The translations under genes and the position numbers were made by a program. A DNA stretch of 64,000 nucleotides from Bradyrhizobium ottawaense (GTDB taxonomy: Bacteria > Pseudomonadota > Alphaproteobacteria > Rhizobiales > Xanthobacteraceae). Location of the stretch: the NCBI RefSeq assembly GCF_002278135.3, contig NZ_CP029425.2:7354001-7418000 (forward strand). Direction: 5' to 3'. The notes beneath the pieces were generated by a model. The model worked only from the letters and a program-made list of their open reading frames with translations, was not told where the DNA came from and ran no database searches. Below are positions 1-64,000 of the stretch, piece after piece; position 1 is the first letter of the stretch; each line of letters opens with the position of its first letter.

Positions 1-1
1 C

Positions 2-1060
2 GTCGCGACCGCTTCGACCGCGAAGTTATCTCCGTCTACGATTTTGCCGGCGAGCACGACCAGCCTGTCCAGCAACTATCACATTGGGAAAATTGGTCTG
101 AACTACCACTTTGGTGCGGACCCAGAAGCCGCACCAAAGTCCGATTCGCCGCTGCATGCGAGATCAGCCGGCAGCGTACCACCCATTCCCTACACGTCCG
201 GTTGGTCGTTCGAAGGGGGCTCGCGGCTCTGGCTGAGCCGGGGAAGATTCCAGTGGGATCAAAGCGCAGTCCCGTATGGCTGGCCTGAAGACCCCAGCAT
301 ACTGATTTCCAGGCTCACTTATCATGCACTGGACGGACTTTCGGGGGAGGTATTCGGCCGTGTCGACAGTCCCTGGGGAGTGTTCTTGAAGAGTAGCCTT
401 GGTATCGGGTTCTTCAACAAAGGGAAATCGAACGATGAAGATTGGCTGCCCCACGAGGGATACCCCTACCTAAATACTCGTTCAGGTGAGTCAAACGGGC
501 GATTTGCATATTACACGGCCGACGCCGGTTACGATGTCCTGCGCAGTACGAACTACAAGATCGGCGGATTTATAGGCTGGGCCTATTACAGCCAGAGCTC
601 AGACTCGAGGGGTTGCGTTCCGCTCACAAATCCGCAGGACTTTTGTCGTATCAAGCCGAGCGACGATAGGATCGTTGGCAGCCAAGATACTCAATGGAAT
701 GCGCCTCGAATCGGCTTGAGCGCCGAAACTATGCTGACCGAGCGCTGGCGCCTGAATGCGGACATCGCTTACCTGCCCTGGACCGACTTCAAGGGCCGCG
801 ATAATCATCTCTTGCGCAAAAAGACCACCTTTAGTGAGCAACACGGCAATGGTGGCGGCGGCGTCCAGGTTGAAGGCCTTCTGTCCTACTTTGTCACCAA
901 CAATATCAGCCTAGGCGTTGGAGGCCGCTATTGGGCCATGTGGACGAAAAAGGAAGCGGACTCCGCGGACTGCGGAAACGGCTGCGGCTCGCTAGGATTT
1001 GCGAACTACAGCATGGAACGGTGGGGTACGTTCTTCCAGGCGTCTTACAAGCTCAACTAA
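2..1060 (+). CDS. Omptin-like outer-membrane beta-barrel protein, 5' end outside window
   Basis: The frame is open to the left edge, so the gene starts outside the window; a TTG at 44 is only an internal codon. The first visible residues end in GKIGLNYHFG, the typical closing strand of rhizobial Omp25/Opa-like barrels. A second barrel of about 280 residues follows and resembles omptin proteases. Counting from the TTG, the motif NDEDW (residues 130-134) aligns with the omptin Asp83/Asp85 pair, and RDNH (252-255) aligns with the Asp210/His212 pair, so all four catalytic positions appear present. The C-terminus SYKLN ends in an aromatic/aliphatic strand as outer-membrane barrels do. Inference: an outer-membrane protein, possibly a surface endopeptidase. 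The alternative is a non-proteolytic barrel of the same fold. Confidence 0.6.
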   Translation, partial: VATASTAKLSPSTILPASTTSLSSNYHIGKIGLNYHFGADPEAAPKSDSPLHARSAGSVPPIPYTSGWSFEGGSRLWLSRGRFQWDQSAVPYGWPEDPSILISRLTYHALDGLSGEVFGRVDSPWGVFLKSSLGIGFFNKGKSNDEDWLPHEGYPYLNTRSGESNGRFAYYTADAGYDVLRSTNYKIGGFIGWAYYSQSSDSRGCVPLTNPQDFCRIKPSDDRIVGSQDTQWNAPRIGLSAETMLTERWRLNADIAYLPWTDFKGRDNHLLRKKTTFSEQHGNGGGGVQVEGLLSYFVTNNISLGVGGRYWAMWTKKEADSADCGNGCGSLGFANYSMERWGTFFQASYKLN

Positions 1061-2014
1061 GGGCTTCACTGTTACGAGGCTCCAAACTGCAGATGCTTAG
1101 GGGCCGTTCTGAAGTTCGCTGATGGCCCCAGTCCTCGGCGCCCATTCGCCGCCGAGGACTATGTCGCGATCACGCCTGTACACCGGCTTGCTTCGATTGC
1201 AAACCGCCCGCATGGACAAGGCGAGCGCAACTCCGCTCGCGAACCGGAGCTCGTTTCTGGTGATAAGAGCTCGATCCGTTGACCCGGAATTCGCTCCAAA
1301 GCCGATTCCGCGCACCATTGCGAAGGCGCCGACCGACCGGGAAGCCGCGGCCGTTGTCTCATCGCGCGGCGGCCGGAGGCGGGCGCAAAGTGCCTGGCGA
1401 AAGATCAACGGCTTATTCACCGAGGGGAGAGTTGAACGGCTGGCGGTCTGCAACGGACGAGCCGCTCACAGAGGAATTCAAGCCGTGGGTACACAGCGTC
1501 GGTGAGGTTCTGCGCGAGGATCCATCCAGCGCAACGACTCGGGCAGTATTGCTTGGCGAGCTACCCGCCCTTGCATCGCCACGCGAACTCACGCGGGTCA
1601 TTTCCTTTCATGTAACAGCAGAAGATCACCAGATGGAATGCGAGCCGCGCGTCCTTGCCCCCGATCACCAGACGTGACCAAGGATTCCAGACCGTCCTGA
1701 TTCCTACACTCCCCGCTATGGCCCGGTCGTCTGCCCCTGCTGGGACCTTCATGAGCAGCATCATCCGACATCAAATTCAGCTTACTGATCGTGTGAAGGG
1801 CGAGCGCAAGTTCAGTTTTTGCAATCTGCTCATCGTATTTGCCTGCACTTTGGTGCCACCCCCACGGGCAGATCCTCGGCGCTAGAAGTGAATGCGGCCC
1901 AATTGGCTGGGGGAGACTAAAGGCAATCGGCATTCGGCCACTTTTCCTCGCCAGCCAAACACGTAACCGGCGGCAGGGCGCCGAGCCCGTATGGAAGGCG
2001 CGCCCCCACGATTC

Positions 2015-2326
2015 CTAAATTCCGCAGCGGGATCTCTCCTGGGCAATCCTGACCGCGGCGAGCCCCAACATCACGTCGCCGGTGAACCCGAAATGGAGAC
2101 GATAGAGCCACCAGATTGCGCAGCACCGGTCAAGATCGGACAAGGCTAGCCCGCGCCTAATTGCTGCGAGCATCCGCGCCATGGGCTTCATTCCGTGGAT
2201 CATGTGGAAGCCTCGGCGTCTCGGGGCCGGCGCTCGCCATTCAATGACTTTCCGGGCGGTGGCGGCTCGCTGTCCGGCGCGTGCACCTGCAATAGATTGG
2301 GAGCTGAGATTGATGTTCGCCATGAC
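2015..2326 (-). CDS. Hypothetical protein, 103 aa, weak candidate
   Basis: The frame starts MANINLSSQS after a GGAA-type ribosome site. It is basic in the first half and has a hydrophobic segment (CCAIWWLYRLHFGFTG) near residues 70-85. I recognise no family. It lies alone in a degenerate region, so it may be non-functional. Confidence 0.2.
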   Translation of the reverse strand, partial: VMANINLSSQSIAGARAGQRAATARKVIEWRAPAPRRRGFHMIHGMKPMARMLAAIRRGLALSDLDRCCAIWWLYRLHFGFTGDVMLGLAAVRIAQERSRCGI

Positions 2327-2787
2327 GTTCTTTTCCGGTTTTTGAGGCTGGTTGCACACGCCTATGTGCATGCGATCTTGCGTGACTCTACGGTGGAGCT
2401 ACTGCTTGCAGAACGCCCAGATTTGGTAGTGTTAAATTGACACGATTTCCTCGACAAATACGCTCACGCAATCCCACTGCTACGCAAAGCGACTGCGCCA
2501 CTTGCGACGGTCCTTGCGGCTAGGCGATCTTTGCTGCCACCTCCTTGAGAATACCTTCGCGTCCGCCAAGACAATCCAGCCTCGCACTTGCAGGGCCTCC
2601 GCCGTTTCCAAGCAAGTGCTCAACGGGCACCGGTTTCTGCCCAATTTGCCGAACCCAGCCGACATCGAGCGCTGGCTTGCGGCCGAGCCCCGTTTGCCCT
2701 GGTAATTCTCGGTCACCTCGCGAAGCACCGCCCCGAGCAGTTCGGCCGCGGCACACCGTCGTGCAGCGCTCACGGGGATCCCTCAGA

Positions 2788-2975
2788 CGCAAAGCAGCCG
2801 AGAAGACGATCATCCCGCGCACGGCTAACAGTGCGGCGCTGGCCGGTGATCCCGGGACCGGGGCGCGGCGGCGTGCCTTGGGCACTCCGCGACGCACCCC
2901 GGTTCTTCCGATCCCGCGCGCAATGGTGCAACCTCGGACTGGCCCACAGCCGGAGCTGTATCGGTCAAGCGCCAG
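2788..2975 (+). repeat. Diverged duplicated segment, copy A
   Basis: This segment begins with AGACGCAAAGCAGCC and shares long blocks with 4318-4500, for example CGATCATCCCGCGCACGGCTAA and CAGCCGGAGCT. The two copies differ by substitutions and small gaps. I could not assign it to a known insertion sequence or gene. Confidence 0.6.
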
Positions 2976-3216
2976 CAACATCCTCGAGTGAAGCAACACG
3001 GCGACAATATTGCCGGCCGGATGACAGGTCGGCACCACGCAGACGAATGGCCAGGATGACCGTGCATCTCGAGCGCTGCCAGCGGGCCCGATGATGCGTA
3101 CCCGCTGGCGGCTCGAACAATCCACTGCTAAGCGATGAACCGTCTATCCAGGTAAGGACAACCAAAGTGACCGCACGACTCAGACCCAGCGCGATCGGCT
3201 CACCGTCAAGTTGGTC

Positions 3217-3792
3217 TCATACCCGCGTAAGCTTAACGAATCCTCCTTCGGCTAGTTCGGCTTTGTAGGCCCGTCCGTTAAGATGGATGGTCGTGGGGCT
3301 ATTGGCGGTCGGCATGAAACCTTCTTCGCGCAGCTTGTCTATGAGGGCAGGTGTGGCCCATTGCTGTGGTAGCGGCCTTCCATAGCGTCGGTTCTCCGCG
3401 AAGAAGGCTCCGAAGTCCGGTACCCCCGCCCGGCCGGCCCCAAGCACTTGGTCTTCCGCAGGGTTATGAACAAGAAGAACGCGATTACACTCATCCAAAC
3501 CGGCCGTGTAGCGGTGACCCTGGATTTCATAGGTCATTGTCGGCTGGTCCGAGTCCGGCAAGAGACCCCGGTGGAACAGCCTATCGACCATCGAGTCAGG
3601 GGCGATTTGCGAACCGTGTGAAAATCTCTGGGGAGCGGCGAAGGAGACATCTACCGCTTCCTCAGGTGCGGCAGACGATGATGGTCCAGCTTCATTCATG
3701 ATCTCGCTGAACAAATCATGATCTTCCTGTGTCCAGACGTGCGCTGTCGGTGATTCTGGTGAACGGGCATTATCGATCGGGCTTGGAGCCAT
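3217..3792 (-). CDS. Candidate type III effector with two GLLP-type modules (191 aa)
   Basis: The start is set at 3792 because an AAGGAGGG ribosome site sits just before this ATG; the longer open frame would run over the tts box. The protein is soluble, with an acidic, Ser/Pro-rich N-terminus. It then carries two copies of a module of about 65 residues. Module 1 (about 47-112) has FSHGSQIAP, GLLPDSDQP and GHRYTAGLDECNRVLLVH; module 2 (about 132-191) has GFMPTANSP and GRAYKAEL. The same module occurs three times at the C-terminus of the 771-aa effector at 33148-35463. A tts box lies about 120 bp upstream on the same strand, so TtsI-dependent expression and T3SS export are likely. No catalytic motif is recognisable. 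Confidence 0.7.
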   Translation of the reverse strand: MAPSPIDNARSPESPTAHVWTQEDHDLFSEIMNEAGPSSSAAPEEAVDVSFAAPQRFSHGSQIAPDSMVDRLFHRGLLPDSDQPTMTYEIQGHRYTAGLDECNRVLLVHNPAEDQVLGAGRAGVPDFGAFFAENRRYGRPLPQQWATPALIDKLREEGFMPTANSPTTIHLNGRAYKAELAEGGFVKLTRV

Positions 3793-3910
3793 AAAGCCCT
3801 CCTTTTTGTTAAGAGACCAAAGGCCTCTAGAATATCTCCCAGAGGGAATGAGCTGAAGTTCGTCACGAATTCCGGCATGGGCAGCTTCGTCATCAAGAGG
3901 CCAAGTTCGA

Positions 3911-3942
3911 GTGTTAGAGAGGCTGGCTTTCGAGAAGCTGAC
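3911..3942 (-). promoter_or_regulatory. tts box
   Basis: On the minus strand it reads GTCAGCTTCTCGAAAGCC, then a spacer ending in CTAACA. This matches the rhizobial tts-box pattern (GTCAGCTTNTCGAAAGCT, then a CNTA-like end) almost perfectly. It lies upstream of the effector starting at 3792. Confidence 0.85.
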
Positions 3943-5284
3943 AAAGGTCGAAGAAGAAAGACAAACTCGCGGCTGCATCTACCACGTCTGATGCGATCAT
4001 CTCCGATCCTGAACTCATTCCACCTCAACTCGCGGTCGGCGCGCAGCTCTGCGTCCTGCATCGTTTCATCTGACGGAAAGCTCGTTAGGAGGTCAGGCGA
4101 CGCTGACCGTAGCCAGCCCCAGTCCCATACCGAACATGTGCATTTCGATCTCTGTCCGCGACCAGTTGTTCTGGCCTGCACTTGAGCCTATGCTTGGTCC
4201 GATAAGCAGAATGACCGCGATAGCCGGGCCAACGCGAGAACAGACGAGAGCGCGATCTGAGAGTCCGGCAAGAGCGGAGCGATCTGTTCACCTGATTAAA
4301 TGAAGAAAGAAATCGCTCAGACGCAAAGCAGCCCAGACGATCATCCCGCGCACGGCTAAAGGTGCGGCGCTGGCCGATGATCTCGGGACTGCGGCTGCCG
4401 CTGCGTTTAATGCGCACTCCGCGATGTCCCCAGTGCGTCCGATCCTGCGCGCCATGATGCAACGTCGGACAGGCCGTCAGCCGGAGCTACATCGGCCAAG
4501 CTGAGATTTTCATCGTCAGATGAGGCAATACGATCCGCCAACTTTATCCGGCTGCTATTGATGCTACGCGTCATGCAGATGGCGCTCGCGCCTTGTTGTT
4601 GGAAAAGAGGATTCACTCGTGTCCTGATTAAGACAAATCGTTGTAATTGTTGGCGAAGCCGCCGCTGAAATGGCCGTCTTCCTCTAAGCGTCCGCTGGCG
4701 AAGAAGCGTAGCCGTTTCTTGCTTGCCCGCCCGGGCACACAAACGCTAGCTTCTGCGTGTGGCGCTATCGATTAGCCTTAGCAGCTCTCCACATGGTTGA
4801 CCAAGATGGGCGACTCTGAAGCTCGCGCTCACCTAACGACTTGAGATCGGCATTCGTCGGTGTTGCGGCCGAACAGCTGGGCCTTCTCACGTCCTGGACG
4901 ACGCGCTCGCTCGGGCGATAGCCAAGATGCAAGCGAGCGGCGCGGAACGCATGACGGCCTCGGTCCTGATGGTCGCCAGACCCAAGCGGCTCGGGGGAAA
5001 GCGGTTTGCCCGTCCGCTGGCGATCCGGCCGCGACGGAAAGTGGAGCACTGGTGAATGGTGATCTTGCTCGCGCGCAAGAGACCGCCTCGGGCGCGTTGA
5101 TTGGCAGCATCGTCTAGGCGATGACGCAGCCCCGACTGGCTGTTTAAGGAGCGGACGCAACGCGTGACGCTGAGGTGGCTCGCGTCCTCGTCGATCATGT
5201 TCGGCGCCAGCCAGTCTTGTCGCAAACCCGCCACAGCAACGTAATGTCTGCGGCGCCCGACAACTGCACCAGGTTCTCATATTT
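3943..5284. other. No confident gene
   Basis: Both strands show only short conflicting frames with no family match. The stretch contains copy B of the diverged duplication (4318-4500) and ends at the IS66 insertion site. It is probably decayed sequence. Confidence 0.5.
4318..4500 (+). repeat. Diverged duplicated segment, copy B
   Basis: Same orientation and same order of conserved blocks as 2788-2975, but shortened by small deletions. Origin unknown. Confidence 0.6.
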
Positions 5285-5292
5285 CTCTTACC
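5285..5292 (+). repeat. IS66 target-site duplication, left
   Basis: CTCTTACC immediately precedes the IS end GTAAGCG. The identical 8 bp follow the right end at 6877-6884. Eight base pairs is the usual duplication length for IS66. Confidence 0.85.
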
Positions 5293-5404
5293 GTAAGCGA
5301 CGTTCGCGTCCCACTCGCAAAGGTTTGGCGTGGGGATTGCAGTCTGTTGATCAACGTGTTTGCAAATCGCTGGCGGGGGGTATGGAGGCGACAACGACGG
5401 AGAA

Positions 5405-6063
5405 TTACGAGGTGCGGCCGAACGACCAGGGCAGGAGCTCGTCGATCCGGGACTGCGGGTGACCGGTTGCGATCGCTTTGAGCGTCGCTTTCATCCAGAC
5501 GTAGGGCTCCACGCTGTTGATTTTGCAGGTGGCGATGAGCGAAGCTATGCGCGCCCATGAACGACCACCTTCGTCGTGACCAGCAAATAAACTATTTTTA
5601 CGCGTCAGAGTCAGCGGCCTGATTTGATTTTCGACGGGATTGGTGTCCATCTCAACGCAACCATCGTCGAGAAACAAGGTGAGGCCATCCCAATGGTTCA
5701 GGAGATAGGCGATCGCCTTGCCCATCTCGCTGCCCGGCGACAGGCGAGCGGCTTGCTCGCGCAGAAACCTCTCGAGTTCAGCGACGAGCGGCCGTGATCG
5801 CTCGTTACGGGTCGTTTGCCGAGCCGGGGCGTCGGCGCCACGGATCTCCTTCTCGATCGCATAGAGTGCGGCGATGCGCGCGAGAACGGCTTCGGCGATG
5901 GGTGAGCCGGCTTTCGGAGTCGCTGCGATGATCTTGCGCCTTGAGTGGGACCAACATGCGGCCAGCCGCAGCGGCACGCCGCCTTTGCGCTTGGGCCGTG
6001 CGAGCCGATGATAGCCCTGGTATCCGTCGACCTGAAGGATGCCGTCGAAGCCCTCGAGGATGC
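5405..6063 (-). pseudogene. tnpC: IS66 transposase TnpC, C-terminal fragment
   Basis: The fragment reads ERILEGFDGILQVDGYQGYH and continues to an in-frame end FGRTS. It keeps the hallmarks of the IS66 transposase C-terminus: CWSHSRRK, DTNPVENQIRP and the final segment with KINSVEPYVWM. The N-terminal zinc-finger and the first catalytic region are absent. The frame is fused directly to truncated tnpB, which shows a clean internal deletion rather than gradual decay. Confidence 0.8.
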
Positions 6064-6384
6064 GCTCAGCAGCTTCCAGTTCAGCCCTTCAAACAGCGCT
6101 TCGAACTGCACGCGCGTCAGATGCATGACGCCGTCGCTGATCTGCGGCCACTCGAAACGACCATCGCGGCCAAGGCGCTTGTAGACCAAAACGAGGCCCG
6201 TGCCGTCCCATAGCAAAATCTTCAGCCGGTCGGCGCGCTTCGAACGAAAAACCACGATCAGGCCCGAATGCGGATCGAGCCCAAGCGTGTTTTGCACAAG
6301 ACCGGCCAGCGCGTCGTGCCCGCACCGGAAGTCAACAGGACGCACAGCAAGCACAATCCGCAGTCCCTGCGCCGGAATGATCAT
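6064..6384 (-). pseudogene. tnpB: IS66 accessory protein TnpB, 3'-truncated
   Basis: It starts MIIPAQGLRIVLAVRPVDFR and contains GLDPHSGLIVVFRSKRADRLK, both diagnostic of IS66 TnpB. It ends in FEALFEGLNWK, just before the deletion junction. The start ATG overlaps the tnpA stop, as usual in IS66. Confidence 0.75.
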
Positions 6385-6778
6385 GCGCCGCGCTCGATCG
6401 CAGTCACGATCTCCGCGATCCGCACCGCCGACACGTCCGCATCCAGGCGGACCGAAACCTTGCCAATCGTAATCTCGACGGGCCCTCGCTCTTGCCTGAC
6501 GCCACTGGATCGCTCAGCTCGATCGACACGAAATCCGCCGCGTCGTCCGTGACCAATGCGAGCCGGCCAGCACGCGCCAATCTGCGCCACGTCGTCAACT
6601 GCTGGGCCTTCACACCATAACGCCGTGCGACATCACATACCCGGGCGTCGGGCTTCATGCTCTCGAAAACAGCGCGCCCCTTGATCTCCGCAGACCATAA
6701 CCGGCATCCAGAACGCGTCCGGCGCGTAAGCTTCCCCACAAAGCCATCAGCTTCGGCTTCCTCCCCCGATTGTTCCAT
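6381..6778 (-). pseudogene. tnpA: IS66 TnpA (helix-turn-helix), frameshifted
   Basis: The first part (ARVCDVARRYGVKAQQLTTWRR) is a typical IS66 OrfA helix-turn-helix. Near 6490 the reading frame shifts, and the normal ending (VEITIGKVSVRLDADVSAVR) lies in another frame. The gene is therefore broken unless the shift is programmed. Confidence 0.65.
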
Positions 6779-6876
6779 CGCCTTCAGTCTCCTCTCGGCT
6801 CTCTGACAAGCCAAGGATCGCAGAGCGAAAGCCGAAGCGAAACCAGTCAATCAAATGGGAGAAAAGCTCCGCTTAC

Positions 6877-6884
6877 CTCTTACC
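6877..6884 (+). repeat. IS66 target-site duplication, right
   Basis: CTCTTACC, identical to 5285-5292. Confidence 0.85.
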
Positions 6885-6930
6885 GGCCAGGCCTGGGATC
6901 AGACCAGAAGTCAAATCGGCCCAGAAAGGC

Positions 6931-6946
6931 AGGCATTCTTATTGCA
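6931..6946 (+). promoter_or_regulatory. Possible sigma-54 (-24/-12) promoter before the MFS gene
   Basis: AGGCATT-CTTA-TTGCA fits the GG/GC spacing of sigma-54 promoters, with a mismatch at the first T. No TGT-N10-ACA NifA site was found nearby. The IS66 copy lies about 50 bp upstream and may have separated the promoter from its activator sites. Confidence 0.35.
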
Positions 6947-6963
6947 GACGTTACCGTGAGGTT

Positions 6964-6987
6964 TGTAGCGACGCGCTTCAGGCTACA
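6964..6987 (+). promoter_or_regulatory. Inverted repeat upstream of the MFS gene
   Basis: TGTAGC-N12-GCTACA is a perfect 6-bp dyad about 120 bp before the MFS start. It may be an operator; no regulator gene is adjacent. Confidence 0.3.
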
Positions 6988-7104
6988 TGTGGACAGGCGC
7001 AATGGCCGTGAAGGACGAGTTCGGGCAAGCGGACTGCAACTTTGCGCGACCGGTGTCTGGTGGAAATGTTCGGGCCAGGGTTCGCGCTCCAGATCAGGTT
7101 GAGG

Positions 7105-8451
7105 ATGGCGAGGCAATTAACTCGAGAGAGGCTGGAGCCGGTCCCCAGTCCGGCAGACGAAGGCTTAACGCGCCGGGCGGTGTTGGGCGCCACCATCGGC
7201 AATATGCTCGAATTCTACGACTTCGGCACCTATAGCTTTTTCGCAATACAGATCGGTCAGGCGTTCTTCCCGGCAACCGACCAGTTCGCCAGCCTCATGC
7301 TGTCACTCGGAACCTTCGGCGCGGGTTTTGTGACCAGGCCAATCGGGTCCATCGTGCTCGGCTCCTATTCGGATCGGGTTGGCCGCCGGCCTGCCATGAC
7401 CGCCAGCTTTGCTATGATGAGCGTCGCGGTCCTATTATTGGCCATTACGCCATCGTACGAGACAATAGGATTTGCCGCTCCGTTGCTAGCCATCTTCGCA
7501 CGCTTGCTGCAGGGCTTTGCTCTCGGAGGCGAAGTCGGTCCAACGACAGCCTACTTGATGGAAGCGGCACCAGCCAAAGCCCGCGGTCTTGCTGTCTCCT
7601 TTCAGCCCGCGAGCCAACAGGTCGCTGCGACGGCTGGAGCGTTGGTTGGAGAAATACTCTCGCTCACCATGACAAGTGAGGCGCTCAATGCATACGGATG
7701 GCGGATCGCGCTGTTGCTCGGCGCCGTTACTTTGCCGTTCGGACTTTGGCTGCGGAGCGTCCTACCCGAAACGTTTCTCCGCCCGGAGGCGCCGGTTCTG
7801 GTCACCCGGCCTGTAAGGCGATCGCCCGCCGCTCGCCGCATCATGAGCTTGGGATTCGTCATCTTGGCCAGCTGCACGATCACTACTTACGTTACGGGAT
7901 ATATGACCACCTACGCCTTGAACACCCTCCACGTATCCGCGCCTCTCGCCTTCGGCGCCACGCTCATCAGCAATATGGCAGGCATTGCTGCGGCGCTGTT
8001 GGGCGGCCTGCTCGCCGACCGCGCAGGCCGCCGGCGCATCATGATATGGCCGCAGGCAGCTGCGTTGCTGATGATCTATCCGGTATTCTTGTGGATTGCA
8101 GAGAGCCGCAGCGCCTTCGCACTTTTAGGAGGCCTCGGCACGCTCACCCTTATCGGAACGGTTCCGTATAGCGCCTTCTACGTAAGCATGGCCGAGAGTT
8201 TGCCCAGGAACATTCGTGGTGGCGCCTTCGGGACGACTTACGCTTTTGCCATAGGCATTTTCGGAGGCACAGCTCAACTGGTCGTCACATGGCTGATCTA
8301 CTTGACCGGGAGCGCACTCGCGCCCGCCTGGTACATGCTTTTCGCGAGCGCGGCCGGGCTCTTTGCCATGGTGATGATGCCGGAGACGGCGCCACTCAAT
8401 TTCGAGCGAAACCATAGACGAACATCTGTAACGGCACGATCGCCGCCCTAG
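7105..8451 (+). CDS. MFS transporter, metabolite:H+ symporter (MHS) type, 448 aa
   Basis: An inner-membrane secondary transporter with about 12 membrane segments. After TRRAVLGATIGNMLEFYDFG comes the segment expected for the MHS group (citrate, shikimate, proline/betaine porters). The loop 2-3 signature DRVGRRPA is present, and the second-half copy is DRAGRRRI. LLQGFALGGEVGPTTAYLMEAAP is also typical of this group. The ATG at 7105 follows an AGGTTGAGG stretch; earlier TTG/ATG starts (7042, 7066) would add a non-hydrophobic tail. The substrate cannot be read from the sequence; an organic acid is most likely. A sigma-54-like site lies upstream. Confidence 0.85.
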   Translation: MARQLTRERLEPVPSPADEGLTRRAVLGATIGNMLEFYDFGTYSFFAIQIGQAFFPATDQFASLMLSLGTFGAGFVTRPIGSIVLGSYSDRVGRRPAMTASFAMMSVAVLLLAITPSYETIGFAAPLLAIFARLLQGFALGGEVGPTTAYLMEAAPAKARGLAVSFQPASQQVAATAGALVGEILSLTMTSEALNAYGWRIALLLGAVTLPFGLWLRSVLPETFLRPEAPVLVTRPVRRSPAARRIMSLGFVILASCTITTYVTGYMTTYALNTLHVSAPLAFGATLISNMAGIAAALLGGLLADRAGRRRIMIWPQAAALLMIYPVFLWIAESRSAFALLGGLGTLTLIGTVPYSAFYVSMAESLPRNIRGGAFGTTYAFAIGIFGGTAQLVVTWLIYLTGSALAPAWYMLFASAAGLFAMVMMPETAPLNFERNHRRTSVTARSPP

Positions 8452-8770
8452 TAGCTTAGCCGAACAGGTAAGGATGACATCTGTGACGTCCGAAATGCGA
8501 ACATCGAGCAGGAGCACGGTATGGGGCTAGCCCGAACAGCAATCTATCCTGAAAACTGGCGCAGCTTGACATCGTGAAGGAGTTCCGGCCGTAACGGCAG
8601 CGTCGCGGTCTGAAACGGCTTTCTCCGTTTACCCAACGTTCGCCGATGCTGCAGTTGAGCGATCGGGCTGCCGTCACCCGCCGGCTGGAGTGAGCAATGA
8701 CTCTGATCATCTTTAGAGAACAAGAAGGCGCGGCTCGCACCATCCGCCAGCGTAAACGAACGGCATAAGG
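8452..8770. other. No gene seen
   Basis: Short spacer between the MFS gene and the left end of the IS5-family element; no convincing frame or motif. Confidence 0.5.
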
Positions 8771-10296
8771 AGTCGTCCGTGAAGAAGGACTAAGCCACTG
8801 ATCGGGAATCTCGATTTGGGCTAAGGGGCATTTCCAGATTGCAAGGTTTTGATGCTTTGGGCGTCAGAACCTTGCGATTTGGTTTTCGTGGATTCCCTCG
8901 AAGCGGGAAGCATGATTCCTTGTCTGCATCGGAGGGAACGATGCGGCCGAAGAAGCACAAGACGACGGGATCGAACGATCTGTTCCGGGCTCGGCTCGAC
9001 CAGATCATCAATATGAAGCACGAGCTGGTTCTGCTCGCCGGCAAGGTCGATTGGGACTGGATCGACGGCGAGATCGCGCCGCTCTACAGCGAGAACGGCA
9101 GGCCCGGGATCGAGACGCGCTTCATGATCGGTCTGCTGTTGCTCAAGCACATTTACGGGCTGTCCGATGAGGAGGTGTGCGAGCGCTGGGTCCATGACCC
9201 ATACTTCCAGTTCTTCACCGGGGAAGAGTTCTTTCAGCACACGTTCCCGCACGAGCGCTCGGACCTGAGCCATTGGCGCAAGCGGCTTGGCGACAAGCTG
9301 GAGTTGCTGCTGGCCGAGAGCTTGCGGGTAGCGCACGAGGCCGGTGCATTACGCAGCCAGGACCTCAAGCGGGTTACGGTCGACACCACGGTGCAGCCGA
9401 AGGCCATCACCTTTCCGACCGATGCCAAGCTGCTGCATGCGGCCATCAAGGGGCTCAACCGCCTGGCGATCAGGCACGGCGTCAGGCTGCGGCAATCCTA
9501 TGCTCGCATCGCCAAGGCCGCCGCGATGATGGCCGGCCGCTACGCCCATGCCAAACAGTTCAGGCGGCATCAGCGGCAGTTGCGTATCCTGCGTAGCCGG
9601 CTGGGCCGGATCATCCGCGACATCCGCCGCAAGATCGAAGGCCAGCCAGCACTGGAGCAGGCGTTCGCCCTCCCGCTCGGCCGGGCCACGCAGATCCGCT
9701 CGCAGCAGCAGCGCCAGCGCGGCTGGAAGCTCTATTCCTTCCATGCCCCGGAAGTGGAGTGCATCGGCAAGGGCAAGGCCAGCGCGCCTTACGAGTTCGG
9801 CGTGAAGGCCTCCATCGTCACCAACAACCGCCGGGCTCCCGGTGGCCTGTTCGTGCTGCACGCCAGCGCACTGCCCGACAACCCCTACGACGGTCACACC
9901 TTGCGGGACGTCATTGACCGCACCGAGACACTCACCGGCTGTCCGATCGAGCGGGCCTATGTCGACAAGGGATACCGCGGCCACGACGCACAAAATCCCC
10001 GTCGCGTCTTCATCTCCGGCCAGAAGCGCGGCGTTTTCGGTGTCATCAAGCGCGAGCTGCGCCGCCGCTCCGCCATCGAGCCCATCATCGGACACCTGAA
10101 GGCGGAAGGCCACCTCGGGCGCTGCTACCTCAAAGGCCGCGCCGGCGATGCCGCCAACGTCGTCCTCTCAGCCGTCGGACACAACTTCCGCCGCATCCTC
10201 GCCTGGCTGAGATATCTCTTGTGCCTGTTCCTGGCCCAGCTATGGCGCACGCTCGCCCGGCCAGCCTCGATCAATCCGGCTTCTTAACGGACGACT
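8771..10296 (+). mobile_element. Complete IS5-family insertion sequence, copy 1
   Basis: The ends are AGTCGTCCGTGAAGAAG on the left and the inverse (CTTCTTAACGGACGACT) on the right. AAGG is found directly outside both ends (8767-8770 and 10297-10300) and may be a 4-bp target duplication. A single intact transposase fills the element. A second, interrupted copy lies at 43461-49290. Confidence 0.8.
8941..10287 (+). CDS. IS5-family transposase, intact (448 aa)
   Basis: A DDE transposase that would cut and join the element ends. The ATG at 8941 follows GGAGGGAACG. The N-terminal DUF772-type region includes RPGIETRFMIGLLLLKHIYG and DPYFQFFTGEEFF. The first catalytic Asp is in KRVTVDTTVQPKA, the second in ERAYVDKGYRGHD, and the Glu is in SAIEPIIGHLK. 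The frame has no stop or shift, so the element looks active. It is the natural reference for the broken copy 2. Confidence 0.9.
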   Translation: MRPKKHKTTGSNDLFRARLDQIINMKHELVLLAGKVDWDWIDGEIAPLYSENGRPGIETRFMIGLLLLKHIYGLSDEEVCERWVHDPYFQFFTGEEFFQHTFPHERSDLSHWRKRLGDKLELLLAESLRVAHEAGALRSQDLKRVTVDTTVQPKAITFPTDAKLLHAAIKGLNRLAIRHGVRLRQSYARIAKAAAMMAGRYAHAKQFRRHQRQLRILRSRLGRIIRDIRRKIEGQPALEQAFALPLGRATQIRSQQQRQRGWKLYSFHAPEVECIGKGKASAPYEFGVKASIVTNNRRAPGGLFVLHASALPDNPYDGHTLRDVIDRTETLTGCPIERAYVDKGYRGHDAQNPRRVFISGQKRGVFGVIKRELRRRSAIEPIIGHLKAEGHLGRCYLKGRAGDAANVVLSAVGHNFRRILAWLRYLLCLFLAQLWRTLARPASINPAS

Positions 10297-10370
10297 AAGG
10301 ATGCGGCCGCTGACGGAGCAGCGGCCGCACGAGGCTCGATCCTCATTCTCTGCTTGATTGTTTTCCGTCG

Positions 10371-10577
10371 TCAGTGCAGCACGCACGCGGGATCGGTCAA
10401 GCAAAAAAACAGATCGCAGATACCATTCAATGGGTCATCGGCGCACTGAGGATACGATGTATCGGCTACCTGCACGCTGGAGGTGAGCGGTTGCGCGGCA
10501 ACTTCTGCAGCAAATGGAGGTACCGCCGCGGTCGCAAGTGCGAGGGCGCTCGCCGTCACCAAAACTGACTTCTTCAT
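10371..10577 (-). CDS. Small secreted four-cysteine peptide (68 aa)
   Basis: MKKSVLVTASALALATAAVP is a clear Sec signal peptide, with likely cleavage after the AAEVAA or AQP region near residue 28-30. The mature part is only about 40 residues and carries four cysteines with spacing C-x8-C-x4-C-x5-C near the C-terminus, suggesting two disulfides. A GGGAAG ribosome site precedes the start at moderate distance. I recognise no family. The gene is monocistronic and sits just outside the IS5-family copy. It resembles in architecture small secreted peptides rather than a T3SS substrate. Confidence 0.5.
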   Translation of the reverse strand: MKKSVLVTASALALATAAVPPFAAEVAAQPLTSSVQVADTSYPQCADDPLNGICDLFFCLTDPACVLH

Positions 10578-10901
10578 TGGGAGATCGCTTCCCTAGGTTA
10601 GCCCCAGCCGTGATGACGGTCTATATGACGACGCTACAATCGGTAAAATTGATTTTCTTGATCAGATCTATCGACCGAATGGATAAGTTCGGCCATCACC
10701 GCATCGCTCCGTCTACCCGCTCGGAACCTGTAGACCTACTTATGATCGGATGCTCGTCGCACCTCCGTCGATGCATTTCTCGGAGCACCCGACTAGGGTC
10801 TGTTTGGATTCAGGATTGAACTTCCCAGCCGGAACGATTCAAACTCAATCCGCTGCAGAAATGCCGGGGCCAAACACCTAGTTTTCCGTTAATTTCTCGG
10901 C
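10578..10901. other. Intergenic region
   Basis: No convincing gene; it ends at the first tts box of the GNAT-effector locus. Confidence 0.5.
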
Positions 10902-10932
10902 GTCAGCTTACGGACAGCTAAGCTGCTTATCT
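10902..10932 (+). promoter_or_regulatory. tts box (first of two)
   Basis: GTCAGCTTACGGACAGCT followed by a spacer and CTTATC fits the tts-box pattern. It precedes the truncated frame at 10991 and lies about 230 bp before the GNAT effector. Confidence 0.65.
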
Positions 10933-10990
10933 GCGGAGTCAGGTCTAACGACCTGAAACACAATGCAACCGGCATAGGAGTGTGGTCGTC

Positions 10991-11068
10991 ATGGACGATC
11001 GAGTTAACAATATGTCGCATGTTCCATCCTACGATGAGTATCATTACGCTAGCCCGTCTTATTCGTAA
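10991..11068 (+). pseudogene. Truncated effector-like N-terminus
   Basis: An ATG about 60 bp after the tts box opens a 25-codon frame (MDDRVNNMSHVPSYDEYHYA...). It runs straight into the sequence CTAGCCCGTCTTATTCGTAA, which is also the end of the neighbouring IS1380 relic and supplies the stop codon. Inference: the remains of an effector gene cut off by an IS1380-related rearrangement. Confidence 0.4.
11047..11068 (+). repeat. Solitary IS1380 end, direct copy
   Basis: A 22-bp sequence (CGCTAGCCCGTC plus TTATTCGTAA) identical to 11668-11689, the left end of the IS1380 relic. No transposase remains follow it here. Confidence 0.75.
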
Positions 11069-11092
11069 AGGACCGGCTCATGCGTCGGCTTT

Positions 11093-11123
11093 GTCAGCTT
11101 TCTGTCAGCTCGTCCAAATAGTA
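11093..11123 (+). promoter_or_regulatory. tts box (second of two)
   Basis: GTCAGCTTTCTGTCAGCT, then a spacer ending in ATAGTA. It lies only about 10 bp before the first possible start of the GNAT gene, which is unusually close for a tts box. Confidence 0.65.
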
Positions 11124-11133
11124 GCTCGTTGTG

Positions 11134-11673
11134 ATGAGAACCAATTACAACAACTGGCCCTCCGACGGGCAAAGTGTGGACCAGCAGCGCGATGCGCTGG
11201 CCGGCACTTCTGGCGCAGATGGTGCTGCTTTTACGGCCGCTTTAGCTGCTGGACCAGCGTCTTCCGCTTTTGACAAGAGGACAGGTGTGTCAGTCCGCCT
11301 ACACAGAGTAAGTAGCAATATTGGCAACGCCCAAAGTGTTTCTTTGTTTACTGATGCCAATGAACGCAATAAGGTGGGAGCGATGACCGTGGCGCCGGGG
11401 CGCAACAGTTTGCGAATTCTCAGCATAGAAAATCTCGGCCGGTCGAGGTACAAAGGGGTCGGGACGGCTATGATTGAAGTCGCCGATCATACTAGGCAGT
11501 CCGCGGGCCTTTCCAAGCTATCCCTTCTCTCTCAAGATGAAGGAGCTTCAGCATTTTTCTACAAGAAGGGATTCCGGTTTGCGGACGAGGGCAAGAATGC
11601 GGAAATGCGGACTGTCATTTCCAATCCACGATACGTCTCAGATGAAATTCTTATGGGCGAGATGGAGCGCTAG
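11134..11673 (+). CDS. GNAT-type acetyltransferase, candidate type III effector (179 aa)
   Basis: The C-terminal half has the GNAT fold signature. Motif A runs from LRILSIENL to RYKGVGTAMIEVA (about 93-117), with the acetyl-CoA pyrophosphate loop RYKGVG. Motif B is ASAFFYKKGFRF (about 138-149). The N-terminal 90 residues are polar and Ala/Gly/Ser-rich, as expected for a T3SS export region. Two tts boxes lie upstream. Because the second is very close, translation may really begin at a later codon (for example the GTG near 11287) or from the distal box. The stop codon lies inside the IS1380 end, so the natural C-terminus may have been altered. The role would be acetylation of a plant protein; the target is unknown. 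Confidence 0.6.
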   Translation: MRTNYNNWPSDGQSVDQQRDALAGTSGADGAAFTAALAAGPASSAFDKRTGVSVRLHRVSSNIGNAQSVSLFTDANERNKVGAMTVAPGRNSLRILSIENLGRSRYKGVGTAMIEVADHTRQSAGLSKLSLLSQDEGASAFFYKKGFRFADEGKNAEMRTVISNPRYVSDEILMGEMER

Positions 11674-11689
11674 CCCGTCTTATTCGTAA
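11668..11689 (+). repeat. IS1380 left terminal repeat
   Basis: Identical to 11047-11068, and inverted (with 2 mismatches) at 12813-12832. Confidence 0.75.
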
Positions 11690-12832
11690 GAGTGCGCCTG
11701 AGGGCTGGCGAGCGTGGTGTAAAGCGCTGATGCGGCGTAGGATTCGGTTGCGAAGCCACCCCATCACCTTAAACCACGCCCGCCATGACCGATGATACGA
11801 TTCTGCCATCCTCGTTTCCAGCCGTTCACGCCAAGAAAGTCACAGCTGCCTTCGATGGCGGTCGATCCACGTCTACGACACGGATAAGAGCCGGCCCGTG
11901 GCCGTCGTGCTGCGGCCCGGCAAGACGCCGGGCGGCGTCGAGGTGCGTGCCCATCTGCGCCGCCTGGTACGGCATATCCGCACGCGATGGCACAACACGC
12001 AAATTACGTTCCGTGGCGACGGGCACTATGCCCGGCCGGAGGCAATGGCGTGGTGCGAGACCAACGGCATCGACTACATCTTCGGTCTGTCCGGCACCAA
12101 GCCTCTCGCCAGAAAAGTCGACGAGGTCGCCGACGACATCCGCACCCGACGCGCCATCGAGAACCTGCCGGTTCTGCGTGGCTATACCGAGACCCGCCAC
12201 AAGGCAAAGTCCTGGGATCGCGAACGGCGCACTGTCGCCCGTATTGAGGCGGCGATGCTCGGCCTCGACATCCGTTTCGTCGTCACCAGCCTCGATGTCG
12301 GCTCGGCCGAGTGGATCTACGACAGCCTGTATTGCGCGCGCGGCCAAGCCGAGAATCTGACAAGCTGCATAAGTCACAGCTCGCCTCCGACCGCACCAGC
12401 TGCCGTTCGGCGCTCGCCAACCAGGTCCGTCTCGTGCTCCATACGGCCGCTTATTGGCTGATGCTGACCGTGCGCGAGGCCATTCCCAAAGTCCGGGAAT
12501 TGGCCGCTGCCGAGTTCGCGACGCTGCGTCTTCGGCTCTTGAAAATCGCTGCCCGTGTGGTCGAGACCACGAGCCGCATTCGCCTTGCGTTCGCCGCGGC
12601 CTGTCCGGAAGCCGACCTGATCCGCTGCTTGCCAGGTGCGCTGCTGCCGCTCGGTCCTTGACCGGCGGGGCGTCCGCCCCCCGTTCGCCCAACCTATACC
12701 TCAAGCGCGTTGCAAAGTACGGGTCGTCAGGCGGTGAAAAGCCGAAGGCAATCCTGTGCGCCTCGTCAGACAAGATGTTCGGCCGCATCAATCGGGCCCC
12801 AAAGCCGCACTCTCACGAATAGGACGGGCTAG
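11670..12832 (+). mobile_element. IS1380-family relic
   Basis: Bounded by CTAGCCCGTCTTATTCGTAA on the left and the inverted TCACGAATAGGACGGGCTAG on the right. At about 1.16 kb it is well short of a full element, because the N-terminal half of the transposase gene is deleted. Confidence 0.75.
11785..12661 (+). pseudogene. IS1380-family transposase, deleted and frameshifted
   Basis: It opens with the family N-terminus MTDDTILPSSFPAVHAKK, then jumps (near 11865) to the middle of the protein (VYDTDKSRPVAVVLRPGK). The central region with FRGDGHYARPEAMAWCE carries a catalytic Asp. Near 12355 the frame shifts again before the end (LHKSQLASDRTSCRSALANQ). Not functional. Confidence 0.75.
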
Positions 12833-12848
12833 CATTGTTAGGAGGTTT

Positions 12849-12959
12849 GTGCATGTGCACATGATGCGCGCCGACTCGAACGACGGCCAGGCGCGGAGAC
12901 GTGACCATAGGAGACTCCGTGAAATCTTGGACGGACTTCGCTGCAGGCTCTCCGATTGA
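12849..12959 (+). CDS. Possible small protein (36 aa)
   Basis: A GTG start follows a strong TTAGGAGG ribosome site just outside the IS1380 right end. The product is short, basic and unrecognised (HVHMMRADSNDGQ...). Weak candidate. Confidence 0.2.
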   Translation: MHVHMMRADSNDGQARRRDHRRLREILDGLRCRLSD

Positions 12960-13464
12960 TCGATATCGTACAGATTCGTCGCACTCTCAGGATTGCTGGC
13001 TTCTTCAAGAATGCAGGAGCTTTGAATGAAGGATGGGGAATGCCATGGGTGTGCTGGTTTCCGCTCGATCTCGCCCACCGTTCCGATTTGGTGTCGCCCG
13101 CCATGCCCAATCGCTTTTCTTAGCTGCGGCTGAAGTTCGTGCATGGTTTCCTCGGCGCGCCCGGTGCTGCTGCTTCTTCCTCGCACGTGCGTCAGGCATT
13201 TCCTGGCATTGGACGGGGTCTTCTCGGCATAACGCATTGCAAGCTCGTCAGGCTCCAAGCTCTTCTCAGGCAATTGCAGACGCGACAACCACAAGCAGTT
13301 CTGCCCGCAGCAGCCCATTACCCTTGCCGTCCCACCAAGCCTGGTAGGTGCGATCACGGGTCGTTTCGGGGATGATCCGACGCGAGTAAAGGTGCAACAA
13401 CGGCTACAGCTATCAACTAGGAAATACGAGCGTCGGCCTCCAAAGAACGGAAGCCGGATTTCCT
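12960..13464. other. No confident gene
   Basis: Overlapping frames on both strands without a family match. I searched for a tts box before the 13465 gene and did not find a good one. Confidence 0.4.
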
Positions 13465-13848
13465 ATGGCGACTGGTTTCACCAGCCAGCGGTGGCGAGAA
13501 CTGTTTCCCGGACGGACTGATGTCACATCAATCGTGGATTTTCAGGTTGCACATCCGCTCGTCGGTAACGCCGGCGATATTCTGCTCGAGCACCAACTAG
13601 GGCGAGACGGCGAACGGCCGCTAGTGAACTGGCGTCCTGCCAATGACGAAGCGAGAGCCCGTGCAGAACAACTGGGCTTCGTTCATGTGGATCCCGATGA
13701 TATGGTACTTGATCCCACCCAGTCCAAACAGTGGAGATATAGGGATGGTGAATGGCAGCGCGCAACCAATTCTTCGATGTATCTCTCCAAAGCGTCGAGC
13801 GATGATGAACCTTCATCAGAGCCCGACTCGGATGGAGACTTCATGTGA
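13465..13848 (+). CDS. Hypothetical acidic protein, possible effector (127 aa)
   Basis: A single clean frame starting MATGFTSQRWRELFPG. It is a soluble protein with a strongly acidic, Ser-rich tail (SSDDEPSSEPDSDGDFM). A small tryptophan-rich region lies around QWRYRDGEWQRA. No signal peptide or membrane segment. No family recognised and no convincing tts box, so the effector idea rests only on composition and neighbourhood. A hairpin terminator lies 170 bp downstream. Confidence 0.45.
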   Translation: MATGFTSQRWRELFPGRTDVTSIVDFQVAHPLVGNAGDILLEHQLGRDGERPLVNWRPANDEARARAEQLGFVHVDPDDMVLDPTQSKQWRYRDGEWQRATNSSMYLSKASSDDEPSSEPDSDGDFM

Positions 13849-14020
13849 CGTGAGATCTCTACCAATCCATTTGAGGTGGAGCAGAGCGCAGACCAACCGA
13901 CACCTGCGGCTTACGATCGAGCCTTGGACGGAGCGAAGCCCAAGCCAATTCGGCTCAAGCCGTGAGGTGCACTGTACTGGCGGCGGTTTACGAGAGCTGG
14001 TGCCTATAATAGCACAAAAG

Positions 14021-14047
14021 AAAACCCCGGCTTCCAGCCGGAGTTTT
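14021..14047 (+). terminator. Rho-independent-like terminator (possibly bidirectional)
   Basis: AAAACCCCGGCT-TCC-AGCCGGAGTTTT forms a GC-rich stem with A and T tracts on the two sides. It fits termination of the 13465 gene. Confidence 0.65.
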
Positions 14048-14430
14048 CGACTCCCGCCCGGGCGGGAGGAGCGGATTGCCTATGGCAGGCGCCAGCGTCA
14101 TTGTGTCCTCGCCATCAGAATGGCTCGGGATCTTTCCGGGTTGCCTGGGTGAGGAGGGTTTCGTTGGCCGTTTTCTTCGTAGGCGTCTCGAGAAGTGTCG
14201 GGCCAACTCATCGAGCAACGAGACCATCCACCCGGGCTCGCCGGCATTGGATGCGAAGATCAAAAAATGGAGCAGATGTCAGGACAACTACCTTGCCTTC
14301 GTTCAACTCGCGTCAGTCAGGCTATGGCTGCGCCTTAATGAATCCGCGCCCTAACACTACTTTGGCAGATTGTTAGAATTGGGCTTTTATTAGGATTCTC
14401 ATCCTGGCTTGGTTGTGATTCAAGCTTGGG

Positions 14431-14700
14431 ATGGACCGATTCGTTTTGACTGACGCCCAATGGGCGAAGATGGAGCCGCTGTGTCTTGGCAAGCCGGGCG
14501 ATCCCGGCCGGAGCGGCAAGCTGTTTGTCGAAGCCGCGCTGTGGATTGCCCGCACGGGCAGTCCGTGGCGCGATCTTCCGCGCGCCTTCGGCAACTGGAT
14601 AACTGCGTACACGCGCTTTCGCGACTGGGCGAAGGCGGGCGTCTGGAAGCGCATGTTTGATGCGGTCTCAGACGAGCCGGACATGGAATATGTCATGGTC
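14431..14700 (+). pseudogene. IS5-family transposase OrfA, truncated by IS481
   Basis: MDRFVLTDAQWAKMEPLCLG and GSPWRDLPRAFGNW are the conserved N-terminus (DUF4096 type) of IS5-group transposases. The frame is cut at 14700 exactly where the IS481 end begins, and no catalytic half follows on the other side. Confidence 0.8.
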
Positions 14701-15940
14701 TGTAGAAGTTTCGACTTAATCTGACGGCAAGGTTTGAACTGGCAGGGAATGGAGCTGCGGGCGAGCAGGAGCGCTCACCCAAAGGGCGCTCCCGCGCAGC
14801 CCGCGGCGTCTCACAGGGAGACGTTACCATGACCCAGGAACAGAAGTCATTCGCGCGAAAGTCGGCATGCTGGAATTGGCCAAGCAGCTCGGCAACGTCA
14901 GCCAGGCTTGCCGGATGATGGGCTATAGCCGCGACAGCTTCTACCGGTTCAAGGAACTGTACGACAAGGGCGGCGAGCTGGCGCTGATTGAGATCAGCCG
15001 CAAGAAACCGGTCCTGAAGAACCGTGTCGCGCCGGAGGTCGAGGCAGCCGTCGTTGAGCTGGGGATCGACCAGCCGGCCTGGGGTCAGGTGCGGGTCAGC
15101 AATGAGCTCAGGAGCCGCGGCCTGTCGATCTCCCCGTTCGGCGTGCGGGCGGTGTGGCTGCGTCACGACCTCGCCAACGTCAAGAAGCGGCTGACGGCGC
15201 TGGAGGCCAAGATGGCCCAGGACGGCCTGGTGCTGACCGAGGCCCAGCTCGTTGCGTTGGAAAGGGCCAAGTCCGAGAAGGAGGCGCACGGCGAGTTCGA
15301 GAGCGAGTGCCCCGGCTATTGCGGTGCGCAGGACACCTTCTATGTCGGCAACATGAAGGGGGTCGGGCGGATCTATCAGCAGACCTTCATTGACACCTAC
15401 AGTAAGGTGGCGTTCGCCAAGCTGTATGATCGCAAGACGCCGATCACGGCGGCCGAACTGTTGAATGATCGCGTGGTGCCGTTTTTCGATGCGCGGGGCA
15501 TCCCGCTAAACCGGATCCTGACCGACCGCGGCACCGAGTATTGCGGCAATCCGGAGCATCACGAATATGAGCTCTACCTCGCCGTCGAAGACATCGATCA
15601 CACCCGCACCAAGACGAGGAGCCCACAGACCAACGGCATTGTCGAGCGCTTCCACCGCACCGTGCTCGAGGAGTTCTATCGCGTCGTGTTCCGCAAGAAG
15701 ATCTATCCGAGCATCACTGCCTTGCAGAGCGATCTCGATGAGTGGATCGCTGCCTACAATGAGGTGCGCCCACATCAGGGGCGCTGGTGCTACGGCAAGA
15801 CGCCGATGCAAACTTTGCGTGACGCAAGTGCTCTGTCGAGAGAAAAATTGTTGCCGGCTGCGTGGGGTCGCACATGAAACCTTTGTCGGACACCTGCCGC
15901 GACAAAGCACTCGCTGTCAGCTCAAGTCCCTTCTTTTACA
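14701..15940 (+). mobile_element. IS481-family element
   Basis: The left end TGTAGAAGTTTCGACTTAAT and right end (inverse reads TGTAAAAGAAGGGACTTGAG) are imperfect inverted repeats, both followed by a conserved CTGACGG/CTGACAG block. It is 1240 bp with one transposase, inserted into the IS5 fragment. No target duplication is visible, which suggests a later deletion on the right. Confidence 0.75.
14829..15877 (+). pseudogene. IS481-family transposase, frameshifted near the start
   Basis: The original start MTQEQK at 14829 is out of frame with the rest because one base is missing around 14848. From 14867 ([20 protein letters not shown]) the frame is open to 15877. Helix-turn-helix first, then an integrase-core domain with [18 protein letters not shown] and [14 protein letters not shown] (catalytic D, D, E). 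Translation from the internal ATG at 14867 might still give a nearly complete protein (336 aa). Confidence 0.7.
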
Positions 15941-16207
15941 AAGTTTTCCGTCTTGCAACACTCAGCGGCCTACATTCTCATCCGAGCGCCGATGTTCGCC
16001 ACACCCCGCAATGGCAAGCTTGCTTGCGCGCCGATTGGCGATCCTCCGGACTGCGGGCTGATAACCCTCCCGAAAGGAGTGTTCTCTCCAGGCTCCATGC
16101 TTTTGTAAGATAGAGCTTGATGGGGCTCGGCGCTGCTCAGGCAGTCCGCCAAGCCGATGGAGGCATGAGCGCTGTCACCGGATGGCTCACCGCCGCAAGA
16201 CGATACC

Positions 16208-18451
16208 TCACCGGATCCCCAGTCGAGCCATCTGCGCTGAAGCGTGCTCCGGATCGGGGAGGGGCTGCCACGGCTGGCCAGCGGCGGTGCTTAACAAGGA
16301 CTTGCAGAACACAGGAGTGAGCCTGCCGCGATGGATCACGACATTGTCGTGCCCCTCGGCGGCTCGAGCGCTCTGCCAGTGCCGATTGTAGCCGCGCTGT
16401 TCGTCGGACTTGACGTGGCAAGCGGCGAATTCGCGATCGCCCAGCGTTGCCAATTGCCAGGCATTTACCGGGCGCTTGGTATGGATGTGCACCCACATCG
16501 GCCTTGGCATCGCACCGCTGCGCAGCGCCCTGGGCTGCAGCTTGATTTCGAATAGCGTCCCCGGCTCTCCCTTCAAGGCGTGCGGTGGATCCACTGACGC
16601 CAGTTCTCCCGCTTCCCGCAACTGTTCTAGGTATTCTTGCGATGGAAACGCATAGGTCTTCGTGCAATCGCTTGTGATTGCTGCCTTTCGCGCGTTCAAT
16701 GAGCTTGCCTGTCCCTGAACCTCGGACCACATCCTTGTCAGCCGGACTATTTTTTCGTGCACTTCAGGCACTTGCGCAGGCGTGAGCAGGCCTCGCCGGC
16801 GAGGCTCCTCCAGCGCGGCTACACAGGCCTCAATCTCGGAGGACTGCGTCTGCATGCGCTTGATGACGACATCCAACACGTGTTCGGCGTCCTCGGGCTT
16901 CATGTGGCGAGCTTGCGAGGCGGCGCTTTGCTGAGCCGGCAGATCGAACTGCAGCAGCTGGTCCAATCGCTCAAGTAATCCCGGCAGTGCTTTCCTGGAT
17001 GGCGGAGCCATCCACATCTGGAGGTTATCGGCCGCAGCGGATGACGCGCGTGCCTGCTCCGGAGTGGCGAGTTTCTTTGTACCGAGATCCGAGAGCACGA
17101 TGACCTTGCCCGCCGGGGCCGTCGCCGCATCGGGCCTAGCGAGTTGCGGCGTGGCGGGGCTGGCCGTCGAACTCCCCTCTCCTGCGGCTGCTGCGGGCCT
17201 TGCTTTGCCCGTTCTGCGCGCCGGACTGCCTCCGCCCGCTGGGCCAATATTATCCGGAAGCGCAGCCCAAGCCGGCGGTTCAATCGTGGCTTGCGTCTTT
17301 GGCTGCAATGCCAGCAGCCGCATGACTTCGTTCGCCGTCACCCACGCAGCTTCCACGATCTGGTCCAGCAACGGCAACGGAAGGTCAGTTTCCGTTGCAG
17401 TCCCCCTCAGGCTGTCAAGCATGCCGCTCAGCCCCGATGCAAATTCCGAAAGTCGTTCCATGACTCCTTCCAGAACGGCGCGATGCTCCGCTTCGAGCGC
17501 CGCTCCATCGCTGTACAGAACGGCTTGGGCCGTCGAGACGAACGCCGGAAAAACATCTCCGATGAAGGCCCCGAGCAGGCGCACCCTCCCGCTCTCATCC
17601 ATGAGGGCGTCGCGCACGTCTGGTTCCAACGTGCTCGCTTGCGAGTTGACTAAAAGCTCCACGAGAGCGATCCGCGATTGCAGATACATGCACTTCGTAA
17701 AGAGCGCCCAGCCCGTATGATGCCTTAGTGCGGCATCTTCGGCCGTGCGCATGGCGGGCGTGCTGCCTGGAAGGTGGGCGGTAGCGGCACAGACTGACTG
17801 CATCCGCTCACAGCGCAGCACCTTCTTTCCCCACAACTCCATGCATGCTGCATAGTGGTTCGCAACGCTTGTAAACAGTCGGCTCAGCTGTGCAGGCGAG
17901 GCGATGTCTTTGAGGCTGTCGAGCACGCCTTGTGCTTTCTTTCTGCTCTCCTCCAGCTCGTAGATAATCTGGGTCGCCACTTCATTACATTCGTCAGCCT
18001 CCCTCACAGTGTCATCGCGGAGCCGGCGAGCCCGATCGTTTGGCAGAATTCGGCGCGCCAAATCGGGTGGCAGACTGGCGTAGTACGCCAGAACTGTTGC
18101 GCCTGCTTTGACGACCTGATCCATCAGATCTTGTCTCTCCGGCAAGTTCCGGGCATGCCCGGCCGCTCGGCGGCAAGCTTCAAGTTCCTCAAGCAGGCTG
18201 CTCAATTCTCGCTTTGCTGCCTTTATCTCCTCCCTCGTTGGCGCCGCTACGTCCGAAGTTGGCGGCGGGTTCGCAAGCGTCGCCGCTCTCACATCAGGCT
18301 CAGACCGTATCCGCCCTACGACGGCATCGAAGGACTGATCGCGTTCCCCAGGGAAGAGACCAGACTCCGGGCTCGAACGGCTCGATTCCCTAATGCTTTC
18401 GGCTCCCGCGGCCTCAAGCTCTGATGGACCAGCTCGGCCAATGCCTTTCAT
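16208..18451 (-). CDS. Large candidate type III effector (747 aa)
   Basis: A soluble, helix-rich protein without signal peptide or membrane segment. The N-terminal 80 residues are Ser/Pro/Glu-rich. Residues about 80-370 form a helical region rich in Leu, Ala and Arg. A low-complexity linker (PARRTGKARPAAAAGEGSST) follows near 410-450, then a second folded half that ends with FEIKLQPRALRSG and MWVHIHTKRPVNAWQLA. The C-terminal pattern recalls the plant-pathogen XopP/Hlk effectors, but I hold this at low confidence. A GGAG ribosome site precedes ATG 18451, and a degenerate tts box lies about 210 bp upstream, supporting TtsI control. Confidence 0.6.
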   Translation of the reverse strand: MKGIGRAGPSELEAAGAESIRESSRSSPESGLFPGERDQSFDAVVGRIRSEPDVRAATLANPPPTSDVAAPTREEIKAAKRELSSLLEELEACRRAAGHARNLPERQDLMDQVVKAGATVLAYYASLPPDLARRILPNDRARRLRDDTVREADECNEVATQIIYELEESRKKAQGVLDSLKDIASPAQLSRLFTSVANHYAACMELWGKKVLRCERMQSVCAATAHLPGSTPAMRTAEDAALRHHTGWALFTKCMYLQSRIALVELLVNSQASTLEPDVRDALMDESGRVRLLGAFIGDVFPAFVSTAQAVLYSDGAALEAEHRAVLEGVMERLSEFASGLSGMLDSLRGTATETDLPLPLLDQIVEAAWVTANEVMRLLALQPKTQATIEPPAWAALPDNIGPAGGGSPARRTGKARPAAAAGEGSSTASPATPQLARPDAATAPAGKVIVLSDLGTKKLATPEQARASSAAADNLQMWMAPPSRKALPGLLERLDQLLQFDLPAQQSAASQARHMKPEDAEHVLDVVIKRMQTQSSEIEACVAALEEPRRRGLLTPAQVPEVHEKIVRLTRMWSEVQGQASSLNARKAAITSDCTKTYAFPSQEYLEQLREAGELASVDPPHALKGEPGTLFEIKLQPRALRSGAMPRPMWVHIHTKRPVNAWQLATLGDREFAACHVKSDEQRGYNRHWQSARAAEGHDNVVIHRGRLTPVFCKSLLSTAAGQPWQPLPDPEHASAQMARLGIR

Positions 18452-18656
18452 GCTTCATCTCCGGATAATTGAGGGTGCGCAGCCTGTCTGGATAGGCCGA
18501 CTGGCTGACGACTAGCTGACCAAGAGCATTCATCCGGATGCGCAAGGAAGAAGATGCGGCCTTGTGTTCGACTTCTATCGCAGCTTCCATGCTGCTGGAG
18601 TAACCGCGTCAGTTCCGGTGTCATCAGCTGAGACGCGAACAGGCCAGACGCCCCCT

Positions 18657-18687
18657 TATAGAAAACTGACAGCTATAGAAAAATGAC
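18657..18687 (-). promoter_or_regulatory. Degenerate tts box
   Basis: Minus strand: GTCATTTTTCTATAGCT, then a spacer and CTATA. It lacks the usual GCTT after GTCA and is one base short, but the position before the 747-aa effector fits. Confidence 0.45.
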
Positions 18688-18877
18688 AGTCGCGTGCACC
18701 AAGCATTCGCCTCACGTATCGTTCTTCACGGGCGATTCAACGTCTGCCCGGTTATAAATAGCTGCCGACAGAACCTTCGCTTCTATCCATTCATCTGCGC
18801 AGTTTGAAGAAGCCAAGATAGTTCACATCAATCCACACCCACCGCACACCGGCGGTCGAGACTGTCCCGATCATGGC

Positions 18878-20119
18878 CTAAGCTTCAATCCGCACGGGGA
18901 GAGCGGAATAGCCGTGCACGAAGTTAGATGCAATTCGCTCGGGTTCGCCGACGACCTTGATCTTCAATCCCCCATCCAAAATCTCTTCCCAGAGGACTCT
19001 CAACTGCAGTTCCGCAAGGTGTCGGCCAAGACAGCGATGGATTCCGAATCCGAACGAGAGGTGTTGCCGCACATTCTTGCGGTCGATCACGAAACTGTTG
19101 GCGTTCTCAATGACCTCTTCGTCTCTATTGCCGGAGATGTACCACATGACGACCTTGTCGCCTGTCCTGATCGGTTTTCCCCCAACGATGCTGTCTATAG
19201 CAGCAGTGCGGCGCATATGTGCGATCGGCGTCTGGTATCGAATGATCTCAGACACGGCGCTCGAGATCAACTTGGGATTGTCAGTTAGTTTCCGCAGTTC
19301 GGAGGGGTACTGGCTCATGAACAGGAGGCCGCCGGTAATCGAGTTGCGCGTGGTATCATTGCCGCCTACGATCAGTAGAATGAGGTTCCCAAGAAACTCA
19401 GTTGGCTCCATATGGCGTGTGACGGGTGAATGCGCCATCAAAGAAATCAGGTCGAGGCGTGGCTCGGCATTGATGCGCTCGTTCCAAAGCCGTGTGAAAT
19501 AGTCCAGGCACTCCGACAAGATGGTGCTTCGCTTGTCCCAGCTGTCGATGGCATAGCCTGCTTTAGGAGTTGTAACAGCTGCGTCCGACCAATAGGTCAG
19601 GAGTCGCCGATCCTCAAATGGGAAGTCGAACAGCGTGGCGAGCGTTTGCGTCGTCAACTCTATGGAGACCTTGGTTACCCAATTGAAGACTTCATTACGC
19701 GGCAAGCCATCGAGAATCATCCGGACCCGAGAGCGGATCAAGGTTTCGAGCCTCGTCAGGCTTTCCGGCCCGACGATCGGACTCACCGTGTTGCGCTGCT
19801 CGGCGTGCTGGGGAGGCCCCATCTTGATGAAACTTGGGGTCCAGTGCTTATCAGGCACCTCGACAATGGTGACACCTTGCTGTGACGAAAACGCGTGGTG
19901 GTTTGTGTCGACCGCTACGATATCCCGGTATTTCGTTATTGACCAATATGGACCATGAGCGCTATTTTGACAGTAGTGAACGGGATCTTCTCTTCGCAAC
20001 CGCTCGAAGCAACCCCATATGCTGTCGTCTTGAAAGCGCTTGCCCTCGCTTACATCCAGCTCGCTGAGCGGGATAATATATCCATCATCCGCTCTATGGA
20101 TTTCCAATCGCCTGTTCAT
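18878..20119 (-). CDS. Cytochrome P450 (413 aa)
   Basis: A soluble class I bacterial P450 that would hydroxylate a small lipophilic or amino-acid-derived substrate with electrons from a ferredoxin. The heme-binding loop FGFGIHRCLG, with the axial cysteine, lies near residue 360. The I-helix oxygen-activating motif is GGNDTTRNS, and the K-helix ExxR is SEIIRYQ. The length is normal. It could belong to the CYP127 group known from rhizobial symbiotic plasmids, but this is a guess. It lies on the same strand as, and 550 bp below, the PanC-like gene, under the NifA-type promoter far upstream. Confidence 0.9.
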   Translation of the reverse strand: MNRRLEIHRADDGYIIPLSELDVSEGKRFQDDSIWGCFERLRREDPVHYCQNSAHGPYWSITKYRDIVAVDTNHHAFSSQQGVTIVEVPDKHWTPSFIKMGPPQHAEQRNTVSPIVGPESLTRLETLIRSRVRMILDGLPRNEVFNWVTKVSIELTTQTLATLFDFPFEDRRLLTYWSDAAVTTPKAGYAIDSWDKRSTILSECLDYFTRLWNERINAEPRLDLISLMAHSPVTRHMEPTEFLGNLILLIVGGNDTTRNSITGGLLFMSQYPSELRKLTDNPKLISSAVSEIIRYQTPIAHMRRTAAIDSIVGGKPIRTGDKVVMWYISGNRDEEVIENANSFVIDRKNVRQHLSFGFGIHRCLGRHLAELQLRVLWEEILDGGLKIKVVGEPERIASNFVHGYSALPVRIEA

Positions 20120-20669
20120 AACATCTCCGCAGATTTTGTTCGCGAGAGCTTACGGATCCAAACTTACGATTCACCGGTTTGAGCTGTCGTGGCGTTTGGC
20201 TGTGACAAGCTACCCGAACAGACTATCTCAAAGTGCGGCTAGCCAGCCCTACCATGTCGGGCAGTAAGGATCGCATTGACTTTCCGGCTCCATCTACTCA
20301 ATGGATCGCTGAGAGCTGTCACCACCGCTGGCCTCGCCGTTTCCGGGAACGGCATCGGCGTCAACATAGTGGCTGTCGTTGCCCTGACGGCGAAGGAGCT
20401 GGTCCGGCTGCCGCGGCTAGGTCCTGTTCTTCCCAGTGACACCGTCCTGCGCCGCCCTAACAGAGGCCGCCGACGAACGTCATCGCGCTGCCCGATCGCT
20501 ATCTGAGCGCTACCGCGCGAGCCCAGCGCGAAACTTCGCCTTCATTGAGGGCTCCTACAACCGAACTTGGCTTCATTCCGCTCGCATATATCGCCCCAAT
20601 CGACATGGAGCTAAGAGCCACCTAACCCCGTCTACTTTTTCGGGCGAAGATCTATGAGTAATCGACTCG
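20120..20669. other. Gap between P450 and PanC-like gene
   Basis: No convincing gene on either strand and no clear promoter motif. It may contain deletions relative to an ancestral operon. Confidence 0.4.
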
Positions 20670-21578
20670 CTACGACTGCTTAGGCAAATCGATCCAGATA
20701 TCCTGAGCACCATTTAGGAGCGTATCCTGATCTGGAACATAGATGCTATCGGAAACCGTGAGGCCATGAGCCATTGCAGCCCCAATAATTAAGAATGGGA
20801 GCTTGACCTGCTCTAAATCTTTGAAATTATCAGCGTCGACAATCCGAACAAACTCGAGTCTAAACTGTCGAAACTCTATCCGAGATGTCGCCGACGCGAC
20901 CAGATCCTTCACGCTTGACGCTCCTCGGGCGATCTCTTCTCTTGAACGGTTGAGTGCCGTGAAGAGACAGGACAGCTCATCAAGCTCGGAACGGTTAAAT
21001 CGCCTCAAGCGCGACGAAATGGGCACTCCGTTCTTGTATCTCACGGTCGGCACAAACCTTATCTCGCAATCGAGAAGCAGGTCTGCGACGGCGCGCTTTA
21101 CCAGGATCGCCTGACCTATATCTTTCAGGCCGAAGTAACTGCGAGTTGGCCTCGAATAGCAGATCCAGCGGATTGCTCCAGTAACGGCTTCCTTCAAATA
21201 AGTTTCAGGCCCCCCTAAACGCAAATCACAGTCACCTTGCGATACATACGTTCGATAGCCGACCGGGAACATTTCGGTGTCGCTCGACGAAATCACGGCA
21301 GTTGCTCCTGAACGTAGGGCAAGTCCAATATCATCGTCCAAATTGAAATCGTAGCTCCCACCTGGTCTAAGCTGGATCTTGTTCGGGTACACTGTGACGA
21401 TCGCGACATCATTCTCCAATGCCGCTCTTCTAATCAGCTCTGCATGCCCAAGATGCAGGGCGCCGAGAGTGTGGACCGTTCCAATCGTCTGACCTGTTCT
21501 CGCGACCTCCCGGATGAACGCCTTGCCTGCGGAAAGACCTGTCAGATGCATCTTCTTACTCCGCTTTTTGAACGCCAA
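20670..21578 (-). CDS. PanC-like pantoate-beta-alanine ligase homologue (302 aa)
   Basis: PanC adenylates a carboxylic acid and joins it to an amine. The HIGH-type nucleotide motif is seen as LGALHLGHAEL (canonical MGALHEGH), and the second motif region as YFGLKDIGQ (canonical GEKDxQQ). KNGVPISSRLRRF replaces the usual LAxSSRN. These changes suggest a specialised ligase with a different acid or amine rather than the housekeeping vitamin B5 enzyme. The start could also be the internal Met at 21551. It lies between the pentapeptide and P450 genes on the same strand, which suggests a small biosynthetic group. Confidence 0.75.
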   Translation of the reverse strand: MAFKKRSKKMHLTGLSAGKAFIREVARTGQTIGTVHTLGALHLGHAELIRRAALENDVAIVTVYPNKIQLRPGGSYDFNLDDDIGLALRSGATAVISSSDTEMFPVGYRTYVSQGDCDLRLGGPETYLKEAVTGAIRWICYSRPTRSYFGLKDIGQAILVKRAVADLLLDCEIRFVPTVRYKNGVPISSRLRRFNRSELDELSCLFTALNRSREEIARGASSVKDLVASATSRIEFRQFRLEFVRIVDADNFKDLEQVKLPFLIIGAAMAHGLTVSDSIYVPDQDTLLNGAQDIWIDLPKQS

Positions 21579-21735
21579 AATAGTGGCGCGTTCGGATCTC
21601 GGAAGGCGCGCCGCCCAGCGTCTCGTGGGCCGCGCACGCCAACGAGCACCAAAGAGGTTTTACGCCCTCTCACACCTCGACCACCGCACGAACTGTCCAA
21701 AGCTCGCGCGCACTGTTCTTGCAGCTCCGAAGCAG

Positions 21736-23217
21736 TCAGGTTGACCCTTCTCGACCCCGTCTGATCACCGATGAGAATTCAGCCAGATAGCTTGATGGTT
21801 CGCGCGGCTGCCGCCCCTCCAGAGCGACCTGCAGTCCCCGACAACGGTCGGCGAAAAATGGTGGCTCGAAAGTGGTTATCTTAGCGCCCGAAAAGTCCAC
21901 CTTTACGAAACTGGCCTGGAACGGCGATATCCCACTCAGGTTCGCATCGCGCAGGGACGATTGGTTCATGCGAACGTATGCGGCTCGCGTTGCCTCCAGG
22001 TTACTTTCGGTCATATCCGCGGCGAGATATGCCTGAACGAGATTTGATCCCTCGAAATTTGCGTGATTCAATGCCATTGATTGCGGCGGATCACCGGTGA
22101 TCATCGACCTGTAGAGGTAAGCTTGGGATAGGTCCGCATGCTCCAGATCGCAGTCGCGCACAAAGGCGCAGCGGCCGCGAAAACCGGTGAATTTGGCCGC
22201 TCGCATTGTGCTCTCTGTTATCGAAATGCTTTCACCTGATGCGCTAGATAGATCCGCCCCATTCAGCTGACAGGAGTGAATAGATGCACCGGTAAGCACG
22301 GCACCCACGAGGTTCGCGTCGGACAGGCCTACGGACAGAAGCCGCGCCTCGGTCAAGTCTGCCTGTTCCAGCTCCGCTCCCGCAAGATTTGATAGGTGAA
22401 GATCAGCGAATGGGGCGCTCAGGGCTCTCGCCCGAATCCGCCCGCTCACCTTTGAGAGTCTCAGATACGGAAGATGAGCGCCCTCTAAGACGAGACCATC
22501 GATCGAGATGGGACGCACGATCGATAAACAGTCTCCCTTCGACTGAAAGAACGAGCAATCCGCCAGATGCGCCTTCGTGATCGTGACCTGGCTCAGCTTT
22601 GCGAAGCGGAAGGACGCTGAAGGGAGGAAGCATTCATTGATGGTTGAGCCCTGTAATTCCGCGCCGTCGAATACAGCATCACTCGCGTCGCACTGGTAAA
22701 CGAGGAGCCCGCTGAGCATCGCGTTGTCAAAGCGTGTTCTTTTCATGCTGCAACCGTGAAAAAGGCTACCGGTTGCATCGATTACATTGCGCAGACTGGC
22801 ATCATCGAAGTTGCAGACCTGCGCTGCCATCGCATGCATATAGGCAAAATCGAGCTTGGCCCCCATGAAACTTGCCCGCTCTAGCCCCGGACAGATAAGG
22901 TTCGCCTCAGAAAGATCTGCTCGATCCAACTTTGTTCCGTAGAGCTGCGCGCGATTGAGGGTACAGCGTCGCAGCGGGAAATCTGATAGGTCATGACCGC
23001 TAAGGTTCTCGGAGGATAGCTGCAAGCCAATCCCGGTCCTTCTGATTGCCTCCTCGGTTCGCCTCCTAACAGCAGCAACCGCCAGCAGCCGGTCGGCAGC
23101 CCGGCTCCAGTACCGAACGAACTCGCCATCTGATGAAAGCTTGTCTTTCGGATCTGAGTAGTGCTCTGCCCCTTCATTCACGGTGCACTCGCTATCAGCG
23201 CCGATCCTTTGCGACAT
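21736..23217 (-). CDS. Pentapeptide-repeat protein (493 aa)
   Basis: After about 70 N-terminal residues the protein is built of A(D/N)LxX pentapeptides from LSGHDLSDFPLRRCTLNRAQ to SGAKITTFEPPF, which fold as a right-handed quadrilateral beta-helix. No signal peptide. Pentapeptide proteins include T3SS effectors (PipB type) and DNA-gyrase-protecting mimics, and the sequence does not decide between them. It starts 430 bp below a NifA/sigma-54 promoter and overlaps a possible small leader gene. Expression in nitrogen-fixing nodules is therefore likely. Confidence 0.85.
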   Translation of the reverse strand: MSQRIGADSECTVNEGAEHYSDPKDKLSSDGEFVRYWSRAADRLLAVAAVRRRTEEAIRRTGIGLQLSSENLSGHDLSDFPLRRCTLNRAQLYGTKLDRADLSEANLICPGLERASFMGAKLDFAYMHAMAAQVCNFDDASLRNVIDATGSLFHGCSMKRTRFDNAMLSGLLVYQCDASDAVFDGAELQGSTINECFLPSASFRFAKLSQVTITKAHLADCSFFQSKGDCLSIVRPISIDGLVLEGAHLPYLRLSKVSGRIRARALSAPFADLHLSNLAGAELEQADLTEARLLSVGLSDANLVGAVLTGASIHSCQLNGADLSSASGESISITESTMRAAKFTGFRGRCAFVRDCDLEHADLSQAYLYRSMITGDPPQSMALNHANFEGSNLVQAYLAADMTESNLEATRAAYVRMNQSSLRDANLSGISPFQASFVKVDFSGAKITTFEPPFFADRCRGLQVALEGRQPREPSSYLAEFSSVIRRGREGST

Positions 23218-23515
23218 GTCGAGAGTTCCGTACTGCCAGGATTACGAGGACCTCTTTGTGCTTGGCATGGACGCAGGCTGCGGGCTTTGTGGCGAACTCG
23301 CCGGGGATTTGGTGACACGACGTGTCGACGAGACTCTTATCATGTCGCTGTCCGCGGCGGCCGACGCTTGACCACGTCAGCCGAATTCTTGTCATGCGTG
23401 TCCACTGCCAATCGGTGCAATTGTCTACCACACCCACCAACCCTGATCCGTTGTTTGGCAGCGCTGATATGTCCGAAAGTGTGTTTCTTTTCGCCAGCTC
23501 TTCGACACTCCACAT
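23195..23515 (-). CDS. Possible small protein upstream of the pentapeptide gene (106 aa)
   Basis: ATG at 23515 (MWSVEELAKRNTLSD) has a GGAG ribosome site and the frame overlaps the pentapeptide start by 23 bp, suggesting translational coupling. No family recognised; it may be only a leader frame. Confidence 0.25.
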   Translation of the reverse strand: MWSVEELAKRNTLSDISALPNNGSGLVGVVDNCTDWQWTRMTRIRLTWSSVGRRGQRHDKSLVDTSCHQIPGEFATKPAACVHAKHKEVLVILAVRNSRHVAKDRR

Positions 23516-23643
23516 CACTCTCCATTAACCCGAATGCGCAACATTCTAGGTCTTTCTTCTTGTTCGGAATGGACCCGCGGCTTGCGGGCGGAACAGTGAT
23601 CGTTCACCTAGCTCTGCACTCAGCCTGGCCTTACCTCATCGGC

Positions 23644-23659
23644 AGCAACAACCGTGCCA
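23644..23659 (-). promoter_or_regulatory. Sigma-54 (-24/-12) promoter
   Basis: On the minus strand: TGGCACG-GTTG-TTGCT, a full match to the RpoN consensus TGGCACG-N4-TTGC. It reads toward the pentapeptide gene. Confidence 0.85.
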
Positions 23660-23719
23660 GCCGCATCAGTCGGAATTGTCGAGCTAAATCGGCAGCGTAA
23701 TTTCCACATGGGCGCAGAA

Positions 23720-23735
23720 TGTTCTGATTCTGACA
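23720..23735 (-). promoter_or_regulatory. NifA upstream activator sequence
   Basis: TGT-TCTGATTCTG-ACA matches TGT-N10-ACA exactly and lies about 95 bp upstream of the expected transcription start of the sigma-54 promoter at 23644-23659, the standard geometry. Confidence 0.8.
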
Positions 23736-24372
23736 AACACGGTCCCGCTGACAGAAACCGCATTATGGTCGCTACGCCACCTTGAAAGCAAAAATTCCGA
23801 CTTCGGTTGCAGGAGGGCAAGAGCCGCAGTCCTTACGGGCACGCAATCGATCAATTGCAATTCGACACTTGCGGATCGCCGGCCTCCTGGTTAGCCAAAG
23901 CTCGCGATCGGCTAGGCCTGCTCCGCGAGCCGACGGGTCCATCTATGGGAGAACGAGTTGGGCCGATCGAAGTCGCACCCCCGTGGCTTGTTTTGCGACT
24001 AACGCTCGGCGCGCCGACGCGATCCATCGCATCAGTATTCCCAACAATGGATCTTCATGCCACGCGGCCCGGTCAGAGCCCGATGGCCGCGGCATGATCC
24101 GGCGTTAGTATCCCCAGCAGCTTCTTGAAGAGCTTTTCAAAGTCCTTCACGGGGAGCCGATGCAAGCTAGTCCAGGCAGGCTGCCCCATGCGGCTCAAGC
24201 TTACGGTAAGCGGGCCCTCCCCCGGGCTGCTTCCCCATAACCTTTCATACGGTACTGCCATGAAGCGGAGAGCGACAATGGCCCATCTCGCCAAAACTCT
24301 GCTCCGCAATAAACAACAGGCTCGCCGGCACAGACGCAATGGCCACGGGCTTTCTTCAAGCAATTGGGTCTG
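23736..24372. other. Intergenic region
   Basis: Short frames only. A minus-strand frame ending HRLPVKDFEKLFKKLLGIL is the most protein-like but lacks a start signal. Confidence 0.4.
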
Positions 24373-24406
24373 GTCAGCTGTTCGACAGCTAGGCTTTCTA
24401 GCATAA
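24373..24406 (+). promoter_or_regulatory. tts box
   Basis: GTCAGCTGTTCGACAGCT followed by a spacer and GCATA, close to consensus, 218 bp before the effector start at 24624. Confidence 0.85.
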
Positions 24407-24623
24407 CAGCATCTTTATCCGGACTGGAGCCCGACTCGAACACAAATATCTGGACGAGAAGCATGAGCTGGATTGCCGGTCAGGGGCCTGCCGCACGCCT
24501 CAACACCGGACGTTCGAGAACCAGACCGGTGCATCTTATACAAACTGCGCCCGTCTCAGTTCCTGCTCCTGATCTGATCAACTTTTGCATGACGATATTG
24601 AAGGCCGACAAAAGGAGACCGGA

Positions 24624-25532
24624 ATGGCCCCATTTGACAACGTCAACCCATCCGAGGCTCGGATGCATAACCTCGATCCACAACAGGAAGAGACGGCGCA
24701 AGCAGACTTTGAGCATCGGCTTGGAGAGGCTCAGCCAATCCTCGCATCATTAGCTTCACCCGCGGCTGGATCGAACCCGACGGTAACGGACGGCAACAAG
24801 AAAGCGCAAGCTATCCCTGAGAACGAACGGTGCGCGGCTGCATCGTTCGTGAGAACGCGCGGTCAGCTTGCCGCAACGTTGACTTGCGCTAACCTTGCGG
24901 AACTCAGAAGAGACATCGAACTCGCTGCGCAAAGATCAGCACAATGGCCAAGAGCGACTGGATCGTCAGCCTATCGCGTCGACAGTGACCGCGTTTACGA
25001 CGACGTGTTGGCATCGTCATACACGGAGCTGCAGCGCTTTCAAAACCACGCCAGCCACTGCAGGCCACATGTGTTGGACCGTCAAAGCGCGATGGCCCAT
25101 TTGCGTTCCATGGCGGCTTTGCGTTACGAGCAAGCTCCCTGGAATATCTGGGGAGGCCAACGACTAGATCTGGGCCGCGCAGCGGCAGAGCACATGAGGG
25201 GCGATACCAATTCTTCGCCTTTTGTGTCACTGTCCGAGGACGCCTCACTACTGCTCGTTTCGCCGGACGACGACAAGGAGTTTGGCGCCAAAGTCATCGC
25301 GGAAAACGCGAATGAGTTGCACACCTACACGGTGCCGAGGGTCACAACTTGGACGGCGGAAGACATCGTCAGTATTCTCGAGGATGGAACCGAAAATGAT
25401 GAACCCGATCTGGCATGGGTGAGTGCTACCCCAACCGAAGAGCGTGAGGTACTATTTCTGGGTGGGAATCTGGACGACTTTCGGACGGCCAGCGCATCGA
25501 ATCCGTACAAAAAGTCAGGAGCAAAAGGCTGA
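24624..25532 (+). CDS. Candidate type III effector with ADP-ribosyltransferase-like motifs, paralogue 1 (302 aa)
   Basis: The start at 24624 has AAAGGAG seven bases before it and a tts box upstream. The N-terminus (NVNPSEA, then FEHRL near residue 29) is shared in pattern with the effectors at 27115 and 33148. Residues 75-300 match the paralogue at 27115-28095. The order of motifs recalls R-S-E type ADP-ribosyltransferases: a possible Arg strand (AYRVD, 116-120), an ST-x-S-like strand SSPFVSL (197-203), and an E-x-E (E273-R-E275) just before VLFLGG. The assignment is by pattern only, without a structure comparison. Predicted activity: modification of a host protein using NAD+. Confidence 0.65.
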   Translation: MAPFDNVNPSEARMHNLDPQQEETAQADFEHRLGEAQPILASLASPAAGSNPTVTDGNKKAQAIPENERCAAASFVRTRGQLAATLTCANLAELRRDIELAAQRSAQWPRATGSSAYRVDSDRVYDDVLASSYTELQRFQNHASHCRPHVLDRQSAMAHLRSMAALRYEQAPWNIWGGQRLDLGRAAAEHMRGDTNSSPFVSLSEDASLLLVSPDDDKEFGAKVIAENANELHTYTVPRVTTWTAEDIVSILEDGTENDEPDLAWVSATPTEEREVLFLGGNLDDFRTASASNPYKKSGAKG

Positions 25533-25994
25533 TGACGCAGGCTCCGGAAAGGGTGATTTGCCTTTTCCGATGCTTGGAAAAGTCGAAAACAGCGTTCATG
25601 CTATAATCCTCCGGTCCGTCTGCCCGGCGAGGGGGAGCGTCAACAACGCCGGTCCTGGCTGGATCCGCTTAAATATGATGTTCTCACGAGGGCCGCGGGC
25701 AGCGCGTGGACGTAGCGAGATCATCTGGACGTTCAACCGAGAGGTATTGGCTCAGCCCCATACGACGACTGCATGAGCCGCCGATCTTCCACCTCAAAGA
25801 TCGAATGGAGATCGGCGACATTCATGAGTTAGCTGAGCAACAAGTTCAGGCAACTTGATCCTTCCCTGACGAAAAGACGGCTAGAAAGAGTCTGGCAGTC
25901 CTGACGATCGAAAAGATCCGTATCATGCCCGGCGAAGCTGTCCACACGATGGAGGATCAAGTCTACGAAGCGCCCGTCTGCTCTGTGCTCTTCG
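25533..25994. other. Intergenic region
   Basis: No convincing gene or motif between the effector and the convergent virK-like gene. Confidence 0.4.
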
Positions 25995-26429
25995 TTACCA
26001 GATGAACTTTGCGCCATCCGGCACTTCGCAGATGAATTCGCCTTGATTCGCGAGTTCGGTGGTCCCGACGACAAGTTTGGAGGCTCGCACCGTCAGCTTG
26101 CCTTCGCGGCTAAGGCTATGGCGGATGTACTCGGTCACGGCATGTCCGGAGCTGTCGACCGTTTGATGAGCATTGGCGAAGCTGATGCCGCTCTGGCTGG
26201 TCACCCTGAAGGCATTGATGACCAGACCGGCCTGCGTCGCCGACGCAGGTTTGCCACCATCCGCGTTGGTACAGTGGGTCATATCGAGGATGAGCTTCAC
26301 ATTCTTCCCCGCTTGGAGGGCTCTGAGTACTTCAGTGTATTTCGGCGAGGGGTCGTCGGCTCTTGCCGGCGCGCTCGCGGCCGAAAGCAAGGACAACAGG
26401 ATCGTTAGTCCTCGGCCAGTAACCTTCAT
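25995..26429 (-). CDS. VirK-like periplasmic protein (144 aa)
   Basis: The start at 26429 follows GGGAGAAGAG and gives a proper signal peptide (MKVTGRGLTILLSLLSAASA, cleavage after ARA); the longer frame would hide it. The mature protein has THCTNADGGKPAS and INAFRVTSQSGISFANAH, matching the VirK family known from Agrobacterium and plant-associated bacteria. Two cysteines (in HCTN and FICEVP) may pair. The function of VirK proteins is not well defined. Its place between two effectors suggests co-inheritance with symbiosis genes. Confidence 0.75.
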   Translation of the reverse strand: MKVTGRGLTILLSLLSAASAPARADDPSPKYTEVLRALQAGKNVKLILDMTHCTNADGGKPASATQAGLVINAFRVTSQSGISFANAHQTVDSSGHAVTEYIRHSLSREGKLTVRASKLVVGTTELANQGEFICEVPDGAKFIW

Positions 26430-27046
26430 ATGCTCTTCTCCCTCGATAAGTACCGCCGATTGCGGCCTCCAAGTCGTGATGCTCGCGATGCGTTTGGCTG
26501 ATTCCAGACAACAAGCGCGCTCGTACAAAGCAGCCTGTCGCAACGACGCGCAAGACGTTGTAATGGCTATTCCGACATCACAACCTCGTATGTTAGGTTT
26601 GCGGAAGTGGCTTAGCTTCCCGCGCGTCGACTAGACCGGCTTGATCCAGCGTCGTCCGCTTGGAAACAGCAAACCAAACCGGTTGCGCTGGTCCGCCACA
26701 GGCCTCTCGAGCGAGAGAATGTAGTTCTCGCCTCTGCATAAGTAGACGATCTACGAACGCGCCTTTCGCCACCTCAAGCACCGGCTCGTCCATCTTGCTG
26801 CGCACGGGCTGTCTGCCTTAGATCACGCGTCCACAATGAAGTGGTGGGCGCGTCCTGGCGTGCCGATCCGAACAATCTCAGGCATCCAATAGCAGCCCAA
26901 TCGAACACCAATGCCAGGAGGCAAACGGCAGCACCGATTTTGATCCGACGCTTCGCGCGACTTCCTTCCGGCTGGCTGTTCGCCATGCTGACTGACTCAA
27001 TTCGACTCCGTCAAGAGCTGAAACTAAATGGCGCCCTCTCTGGTCT
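26430..27046. other. Intergenic region
   Basis: Only a weak minus-strand candidate (26774-26986) is seen before the tts box. Confidence 0.4.
26774..26986 (-). CDS. Possible small membrane protein (70 aa)
   Basis: It has one hydrophobic segment (IGAAVCLLALVFDWAAIGCL) preceded by a basic stretch (RAKRRIK). No ribosome site is clear. It would be transcribed divergently from the effector at 27115. Confidence 0.2.
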   Translation of the reverse strand: MANSQPEGSRAKRRIKIGAAVCLLALVFDWAAIGCLRLFGSARQDAPTTSLWTRDLRQTARAQQDGRAGA

Positions 27047-27083
27047 GTCAGCTTCTCGAAAGCTGCGCCTGCAACAATCTAGG
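27047..27083 (+). promoter_or_regulatory. tts box
   Basis: GTCAGCTTCTCGAAAGCT followed by a spacer and ATCTAG, essentially the full consensus, about 30 bp before the effector start. Confidence 0.9.
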
Positions 27084-27114
27084 CTGGCATCCGGCACTTC
27101 GAAGGGAGAGAGAT

Positions 27115-28095
27115 ATGAACGTTGATCCACGAAATGCTGTGGACACTCCCTTTGAGGTTCACAACGTGGTACAGCAGGCGCGCCGCGTCCATGGACAACA
27201 GGATGAGCTTGGCGCCGAGAGCAGCGCAACGGCACACAATTCCGAAGATCAAGCAAGCTTCGAGCAGCAGCTGAATGACTTGGATATAGACGACCTCGAT
27301 TCGGCCTACCCGACGCCGCCTTCACTCTGCTTAGCGGCAAATTCCGCGACTGCCACGTCCTCGTCTGCGCCAGGCGAGGCCGCCTCGGAACCCGGTAGCT
27401 GCCCAGCCCCATCATTTGTCAGTGCCCGCGCTCAGCTTGCAGCAACACTGACAGGTGCCAATCTTGAAGTGCTTCGCAATGAGATCGACCTTGCCGTGCA
27501 GCAGGCGGCGCGCTGGTCACCGGCGAGCGCACCTAGCATTGACCGAGACGGCGTATTTGACGACGTCGTGAGGTCGTCTTATGTCACACTGCGGCGTTTT
27601 CAGAATCAGAATAGTGACTGCAAGCCGCATACGGACGAAAACACAAGCGCCATATTGCATGTTCGCAACACGGCTCGGGATCATTCTTCCATTGGAGATC
27701 ATCCAGAGCGGTATCCTATTGACCGGGCGCGCCAAGCTGGCTGGCATATGCGCGGCAAGACAACAACATCACCCTTCGTATCGTTGGTCGAAGATCCGGC
27801 GAAACTCGCCGTTTCTCGCGATCATTGGGCGAGGGCGATCGCCAACAATGCGAACGCACTGCACACCTACACTGTTCCGAAGCACAGTGTCTGGACGCCA
27901 GACGACGTGATGAGCAGCATTGCGCTCAGAATGAATGCTGAAGACTACGACAACATCGATGCGGACGTCGATTTGATGTGCTCACTTGGCAGAACGCCAA
28001 CGAAAGAGACCGAGCGCCTGTTCTTGGGCGGAAACTTGGAAAGCTACCGCACCGGCAGAGAAGAAAATCCCTATAAGCGCGAGAGCAATGAGTAG
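27115..28095 (+). CDS. Candidate type III effector with ADP-ribosyltransferase-like motifs, paralogue 2 (326 aa)
   Basis: Start at 27115 with GAAGGGAG before it; the longer frame would include the tts box. The N-terminus has NVDPRNA and FEQQL, the pattern shared with the other two effectors. From residue 100 it aligns with the 24624 protein: FVSARAQLAATLTGANLEVLR, TSPFVSL (218-224), ANALHTYTVPKHSVWT, and E298-T-E300 before RLFLGGNL. The E-x-E and S-P-F-V-S elements are conserved while the rest has diverged strongly, as expected for catalytic residues. A Ser/Pro/Ala-rich linker (66-99) separates the export region from the domain. Confidence 0.65.
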   Translation: MNVDPRNAVDTPFEVHNVVQQARRVHGQQDELGAESSATAHNSEDQASFEQQLNDLDIDDLDSAYPTPPSLCLAANSATATSSSAPGEAASEPGSCPAPSFVSARAQLAATLTGANLEVLRNEIDLAVQQAARWSPASAPSIDRDGVFDDVVRSSYVTLRRFQNQNSDCKPHTDENTSAILHVRNTARDHSSIGDHPERYPIDRARQAGWHMRGKTTTSPFVSLVEDPAKLAVSRDHWARAIANNANALHTYTVPKHSVWTPDDVMSSIALRMNAEDYDNIDADVDLMCSLGRTPTKETERLFLGGNLESYRTGREENPYKRESNE

Positions 28096-28543
28096 ATGGT
28101 CTCTCGGCCAAACCGTTGGGCTGGTTCGTTGGTTTTCAAGCACCCAAACTCCCAAAAGAAAGACCTTGAAGCGGCGTACCAACTCCGCACACGCAGAACA
28201 GCTTAAGCTTATGCGGCGACCGGCGGCCCGATCAACTCGCCGGTCGAGCGGCAGAGCGGTTGGGTCTCCGACAAGATGCACTTCCGGCGACGCGAGGATG
28301 TCGGACAATCCTCCTCCTGTGCGCGCTCGTTGGAGCATCCCGGCGCCTTGGACATTGTGAGTTCGAACGACATACGAGCTCACGGCTGGCTGGCGGCTTT
28401 GGTGGAGTTACGCCGCTGAACGCGCTGCGTCCCTCTCTGTACTCGGTCTGAAATTGGCCGCGCGGTCAAGCAACAGGTGTTTCGGCCGCGATCGCATCGG
28501 GCATTCGCTCCCCGCGATAAGCCGCGCTGTTACAAGACAGCCG
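28096..28543. other. Intergenic region
   Basis: No convincing gene between the effector and the nod box. Confidence 0.4.
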
Positions 28544-28590
28544 ATCCGTCACCTGGATGCGTTCCATCAAAACAATCGATTTTGCGGAGC
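28544..28590 (+). promoter_or_regulatory. nod box
   Basis: The parts ATCCGTCACCTGGATG, CCATCAAAACAATCGATTTT and a GC-rich end match the 47-bp NodD-binding nod box (ATCCAnnnnnnnGATG ... ATCnAAACAATCGATTTT). The AACAATCGATTTT core is perfect. Orientation is toward ttsI, 1.5 kb downstream. NodD with a plant flavonoid would activate here. Confidence 0.85.
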
Positions 28591-28640
28591 GCGCCTAAGA
28601 GGCTCATAGTCGATCGCAATATAAGGAGGCCGCATTCAAG

Positions 28641-28775
28641 ATGACGTCTGGCAATCGATTCTCTCCTCAATCCCTTGCCGAACAACTTGGCTCGAGCGAT
28701 CGACAGTCTTCACCTCGAACGTTGCTTCCTGTTCATCAAGTGGACGTCCACCTCTCGCCACGGTCTCCCCGCTAA
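28641..28775 (+). CDS. Small protein behind the nod box (44 aa)
   Basis: ATG at 28641 follows ATAAGGAGG, a very good ribosome site, 50 bp after the nod box. The product (MTSGNRFSPQSLAEQLG...) is Ser/Arg/Pro-rich and unrecognised. It could be a short leader gene or the cut 5' end of a longer gene. Confidence 0.35.
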   Translation: MTSGNRFSPQSLAEQLGSSDRQSSPRTLLPVHQVDVHLSPRSPR

Positions 28776-30111
28776 ATTGACACGCATGAGGCGGATCGGA
28801 TCGCCCCGCTCCTGGTGTCATGGCTTACCCCGCTTGCCAAGAGCGCCTGCCTCTTCTGCACTCAATAGCGCTTCTGCGAGACGTTTAATTGGACGGACGA
28901 ATGCTCACGGCTTTGTACACAGCGAGACGGACCGCCGCGCGCAGTTCGACGGCATGGTCGAACTGTGTCGCCGTTGCCTCACAACGATTCCAAACTGAAG
29001 GCACCCCGACAAAGAGCATTCAATTGCACTTGAATCTCACCTCGCGTCAGATTGTAGGATTTCCGACAGTCTCGCGACACAGTCCGCTCGTGTGAACTCT
29101 TCCTGACGGGTACCAACAATTGCGAACGTCTCAAAAACTCAATGCTCGGCCGATTCGGTTGATCACACTACCCAACTCCTCCTTTTTAGAGCTTGCATCG
29201 TTCATCTGCTCTGTGAGGGCTGGGCGAAGCGCCGTCTTCGCAGGCAGACCTGGATCCAGCGCGCGAGAACAACGCGGGCAGTCTTTGTTTCGCCTATGCC
29301 GACGAAAGGCAGAGTTCCTGAGCCGTGCACCCGATCCGACGACATGGAGCCGGCGTCGCCGCCTCAGACAAGGCACGACAGCAATGCCGCACGTAATTTG
29401 TCCTTCATTGGCAGCACTAGCTCAGTTGGGACGGAGAACGCCTCGGAAGCGACCGAGCATTGGAACGGTTGACATCTTACTTGGATAACGCCGGCAAACG
29501 AGAGGACGTCTGTCCCGAAGGACGCGTTGATCGTTTCGTCGCATCTCGGCCTTTTACGCCCCATTGGCCGGCACATAGCGCGCGAAGTGTCTTTAGCGCG
29601 GAACACTTGCAATGCCGCGACTTGACGGCACTACGGCCAACAGCCTCGCAAGACTGACCGCGGATCAAGACGAACTGGGAAGTATTCAATGTCGGTTTCG
29701 CAAGCCTGTTCGACGACAAATACAGCTGATCTCGCCCGTGCCTTGCTTTCGCTGGGGCAGTCTCGCGCGATCACTACCGCTAGCATTCGCGCAGCGCATG
29801 CAGGCATTGCTATGTGCCGCCCACAGATGCATCAGTGCGCCGCCAGGGCTCTCAACCCCGTAAGTCATCGCAGAGCTCTTGCCAACATAACGGATATGTT
29901 GAGCTGCGCCGCCCGCCCAGGCGACCCGCCGCGAGCCGTCACATATCCGATGTCAATGGATGCGCATGCATCGGTCGCCTGCCAACAAGCTCTTGCGGGT
30001 CGTCTACGGCTTTTCGAATTCATGCCAGACCGGCAGCATCCAGTCGCCGGATCTCTTGGTCAACCCTAACACGCTCAAGTCTTGCCGAGGACGGACGAGA
30101 GGCGATGGATG
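28776..30111. other. Long leader between nod box and ttsI
   Basis: About 1.3 kb with only weak frames (for example 29689-30069, plus strand, no family). No other promoter motif of the nod or tts type is seen, so ttsI transcription probably crosses this stretch. Confidence 0.4.
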
Positions 30112-30798
30112 CGAATTCTCCTGGTTGATCATCATGCGGACTTTGGCCGCGCTGTGAAGGCAACGCTCGTGAATTGCGGGTTCGCGGTGGACGTGACGCC
30201 CACGCTGGATGAGGCGTCAGCCGCGCTGGATTGCGCAAACTACCACCTCGTACTGCTGGAGTCCGTCTTGCCGGATGGGGATAGTTTGGACTGGTTGAAG
30301 CAGTTGCGGCGCGAAGGACGATCAATGCCGGCAATGATGATGAGCAGTCTCAATGATCTCAGCCGCCGGATCGCGACCTTCAATGCGGGAGCGGATGATT
30401 TCCTGCCCAAGCCTGTGTCGATCGACGAACTCATCGCTCGCATGCGGGCCATTTTGCGAAGGTCAACGCAAATGACGGCGCCGGTCGTGACATTCGGGAA
30501 TCTGCATTTCGATCCGATCGCCAGACAAGTCTCGGTGGGTGGCCGGATCCTGAGGATTGCTCGGCGTGAGGTGTGCATTCTCGAGCATCTGCTCAATCGC
30601 GCCGGCCGCACTGTGCCGCGCGCTTCGCTGGAAGATAGCTTGTACGCGTTCGATGACGAGGTTTCGACCAATGCGCTGGAAGTCGGGATTTATCGCTTAC
30701 GCGCGCATTTGAACCAGGCGGGTGCGACGCTCAGAATCAAGACCGCGCGCGGCGTCGGTTACACTCTTGAACTCGTTGGCACAGCATCGGCTGCCTAG
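30112..30798 (+). CDS. ttsI: TtsI, response-regulator-type activator of T3SS genes (228 aa)
   Basis: An OmpR-type transcription factor that binds tts boxes. Start MRILLVDHHADFG; the longer upstream frame adds an unrelated tail. The receiver domain (1-118) has the acidic pocket but Glu51 (VLLESVLPDG) in place of the phosphorylated Asp, a known feature of TtsI implying activity without a kinase. Lys is kept in LPKPVSI. The winged-helix DNA-binding domain (about 125-222) ends with TNALEVGIYRLRAHL and TARGVGYTLE. No sensor kinase gene is adjacent. It lies downstream of a nod box and just before rhcC2. Confidence 0.93.
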   Translation, partial: RILLVDHHADFGRAVKATLVNCGFAVDVTPTLDEASAALDCANYHLVLLESVLPDGDSLDWLKQLRREGRSMPAMMMSSLNDLSRRIATFNAGADDFLPKPVSIDELIARMRAILRRSTQMTAPVVTFGNLHFDPIARQVSVGGRILRIARREVCILEHLLNRAGRTVPRASLEDSLYAFDDEVSTNALEVGIYRLRAHLNQAGATLRIKTARGVGYTLELVGTASAA

Positions 30799-30824
30799 CA
30801 GCGTCACTTAAAGGCAACAATCGC

Positions 30825-32279
30825 TTGAAGGTCCTTAATAATGCCGCCGGCGCTACCCAGCCGCCTGCGATCACCAACCCACAACGCTCTGCCGCTCTCA
30901 ATCGTCTCTGCTACCTCCTATGCGGATTTGCTTTGCTGTTTCCGCTTGCGGCCTCAGCCGAGACCAAGCGGGACGGCAAAGGAGAGATGCCACGTGCGGC
31001 ACCCGGCAGCACCACGGGCACGCTCAATATTACCTCGTCACAGGGAAAGACGGTGCATTTGAGCGCACCGGCGGCGACCATTTTTGTCGCCGACCCTGCA
31101 ATTGCCGATTATCAAGCTCCGTCGAGCAGTACAATTTTCGTGTTCGGCAAAAAGTCCGGGCGGACGAGCCTGTTCGCCCTCAACGAAAACGGCGAGGCTC
31201 TTGCCGAGCTGCGTATTGTCGTAACCCAACCACTCGAGGATCTACGGGCCGCGCTCAAGGCCGAGGTCGGCGACTATCCAATTCAGGTCAGCTATACCCC
31301 GCGCGGGGCGATCCTTAGCGGTATAGCGCCCAATGCCGATGTCGTTGAGGCTGCGAGGAAGGTCACTGAGCAATTTGTTGGCGCGGGCGCCCCGGTCGTC
31401 AACAAGATCCAGGTCGCCGGCTCACTGCAGGTAAATCTCAGCGTGCGCGTAGCAGAAGTCTCCCGCACCGCCGTCAAGGATCTCAACATCAACTTCACCG
31501 CCTCGGGCCCAAACGGCGCTTTCCTTGCCACCGGCAAACCGGGAGGGTCCGGCAGGGCTGGCGGCGGCGGCACGATTGGGATCGGGTTTAGCACCGGCAA
31601 TATCAACCTCAGCGCTGTTCTCGACGCTCTCGCCAGTGAGCACCTCGCCTCAATCCTGGCTGAGCCGAACCTGACGGCAATGTCCGGCGAAGCCGCAAGC
31701 TTCCTCGCCGGCGGCGAGTTTCCGATCCCAGTCATGCAGGACAACAGGCAGGTTTCGGTCCAATTCCGGCAGTTCGGCGTGAGCTTGGAATTCGTCCCGA
31801 CAGTGCTCAGCAACAACCAGATCATTGTCCGTGTGAAGCCCGAAGTCAGCGAACTATCGACCGAAGGCGAAGTCAAGATCAATGGTATGGCGGTTCCTGC
31901 CCTCTCGACGCGGCGGGCGAGCACCGTGGTCGAGCTCGCCAGCGGCCAGAGCTTTGCAATCGGCGGCCTCATCAGGCGCAACTTCAACACTGATATCGGC
32001 GAGTTTCCCTGGCTCGGCGACGTACCGATCCTTGGTGCGCTTTTTCGCTCTTCATCGTTTCAAAAACGCGAAACCGAGCTAGTTATCGTTGTTACACCTT
32101 ACATCGTACGGCCGGGATCAAATCCAAGCCAGATAAGTATTCCGACCAACCGCATCGCACCGCCATCAGATGCAGGCCGCATCTTGACGAACACGGTGGC
32201 ACGGCCGCCTCAAGGCCGCGATGCGCCGCGCGCGAGCGCACCGGGACTGACGGGCAACGCCGGCTTTATCATCGAATGA
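30825..32279 (+). CDS. rhcC2: RhcC2, T3SS outer-membrane secretin component (484 aa)
   Basis: Forms the outer-membrane ring. TTG start at 30825 with AAAGG upstream; the signal peptide (LCYLLCGFALLFPLAASA) follows. An N-terminal pilus/secretin N-domain (GTLNITSSQGKTVHLSAPAA to LAELRIVVTQ) comes first. The secretin core (ILAEPNLTAMSGEAASFLAG to ELVIVVTPYIVRP) is complete, with the usual GEFPWLGDVPILGALFR. Overall it looks closer to CpaC of Tad pili than to enteric T3SS secretins. In rhizobia RhcC2 is thought to work with RhcC1 (NolW), which is not in this window. It begins 26 bp after ttsI. Confidence 0.88.
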   Translation: MKVLNNAAGATQPPAITNPQRSAALNRLCYLLCGFALLFPLAASAETKRDGKGEMPRAAPGSTTGTLNITSSQGKTVHLSAPAATIFVADPAIADYQAPSSSTIFVFGKKSGRTSLFALNENGEALAELRIVVTQPLEDLRAALKAEVGDYPIQVSYTPRGAILSGIAPNADVVEAARKVTEQFVGAGAPVVNKIQVAGSLQVNLSVRVAEVSRTAVKDLNINFTASGPNGAFLATGKPGGSGRAGGGGTIGIGFSTGNINLSAVLDALASEHLASILAEPNLTAMSGEAASFLAGGEFPIPVMQDNRQVSVQFRQFGVSLEFVPTVLSNNQIIVRVKPEVSELSTEGEVKINGMAVPALSTRRASTVVELASGQSFAIGGLIRRNFNTDIGEFPWLGDVPILGALFRSSSFQKRETELVIVVTPYIVRPGSNPSQISIPTNRIAPPSDAGRILTNTVARPPQGRDAPRASAPGLTGNAGFIIE

Positions 32280-32289
32280 GGATCGACAT

Positions 32290-32952
32290 ATGAACATGCG
32301 ATATTTGTCCCATTCGATTGTCCTTGCCGCAATATTGGGGGGCTGCGCAAATACTGCGTCGATCCATCCCAATCCTGCCGAACAAGGAGTCCAGGTCGAA
32401 CAGAAAAAGCGTGTCTTGCTTCTGCAGAGCCTCCATGCCCTCGAAAAGCTTCAGCTGCGTAATTTTATCGCCGACGCAAGTGGTGGCCGGCGGGATGCGC
32501 TCCATGTGGATGTCAGCGGCTCCCATAAGCTCATTGCGCAGGTGGCGCACGAAGCACGCGCCATGGGGGTTGTTCCCTCTAACATCCGGCTGTCCGCTTC
32601 TCCCCTCAATTTATCGGGCCGTTCCGCCGTCAGGATCGAGGCGATTACGTTTGAAGCGCATCTTCCGAACTGTCCGTCGCTTTTGATCGCAGGACCAGCA
32701 GTGGACGACAATTCGTTCGAACCGACTCTTGGTTGCTCGACCAAAAACAACCTGGGAGTGATGGTGAACGATCCGCTCGACCTGGTTGATAATCGGTCTG
32801 TCAGCACGGTAAATGGCGATCGCGCCGCCGCTCCTCTTGCTAGTCACTCTACTCTCGCAGCGCGCAACAAGGGCAACGGAGAAGATGGAGCAAGCACGAC
32901 AGCGCCGGACGCAGCGGGACCAACAACACAGAATGTGCAGCCGCTCCGATAG
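32290..32952 (+). CDS. CpaD-like lipoprotein next to the secretin (220 aa)
   Basis: The signal has a lipobox, ILGGC with Cys19, so the protein is probably anchored in the outer membrane. The region EPTLGCSTKNNLGVMVNDPLDLV (written here in part) is the hallmark of CpaD pilus-assembly lipoproteins. A Thr/Ser/Pro-rich tail follows. Start ATG 32290 has GAGGATCG before it and lies 10 bp after rhcC2, so the two are co-transcribed. The homologue in NGR234 is y4xK. Inferred role: pilotin or stabiliser of the RhcC2 ring. Confidence 0.75.
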   Translation: MNMRYLSHSIVLAAILGGCANTASIHPNPAEQGVQVEQKKRVLLLQSLHALEKLQLRNFIADASGGRRDALHVDVSGSHKLIAQVAHEARAMGVVPSNIRLSASPLNLSGRSAVRIEAITFEAHLPNCPSLLIAGPAVDDNSFEPTLGCSTKNNLGVMVNDPLDLVDNRSVSTVNGDRAAAPLASHSTLAARNKGNGEDGASTTAPDAAGPTTQNVQPLR

Positions 32953-33083
32953 GCGCTTTAAGCGCTTGTCGGAACCTACTGTGCAGCACCTGGCGCTCAG
33001 GCGCACGAGCGATGCTGCAAGGCGCAGAGAAGGCAATTGCGAGCCATCATTTATCCTTTCATTCTACCTTTCCGCTTGGCGAT

Positions 33084-33118
33084 GTCAGGTTTTGGAAAGC
33101 AAACGTGAGTAGCGAAAT
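33084..33118 (+). promoter_or_regulatory. tts box
   Basis: GTCAGGTTTTGGAAAGCA followed by a spacer and CGAAATA; two or three mismatches to consensus, 30 bp before the 771-aa effector. Confidence 0.75.
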
Positions 33119-33147
33119 AGCGAGAGAGCGAGCCCTGCGGACTGAAC

Positions 33148-35463
33148 ATGGACCGATTCAACACGATCAACCCAGCCGATAAGGCGTCCGCTGCGTCGGA
33201 TGCCGCCGTGGAACAGCCGGATCAAAAGCATGTGGCGTTTGAGCAGCACCTGGCAGGCGTGCGAGAGGCGGGCCCTGTATATCCGCACGCGGCGCTTCAT
33301 GATGTCACTGAGGAAGACGATCACCTCATCCAGGCGGCATCGGCCGCTGCTCTCAATGGAGGGCCGCCGCCGAGTGAGACCACCGTCAAAATTTATGATC
33401 GTCGGCTTCGCAAATTCGCCGAGGGGCTGAAGAAGTCCGGCAAATCAATTGCTGGGCTCGATGACGATGCCTTACTCGCTAACGCTAGGAAGCTGCTGCC
33501 AAACGACAGGGTCATCGCGCCAGCATTGTTAATGATCAGTCGGTACCGCGAGCCCGACGCCAACGCTCGCCCCCTCTCAACACATTATCGTCCTTCCAGG
33601 GAAGATGAGGGTCTTATCAGGGATGCCGCCGAGGCAGGTTTTGGTCGACAGATCGGCAGGAAAACGGCCGAGAGCTATGCGAGCGGACTGCGGAAGTTGG
33701 CGGTAGCGCTCCGACCCTTGTCCATTGCCGACCTCAGTGATGATAAACTGCTCGGACACGCGGATAGGTTGTTCCCGAAGGACAAGATGCTCATCTCCGC
33801 CTTGAATGGCCTTCGGGACTATCGCGCCATTACCCTGCAGACCAATTTAGGCGGAGAAGGAGGCAGTTCGCGCCAGGTCATCCAGCCGTCCACCCCCTCA
33901 GCTATGCCGGCCGATGAGCAGCCGATTGGGGACGATGCAGATGAGCGCAGCTCACGGCCGCCGGGGTTCAATGCTCCGCAGGTCTGGCATGGAGTGGGGT
34001 TGGCCGTCCATTCGCCTACGGAAAGTGTCGCCCAGGACGTGCTTTTCGATGCTGCAGAAGCCGAGAGCTTCTTGCCGGCGACCATGCTTGGGCCAACGGT
34101 CAGTTCAATGGTTCACTCGCCGGTGCAAAGTGTCGATCAGGAGGCGCTTTTCGATGCCGCGGATCGTGCGAACCTTTTGTCGGCGGCGACCTCCAATGCG
34201 CCGGTACCTTGGCCAACGATGAGTCCAACCATTCCCTCGCCGGTGCAACGTGTCCCTCGGGACGCGCTTTTCCATGCCGAGGGTCGCGAGAACCTCTTTC
34301 GCGCGCTGACCTTCGATGCACTGGTGCCTGGTCCAATGATGAGTTCAATCATCCACTCGCCGGTGCAAAGTGTCCCTCAGGACGCGCTTTTCGATGCAGC
34401 GGACCGCGAGAACCTTTTGCCAACGCCGACCTTCGATGCGCTGATGCCTTGGCCAACGATGAGTCCAACCGTTCCCTCGCCAGCGCAGAGTGTTGCTCAA
34501 GAAGCGCCTTTCGATGCCCCTGCTTGGCATCCGAGCTTGCGGCAGCCCGATTTCGCCTCTGAAGACCACTCTGGACAGATGATGAACGAAGGCGCTGCGG
34601 CGCAGACCACCCTTGAGCAGACGATCGCAGCAGCCGGCGAAGCCTTTGATGCGTCTTTGAGCGTTCCCGAACATTTCTCCCACGGGACTCAGGCCGCGCC
34701 GAATATGATGCACAGGCTTCGCCGCTGGGGCCTCTTGCCGGATGCAGCACAGCGGGTAAAGGCCTACGACATTCGAGGTGAGCGCTATATGGCCGTCTTG
34801 GGACCGGGAGGGCTCAACGATGTTCAGCTCGTCCATCTGCTGTCGCCCGCTGTCGGCGATACGTTTGATGTTTCTTTCGCCGTTCCCAAGAATTTTTCCC
34901 ATCGCACCCAGCCGGCCCCCGACGAGATGCTGTCCAAGTTAGGCGAGTGGGACTTCTTGCCTGTTGTGGAACATCCAATCATGAACTTTGAGATCGGCGG
35001 CGAACGCTACACGGCCATCTTGGGACCGGAAGGGCCCAAGGACGTTCAGCTCATTCATCACCCTCGGCCCGCTTTGCCGGGCGAAGCTAGGCCTGCGGCA
35101 CTGAGGACTTCCTCAGATATCTACGGCGGTCTTGCGCCAGGGCTTGATTCGGCGGCTCCGTTCGAATGGAGTAGGGACGCTCCCTCGGCGCTGGCGCCGA
35201 ACCTTCCTCTGCCGTCTGCCGCACCTGCATCAGGCCATCAGCCAGTCCCGCAAGTGCCTGAACTGGGAGAGTTCTTGGGCGACGGCTGGACGCACGCCTC
35301 CCAAGAGGCTTCGCCCGCCGTGATCGACATATTGCAGAATCTAGGCCTTCTGCCGAGCCGGGACGTCCCAATGACCGCTTTTTTTATCCACGGTCAGCTC
35401 TACACGGCAGAGAGCCTACCGGGAAGCCGCGTTCTTCTCTTCCATCAGCCACAATTTGGCTGA
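33148..35463 (+). CDS. Modular candidate type III effector with three kinds of repeats (771 aa)
   Basis: N-terminus: NTINPADKA and FEQHL, shared in pattern with the effectors at 24624 and 27115. Residues about 52-130 and 148-235 are two copies of a helical domain (ETTVKIYDRRLRKFAEGLKK; KTAESYASGLRKLAVALR) like those in rhizobial SUMO-protease effectors of the NopD/Bel2-5 type, but no protease domain follows. Next come five 40-residue tandem repeats (MSPTIPSPVQ, DALFDAADRENL). The C-terminus has three copies (about 500, 573 and 724 onward) of the module also found in the 3217-3792 protein: FSHGTQAAP, GLLPD and GERYMAVLGP. No enzyme motif seen; it may be a scaffold or decoy. A tts box lies directly upstream. 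Confidence 0.75.
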   Translation: MDRFNTINPADKASAASDAAVEQPDQKHVAFEQHLAGVREAGPVYPHAALHDVTEEDDHLIQAASAAALNGGPPPSETTVKIYDRRLRKFAEGLKKSGKSIAGLDDDALLANARKLLPNDRVIAPALLMISRYREPDANARPLSTHYRPSREDEGLIRDAAEAGFGRQIGRKTAESYASGLRKLAVALRPLSIADLSDDKLLGHADRLFPKDKMLISALNGLRDYRAITLQTNLGGEGGSSRQVIQPSTPSAMPADEQPIGDDADERSSRPPGFNAPQVWHGVGLAVHSPTESVAQDVLFDAAEAESFLPATMLGPTVSSMVHSPVQSVDQEALFDAADRANLLSAATSNAPVPWPTMSPTIPSPVQRVPRDALFHAEGRENLFRALTFDALVPGPMMSSIIHSPVQSVPQDALFDAADRENLLPTPTFDALMPWPTMSPTVPSPAQSVAQEAPFDAPAWHPSLRQPDFASEDHSGQMMNEGAAAQTTLEQTIAAAGEAFDASLSVPEHFSHGTQAAPNMMHRLRRWGLLPDAAQRVKAYDIRGERYMAVLGPGGLNDVQLVHLLSPAVGDTFDVSFAVPKNFSHRTQPAPDEMLSKLGEWDFLPVVEHPIMNFEIGGERYTAILGPEGPKDVQLIHHPRPALPGEARPAALRTSSDIYGGLAPGLDSAAPFEWSRDAPSALAPNLPLPSAAPASGHQPVPQVPELGEFLGDGWTHASQEASPAVIDILQNLGLLPSRDVPMTAFFIHGQLYTAESLPGSRVLLFHQPQFG
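33997..34530 (+). repeat. Tandem 120-bp repeats inside the effector gene
   Basis: About 4.5 units of 40 codons, each with SPVQSVxQxALFDAAxRENL followed by a Pro/Trp-containing end. Units 2-5 are closest, suggesting recent expansion by unequal crossing-over. Confidence 0.8.
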
Positions 35464-35702
35464 ATGAGGGGCTCGTCGGCACCTCGGACAGCTGTTCAGG
35501 CGGACCTAAAACCACGTCTGATCCTCCTTCCGGAGATCTTAGAAGCACGCTTCAACGATGCCGGGCGGTGAGCAAATCCGACCTTTCCAGTGCCACCATG
35601 ATCTCAAGCAGCTATCGATCAAGTAAGCATTCGGCAGCACCGCACTCTGCAGAGCAAGAGAGGCGCGGTCGAGTAGCTCAGCCATTTGGCTTTCGCCCTC
35701 AC

Positions 35703-35737
35703 AGATCCGGGCGGGCGGATTTCCCGCACCCGGCTCT
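35703..35737 (-). ncRNA. Group II intron domain V
   Basis: Minus strand: AGCCGGGTGCGGG-AAAT-CCGCCCGCCCGGATCT folds as the catalytic domain V hairpin with AGC at the base. The following GTGAGGGCGAAAGCC...GAGCTACTCGAC fits domain VI and the 3' splice end. Confidence 0.75.
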
Positions 35738-35755
35738 TCCCGAGGGTAACCCGCG

Positions 35756-36431
35756 TCATATCCGCGCCTGCGCCCAAGTGCGAGTGATGCGTGGAACGGG
35801 CAGAGGGAAGCGTGCCGTCAGGGTGTCGAACTCCGACCAGCCCATGCGCCGACTTTTCTGGCTGCGTCGTCTCAGACAACGTAGCCAGATCCGACGCACT
35901 TCGCGGTAGAAGCCGTTGAGCGCTGGATAATTGTGCGGCCTGCCATAGTAGCCGTAGTGCCCGCGCAGTGCGGCGGCGAACCGCTCGTGCTGCGTGGCCA
36001 GTGGCGCGTGCATGAGCCGCCAGGCGTCCTGGCGCAACGCCGTCAGCTTGCGCGTCAGGCGTTTCCCTTCCGTCTTGTGCTTCACGATGAACCGGCCATC
36101 TCGGGTCCGCCCGCAGTAGTGGGTGAAGCCGAGGAAGGCGAAGGTCTCTGGTCGCCGCTCGCCGCGCCGCTGACGCGAGACGGCCGCGAACCGGCCAAAC
36201 TCGATCAGCCGCGTCTTGCCCTCATGAAGCATCAGGCCAAAGCTGGCCAGCCGCACCTTGAGGGCCAAGAGCATTTCCTGCGCATCTGCCTTGCTCTCGA
36301 AGCCCATGACGAAGTCGTCCGCATAGCGCACGGTCACGACGCGACCGCGGGCATGACGACGACGCCATTGGTGGGCCCAGAGATCGAGGATGTAGTGCAG
36401 GAAGATGTTGGCAAGGAGCGGGCTGATGGCT
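35756..36431 (-). pseudogene. ltrA: Group II intron reverse transcriptase/maturase, C-terminal half
   Basis: It begins at the element boundary with AISPLLANIFLHYILDLW and holds the catalytic YADD (VRYADDFVMGF). The thumb/maturase part (FAFLGFTHYCGRT, HYGYYGRPHNYPALNGFYREV) is complete to the stop. It is the continuation of 38658-39401. Confidence 0.85.
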
Positions 36432-36534
36432 CCCTGAACGCAAAAGATAACTTCCGCTTTGAACGCGTCATCGTCGGCTGGCGTGATAGAGCCGTTGTTG
36501 ATTTGAGACGCAAAAGGTAATACCGTTATGTCAT

Positions 36535-36864
36535 ATGATTCGATCGACGCAAGCGCAGAAAGCCGAGCGGCTGAGGGCGGCGCGACGCTTGCTCGCGAAG
36601 AAAATCGGCATGGCGGAGGCGGCCTTGGTGCTGTCGCGCGAAAGCGGCTTGTCGCTGCGGCAGGCCTATCGCTATCTCGAAGTGGCCAAAAGCAGGGAGC
36701 GGCTCCTTCCCGCGCCGCAGCCATCAGTGACGCTCTCCCTGAAGATGCCGGCCGATCTTGCCCAAAAACTCCAGACGCATGCGACGGCTTCCAGGCTTTC
36801 GGCAAGCGAGGTGATGCGCCGAGCGGTGGCCGCTTATCTCGCGTCTGTCCGCGAAGATGGCTGA
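36535..36864 (+). CDS. Ribbon-helix-helix protein of the serine-recombinase element (109 aa)
   Basis: The C-terminal part (VTLSLKMPADLAQKLQTHAT and RLSASEVMRRAVAAYL) is a CopG/MetJ-type ribbon-helix-helix DNA-binding fold. The N-terminal half contains a helix-turn-helix-like stretch (AALVLSRESGLSLRQAYRYL). Probably regulates the element or directs the recombinase. The stop overlaps the next start. Confidence 0.7.
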   Translation: MIRSTQAQKAERLRAARRLLAKKIGMAEAALVLSRESGLSLRQAYRYLEVAKSRERLLPAPQPSVTLSLKMPADLAQKLQTHATASRLSASEVMRRAVAAYLASVREDG

Positions 36865-37156
36865 GCGGCGAAAAAAACGCGACGTTCGACTCGAATTTGC
36901 GTTCGATCGCCTCGTCGCCGTCAAACTTGAACAGGTTTACGAAATTCTCGTTCCAGATCAGGTGCGCTTCGCGCGCGCTGGCGCCGATGTGACGGGAGGC
37001 GAAGATGAAGACCGCCGCGATTTACGCCAGAGTGTCGTCGGACAAACAGAAGGAGGAGAACACGATCGCCAGTCAGACGAGCGCGCTGATCGCTTTCGCG
37101 CGCGAGCAGAACTGCGACGTGCCGGCGGAATGGGTGATCGAAGACGACGGCTATAG
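36857..37156 (+). CDS. Small frame overlapping the recombinase gene (99 aa)
   Basis: ATG 36857 overlaps the RHH gene stop (ATGGCTGA), suggesting coupling. The first 50 residues (MAERRKKRDVRLEFAFDRLV) lie before the recombinase gene and look coding; the rest overlaps it in another frame. Unrecognised. Confidence 0.35.
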   Translation: MAERRKKRDVRLEFAFDRLVAVKLEQVYEILVPDQVRFARAGADVTGGEDEDRRDLRQSVVGQTEGGEHDRQSDERADRFRARAELRRAGGMGDRRRRL

Positions 37157-38753
37157 CGGCGCGAGCTTGTTGCGCCCCGGACTTGAACGACTGCGCGACC
37201 TCGCCGCAGAAGGGCGGATCCAAGCCGTGCTCGTCTACGCTCCCGATCGGCTGAGCCGGCGCTATGCGCATCAAATCCTTCTTATCGAAGAGTTCGCGCG
37301 CGCCGGCGTCGAAGTCTTGTTCATTCGCTCGAGACGGGCAGCGACGCCGGAAGACGAGCTGCTGCTGCAGTTTCAGGGCATGATCGCCGAATATGAACGC
37401 GCGCAAATCCTGGAACGGTCGCGGCGAGGGAAGCGCCATCGCGCCCTTCAAGGCCAAGTGAGCGTGCTTTCCGGCGCTCCGTTTGGCTATCGCTACAAGC
37501 GCAAGACCGATCACTCTGCCGCCTATTATGAGATCGACGAGCGACAGGCCGGTATCGTGCGCTGGGTCTACGAGCTTTACACCGCAAAAAGCCACAGCAT
37601 CGGCGCCATCACGCGCCTGCTCAATGAGCGCCAGATTCCGACAGCCAAAGAAACAGGCCGCTGGGAGCGCTCGACGGTCTGGGCGATGCTGCGCAATCCC
37701 GCGTATAAAGGAACGGCCTGCTTTGGCAAGACGCGGATCGCGCCGCGCATGCGTGTGACGCGGCCGTTGCGATTGCGCGGCGGCGTCGCTCCTCGCAATA
37801 GCGCAAATCATGAGCTTCCTCGCACAGAGTGGATCGAAATCCCTGTGCCGACCATCATCAGCGAAGAGACCTTCGCATTGGCGAACGAGCTTTTGGAAGC
37901 CAACAAGAAGCATGCCCCGCGACGCACGATCACGCCGAGCGCCCTGCAAGGATTGTTGAGCTGCGCCAAATGCGGCTATGGGCTCTATCGCACCTCGACC
38001 AGGTCGAGCGCTCGAACCATCCATTACTACCGCTGCTTGGGCTCGGATGGCTGGCGCCGGCTCGGCGGGCCGGTCTGCGACAGTCGCCCGACGCGCCAGG
38101 ATTTGCTGGACGAGGTGGTATGGAAAGAGATCGCGCGTTTACTTGAAGACCGACAGCTCATCGAAGACGAACTTGAGCGCCGGCTCAAGGCGGCGCGCAA
38201 CTCCGATCCCACACAGCGCCGGGAGGAAACGCTTCGCCGCGATCTTGCGCGTTCCCGGAAAAGCATCGAGCGTCTCCTCACGGCCTATCAAGAGAGCCTT
38301 CTCTCACTTGAAGAGCTGCGCAGTCGCATGCCCGATTTGCGTAGCCGCGAACAGGCTTGCTTGTCGGCGCTGCAGGCGATCGAAGACCAATCGCAGGAGC
38401 AGGAGGTTTGTCTGCGTCTCGCTGAATCCGTGACTAGCTTCCTCGAGCGCCTCCGCTCGTCCGTCGGCGCGCTCGATATAATCGAACGCCAACGCGTGCT
38501 GCGCCTTCTCGTGAAGGAAGTCCTCGTTGGCGACGACAAGATCGTCATCCACCACTCCATCCCCCTCCCACCCACCCCTCCCGGTGGAAAGGCGCCCGGC
38601 GCCGCCAATAGCTCCGTGACCGCTCCCCCACCGCAAAGTTATCTTTTGCGTTCAGGGAACCATGCCTGCCCCTTGCGGCGTGCCCCTGTCCGTCTCTCGC
38701 TTCTCGCCGCTCTCAAGAACACCGGCCCGCAGCCACAGCTCGAGGAGCCGTAG
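37005..38753 (+). CDS. Large serine recombinase (582 aa)
   Basis: N-terminal resolvase domain: IYARVSSDKQ, with the nucleophile Ser10 or Ser11, and VYAPDRLSRR and AEYERAQILERSRRGK. A recombinase domain (GFGYRY-like PFGYRYKRK; STVWAMLRNPAYKG) follows, then a zinc ribbon (LLSCAKCGYGLY) and a coiled coil (about 400-480). This set catalyses site-specific integration and excision. The frame has no stop inside the element: its last 32 residues come from the antisense strand of the intron RT gene beyond the right repeat. Confidence 0.9.
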   Translation: MKTAAIYARVSSDKQKEENTIASQTSALIAFAREQNCDVPAEWVIEDDGYSGASLLRPGLERLRDLAAEGRIQAVLVYAPDRLSRRYAHQILLIEEFARAGVEVLFIRSRRAATPEDELLLQFQGMIAEYERAQILERSRRGKRHRALQGQVSVLSGAPFGYRYKRKTDHSAAYYEIDERQAGIVRWVYELYTAKSHSIGAITRLLNERQIPTAKETGRWERSTVWAMLRNPAYKGTACFGKTRIAPRMRVTRPLRLRGGVAPRNSANHELPRTEWIEIPVPTIISEETFALANELLEANKKHAPRRTITPSALQGLLSCAKCGYGLYRTSTRSSARTIHYYRCLGSDGWRRLGGPVCDSRPTRQDLLDEVVWKEIARLLEDRQLIEDELERRLKAARNSDPTQRREETLRRDLARSRKSIERLLTAYQESLLSLEELRSRMPDLRSREQACLSALQAIEDQSQEQEVCLRLAESVTSFLERLRSSVGALDIIERQRVLRLLVKEVLVGDDKIVIHHSIPLPPTPPGGKAPGAANSSVTAPPPQSYLLRSGNHACPLRRAPVRLSLLAALKNTGPQPQLEEP

Positions 38754-39401
38754 GATGCGAGGATCGGCGATCCTGTGCGCCACCATCCGCAACAGCCACT
38801 CGTGGTCGACCGAGTCGAAGAAGCTGCGTATGTCGGCATCGAGCACCCAGTTCACACGCTGGCTCATGATCGCCGTATGCAAGGCATCAAGCGCCATATG
38901 AGGATTCCGCCCCGACCGGAAGCCGTAGGAGAACCCAAGGAAGTCGGCCTCATAGACGGCGCTCAACACCTCGGCCACCGCGCTTTGGACGATCTTGTCC
39001 TCGAGCGCCGGCACACCGAGAGGCCGCTTACCGCCATCGGCTTTGGGGATGTAGACTCGCCGCACCGGCTGTGGCCGGTAGCGACCAGTGTGGACCCGTC
39101 CGCAGAGGTCGCGGATGTTATCCGTGAGCCCCTCTTCGTACTTCGCCATCGTTACCCCATCGACCCCCGCGCTGGCCTGCCGCTTTTGTCGTCGAAACGC
39201 CCGAAGCAGAGCGTCCTCGTCGATGTGGTGCAGCAAGGCCGTGAACCGGGTTTGGGCAGCCCGCTTGGCCGCCGCGTTCACCCGATCGAGGTTCGGCGGC
39301 AAGGCAACCCGGCTCTGTGTCCGGACCCTGGCCTTCTCGCGCGGGCTCCCCTCGGGCTGGCCCCTTCCCTCCATACGTCTCGTTTCCTTCGACGACTTCA
39401 C
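38658..39401 (-). pseudogene. ltrA: Group II intron reverse transcriptase/maturase, N-terminal half
   Basis: It carries the RT fingers (RRQKRQASAGVDGVTMAKYE, VRRVYIPKADGGKRPLGVP) and palm segment (WVLDADIRSFFDSVDHEWLL), then stops after RGTPQGAGMVP at the recombinase element. Confidence 0.85.
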
Positions 39402-39654
39402 AGGTACTATGGACCAGTCCGACTCCCGACCTCAGCTCGGACCGCGGCTCTGGCAGTGCCTCGCCGCTGTCCCCCACTGGAGACCAATCCAGTGGACCCG
39501 ATCGGGCCTCTCATGTTCCGATGATTGCCTTCCATGCGTGATGCGGCCATCGACCCCGACGGAGCGGCATCGTCTCGCATAACGACGATGCTCATGCTGC
39601 CTTCGTGACTAGGGAACACACTCGGCCTCCGGCTGATGGCGCTGGTGGTCGAAG

Positions 39655-40255
39655 GCATGACCGGCGCGGCATGTGCAGTGAGATCGGCGACAACGTGAAG
39701 GCCTTCCTCAACCGCCCGCTCTAGGGCGATCGGCCCTATCTGTGGATCGGCCACGTACGTGAAGCTGCGTCAGCAGGGGCGCATCGTCTCGGTCGCGGTG
39801 ACCATCGCGTCGAGTTAACAGCGACGGCCGGCGTGAGGCGCTCGGCATTGACGTCGGCCCATCCGAAGCCGAGACGTTCTGGGCCGCGCTCCTGCGCAAG
39901 CTCGTCCGCCGCGGCCTGCGGGGCTACGGGCTCGTCGTCTCCGATACTCATGAGGGATCACGGCCACGGTCGGCGAAGTTCTCAACGCCACTAGCGCTGC
40001 CGCGTCCACTTCATGCGCAATGCGCTGGCACGTGCCGGCAAGAGCGCACGGCGCCTCGTCTCCGCCTTCATCGCCACGGTGTGCGCCCAGGACGATGCCG
40101 AGGACGCGCGGGCGTAATGGCGCTGCGTCGCCGACCAGCTCCGCTCCCCTGCCAAAGCGCGGCGCCTTCCTTGCAGCGCCGGATCCGCTACTGACGGGCA
40201 ATGCACGGCGGCGGGCAGGAACTCATCTTCCGTCAGACCTCCGGCTCTTGCGATT
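39655..40255 (+). pseudogene. IS256-family transposase, decayed fragment
   Basis: Pieces in several frames match one protein: CSEIGDNVKAFLNRPL then GDRPYLWI, SEAETFWAALLRKLVRRGLR, CRVHFMRNALARAGKSARR and VSAFIATVCAQDDAED. At least four frameshifts or stops. The N- and C-terminal parts are missing. Confidence 0.7.
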
Positions 40256-40494
40256 GATTTGATACGCAAGCGGCTGACCGCTGGCGTTGTCACGTGACGA
40301 TCTCCTTCATCCCGCTAATCCCGAATCTTTTTCGATTCGCCTGTGCGATGTAGTGCGCGGGCTTCTTCGCCATGTTTCTGAACTTGGCCACTCTAGAATC
40401 AGAAATGCCGTCAGTTGCGAGTTCCTTGCGTGCAATGAAAATTCAGATCGAAGCCCGTAGCACGAGTAAGTACGCGGCAACGGGCGGTGCTCCC
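40256..40494. other. No gene seen
   Basis: Spacer between transposase and reverse-transcriptase relics. Confidence 0.4.
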
Positions 40495-40800
40495 GCCGCT
40501 CTTCGTAAATATGAATGTGCATCACGTCTTCGACCTCTGGACCCACGAGTGGAGAAGCAGCGGCAGCTATGCCGGCGGCAGTCTTATGGGCTTCGAAATA
40601 AAACCGAGGTCCTACGCCTTCTCGACGCCCTGCGTGAGCGAATAGCGGAGTTCGGTCTTTCGCTAAATGAGGAGAAGACCCGGATTCTGAAATTTGGACG
40701 GTACGGGGCCGAGCGCCTCTCGCGCCGGGGCAACGCCGCCCGAAGACGTTCGACTTCCTCGGGTTCACGCACATCTGCGCGGTGCACCCAACGAAATCCG
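40495..40800 (+). pseudogene. Second group II intron RT relic, part 1
   Basis: Fragments NMNVHHVFDLWTHEWR (one frame) and RLLDALRERIAEFGLSLNEE then KTRILKFGRYGAERLSRRG (another) match the RT region around and after the active site, with the YADD box deleted. It ends at the IS21 border. Confidence 0.6.
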
Positions 40801-40907
40801 CACTTCACAATGCGGATTTCACGGATCGTGAGCATCGATTTCGCGCGATCGTGAGCACTGAATTCAGACGATCGTGAGCAGCCCGCTACGGCCGATGGGA
40901 GATAGAG

Positions 40908-41617
40908 TCAGTGTTCTGGTTGGCCGTCAAGGGTGATGGTTTTGGCGCTGCGTTTTCGCATGCTTTCTCCGGTGAGCTGGAGGCGGTGGGCGTTGTGGAC
41001 GAGGCGATCGAGAATGGCGTCGGCGACCGTGGGGTCCCCAATGGCTCCATGCCAGGTGTCCACGGGAGCTGACTTGTGACGATGGTGGATGCGCGGCCAT
41101 GTCGGTCCTCGAGGATTTCGAGCAGATCGCGGCGTTCCGCGGCGGTGAGCACCGATAGTCCCCAATCATCCAAAATCAGAAGCTGAGCGCGGCCGAGGCT
41201 TTTGAGGAGCCGGGCGTAGCGTCCGTCTCCGCGCGCGAGCGCGAGCGCCTCGAACAGCCTTGGAACGCGATGATAGAGGACTGATCGGTTGTCGCGGCAG
41301 GCCTTGTGGCCGAGCGCGCAGGCTAACCAACTTTTGCCCAGGCCGGTTGCCCCGGTGACGAGCAAATTCTCGTGGCGATCGATCCAGCGACCTTCGACGA
41401 GTTTGGCGAAAACGGCGCGGTCGATGCCCCGCGGGGTGCGCAGATCGACGTCCTCGACGCAAGCAGTCTGGCGCAGTGCGGCGATCTTGAGGCGCGTGGT
41501 GAGCCGCCTGGTGTCGCGTTCGGCGGCTTCGCGGTCGACCAACAGGCCGATGCGATCTTCGAACGGCAGGGCTTCGAGATCGGGCGATCGGCGCTGCTCC
41601 TCGAAGGCCTTGGCCAT
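40908..41617 (-). pseudogene. istB: IS21 helper ATPase IstB, frameshifted
   Basis: Walker A (VTGATGLGKSWLACALGHKA) and Walker B ([10 protein letters not shown]) are intact. A missing base near 41063 shifts the frame after TSQLP; the normal ending ([20 protein letters not shown]) lies in the next frame down to 40908. The N-terminus is also shortened by the fusion with istA. Confidence 0.8.
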
Positions 41618-41622
41618 TCCGG

Positions 41623-43002
41623 TCAGTCGGCGCCGTAGCTTTTGACGAGCGCCAGAATGCCAAGGCAGGTTCGAAAGCCTTGTTCTGGATGGGGCCGGGC
41701 GTCGATCGCGGCCTGGAAAAACGCTGCTGTCGAAGGACCGATCCGCTCGCCGGCGGCGATCACCGCGGCGGGGGTCCATTTGCCGTAGCGGCGATGGGCG
41801 CTGGGCATGTGGTCGGCGATGGTGGTGTGTCCGCGTCGGTTGGGCGCGCGGGCATGGCTGGCGATCCGCTGGCCCTTGTGGAAGATCTCGACCGTCCGAT
41901 CGTCGATACGGGCATCGACCAGCTCGCCAATCAGACGATACGGCGCGGAGTACCAATGGCCGTCGACCTCGACATGATAATCGGGAGCGAGGCGGCAGCG
42001 CTTCCAGCGTGCGAAGGCATAAGGCTGATCTGGCAGCGGGGTTAGCTTGGGTTTGTCGAGTTCGGCAAACAGTTCGGCGCGGCTTGAGCCGAAGCCACGC
42101 ATTTGACGAGCATTGAGTTCGTCGACGAGTGTCTTGATGGCGGCGTTGAGCTCGGCCCGGGAAAAGAAGCGCTGATTGCGCAGCCGGGCCAGAATCCAGC
42201 GCTGGGCGATTTGCACCGCGACCTCGACCTTCGCCTTGTCTTTTGGGCGCCGCGGCCGTGCGGCGAGAATGGCGGTGCCGTAATGGCTCGCCATCTCGGC
42301 ATAAGTGCGATTGAGGCCGGGATCGTAGCGGTCGGGGTTGCTGACGGCGGCTTTGAGGTTGTCGCAGACCACGAACGTCGGCGTTCCGCTCAAAAACGTG
42401 AACAAGTTGACGTGGGCCCGGATCCAGTCGGCCAAGCTCTCGCTGGGGCAGGCCTCGGCGTAGGTGTAGTTCGAAGCGCCCATCGCCGCGACGAACAGCT
42501 TCATCGGCTGCACTTCCCCGGTCAGGGGATCGACGATGTCGATGGTGTCGCCGGCGAAATCCACGAACACCTTCTCGCCGCCCAGATGAATCTGCCGCAT
42601 CGAAGGTCGGACCCGCCCCTTCCAGGCCTCGTAGGTAGTGCAGAACCACGTGTACCCGAAACCGTCGGGATTAACGGCGCGATACTCCTCCCAGAGCAGG
42701 CGACGGGTTACGTTGCGCCGGCGGAGCTCTTTATCGATGTAGCTCCAGTCGGGCACCGGCCGCTGCGGGCTCTGAGACGCTGGTCGTGGGGCCGGGAAAA
42801 GCAAAAGCTCCAGGTCTTCATCGGTCATTCCCTCCGGAAGCGGCCAGCTCAACCCAGCAGAGCGGGCGCGGCTCAGGTAGCTGTGCACAACGCCGTTGCT
42901 GACGCCCACGCTCCGCGCGATGGCCCGCTCTGGCAGGCCTTGAAAATGTTTTAACCGAAGGACTTCCTTGATCCGGCGCATCGACAATCTCTGGGTAGGC
43001 AT
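41623..43002 (-). CDS. istA: IS21 transposase IstA, C-terminally truncated (459 aa)
   Basis: Helix-turn-helix (GLPERAIARSVGVSNGVVHS), then the integrase core with VFVDFAGDTIDI, VVCDNLKAAV and KAKVEVAVQIAQRWI (D, D, E). The usual final 50 or so residues after LGILALVKSYG are missing because of a deletion joining istA to istB, so function is doubtful. Confidence 0.8.
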   Translation of the reverse strand: MPTQRLSMRRIKEVLRLKHFQGLPERAIARSVGVSNGVVHSYLSRARSAGLSWPLPEGMTDEDLELLLFPAPRPASQSPQRPVPDWSYIDKELRRRNVTRRLLWEEYRAVNPDGFGYTWFCTTYEAWKGRVRPSMRQIHLGGEKVFVDFAGDTIDIVDPLTGEVQPMKLFVAAMGASNYTYAEACPSESLADWIRAHVNLFTFLSGTPTFVVCDNLKAAVSNPDRYDPGLNRTYAEMASHYGTAILAARPRRPKDKAKVEVAVQIAQRWILARLRNQRFFSRAELNAAIKTLVDELNARQMRGFGSSRAELFAELDKPKLTPLPDQPYAFARWKRCRLAPDYHVEVDGHWYSAPYRLIGELVDARIDDRTVEIFHKGQRIASHARAPNRRGHTTIADHMPSAHRRYGKWTPAAVIAAGERIGPSTAAFFQAAIDARPHPEQGFRTCLGILALVKSYGAD

Positions 43003-43159
43003 TGGACTTCCTCGTTAACCACGAGGTCATCCCTAAGCCGGTTGAGTTGTCGGCCGAAGCGCTGCAAGGCTCCGAAAGCCTTGCTCACGATCCTGCGAAA
43101 TCGTTGCTCACGATCCCCTGAAATCCGCGCTCACGATCCCGCGAAACGCGCATCACAAT

Positions 43160-43460
<301 letters not shown>

Positions 43461-43627
43461 TGTTGTCCGTGAACAAGCCTCCAAGCACTTGATTGAGAGT
43501 CTGTTTTCCGGTTGCGGCGGCATTTGAGATTGCAGGGGATTGGGGCTTCACAGCAAAAACCTGCAATTTCGATTTTGGATTTCCCTGCCGCTGCGAACCG
43601 TGATTCTGTGCTGCATCGGAGGGACCG

Positions 43628-44446
43628 ATGCGACCAAAGAAGCACAGGACGACAGGCTCGAACGATCTGTTCCGGTCCCGGCTGGACCAGATCATCAACA
43701 TGCGACACGAGCTGGTTCTGCTCGCCGGCAGGGTCGATCGGGACTGGATCGACGGCGAGATCGCGCCGCTCTACAGCGACAACGGCAGGCCGGGTATCGC
43801 GACCCGCTTCATGATCGGATTGCTGCTGCTCAAGCACATCTACGAGGGGGTGTGCGAGCGCTGGGTCCACGATCCGTACTTCCAGTTCTTCACCGGCGAA
43901 GAGTTTTTCCAGCACGTTTTCCCGCATGAGCGCTCAGACCTGAGCCACTGGCGCAAGCGGCTCGGCGACAAGCTGGAGCGGTTGTTGGCCGAGAGCCTTC
44001 GCGTGGCGCACGCGAGCGGTGCGTTGCGCAGCCAGGACCTCAAGCGGGTCACGGTCGACACGACCGTCCAACCGAAGGCCATCAGCTTCCCGACCGACGC
44101 CAAGCTGCTGCATGCAGCGATCCGCGGGTTGAACCGCCTGGCGAGGAAGCACGGGGTCAGGCTCCGGCAATCCTATGTTCGCGTGGCCAAAAGCGCGGCG
44201 ATGATGGCGGGCCGCTACGCTCATGCCAAACAATTCAACCGGCATCAGCGACAGCTGCGCATCCTGCGCAGCCGGCTGGGCCGGATCATCCGCGACATTC
44301 GCCGCAAGACCGAGGGCCAGGCCGCATTGGAGGGGGCATTCGCCCTGCCGCTGAGCCGAGCCACCCAGATCGGCTCGCAGCAGCAGCGCCAGCGCGGCTG
44401 GAAGTTGTATTCCTTCCATGCTCCGGAGGTCGAGTGCATCGGCAAG
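43628..44446 (+). pseudogene. IS5-family transposase, 5' half
   Basis: Nearly identical in plan to the 8941 gene (MRPKKHRTTGSNDLFRSRLD) up to FHAPEVECIGK. Five residues (GLSDE) are missing after KHIY, an in-frame deletion. Confidence 0.85.
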
Positions 44447-44513
44447 TGCCGCGCGGCGAACAGGATGGAAGTGGAGCGTCGACCATGATGAGAGGGCTAC
44501 GCCGGGCTCGTGA

Positions 44514-46963
<2,450 letters not shown>

Positions 46964-47025
46964 TTGACGCTCCGCGACAATCAAAGCCGCATTGCCTCGC
47001 CTTAATTGTTACCGGATCCTAAGCC

Positions 47026-48692
47026 GTTGCCTCACGTAAATTGCTCCCCTGGACCGGGAACGAGCGAGGGGCGGAGATGGGGTGGCTAAGCATGGCAACG
47101 CGGAAGGAACTGACGGCGGCGGCAGGCGTGCGCTATCGGCGGTCGGATCGCGCGAAGAAGGCGCGGATATTGGACGAGTTCGTCGACATCACCGGATTCC
47201 ATCGGAAGCATGCGATGCGTCTACTTCGAAACCAGGAAGGCGTACATCCGGGCCGACGGGCGCGACGTCGGATATATAATGAAGCAGAACACACCGCACT
47301 CGTGCTGCTTTGGGAGGCGTCAGACCGCATCTGCGGGAAGCGACTGAAAGCATTAATGCCCGCGCTGATTGAGGCGATGGAACGGTACGGGCACCTCGAC
47401 CTTGCCCCTGAGATTCGCACCAAACTTTTGGCGATGAGCGCTGCGACGATCGACCGCGCCTTGGTGCGGGTTCGAGAAAAATTGGGTCGCAAGCGCCGGC
47501 GGCACGCGGGGCATTCCCTGCGTCGCAGTATTCCAATACGGACTTCGGCAGATTGGAATGATCCGGCGCCGGGATTCGTCGAGGCCGACCTTGTAGCGCA
47601 TAGCGGTCCATCTGCGCGCGGCAGCTTCATCCAGACCCTCGTGCTCACCGACATTGCTACCGGCTGGACAGAGTGCGCACCTCTGATCGTGCGCGAACAG
47701 ACGCTGGTGAGCACGGTGCTGACGGAATTGCGCAAGCAATTGCCTTTTGCGCTGCTCGGCTTCGACACGGACAATGACACCGTGTTCATGAATGAGACGT
47801 TGAAGGCCTACTGCGAGGCGGCCAACATTGTCTTCACGCGTTGCCGTCCCTACCGGAAGAATGACCAGGCGTTCGTCGAGCAAAAGAACGGCGCCGTCGT
47901 GCGCAGGATGGTCGGCTATCGTAGGTTCGAAGGCCTGGAGGCGGCCAAGCTACTGGCGGAACTCTATCGGTCAGCGCGGCTGTTCGTAAACTTCTTCCAA
48001 CCTTCGTTCAAACTGTTAGCCAAGCAGCGCGACGGTGCTCGTGTACGTAAGACATACAGCGCGCCGGCAACACCCCACCAGCGCCTGTCAGCGGACGCCC
48101 GCACGCCTGATGCGGTCCGCCACCATCTCCAGGAAATCTATACCGCTCTCGATCCGGTCACGTTGTTGCGCGACATCCGCGACGTGCAGGAGCGCCTCGC
48201 GGCGCTCGCGGATATCCAACCATCCGCCCATCCTGCTGCGGCATCACAATCGATTGATCGCTTCCTGGCAAGCCTGCGAACGGCCTGGAAGGACGGCGCC
48301 ACGCGCCCGACGGATCGGCCAATCGTGAAGGCTAAAAGGGGCCGGCGTCGTCCCGATCCGCTTATCCGGGCAACGTCAGATTTGAGAAAATGGTTTGAAG
48401 CCGAGCCTTGGCGGACCGGCAGCGAACTGCTCTCGCGCCTGCAGGTGGAATATCCTGGAGACTATCCGAACAAGCTTCTTCGAACCCTTCAACGTCGGTT
48501 GAAATCCTGGCGCAGCGAGCAAGCGAATGCGCTGCTGTTTGCTTCAGAAAAAATGCCGCCAGGGCATGAGGTCACAACACCCCAATGACGTGCGAGGTGC
48601 CAGCGGAGGAGGCCGGGCGCTCCGAAACCCCGGCCATCTCCGCACCCGGCCTCCTCCTCAACTCAGGCCAGGAGCAAAATAAATGAGGCAAC
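47026..48692 (+). mobile_element. Insertion sequence with 25-bp inverted ends, family not assigned
   Basis: The left end GTTGCCTCACGTAAATTGCT and the inverse of the right end (GTTGCCTCATTTATTTTGCT) match at most positions and continue with CC(C)CTGG. 1667 bp, one transposase gene. It lies directly next to or within the IS21 copy. Confidence 0.75.
47077..48588 (+). CDS. Integrase-core transposase (503 aa)
   Basis: N-terminal helix-turn-helix (RRSDRAKKARILDEFVDITG). Integrase core: APGFVEADLVAHSG, LLGFDTDNDTVFMNE and NDQAFVEQKNGAVVRR (D, D, E). C-terminal basic DNA-binding region ([12 protein letters not shown]). Intact and probably active. The ATG at 47077 follows a GGGGCGGAG stretch. It does not clearly fit IS3, IS21 or IS481. 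Confidence 0.8.
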   Translation: MGWLSMATRKELTAAAGVRYRRSDRAKKARILDEFVDITGFHRKHAMRLLRNQEGVHPGRRARRRIYNEAEHTALVLLWEASDRICGKRLKALMPALIEAMERYGHLDLAPEIRTKLLAMSAATIDRALVRVREKLGRKRRRHAGHSLRRSIPIRTSADWNDPAPGFVEADLVAHSGPSARGSFIQTLVLTDIATGWTECAPLIVREQTLVSTVLTELRKQLPFALLGFDTDNDTVFMNETLKAYCEAANIVFTRCRPYRKNDQAFVEQKNGAVVRRMVGYRRFEGLEAAKLLAELYRSARLFVNFFQPSFKLLAKQRDGARVRKTYSAPATPHQRLSADARTPDAVRHHLQEIYTALDPVTLLRDIRDVQERLAALADIQPSAHPAAASQSIDRFLASLRTAWKDGATRPTDRPIVKAKRGRRRPDPLIRATSDLRKWFEAEPWRTGSELLSRLQVEYPGDYPNKLLRTLQRRLKSWRSEQANALLFASEKMPPGHEVTTPQ

Positions 48693-48756
48693 TGATCGCG
48701 CCCGGGAGCATCGATATGTGAGGCAATACGTCTTCCGACCCAGATCGTCGCGCTAT

Positions 48757-49281
48757 ATCGGCAAGGGCAAGGCCGCCGCGCCCTATGAGTTCTGCGTGAA
48801 GGCCTCCATCGTCACCAACAACCAAAGAGCTCCGGGCGGCTTGTTCGTGCTCCACGCCTGCTCGCTGCCGGACAACCCCTACGACGGTCACACCCTTCGC
48901 AACGTCATCGAGCGCACCGAGAGCCTCACCGGCTGCCCGATCGAACGGGCCTATGTCGACAAGGGATATCGCGGCCACGACACACAAAATCCCCGCCGCG
49001 TCTTCATCTCGGGCCAGAAGCGCGGCGTCTTCGGCGTCATCAAGCGCGAGCTACGCCGCCGTTCCGCCATCGAGCCCATCATCGGACACATGAAGAACGA
49101 AGGTCACCTTGGCCGCTGCTATCTCAAAGGCCGCGCCGGAGATGCCGCTAACGTTCTCCTCTCGGCCGTTGGCCACAACCTCCGCCGTGTCCTGGCTTGG
49201 CTCAGAGACCTTTTGTCCCTCTTCCTGCTCTCACTCTGGCCAACGCTCAACTGTCCAGTTCAGCCCAATTCGGCTTATTAA
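48757..49281 (+). pseudogene. IS5-family transposase, 3' half
   Basis: Resumes at IGKGKAAAPYEFCVKASIV and runs to the stop, with both the second catalytic Asp (AYVDKGYRGHD) and the Glu (AIEPIIGHMK). Continuation of 43628-44446. Confidence 0.85.
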
Positions 49282-49410
49282 CGATCGACTCGGATCGCAG
49301 GCAGCGCGGGCGACTCGCCGCCTTGGCTGACTTCAATCGGGAGCTAGTTCAGTTTCTGCGGAGAAAAATCTCGTGTTCCGAGCCTGGCGGCCCGATACCG
49401 GCTGTTTAGT

Positions 49411-49617
49411 TCACGTCCCCGAGAGTAAGACTTTTATTTGGCTCAGATCCGGATGGGGCAGAAGCTTGTGCAAACCCATTCGCAACTTGAGGTCTTCCGG
49501 CGCCCACGGATCTCCCTGCTGCCAGCTCGGGGGCACATAAAGAGACAAACTTGGCAGCGGCTGGTTGCGCCGCACTTGCGGCGCATAAGGCGAGGATGTT
49601 GAGTTGAAGCCGTCCAT
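49411..49617 (-). CDS. Small TtsI-controlled protein, NopA-like candidate (68 aa)
   Basis: ATG 49617 follows a GGGGGTGG ribosome site and a tts box lies 215 bp upstream on the same strand. The product (MDGFNSTSSPYAPQVRRNQP, then DLKLRMGLHKLLPHPDLSQI) has no signal peptide or membrane segment. Size, tts control and nearness to the rhc operon fit a pilus subunit of the NopA type, but I cannot confirm the family from memory. A different frame over the same DNA (49406-49624) is less likely. Downstream genes of its operon may have been lost to the IS5-family insertion. Confidence 0.5.
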   Translation of the reverse strand: MDGFNSTSSPYAPQVRRNQPLPSLSLYVPPSWQQGDPWAPEDLKLRMGLHKLLPHPDLSQIKVLLSGT

Positions 49618-49831
49618 GTTCCACCCCCTGAACGCTTAAAGCCGACTACAGAAGGTCAGCGACAGGAAACAGCGCGGGCGCGGCCTGGCGCCTACCGACC
49701 TGGGGGGCTGGATAAAGGCACTATCCCTGCCGCTCCGCGCTGCCGTTGAGTTTAGCGGAAAGCGTGACTCGGCGCTGACCGTTCTGGATAGATAGCGCTG
49801 TCCCTGCCACGTCCCGTTAACCACAACGGCT

Positions 49832-49862
49832 CTGTATCCGGGCTGGCTTACTGAAAGCTGAC
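49832..49862 (-). promoter_or_regulatory. tts box
   Basis: Minus strand: GTCAGCTTTCAGTAAGCC, then a spacer and GGATACA. Good match, oriented toward the 68-aa gene. Confidence 0.75.
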
Positions 49863-49949
49863 GAGACCCGGCAATTCCCAAAACGAAAGCGGCCCGTGTG
49901 GGCAAGTTGCAGTCAAGCGTGAGAACGACGTTCCGGCGGCACGCTTGGT

Positions 49950-50265
49950 ACCACGTCAGCCTGAGCATTCGCCAGCTAGCAGCTCCGGTGTCCAGCGCCC
50001 GGCCTGCCGGAGGGCCGCAGGCGGTGGCCACCAGAAGGGCCTCTTCCTTGTCGTTGAGTTCGCGCTCTGCCCGGTAGGCGGCTCTTCGCTCTGGTTCTCC
50101 GCCAGGTTGCCTTCGACAAAAACGTCGAAGGGTGGGAGACCGCCAAGTGGCCGACGCCCAGGCTTGTGGCGATCACGTCATCACTCATCCCGGCATCGGC
50201 CGCCAACCGGATCTGCGCCCCCTTGAGCGGACAGCGGTTGCCTGCCTCCGCCTAAGAAAAGCTCT
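49950..50265 (-). pseudogene. IS630-family transposase, N-terminal relic
   Basis: QIRLAADAGMSDDVIATSLGVG is the IS630 helix-turn-helix; further pieces GKEEALLVATACGPPAGRA appear in other frames. Frameshifted and truncated. Confidence 0.6.
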
Positions 50266-50451
50266 ATTCGACAAAAAGAGAGGTATCTATGGCAAACGAA
50301 TCTTAGATAACTCGCGGCATCTTGAGTTCAGAGCAATCGTGGGATTTGGCGGGTGAGCTGAAGCCACTAAAGCGACCCACACCCTCGTCAGTGGGCGACA
50401 TATGCCCTCGGCTCTGGAGGAAGTAGCTGCGATCGGGCTCTTATCGCAAGC

Positions 50452-50853
50452 TCAGTGAAGCGCCTGCCTTCCCGCGGGTGATGGCTGTGGCTTGAGATGA
50501 TCCAATATCTTCGAGCCGGCGCTGAACGACCTCGACCAGAATTTCTCCAGAAAATCCAGGTGACACCGCAACAGCTCCGAGGAAGTTTTGGAGTCCGCGA
50601 TATCCTTCAGAAAGGTGGCCTGATCGTGCAGGGAGGAAGCCGCCAAACCTAGTCCGTCCTTCAGGGCCGCAGCGAACAGGTTGCTTGTCGCTTCAATCGA
50701 GCTCTGCCATTCCCGAAAAGTAAATGGAATAGGCGATGCGGCTGTCGTAGATTTCCCAGCGCCATCGGCGGAAGCGCCAGATATCAGAGCCGGGTCGTGC
50801 CCGACATGTGGCCGCCGCTCGCGTTTCTCGTCTTCGCTTGCATTCGGTGCCAT
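50452..50853 (-). CDS. Phasin-like protein (133 aa)
   Basis: ATG 50853 has TAGGAGAT before it. After a polar 45-residue start, the helical region (FREWQSSIEATSNLFAAALK to KFWSRSFSAGSKILDHLKP) resembles phasins, small proteins on polyhydroxybutyrate granules. No cysteine pair, signal or membrane segment. No tts box or clear sigma-54 site was found. The alternative is a helical T3SS chaperone or effector. Confidence 0.5.
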   Translation of the reverse strand: MAPNASEDEKRERRPHVGHDPALISGASADGAGKSTTAASPIPFTFREWQSSIEATSNLFAAALKDGLGLAASSLHDQATFLKDIADSKTSSELLRCHLDFLEKFWSRSFSAGSKILDHLKPQPSPAGRQALH

Positions 50854-51846
50854 TCGAGATCTCCTAGCTTGAAGGGCTTATAACGTACTAAGTTGTTCGC
50901 CGCTCATTTCGATCATCCCCTACAAGGTACCACAATTGCCAACACGCGATACCTACCTCATTTGGTAACGTGGCAGCAAAGGAGGCAGTGAACGCGATAC
51001 GGCCAGAGCCCATAGGCTGTAAAGCGCGCGTCCGTGTGCTGTCGCTTTGCCCACCGGTGCCGGCCCAGAGGCTGAGAACTGGGGCGATCGGATGGAGGAT
51101 GGTGCCGGCTGCGCGTAGATGGCTGGCGGCGGCAAAGTCGGTGAGCGCACGTACATGGAGCAGCAATCAACATTCAATAATTGTTTAAGATTCTCCAAGC
51201 CGCTGGAACGGGCGATCGCTTCTACCCTGCTTCGAAGGCTTCACTGGCAGCCTGCTCGGCCTGTTGACGGCCCTGCCCTCTGAGCCAACGAGCGCTTCTG
51301 GACGGGCCACATGAAAGCGACTTTGAATCGCGGTGGATGCCCTCGACGGCTGGAAGCCGATTCGGCCGGCTGGCGTATATGATCTATTAGAACCATCTCG
51401 GCGGCTCGCGCAACCAGGCGACCGCCAGGCACTTAACCGCCGCGGCACCGCTATACGGGATCATCCAGAGGTTCTTGCCGACCGAATGCGAAATCCATGC
51501 TTCGATACGACGAGCTAACTGCCGGCGCAAACTTGCGATGTTCGGCGAAGCTTGTCCGGTGTCAGCTAGCGGGTTGGGTTAGGTGAAGCAATAGACGTTG
51601 CAAGCACCCCGCGCGGGAAAACGGCGTTGATGGACAATGGCGGCAATACCCTTGCGTCTCGAGTTTAGCTGGAGGCTTGCTTTTTCTCTCGCACGCAGGC
51701 TTACGTCCTGTGGCTCTCGAACGTGTGCGGCGCAATGTGGCACTCGGGCGATCTTGAGACGTATAAACGCTGTGATCGTATGAACTTGTAGCAGCGCGGC
51801 TCGAGATAGACGACCAGAGACATGCTCCAGATGGCACCGTCCCTAG
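50854..51846. other. No confident gene
   Basis: Only short conflicting frames; probably decayed mobile DNA. Confidence 0.4.
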
Positions 51847-52962
51847 TACCCGGAATCAGAGCTGAGTGATACGGCGGCCTTTGAAACGGCGTTGACGGAC
51901 CTTTTTCTTGGTCCAGACGAAGGGCTCGGCTCTGTCGTTGTATGCGTTGACGTAGGCATCGATGTGTTCCTGAAGCTGCTTGAGGCTCGTGAAGGAGGTG
52001 CCGCTGAGCGACTGCCCCTGCAAGATGGAAAACCATACTTCGACCTGATTGAGCCATGGCGCACTTGTCGGCGTGAAATGAAATTGCACGTTGGGGTGGG
52101 CCTTGAGCCAGTCCTCGTTCTTTTTATGGGTGTTGAGGTTGTCGAGGATGACGTGAAGCTTGCGGTTCGGAAAAGCCGCGGTGACGCTGTTCATGAAATC
52201 GAGAAACTCGACGCGGCGCCGGCGTTTTGAATGGGTCGCGATGATCTTTCCGGTGGCGACTTCGAGCGCCGCAAACAATGTTGTGGTGCCATGCCGCTTG
52301 TAATCGTGGCTTTGGCCGGTCAAGGCGCGGCCATTGGGCAACTTCAGATAACCCTGCGCTCGCTCCAAAGCCTGGATCGAGGGCTTCTCGTCCACGCACA
52401 GCACAATGGCCTTCGCCGGCGGCGCGACATAGAGGCCGACAACATCGGCGGCTTTGGCCGTAAAGTTCGGGTCGTTGCTCTCGCACCAGGACTTGCGAGC
52501 CACCAGGTCAATCTTGTGGCTGCGCAGGAACCGCCAGACATATTGGACATCGACATCGCCCAGCGCCTCGGCCAGCAGGGGGCCGGTCCAGCGCGCAAAC
52601 CCTTGCGGTGGCGGCTTATCCAGCAGCTTCAGAATCCGCTTGTCGGTCGTCTTCGTATAGATCGGCTGCTTGCCAGGCCGCGGCTTGTCTTGCAGCCCTT
52701 CAAGGCCATGGTCGGCATAGCGATGCCGCCAAAGGCTGACAATCCGCGGCTGGACCCCAACTTCCTTGGCGATCGACCGGGTGCTGCGCCCATCCGCCGC
52801 CAACAGAACTATCCGCGCCCGCTTCAAATCGCGCTGCAACGTCACCGGTGAGCGACAGCACGCCTCAAGCACCTTGCGATCTTTCCTCGAAAGGTGGACT
52901 TCTCTTCCTTCGGGTATCATCCCGACCTTGAATCACGACTCACGTTCCAAGAAAAGTGGGTA
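51847..52962 (-). mobile_element. IS630-family element
   Basis: The ends read TACCC...GGGTA with CTAG outside on both sides, consistent with insertion at a TA dinucleotide. One intact transposase fills it. Confidence 0.7.
51856..52920 (-). CDS. IS630-family transposase, intact (354 aa)
   Basis: Tc1/mariner-type DDE enzyme. Helix-turn-helix at GRSTRSIAKEVGVQPRIVSL. Catalytic residues in VLCVDEKPSIQ, HVILDNLNTHK and WLNQVEVWFS. Full length with no frameshift. Confidence 0.9.
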   Translation of the reverse strand: MIPEGREVHLSRKDRKVLEACCRSPVTLQRDLKRARIVLLAADGRSTRSIAKEVGVQPRIVSLWRHRYADHGLEGLQDKPRPGKQPIYTKTTDKRILKLLDKPPPQGFARWTGPLLAEALGDVDVQYVWRFLRSHKIDLVARKSWCESNDPNFTAKAADVVGLYVAPPAKAIVLCVDEKPSIQALERAQGYLKLPNGRALTGQSHDYKRHGTTTLFAALEVATGKIIATHSKRRRRVEFLDFMNSVTAAFPNRKLHVILDNLNTHKKNEDWLKAHPNVQFHFTPTSAPWLNQVEVWFSILQGQSLSGTSFTSLKQLQEHIDAYVNAYNDRAEPFVWTKKKVRQRRFKGRRITQL

Positions 52963-53254
52963 CTAGTTGACGATCAGCACTACCGGCTTGTCAACCGAGT
53001 GGCAGGGTCCCCTAGCCAAGGTGGTACAAGTCGACGTCCTCGAGGGTGTAGGCGCTGAAGCTCCCGAAATGGGCGAACAAGTTGTTGCGCTTGGCGCCGC
53101 AGCTGATCCGGTGATCCGGTCGGCGAGGCCGCGGCCCAGAGGCTATCGGGCGAGCGCATCGGCGCCTCGCGGAAGATGCGAGCATCGATTGAGCGCCAGC
53201 CTGCAGATCGCAGCGTCAGGACAGGACGACCTAGTCACGTGAATCTAATGTTCG

Positions 53255-53400
53255 CCACATAAAGTCTGCTGGGTTTTGTGGCAGAAGCGTTTGACGGAAG
53301 CCAAAATCTGGTCTGCGGACTTGGTCCATTTGAAGGGCTTCGGGTTTTGGTTGTGCAGGTGGATGAAGGTGCAGATGTCGGCCTCGAGTTGCCCGACGGA
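53255..53400 (-). pseudogene. IS630-family transposase, C-terminal fragment
   Basis: SVGQLEADICTFIHLHNQNP and KPFKWTKSADQILASVKRF are the typical end of an IS630 transposase. Nothing upstream remains. Confidence 0.7.
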
Positions 53401-53627
53401 GGTGTCGTCTAATCGCTGCTGGGACGTCAAGCATTTAGTTTCGTCAAGAGACGCTGCCGGGTGCGTGGTTGTCTTCGCGGTCGACATTGGTCGCCGCATG
53501 ATGGAGCTTCGCGGACGAGCCTTCAATGTGGACGACGCACTTTGCTGAGTCAGCAGTGCAACCCCATCAGCGGAATGGCTCGGCTCACGTCCTGGCAGGG
53601 ATACCTTAGGCGTTCAGGTTCTGAACG

Positions 53628-54659
53628 CTATCCGAGCTTATGCGGCAGCTCCGGCATTCGGATTGAACAGCTCGCCGGTCTTAAGCATCGTATGCTTATC
53701 ACCGCCAGTTTCCGTGCCACAGCCACGGCGGCTCTTTTGAAGCCGATCCTCTCCCGGAGATGCCGTCCCCACGTCCGCAGAGCGCTGTCGGTTGAGCTGC
53801 GCGTCAGAATGACCGCTGCCGCTTCATAGAGAAGCCCACGCAAATGGCGGTCGCCACGTCGGGATATATGGCCATCATAATCGACTTCTCCGGATTGGTA
53901 GCGGCGCGTTGTCAGGCCGATCCACGCGCCAACAGATCGGGATTTCCTAAAGTTGTCAGGCTCCTCAATAGCTGTGGCAAAAGAGGTTGCGGTGATCGCA
54001 CCGATGCCCGGAATCGACATGAGGATGCGGCAGGCCTGACTCTCGCGCGCATCCCGAACCAACTGGCGACCGAGTTCGGCGGCGCGGATGCGAATGCCAC
54101 GCCAGGCTTCCAGCATCGGAAGCACGATGGATGCAAGTCCGTCCTGATCAACCAGAAGGTTCCGGACGTTCTCGAAGGTGCTTCCCTTTCCGGCGGGAAC
54201 AAGCAGACCGAAGGTCTTCATGACGCCGCGGATCTGGTTCGAAAGCTCGGTGGTGATCCGGACCAGCCGCGTGCGCGCCGCGACAAGCGTGCGGGTCAGC
54301 ATGCTGTTGAATCCCTTCACGCGCACCTCACGAAAGAACCCGACTTCCGCGAGCTGCGCCAGACCATCGGCGTCGTTCGCGTCCGTCTTGTTCGCCGCCA
54401 TATCGAGCGCCGCTTTATCATGGCGCGCATCGACGCAGATCGCCGGCAATCCTTCGGTGCGCAAAGAATGATAGAACCATACCGACAGCGGTCCCGTCTC
54501 GAACACCACGCGTTTCACGGCCGGCGCCCGCTTGCGGATGAGCGCGGCGATGACACTGGGATCAGATGCACACTTGCCGCGCCAGATCCGTTCACCTGCT
54601 CGACGGATCGAGACCGCCGTCTCTTTCATCGACACATCGAGACCGATATACTCTTCCAT
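53628..54659 (-). CDS. IS110-family transposase (343 aa, altered C-terminus)
   Basis: Start MEEYIGLDVSMKETAVSI, the usual DEDD-domain beginning. NKTDANDADGLAQLA and the C-terminal transposase_20 motif (LMSIPGIGAITATSFATAIE; RSVGAWIGLTTRRYQSG) are complete. A one-base loss near 53695 changes the last residues: the normal tail (MLKTGELFNPNAGAA) lies in another frame. Confidence 0.85.
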   Translation of the reverse strand: MEEYIGLDVSMKETAVSIRRAGERIWRGKCASDPSVIAALIRKRAPAVKRVVFETGPLSVWFYHSLRTEGLPAICVDARHDKAALDMAANKTDANDADGLAQLAEVGFFREVRVKGFNSMLTRTLVAARTRLVRITTELSNQIRGVMKTFGLLVPAGKGSTFENVRNLLVDQDGLASIVLPMLEAWRGIRIRAAELGRQLVRDARESQACRILMSIPGIGAITATSFATAIEEPDNFRKSRSVGAWIGLTTRRYQSGEVDYDGHISRRGDRHLRGLLYEAAAVILTRSSTDSALRTWGRHLRERIGFKRAAVAVARKLAVISIRCLRPASCSIRMPELPHKLG

Positions 54660-54857
54660 GGCTGTTCTCCATTCGATGCTTGGGCCCGGCGTCCAGTCGT
54701 GAGCCCGTATTTCCATCCTATCGGGGAACAGCCACCCTCCAAGACTATTGATTGTCTTTAGGGCAACACGCTCCTGCGATTACCCCATGTGGACGCCCCC
54801 TCACGGCATCGCTGTGCCAAAGTGGTGTCGTTGACCATCACTTGAACGGAGGCGTCC

Positions 54858-55314
54858 ATGTCGGAATTTAGCATAATCGCGTTGGATCTGGCGAAGAATG
54901 TGTTCCAGATGCACGGCGCGGATGCATCAGGAACCGTGCTTTTCCGCAAGAAGCTGCGCCGGGATCAGATCCTTAAATGTCTTGCCGCGCAGCCGACGTG
55001 CACGGTCGCAACGCGACTTTGCGGCATGGCTGGGGCTTACCCCGCTGCAGCGCTCCACCGGAGGCAAGCAGAAGCTCGGCAAGACGTCACGTATGGGCGA
55101 ACGAACCCTGCGACGACTACTGATCATCGGCGCGAGCGCGGCCGTGCGCTGGGCAATGCGCAAAGACTCGACAGCGGATTCTTGGCTTGCGCGCATGCTT
55201 GCCCTCAAGCCGCCCATGCTGGTGATCGTCGCCCTCGCTAACAAGATGGCGCGCATCGTCTGGGCATTGATGGCGAGAGGCGGAACCTATCGGGCTCCGG
55301 CTGCGGCGAAGTAG
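54858..55314 (+). pseudogene. IS110-family transposase, internally deleted
   Basis: The N-terminus MSEFSIIALDLAKNVFQMHG is joined near 55010 to the C-terminal region (DFAAWLGLTPLQRSTGGKQK; MGERTLRRLLIIGASAAVR) in a different frame. The middle is missing. Confidence 0.75.
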
Positions 55315-55529
55315 TTCCGCGGCAGGGACCGTGAGTGTGAGAAGGTCAACCGGAGAGTATGGCGCACGGTCACGAGACAGGAATGGGAAAACCAGATCAT
55401 GGATACGCGCCTCGAGCACGCGAAGTTGAATTGGACCCGTTCCGCGAACTCCCATACGGGCCAGCGGCATGTGGCAGCCGCAACAAAAGGCCGAACACAT
55501 GTCAGCGCCCGACCACGCTCCGCACTCTT

Positions 55530-56360
55530 CGAAAGATTCTTCTTGCACCAACGGGGGCGTCTACACATGTCCATGACGATATGGACATCGAGGCCTTCAG
55601 GAACTTGAGCATCGATCTCTTTTAAAAACTTCAAGACTCGACTGCCCGGTGGCGCTTGTAGCATTTGCCGATGACGAACCCCGAGGCGACATCGAGCGCG
55701 GCAAACAGCGTGGTCGCACCATGCCGCACATAGCTGTGCGTACGACGCTCCGGTATGCCGGGCATCATTGGCAAGACCGGCTGCTCGCGATCGAGTGCCT
55801 GAATCTGGCTTTTCTCATCGATGCTGAGGACAAGGGCTCGGTTCGGCGGGGACAGGTAAAGCCGACGATGTCGCGTGCCTTGTCGACGAGCCGCGGATCG
55901 CTCGACAACTTGAATGTCTGGCTACGGTGCGGTTGCAAGCCGAACGCCGACCACATTCGGCGGATCGTGGTGCGGGAAAAGCCAGTTTCCGCAGCCATCG
56001 AGCGGATCAACCATTGCGTCGCCTCGGCCGGCGTCGTACGCAGCGTGCGATCGATCATGGCGGCAACCTGATCGTCGTTGATGGTGCGAGGGCGGCCAGG
56101 GCGTGCCTCGTCAAGCAAGCCATCACAGCGATCCTTCAAAAATCGGCGGCGCGACTTGCCAACGGTGTGTTCGTGGAGGCCGAGTTCGGCAGCCACAGAC
56201 TTGCTTGGCAAGCCATCCGCCCACCGCAGGATCGCGCGGCATCGCTCAGGAAAGCAACCGCGCAGCACGATGACGACGAACTTGCCTCTCCAAGTACGCC
56301 CGCTCCTGCGGACTCAGCACCAACGGCGCGATCGGCCGGCCTTTCCCACCTGCATTCGCC
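55530..56360 (-). pseudogene. IS630-family transposase, several frameshifts
   Basis: A helix-turn-helix part (RAILRWADGLPSKSVAAELG; TTIRRMWSAFGLQPHR), then [20 protein letters not shown] in another frame and [20 protein letters not shown] in a third. The last catalytic Glu region is missing. Confidence 0.75.
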
Positions 56361-56427
56361 ACAAGCGCTCTCCTCTCTCGAGATTCAAGCTATCAACCAA
56401 TGCGACGAACTTGCGTTCCGGATGACT

Positions 56428-57263
56428 AGGGTCTGTACCTAAATAGCGCCACGTGATTCTCTTGCCTACGTGTTGATTCGGGGGCGAGAGAATGCGCGCT
56501 GGTTTGTTTTGGCTGAACGACAGGCAATGGGCGCGTATCGAACCGCATCTGCCGAGGGGACTGACGGGGCCGGATCGGGACGACGACCGACGCATCGTCA
56601 GCGGCATCATTCACATGCTGCAATCGGGTGCACGATGGCGTGATTGTCCACGTGAATACGGCCCTTACACGACGATCTACAATCGCTTCAATCGCTGGGC
56701 CAAGCGAGGACGATGGTGCGCAATCTTCGAAGCGCTGGCCAAGCCTGGCGAAGACGGCGTCGTACTGTCGCTCGACTCGACCTCGATTAAAGCTCACCGG
56801 TGTGCCTCCGGCGGAAAAGGGGAAGCACAATCAAGCAATCGGCCGCTCGCGCGGAGGCCGCACGACAAAAATCCATGCGCTGAGCGATCCGCTCTGCCGG
56901 CCGGTCGTCCTGCATCTGACTCCAGGCCAGGATGCCGATATCGCTGCGGCTCCCGATGTCCTGGCGCTCGCGCCACCCATGAGCGTGCTCCTCGCCGACA
57001 AAGGGTATGATGGCGACAAGCTTCGCGGCGCAATCATTCGTCGTGGCGCCAAGCCCGTAATCCCCAATAAATCTAACCGTGTCGTCATCCATCGCTTCAA
57101 CAAACGCGCCTACAAAGGACGAAATGTCATCGAACGCTGCTTTTGCAGGCTCAAGGACTTCCGGCGCATCGCCACGCGATATGACAAGCTCGCCCGTAAT
57201 TTTTTGGCCGCTGTTCATCTCGCCGCTCTCGTCGCATATTGGCTCAATTGAGTCTGGACCCTA
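56428..57263 (+). mobile_element. IS5-family (IS427-like) element beside rhcU
   Basis: Ends GGGTCTG and the inverse GGACCC, with CTAG-like sequence at both borders. Inserted directly at the 3' end of rhcU. Confidence 0.65.
56492..57251 (+). CDS. IS5-family transposase in two overlapping frames
   Basis: OrfA (MRAGLFWLNDRQWARIEPHL; WRDCPREYGPYTTIYNRFNR) runs into OrfB (SRGGRTTKIHALSDPLCRPV; LLADKGYDGDKLRG; NVIERCFCRLKDFRRIATRY). The switch falls at GGAAAAGGGG near 56814-56823, a likely slippage site, in the +1 direction. If frameshifting occurs, the enzyme is complete. Confidence 0.8.
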
Positions 57264-58298
57264 GACTAGCCCCGCCGCATAGAGCGCTTTTGCGACTGAC
57301 TCGAAATACTGCGAAGGCACCGGGTTGCCGAGCCTTGCCTTGCCGAGCAGCTGACGCGCCAGAACATTGTCCTCCACAATGTTGAGGCGAAGCGCGCGCG
57401 CCTCACCAAGCAGCTGTGAAGCAGCTTCACCCTCGCCACGGCAGACCAACACCGGCACACCGGTCTCGCCGCGAACATAGCGCAGACCAATCAACGTTGC
57501 CGGTCCCCGCAATATCAACGTGGCCCGGCTGATGCCGAGTGGAGCCTCGTTTGCCGACTCTTGCCGCAGCCGCCGGTGCTCGCGCTTCACCTGCGGATTG
57601 CCTTGCTGTTCCTTGTTCTCCCGCTTGGCCTCCGTTTCCGTCATGCGCATGTCCTGCATAAACAACCAACGCTGGATTAGAAGGTCAGCCAATCCGCCGA
57701 CCAGAAAAGCTCCAGCGGCAATGCCAATCAGCAGTTTAACCTCGGTGAAGACGAAACCAAAACAGCCCATGCCGCAGACTGGCAGGTACACCAGCGCTTT
57801 CCAGCTCGCGGTCACGGTTAAAAAGAAGATCGCACCAAGCAAAACCACTTTAGCCAGGGTCTTGCCAAGCTCGATGGCCGAACGTTTCGAGACGATACGC
57901 TTCAAGCCTTTGATGGGATCGAGTTTCTCGAGCTTCGGCTTGAGCGGCTCCGAAGCAAACATAAAGCCGCCATTGGCCAGGACATTGGCCAGAAGAGCTG
58001 CTGTCACGGCAGCGGCGAGCAACGGAGCGACAGTGGCAATCGAAAGTTCTAGCAAGCCGCTGAGCGCTTGTGGCACCGCGCTTGTGAACGGCTGCTCCTG
58101 CAGTTTATCGACCAGCCGGACCGTCTCCTGCCACTTGTCCTCAATGGCACCCGCTCGCCACCACAGACAGCCGAAACCGGCACAGGCGCTGACGCCGCTC
58201 ACTAGATCGGAGCTGCGCGCGCTCTGCCCCTTCTTGCGCGCATCGCGCAGCTTCTTGGGCGTCGGAGGAAGCTTTTTCTCCTCACTCGTAGAGCTCAT
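57261..58298 (-). CDS. rhcU: RhcU, T3SS export-apparatus switch protein, NPTH motif absent (345 aa)
   Basis: SctU/FlhB family: an N-terminal basic start ([20 protein letters not shown]), four membrane segments (about 30-210), then a cytoplasmic domain with [14 protein letters not shown]. In the family, the Asn-Pro-Thr-His loop self-cleaves to switch substrates. Here the aligned position before [16 protein letters not shown] reads G265-P266-A267-T268, so the catalytic Asn and His are both missing. The stop codon is formed at the border of an IS5-family element. It overlaps rhcT by 4 bp. Confidence 0.9.
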
Positions 58299-59116
58299 TT
58301 CAACAGCTTCCTCAGATGATCGAGCATGTCGTTCGAGGTCAGGATTTCAGAACCGGCATATTCGAGCAGATAGACGGTGTAGCTGACCATAATGACCCCG
58401 AATGCAACATTCTTGATCATCGGAGAGAGATCGTTCATCTTGAGCTGAGATGCAAAACGGCCGAGCATCATGACCGAGATATCCACCAGCAACAGCAGGG
58501 CCAGAACCGGCCCGGCGACCAACAAGGTCGTCATCATGATACGATCGAGAAGGGCAAGACACTCCATTGCCCCTTGCACTGTCAAGGCAGGCAAAAACTG
58601 ATAGACAGGCCACACTAGGTAGCTGCCATAAAGGCCGCTCACCATGGTCTGCAGCCCGCCGACCAGAACGAAGATCGTAACCGCCGTAACACCGAGAAAG
58701 AGCCCGGTTCCAGTCGCTTGGCTGTGCGTCGCGGGATCCTCCCCCGCAACTTGGCTTGAAATTCCTCGTTGGGTATCGATGATGTCGCCGACTGCCTGTA
58801 TGCTCCATAGTGGAATACTGAGCAGGATGCCGAGCATCAGACCGACGAACACCTCCTTCACGCCAAGCATGGTAACGCTAACCAAGCGCGTGTTCGGGTC
58901 CAAGGCCTGCAGACCGAGCTTGATCTGAGCAAGGCAAGGCAGGCCAATCGCAATCGTCAGGCTTCCCCGAATGAGGCCGCTGATACGCGGCCGGGTGAAG
59001 ACAGGAAGCACCAGCATGATGCCTAGGGCGCGGGCCGCACTCAGGCCGGTTGCGGCGACGAATTCGATCGAGCCCTGAACGAGAACTTGCGCCTCTGCGG
59101 GTGACAGGCCAGCCAT
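58295..59116 (-). CDS. rhcT: RhcT, T3SS export-apparatus membrane protein (273 aa)
   Basis: SctT/YscT/FliR family. Several membrane segments; the conserved [20 protein letters not shown] near the start and [20 protein letters not shown] in the middle. Part of the inner-membrane export gate with RhcR and RhcS. Starts 10 bp after rhcS. Confidence 0.92.
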
Positions 59117-59126
59117 CCAAGCTCTG

Positions 59127-59408
59127 CTAGTATCTTGCGGTGAGTGCCGGAAACTCGCTGAAGATGCGCTCGGCCTGGTCGATCAGCGGGGCGCTGAGAA
59201 CCGGGGAAAAACCGGCGAGCACGGCGACGACAACCAGAAGCTTGACCGTCAGTGGCAGGGTTTGGTCCTGGAGCTGAGTTGCCGCCTGGATAAGGCCAAT
59301 GATCAGTCCGGAGATCAGAGCTGCGAGCAACGGCGGCAGAACCCAGATCATGAAGAGCACGAGCGATTGACTGAGGTGCGTAAGGATGCTGGCTTCGTTC
59401 ATGGTCAA
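59127..59408 (-). CDS. rhcS: RhcS, T3SS export-apparatus membrane protein (93 aa)
   Basis: SctS/YscS/FliQ family. Two hydrophobic hairpin segments around [20 protein letters not shown] and [11 protein letters not shown], with the conserved [10 protein letters not shown] between them. Overlaps rhcR by 4 bp. Confidence 0.93.
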
Positions 59409-60070
59409 CCTCCTGGCGTGGTGTAGCTTAGTACTAGCCCGTGCATGAGACGTGACCAGCCGTCGATAGTGACGAACAGAAAGAGCTTGAAGGGGACAGA
59501 TATCACTGTGGGGGATACCATCGACATACCCATGGCCATCAAAATCGTGGTGACAATCAGATCGATCGTGATGAAGGGAAGATAGAGAAGAAAACCGATT
59601 TCGAAGCCCCGCTTGAGTTCGGAAATCAAGAACGACGGCACAAGAATTGAGAAATCATCTGCCGTTACGCTGCCGCGCATCTCCTCCGACCAGACATGTT
59701 CGGTGGATGACAGGAAGAAGCGGCGCTGCTCTTCATTGGTGAATTTCTTCAGATGAACACGCAGCGGCTCCTGTCCCTCCTTGGCGGCCATCACCCAGTC
59801 ATCGAAACTCTGGTAGCGAAGTTGCGGATCGGTAAGGCGGTTATAGGTCTGCTCGAAGACTGGAGCGCTGATGAAGACGGTCAGGATGAGTGCCGCTCCG
59901 TAAAGGACGATGTTCGGCGGTATCGATTGAGTTCCTAGCGCATTGCGCACGAGGAAGAGAACAACCGAGACCTTGATAAAGGCTGTAGTTGTGACGACAG
60001 CAAAGGCCAGGAGACCAAGGCCGACCGTTATTGCAAGAAGCGCCAGGATGCTGGGTTGAATTTCAGTCAT
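59405..60070 (-). CDS. rhcR: RhcR, T3SS export-apparatus membrane protein (221 aa)
   Basis: SctR/YscR/FliP family. Start MTEIQPSILALLAITVG; the longer frame adds an unrelated N-terminus that overlaps rhcQ. The signatures SVVLFLVRNALGTQSIPPN, LVPSFLISELKRGFEIGFLL and GMSMVSPTVISVPFKL are present. Start overlaps rhcQ by 8 bp. Confidence 0.94.
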   Translation of the reverse strand: MTEIQPSILALLAITVGLGLLAFAVVTTTAFIKVSVVLFLVRNALGTQSIPPNIVLYGAALILTVFISAPVFEQTYNRLTDPQLRYQSFDDWVMAAKEGQEPLRVHLKKFTNEEQRRFFLSSTEHVWSEEMRGSVTADDFSILVPSFLISELKRGFEIGFLLYLPFITIDLIVTTILMAMGMSMVSPTVISVPFKLFLFVTIDGWSRLMHGLVLSYTTPGG

Positions 60071-61184
60071 TAAGCGCCAACCTGCCGCGTAACCTGACGG
60101 CGAGCTCCTCGCCGATCCGCACGATGTCGCCTCGGCCGATACGTTGGCCGTTCGCAACGATATCGACCGGCCCGTCAAGATGCCGGCCAAGTTCGAACAC
60201 GTGGCCTTCGTTGATGGTTCGCAAGGTTCCCAACGGCATCGGCCAGCGGCCACATTCGAATACGAGTGTGATCTCGATGCTGTCGATATCCGCCTCTGAC
60301 GGGGGCTGCTGTTGCATCTGGTTTTGGGGCATCACATCTTCACTTTTTAGAGGGTGGGATCGCAAGCGGAATGGTCCTCGCAGCACCAGCCTGTCGCCGC
60401 CAATCTCTGCAGGGGCCCACAATCGGTCTGCAACGAGAACAATTTGGCCTCGCGCGAGTGGAATTGTGTCCGGGAGCAGCGCATCGCCTTGCTCTGCTTG
60501 GCGAAGAACGCCGATCGCGACGCGGAGCGAGCCGATATGGCCTGCAACGATGACCGGGAGTTCGGAAAGCAGCCTGGCCGCCTGTCGCGGTAATCGGCCG
60601 AGCAGCTCGCCGAGGACGGTGAAAGCCGGAGGCACCGGACCGTCGAACGGAGAGAATAGAAGCAGCCGAGCCTTGCTGGCGAGCTCACCATAGGCGACGT
60701 CAAATTCAAGATAAGGCTGCGTACTCCGCGCTTCCTCGGTGCGAACAAGCTGCAGATTCCGCTGCGTCATTCTTTCCAGCGCAGCAAGCAAGGGTTCAAG
60801 CGCAAGTTCCAGGACCAGCGAACGCGCCGGCTCAGAAGGTAAGGTAAGCCCATTCTGCACGGTCCGAACCAGCGCTTCCGCAAGCTTACCCGGCAAGGAC
60901 AGGATCAAGGTTTCACCTTCTACTTCGAAGACGCAGTCGAGCATCGGTGCCGCAGCCGGCTCCGCCTGCCAGACGGTCCGGCTCACGCGCACAGATAGCG
61001 GCTTCTCGCCGAGGAGGCCTTGTAGAGGCGCACGCAACGCTGTGATCTCGTTAAGCCACGAGGCCACTGCGTGCGACAGGATCAGCGACGGCATGAAGGC
61101 TGCGCGCTCAGCCGGCCGGTCCGAGGCCGGTGCGGCTTCCGCGCCGCAGGCCCCGAGCTCGCGCGTGAGAGGATCTGCAATCAT
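60063..61184 (-). CDS. rhcQ: RhcQ, T3SS cytoplasmic ring / sorting platform protein (373 aa)
   Basis: SctQ/YscQ/FliN-M family. The C-terminal SPOA domain (ITLVFECGRWPMPLGTLRTI; IGRGDIVRIGEELAVRL) is complete. The N-terminal part is divergent, as usual. It would form the cytoplasmic sorting platform with NolU and NolV. Overlaps rhcZ by 4 bp. Confidence 0.9.
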   Translation of the reverse strand: MIADPLTRELGACGAEAAPASDRPAERAAFMPSLILSHAVASWLNEITALRAPLQGLLGEKPLSVRVSRTVWQAEPAAAPMLDCVFEVEGETLILSLPGKLAEALVRTVQNGLTLPSEPARSLVLELALEPLLAALERMTQRNLQLVRTEEARSTQPYLEFDVAYGELASKARLLLFSPFDGPVPPAFTVLGELLGRLPRQAARLLSELPVIVAGHIGSLRVAIGVLRQAEQGDALLPDTIPLARGQIVLVADRLWAPAEIGGDRLVLRGPFRLRSHPLKSEDVMPQNQMQQQPPSEADIDSIEITLVFECGRWPMPLGTLRTINEGHVFELGRHLDGPVDIVANGQRIGRGDIVRIGEELAVRLRGRLALND

Positions 61185-61717
61185 GCTGGCTCACCTCCCG
61201 TCTGCCCTGACGGGCCGCGCCGGTAGCGGAGCAAGACTTCATCATCAGCTTCGATTTCGGCGGCGGCTTCGAAATGAGCACTCGTGGTGCGCCGAACGTC
61301 TTGATCAATCTCACGCCATTTCTGGCTCGCCGCTGAACGCCTGGCCCAAACGGCCCTCGCCTCAAGAACCGCAGTCTCAGCTTGCGTCTGAGCAGCACGG
61401 GCATTTTCAAGAACCTGCTGCGCCGCTGCAATCTCGTCTGTGAGCCGGCCGATGATGAGATGATAGCGCCGCTGCAGCTCGCAAACAGACATCGCATCGG
61501 CTGCTAGCATCTCCCGATAGAGCTCTGCCTCGAGCTTTGCCCGGCGCTCTTCGGCATGTGTAAGATGCTCGAAAGCTCGTTGGACAGCTTGGATCGCAAG
61601 GTGGCGCTTGGCTTCCATGTTAGACAATTCACGAATGGCGCTTCGCTCCCGCATGTCCTTTACGAGCCGCAGCTTCGAGGCGTGAACGGGACTTAGGCGG
61701 TCAGACGCGATATCCAT
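61181..61717 (-). CDS. rhcZ: RhcZ (Y4yJ/SctO-like), T3SS stalk protein (178 aa)
   Basis: A long helical, coiled-coil protein (RKSAIRELS-type heptads; HLTHAEERRAKLEAELYREM) of the YscO/FliJ kind that connects the ATPase to the export gate. Identification rests mainly on position between rhcN and rhcQ. Overlaps rhcN by 25 bp. Confidence 0.8.
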   Translation of the reverse strand: MDIASDRLSPVHASKLRLVKDMRERSAIRELSNMEAKRHLAIQAVQRAFEHLTHAEERRAKLEAELYREMLAADAMSVCELQRRYHLIIGRLTDEIAAAQQVLENARAAQTQAETAVLEARAVWARRSAASQKWREIDQDVRRTTSAHFEAAAEIEADDEVLLRYRRGPSGQTGGEPA

Positions 61718-63048
61718 GCGATCGTCTCCTCAAAGCTGCACGCCTCACCCTGCCCCTGGCGCAGAAAGGCCCGCAGTTGCTCGATCGAGGCGATCGCCCG
61801 ATCGGTCAGCGGATCAGAGCCTTGTTTGTATTCACCGACCTTGATCAGGAACTCGGCCTCAGCGTACCGTGACAGCAGATCACGGAAAAAGGATGCCGCC
61901 TTGCGATGCGGCACGGACACGATCGCATCCATGACGCGGCTGCGGCTCGACAACACGTCGATCGCCGGAAAATGCTCCCGGGAGGCCAACGCGCGGGAGA
62001 GAATAATGTGGCCATCGAGGATGCCGCGTGATTCTTCCGCTATCGGATCACCCGTGCCGTCACCTTCGACAAGCACAGTATAGAAGGCCGTAATGGAGCC
62101 ATGCTCGCCCATGCCGGCGCGCTCCAACAAGCCCGGCAACAGTGCAAAAACGGATGGCGGAAATCCGCGCCGGGTCGGCGGTTCTCCTGCGGCAAGTCCG
62201 ATTTCACGCATGGCGCGGCTAAAGCGCGTCAAAGAATCCATCATCAGAACGACGCGAAGGCCCTGATCACGAAAATATTCGGCTAGCGCTGTCGCCATGT
62301 GGGCGCATTGGGCCCGCTCCATCGCCGAACGGTCGGAAGTCTCCACCACAACGACGGAACGGTGAAGGGCTTCGCCAAGATGACGTTCGATGAATTCACG
62401 CACCTCTCGACCGCGCTCGCCGATCAGCGCAACGATAGTGACGTCGGCCGCTGCGCCTCTTACGATTTGCGACATCAGCGTCGACTTGCCGCAACCGGCA
62501 TCACCATAAATTCCGATCCGCTGACCTTCTCCGCATGTGAGAAGACCATCCAGGACACGGACGCCGAGCGGGAACGGCTGTTCAATCGCGCGCCGTTTCA
62601 TCGGATTAGGCGCCCTGCCGCGCAGCGGTCTGGCTTCGCCGGCTTTTATAGGGCCCTTGCCGTCGAGCGGCCGGCCAAAACTGTCGATCACGCGGCCGAG
62701 CAAATCGGGGCCGGCAGCCACTTCCTGCATTCGCCCGGTCGTCACCACCTCTGCGCGATTGGACAGCCCCACCATGTCCCCGATGGGCGTGAGTAACACC
62801 CCATCCGGCAACAGACCGATTACCTCGGCCTCGAGCGACCATCCGCTGCGAGGATCCTGCAATAAGCACAGTTCTCCGACCCTGGCCTCCGGCAAGACGG
62901 CGTGCAGCAGCGTGCCCACGGCCCGCGTGATCCGGCCGCGGACAGCGCGTGTATCGATGTGCTTGGCGGAAGATCTTAAGGATGAGAGTGCGGCCTTTAC
63001 GGTTCCTTCTGCGGCCGCGGCATGATGGGTCGGTCGTTGCACGGTCAC
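61693..63048 (-). CDS. rhcN: RhcN, T3SS ATPase (451 aa)
   Basis: SctN/YscN/FliI family, hexameric ATPase that unfolds and delivers substrates. Walker A is GDAGCGKST (182-190), Walker B is VVLMMDSLTRFS, and the family block GEPPTRRGFPPSVFALLPGL is intact. The N-terminal region is F1-beta-like. Overlaps nolV by 4 bp. Confidence 0.95.
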   Translation of the reverse strand: MTVQRPTHHAAAAEGTVKAALSSLRSSAKHIDTRAVRGRITRAVGTLLHAVLPEARVGELCLLQDPRSGWSLEAEVIGLLPDGVLLTPIGDMVGLSNRAEVVTTGRMQEVAAGPDLLGRVIDSFGRPLDGKGPIKAGEARPLRGRAPNPMKRRAIEQPFPLGVRVLDGLLTCGEGQRIGIYGDAGCGKSTLMSQIVRGAAADVTIVALIGERGREVREFIERHLGEALHRSVVVVETSDRSAMERAQCAHMATALAEYFRDQGLRVVLMMDSLTRFSRAMREIGLAAGEPPTRRGFPPSVFALLPGLLERAGMGEHGSITAFYTVLVEGDGTGDPIAEESRGILDGHIILSRALASREHFPAIDVLSSRSRVMDAIVSVPHRKAASFFRDLLSRYAEAEFLIKVGEYKQGSDPLTDRAIASIEQLRAFLRQGQGEACSFEETIAWISRLTA

Positions 63049-63665
63049 GATTCAGCTTCCTCCGTCAAGCCAAAGCCGAGGCGCAGCGCGCGCAGCTGCG
63101 CGGCAAGCCCAAGATCGACGTTGCCGAACTCGCTCCATAAAACACATTGGTCCGCGCTCAGCGCCGGATCCGCCTCAATCCTGAGCTTCGGCCGGCCCTC
63201 AAGTCCGTCATAATCCTTGAACTCACTGGCTAGCAGGTCGGCTTTCAGTGGGGATACGTGAAGGCAGACCTCCGTGTTTTTATATCTTTGCTCGATGGCA
63301 TGACGAACGCACTGGACCAGCATCTTGCCCGAATCAAATGCGCCAAGCAGATCGCGAACGATCTCAAAGACCAGTTGCGGCAATTCCCGCTCCAGAACCG
63401 CCTTGCGTTGGGCCAGTTCACAAGTCGCCTGCGCAATCAGCCGGGCCATTTCCTCTGCGCCAGCCTTTGCACCCTCGGCGCGGCCCTGCGCACGTTCCCG
63501 CTCATAAGCCAGGCGTGCCCACCCTCGAACCCGCTGCAGATGCCGCTCGGCAGCGGCCAGCGCCTGTATGGCATCGTGCCAGATCTCAAGCTGCGCAGCT
63601 GGGATCAGCGGTCCAAGAGCCCGAATCTTCGGGGCCGCGGGTGGTGCGAGGGCATCGGCCGTCAT
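63045..63665 (-). CDS. nolV: NolV, SctL-type ATPase regulator (206 aa)
   Basis: YscL/FliH family. A coiled-coil N-terminal half (WARLAYERERAQGRAEGAKA) and a C-terminal part (VRHAIEQRYKNTEVCLHVSP; LRIEADPALSADQCVLWSEF) that contacts the ATPase. Normal length. Overlaps nolU and rhcN by 4 bp each. Confidence 0.9.
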   Translation of the reverse strand: MTADALAPPAAPKIRALGPLIPAAQLEIWHDAIQALAAAERHLQRVRGWARLAYERERAQGRAEGAKAGAEEMARLIAQATCELAQRKAVLERELPQLVFEIVRDLLGAFDSGKMLVQCVRHAIEQRYKNTEVCLHVSPLKADLLASEFKDYDGLEGRPKLRIEADPALSADQCVLWSEFGNVDLGLAAQLRALRLGFGLTEEAES

Positions 63666-64000
63666 GCCCCAGCATCCTCAGTGCGCAAATGAGCCATGAC
63701 GAGGGAAAGCAGCGGGCCTGCTGCGCTACGGTGCTCGGCAGTTGAGCTCTCGGCGGCCGTCCCAGCGGGCAAGCGTAGAAGCACGCGGATACGAGCAAGC
63801 GATGAAGTCTCTTCGAGCCAAGCGCCGAGACAAGCATGCCCGTCATATTCGATCTGTCGGGACAATTGCTCTGGATCGGCGATCGGGGCCGTTGCGACGG
63901 CGCAGGATAAATGCCGGACTGCGAAAGCATGCGCCTCGGCACCGATCAACTCCACCAACACAGGCAGATCGTGCCTGGAGAACAGCTTGAGGATGGAGCG
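63662..64000 (-). CDS. nolU: NolU (SctK-like), C-terminal part
   Basis: The frame is open to the right edge, so only about 112 C-terminal residues (RSILKLFSRHDLPVLVEL... to RTEDAGA) are seen. The position directly before nolV on the same strand is that of nolU in rhizobia. A sorting-platform accessory protein. Confidence 0.75.
   Translation of the reverse strand, partial: RSILKLFSRHDLPVLVELIGAEAHAFAVRHLSCAVATAPIADPEQLSRQIEYDGHACLGAWLEETSSLARIRVLLRLPAGTAAESSTAEHRSAAGPLLSLVMAHLRTEDAGA

Follow-up and report, generated by a model that had tools for sequence, protein, structure and literature searches.

Background

Can a type III secretion system (T3SS) run on an export-gate protein of the SctU/FlhB family that lacks the Asn-Pro-Thr-His (NPTH) motif at which such proteins cut themselves? 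The self-cleavage proceeds by cyclisation of the Asn and needs that residue. The question is raised by rhcU, the sctU gene found in a 64,000-nucleotide stretch of Bradyrhizobium ottawaense DNA (hereafter the window), for which a sequence-only reading had reported a Gly-Pro-Ala-Thr (GPAT) loop at the place of NPTH and had offered three options, namely a switch of substrates without cleavage, a gene that is losing its function, or cleavage elsewhere in the protein.

The substrate switch is described as requiring NPTH cleavage in passages of structural and genetic papers, e.g. PMC7064499. The uncleavable N257A mutant of Shigella is reported to be blocked in switching (PMC3542141), while in Xanthomonas the binding of HpaC is reported to need the NPTH residues and the Asn to be essential for pathogenicity (PMC3040844). 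A 2026 preprint argues that the cleaved C-terminal piece of FlhB is ejected by FliK (PMC13060781). Rhc-I systems, among them those of NGR234 and USDA110, have been reported as functional (PMC3973906). Papers of 2012 and 2014 had already noted that rhizobia have no recognisable SctP (PMC3574062, PMC3973906), and the 2014 paper asked whether rhizobial T3SSs use an unrelated ruler or need none. A full-text search of the open-licence literature, which leaves subscription papers outside its reach, returned no mention of a missing NPTH in rhizobial RhcU, and the word NPTH is absent from the texts of PMC3973906 and PMC3574062.

The Rhc-I locus and the loop of RhcU

The locus is a T3SS of the Rhc-I type, with the operon nopB-rhcJ-nolU-nolV-rhcN-y4yJ-rhcQRSTU, a split secretin and TtsI. 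Nine core components were present (SctC, which is split, and SctJ, N, Q, R, S, T, U and V), and these, together with SctD, SctL and TtsI, all lie in the window or at most 20 kb beyond it. No match to NopX was obtained in the 103.8 kb searched. The features relevant here are as follows.

57261..58298, minus strand: rhcU (sctU), 345 aa, ATG to TAG, intact, without NPTH
57495..57506, minus strand: codons of G265-P266-A267-T268, at the place of NPTH; the G is invariant in relatives and the next three residues drift
58295..59116, minus strand: rhcT (sctT)
59127..59408, minus strand: rhcS (sctS)
59405..60253, minus strand: rhcR (sctR); the listed frame starts upstream of the likely start
60063..61184, minus strand: rhcQ (sctQ)
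61181..61717, minus strand: SctO-like coiled-coil gene (y4yJ type), the sole gene between rhcN and rhcQ
61693..63048, minus strand: rhcN (sctN, ATPase)
63045..63665, minus strand: nolV (sctL)
30070..32949, plus strand: frames of a TtsI-like regulator, an RhcC2-type secretin and a CpaD-like lipoprotein, of the same T3SS and away from the main operon

Open-frame pieces with resemblance to the effector NopP were also seen, apart from each other, at 13390-13845 and 77413-78335, the latter counted past the window end.

RhcU belongs to the FlhB/SctU export-gate family, as it matched the PF01312 profile with 263.5 bits (curated cut-off 24.4) and its gene stands at the end of the run sctL-N-O-Q-R-S-T-U, adjoining sctR, sctS and sctT. 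With TIGR01404, the NCBIfam SctU equivalog, it scored 261.5 bits, below the cut-off of 358, and this was still the best of nine matching models. Aligned with FlhB and SctU proteins of known structure, the loop of RhcU lacks the Asn, the Thr and the His and is one residue shorter: the Asn position is occupied by Gly, the Pro is retained, and Thr-His is replaced by Ala and a one-residue gap. The open reading frame, the PF01312 match and the alignments thus confirm that a full-length RhcU carries GPAT at 265-268 and is without the NPTH of the autocleaving switch proteins. NPTH is retained in both full-length FlhB proteins that this genome encodes.

A displaced motif was looked for and is ruled out, since NPTH occurs nowhere in the 345 residues and the other Asn-Pro pairs of RhcU (234-235 and 325-326) are not conserved; in 62 deduplicated NPTH-less rows, position 234 carries Asn-Pro in 32 rows, position 325 in 11 and position 310 in 2. 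The loop segment was 17 residues long in 53/53 rows with Asn-Pro and 16 residues long in 202/210 rows without it, in a count of 263 rows from two collections in which some genomes are present twice. As to whether close relatives share GPAT, an identical loop was found in two of them (L007 and L008), and all others have variants, always without Asn-Pro.

The insertion sequence at the 3' end of rhcU

56430..57260, plus strand: insertion sequence (IS) between two CTAG copies (56426-56429 and 57261-57264)
56492-57010 and 56628-57251: two overlapping transposase frames of the IS
57261..57263 (plus-strand numbering), minus strand: TAG stop codon of rhcU, intact beside the IS

The IS leaves the coding sequence of rhcU untouched. 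The IS-free relatives examined end rhcU at the same codon (TAG, or TAA in L045); in L007 and L008 the contig extends into this IS as well. The suggestion that an insertion at the stop codon adds to a question of decay was therefore not borne out. Transposase frames of several kinds crowd the 3' side of the operon, 51856-57251, which lies between rhcU and the TtsI/secretin frames at 30070-32949.

Selection on rhcU and the predicted structure of RhcU

The gene is under purifying selection, with a dN/dS of 0.076-0.154 for the whole of rhcU in 23/25 comparisons where it was defined, and similar values for the cytosolic part. Residue variation was followed in 150 unique sequences, taken from 174 rows at >=52% identity to the query RhcU. 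G265 was present in 150/150, and G271, R273 and Y274 were likewise invariant. Positions 266-268 were all variable, 266, 268 and 298 belonging to the most variable of positions 215-300; position 266 was R in 44, Q in 35, P in 28, S in 22, A in 10, E in 5 and K in 3, with a few others. GPAT as a new conserved motif is accordingly ruled out, the G alone being conserved in these sequences. The rest of the cytosolic domain was strongly conserved, which argues that this domain still has a job.

The predicted model of RhcU has long helices followed by a domain matching EscU/YscU, as expected of the family, at an overall pTM of 0.43. Within it, strands 261-264 and 268-273 are predicted to be joined via a tight turn (pLDDT 75-91 in blocks from 261 onward). 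Uncleavable YscU/EscU mutants made up its first seven structure matches, a ranking that may merely reflect their being single chains.

Occurrence of Asn-Pro among relatives

Asn-Pro was absent from the site in all 44 RhcU proteins of named Bradyrhizobium and Microvirga genomes (0/44; L007-L050), which were drawn from 78 loci among the best 80 of 100 matches; the other 34 loci, from Bacillus, Paenibacillus and Domibacillus, encode FlhB with NPTH. It was also absent in 11/12 plasmid-borne relatives, namely both T3SS-1 and T3SS-2 of NGR234, three Mesorhizobium, Bosea, S. alkalisoli, R. etli Mim1, B. guangxiense, Microvirga lotononidis and Phyllobacterium, the one that retains NPTH being R. etli IE4803 (Rhc-III). 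The alignment with RhcU of other Bradyrhizobium and of NGR234 that the sequence-only reading had called for thus shows no Asn-Pro at the site.

Across the genus, a match at E <= 1e-60 was obtained in 128/265 genomes, and 130 of the 142 rows listed lacked Asn-Pro. The 12 rows that have it fall, where they survived deduplication, in other clades of the tree described below. Both kinds of sctU occur together in some genomes, e.g. G949, G890 and G924. Among the best matches listed, Asn-Pro was lacking in 17/27 order loci from outside the genus and in 4/29 phylum loci; these samples are parts of longer lists, the order sample being the loci with a stored locus, and they came from searches seeded with NPTH-less sequences, so that other injectisomes are under-sampled and T3SSs at large lie outside their scope.

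Three single records may be mentioned separately. The Rhc-II-type RhcU of Phyllobacterium zundukense (L092 12001-13041) has Asp-Pro (GDPGT) exactly at the place of Asn-Pro. In B. glycinis CNPSo 4016 rhcU is present twice, on separate contigs (L011 5001-6035 and L017), and the L011 copy has an internal stop. Klebsiella plasmid records (H45-H47) hold a full-length SctU, 36.6% identical to RhcU, beside sctT.

A single loss on the tree

Deduplication at 90% identity left 106 rows, and trees were made as quick searches with SH-aLRT as the only support. With the loop and motif columns removed and two rows omitted (L119, truncated, and L141, with an internal stop), the tree of 104 rows placed all 62 Asn-Pro-less rows in one clade (SH-aLRT 100, branch 0.71). 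The Asn-Pro state changed once on this tree, against a mean of 33.0 in shuffled data, and 0/500 shuffles were as low. Membrane-domain columns alone, with L120, L130 and L197 also omitted, still gave one clade of 59 Asn-Pro-less rows (SH-aLRT 99), as did all 106 rows with 64 of them (SH-aLRT 98). In addition to Rhc-I and Rhc-II, the clade takes in a second Bradyrhizobium group (L184-L192) and three loci (L135-L137) outside the class. Since the 42 Asn-Pro rows, both FlhB and other injectisomes, all fall outside it, Asn-Pro is most simply taken as ancestral. The lack of Asn-Pro is well supported at the level of the whole clade, and it is a trait of a deep clade, not the private defect of one gene.

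Apparent absence of sctP from the same clade

The sequence of SctP is so variable, according to the part of PMC3459982 that deals with it, that absence judged by similarity is weak evidence, and gene spacing was used instead for this reason. Spacing could be measured in 25/40 neighbourhoods (11/20 with Asn-Pro and 14/20 others; in the rest sctN or sctR was absent or on the other strand). Room for a putative sctP between sctN and sctQ was found in 11/11 Asn-Pro loci, the extra gene of L312 and L313 being counted here, vs 0/14 loci without Asn-Pro. In 11/11 Asn-Pro loci, where sctO is followed by a further gene, sctN and sctR are 1865-2341 bp apart; in 14/14 others, with sctO alone, the distance is 937-1740 bp, the shortest (937 bp, L341) reflecting a short sctQ frame. 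In annotated named clusters that have both sctN and sctQ, exactly one gene stands between them in 7/7. The rhcN-rhcQ gap of the window likewise holds one gene, SctO-like by weak matches, in which no T3S4 domain was found and which showed no resemblance to T3S4 sets in a profile comparison.

Searches for T3S4 families agree with the spacing. Near the T3SS of the window no PF02120, PF09483 or TIGR02514 match, and hence no T3S4 partner, was found. In the whole genome PF09483 and TIGR02514 gave nothing over cut-off, and the three genes over cut-off for PF02120 are of the FliK type and lie far from the T3SS. Such families occurred at most 20 kb from sctU in 7/28 Asn-Pro genomes (3 over cut-off) vs 0/31 others, at lenient E-values that let in 4/7 matches under the family cut-off. 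When five putative SctP proteins of Asn-Pro loci were compared with Pfam, one exceeded the HpaP cut-off, one had a weak HpaP match and three had none. An unrelated ruler may exist elsewhere in the genome.

The lack of sctP in the clade is supported by gene spacing and the literature. The relevant part of PMC3574062 states that all Rhc subgroups are without hrpP/yscP, Rhc-III included, which fits the NPTH-less subgroups seen here. The loss of NPTH and that of sctP share one branch, their association not being statistically independent, and a functional link between them would rest on this one shared branch.

At C1:3591210-3591718 of the same genome (L097, L004), a short open frame without membrane part, which matches only the last 74 residues of FlhB/SctU, comes closely after a FliK-type T3S4 gene.

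The gene before sctQ in Rhc-III clusters

In Rhc-III clusters (L089 8653-9213; L314-L318) an unannotated gene of about 180-220 aa precedes sctQ. By profile comparison it matched the putative SctP set with a probability of 54 and the T3S4 set with 72, against 0.1 for a SctO control set; the A3-A5 comparison (95.7) is partly circular, a piece of L321 being in both sets. Pfam assigned it no T3S4 family (L089 and L315 had no family, and L317 one unrelated weak match). As a lead, this gene is a possible SctP of weak to moderate T3S4 resemblance, contrary to what PMC3574062 and PMC3973906 state in the parts concerned, and a T3S4-like gene would fit the retention of NPTH in Rhc-III. If PMC3574062 is right on Rhc-III, the loss of sctP alone need not bring that of NPTH, as the Rhc-III sampled here keep the motif.

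Possible explanations

In our judgement RhcU is probably an intact protein of an Rhc-I/Rhc-II injectisome clade that does without the SctP-SctU cleavage switch, and one that, as we infer, is uncleaved. On this view the self-cleaving Asn-Pro disappeared in one ancestor of the clade, together with a loop residue in most members; sctP, whose product elsewhere bears the T3S4 domain that acts on SctU, is likewise missing from the clade. Because the known chemistry of self-cleavage needs the Asn, RhcU most likely stays in one piece, in which case a ruler could not eject its C-terminal part. Export of the pilus subunits (NopA/NopB) and of effectors may then run in a single mode; alternatively, the order of export may be set otherwise than by SctP-triggered cleavage of SctU, e.g. 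by chaperones, SctV or TtsI expression timing. As Asn mutants are reported to fail in Shigella and Xanthomonas, and Rhc-I systems to be functional, the Rhc gate would either pass late substrates uncleaved or use another switch. The more far-reaching proposal, to which we give slightly less than an even chance, is that a functional class of injectisomes, Rhc-I included, has discarded both the SctP ruler and the self-cleavage of SctU, and exports pilus and effectors through a permanently one-piece gate.

Alternatively, switching might be kept and rewired, an uncleaved RhcU shifting its conformation on the signal of an unrelated, unrecognised ruler or of the tip. The strong conservation of the remaining cytosolic domain speaks for this, as does PMC3973906, which allows for rhizobial proteins with the role of SctP and without sequence homology; nevertheless no candidate was found, the sole gene of the sctN-sctQ gap being SctO-like and unlike the T3S4 sets, and we consider it a rather unlikely, if serious, rival. 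Cutting of RhcU at another place, by another protease or another self-cleaving site and with the same effect as NPTH cleavage, is less likely still, since the domain has no conserved Asn-Pro elsewhere and a cleavage site under selection would not drift as this loop does. In its favour, the bond at the site is Asp-Pro, a labile type, in the Phyllobacterium Rhc-II protein; moreover, the uncleavable Shigella N257A is reported to have given a different, larger fragment (PMC3542141).

Decay of rhcU, aided by the IS at its end, could draw on the IS-rich 3' side and on the one relative copy with an internal stop (L011, B. glycinis). It is very improbable and is ruled out by the intact frame and stop, a dN/dS of about 0.1, the presence of the core genes and the generality of the trait in the clade, which includes the T3SS of NGR234, reported as functional (PMC3973906). 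Among the three options raised at the outset, the evidence thus favours switching without cleavage and contradicts loss of function. A sequencing or assembly error at 57495-57510, for which no point in favour was found, has a negligible chance and is ruled out by the identical loop in L007 and L008, the variants of other relatives and the shorter loop in 202/210 rows without Asn-Pro. The variable width of rhizobial fibrils was not taken to indicate that a ruler is missing, since PMC3973906 explains the network by exopolysaccharide.

Comparison with known systems

RhcU shares with the autocleaving SctU proteins (YscU, EscU, Spa40, HrcU) and FlhB the PF01312 fold of membrane part and cytosolic domain and the place in the export gate, in the SctU position after sctT. 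It differs from them in lacking Asn-Pro, whereas they have NPTH and cut themselves there where tested, as far as the cited parts of these papers go. SctP/HpaP/FliK ruler-switch proteins are the expected partners of SctU, and no gene for one stands in the sctN-sctQ gap of this clade. The Rhc-III T3SS (R. etli, some Bradyrhizobium) is also a rhizobial injectisome and occurs along with Rhc-I in some genomes, but it has NPTH and a gene before sctQ that is weakly to moderately T3S4-like, while RhcU of Rhc-I is without NPTH.

The missing NPTH of RhcU makes the ruler question posed in PMC3973906 directly testable, and if these long-studied symbiotic T3SSs work without NPTH and without a recognisable ruler, they would show which parts of the switch are dispensable. 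Close counterparts of RhcU are the laboratory mutants of YscU, EscU and Spa40 (N to A or D), which have lost the same Asn and are the nearest solved structures to the RhcU model. The Shigella mutant, however, is described as blocked in switching (PMC3542141), whereas Rhc-I systems are reported to work; a class of injectisomes with a one-piece gate, if real, would be a natural counter-example to a switch described as requiring NPTH cleavage.
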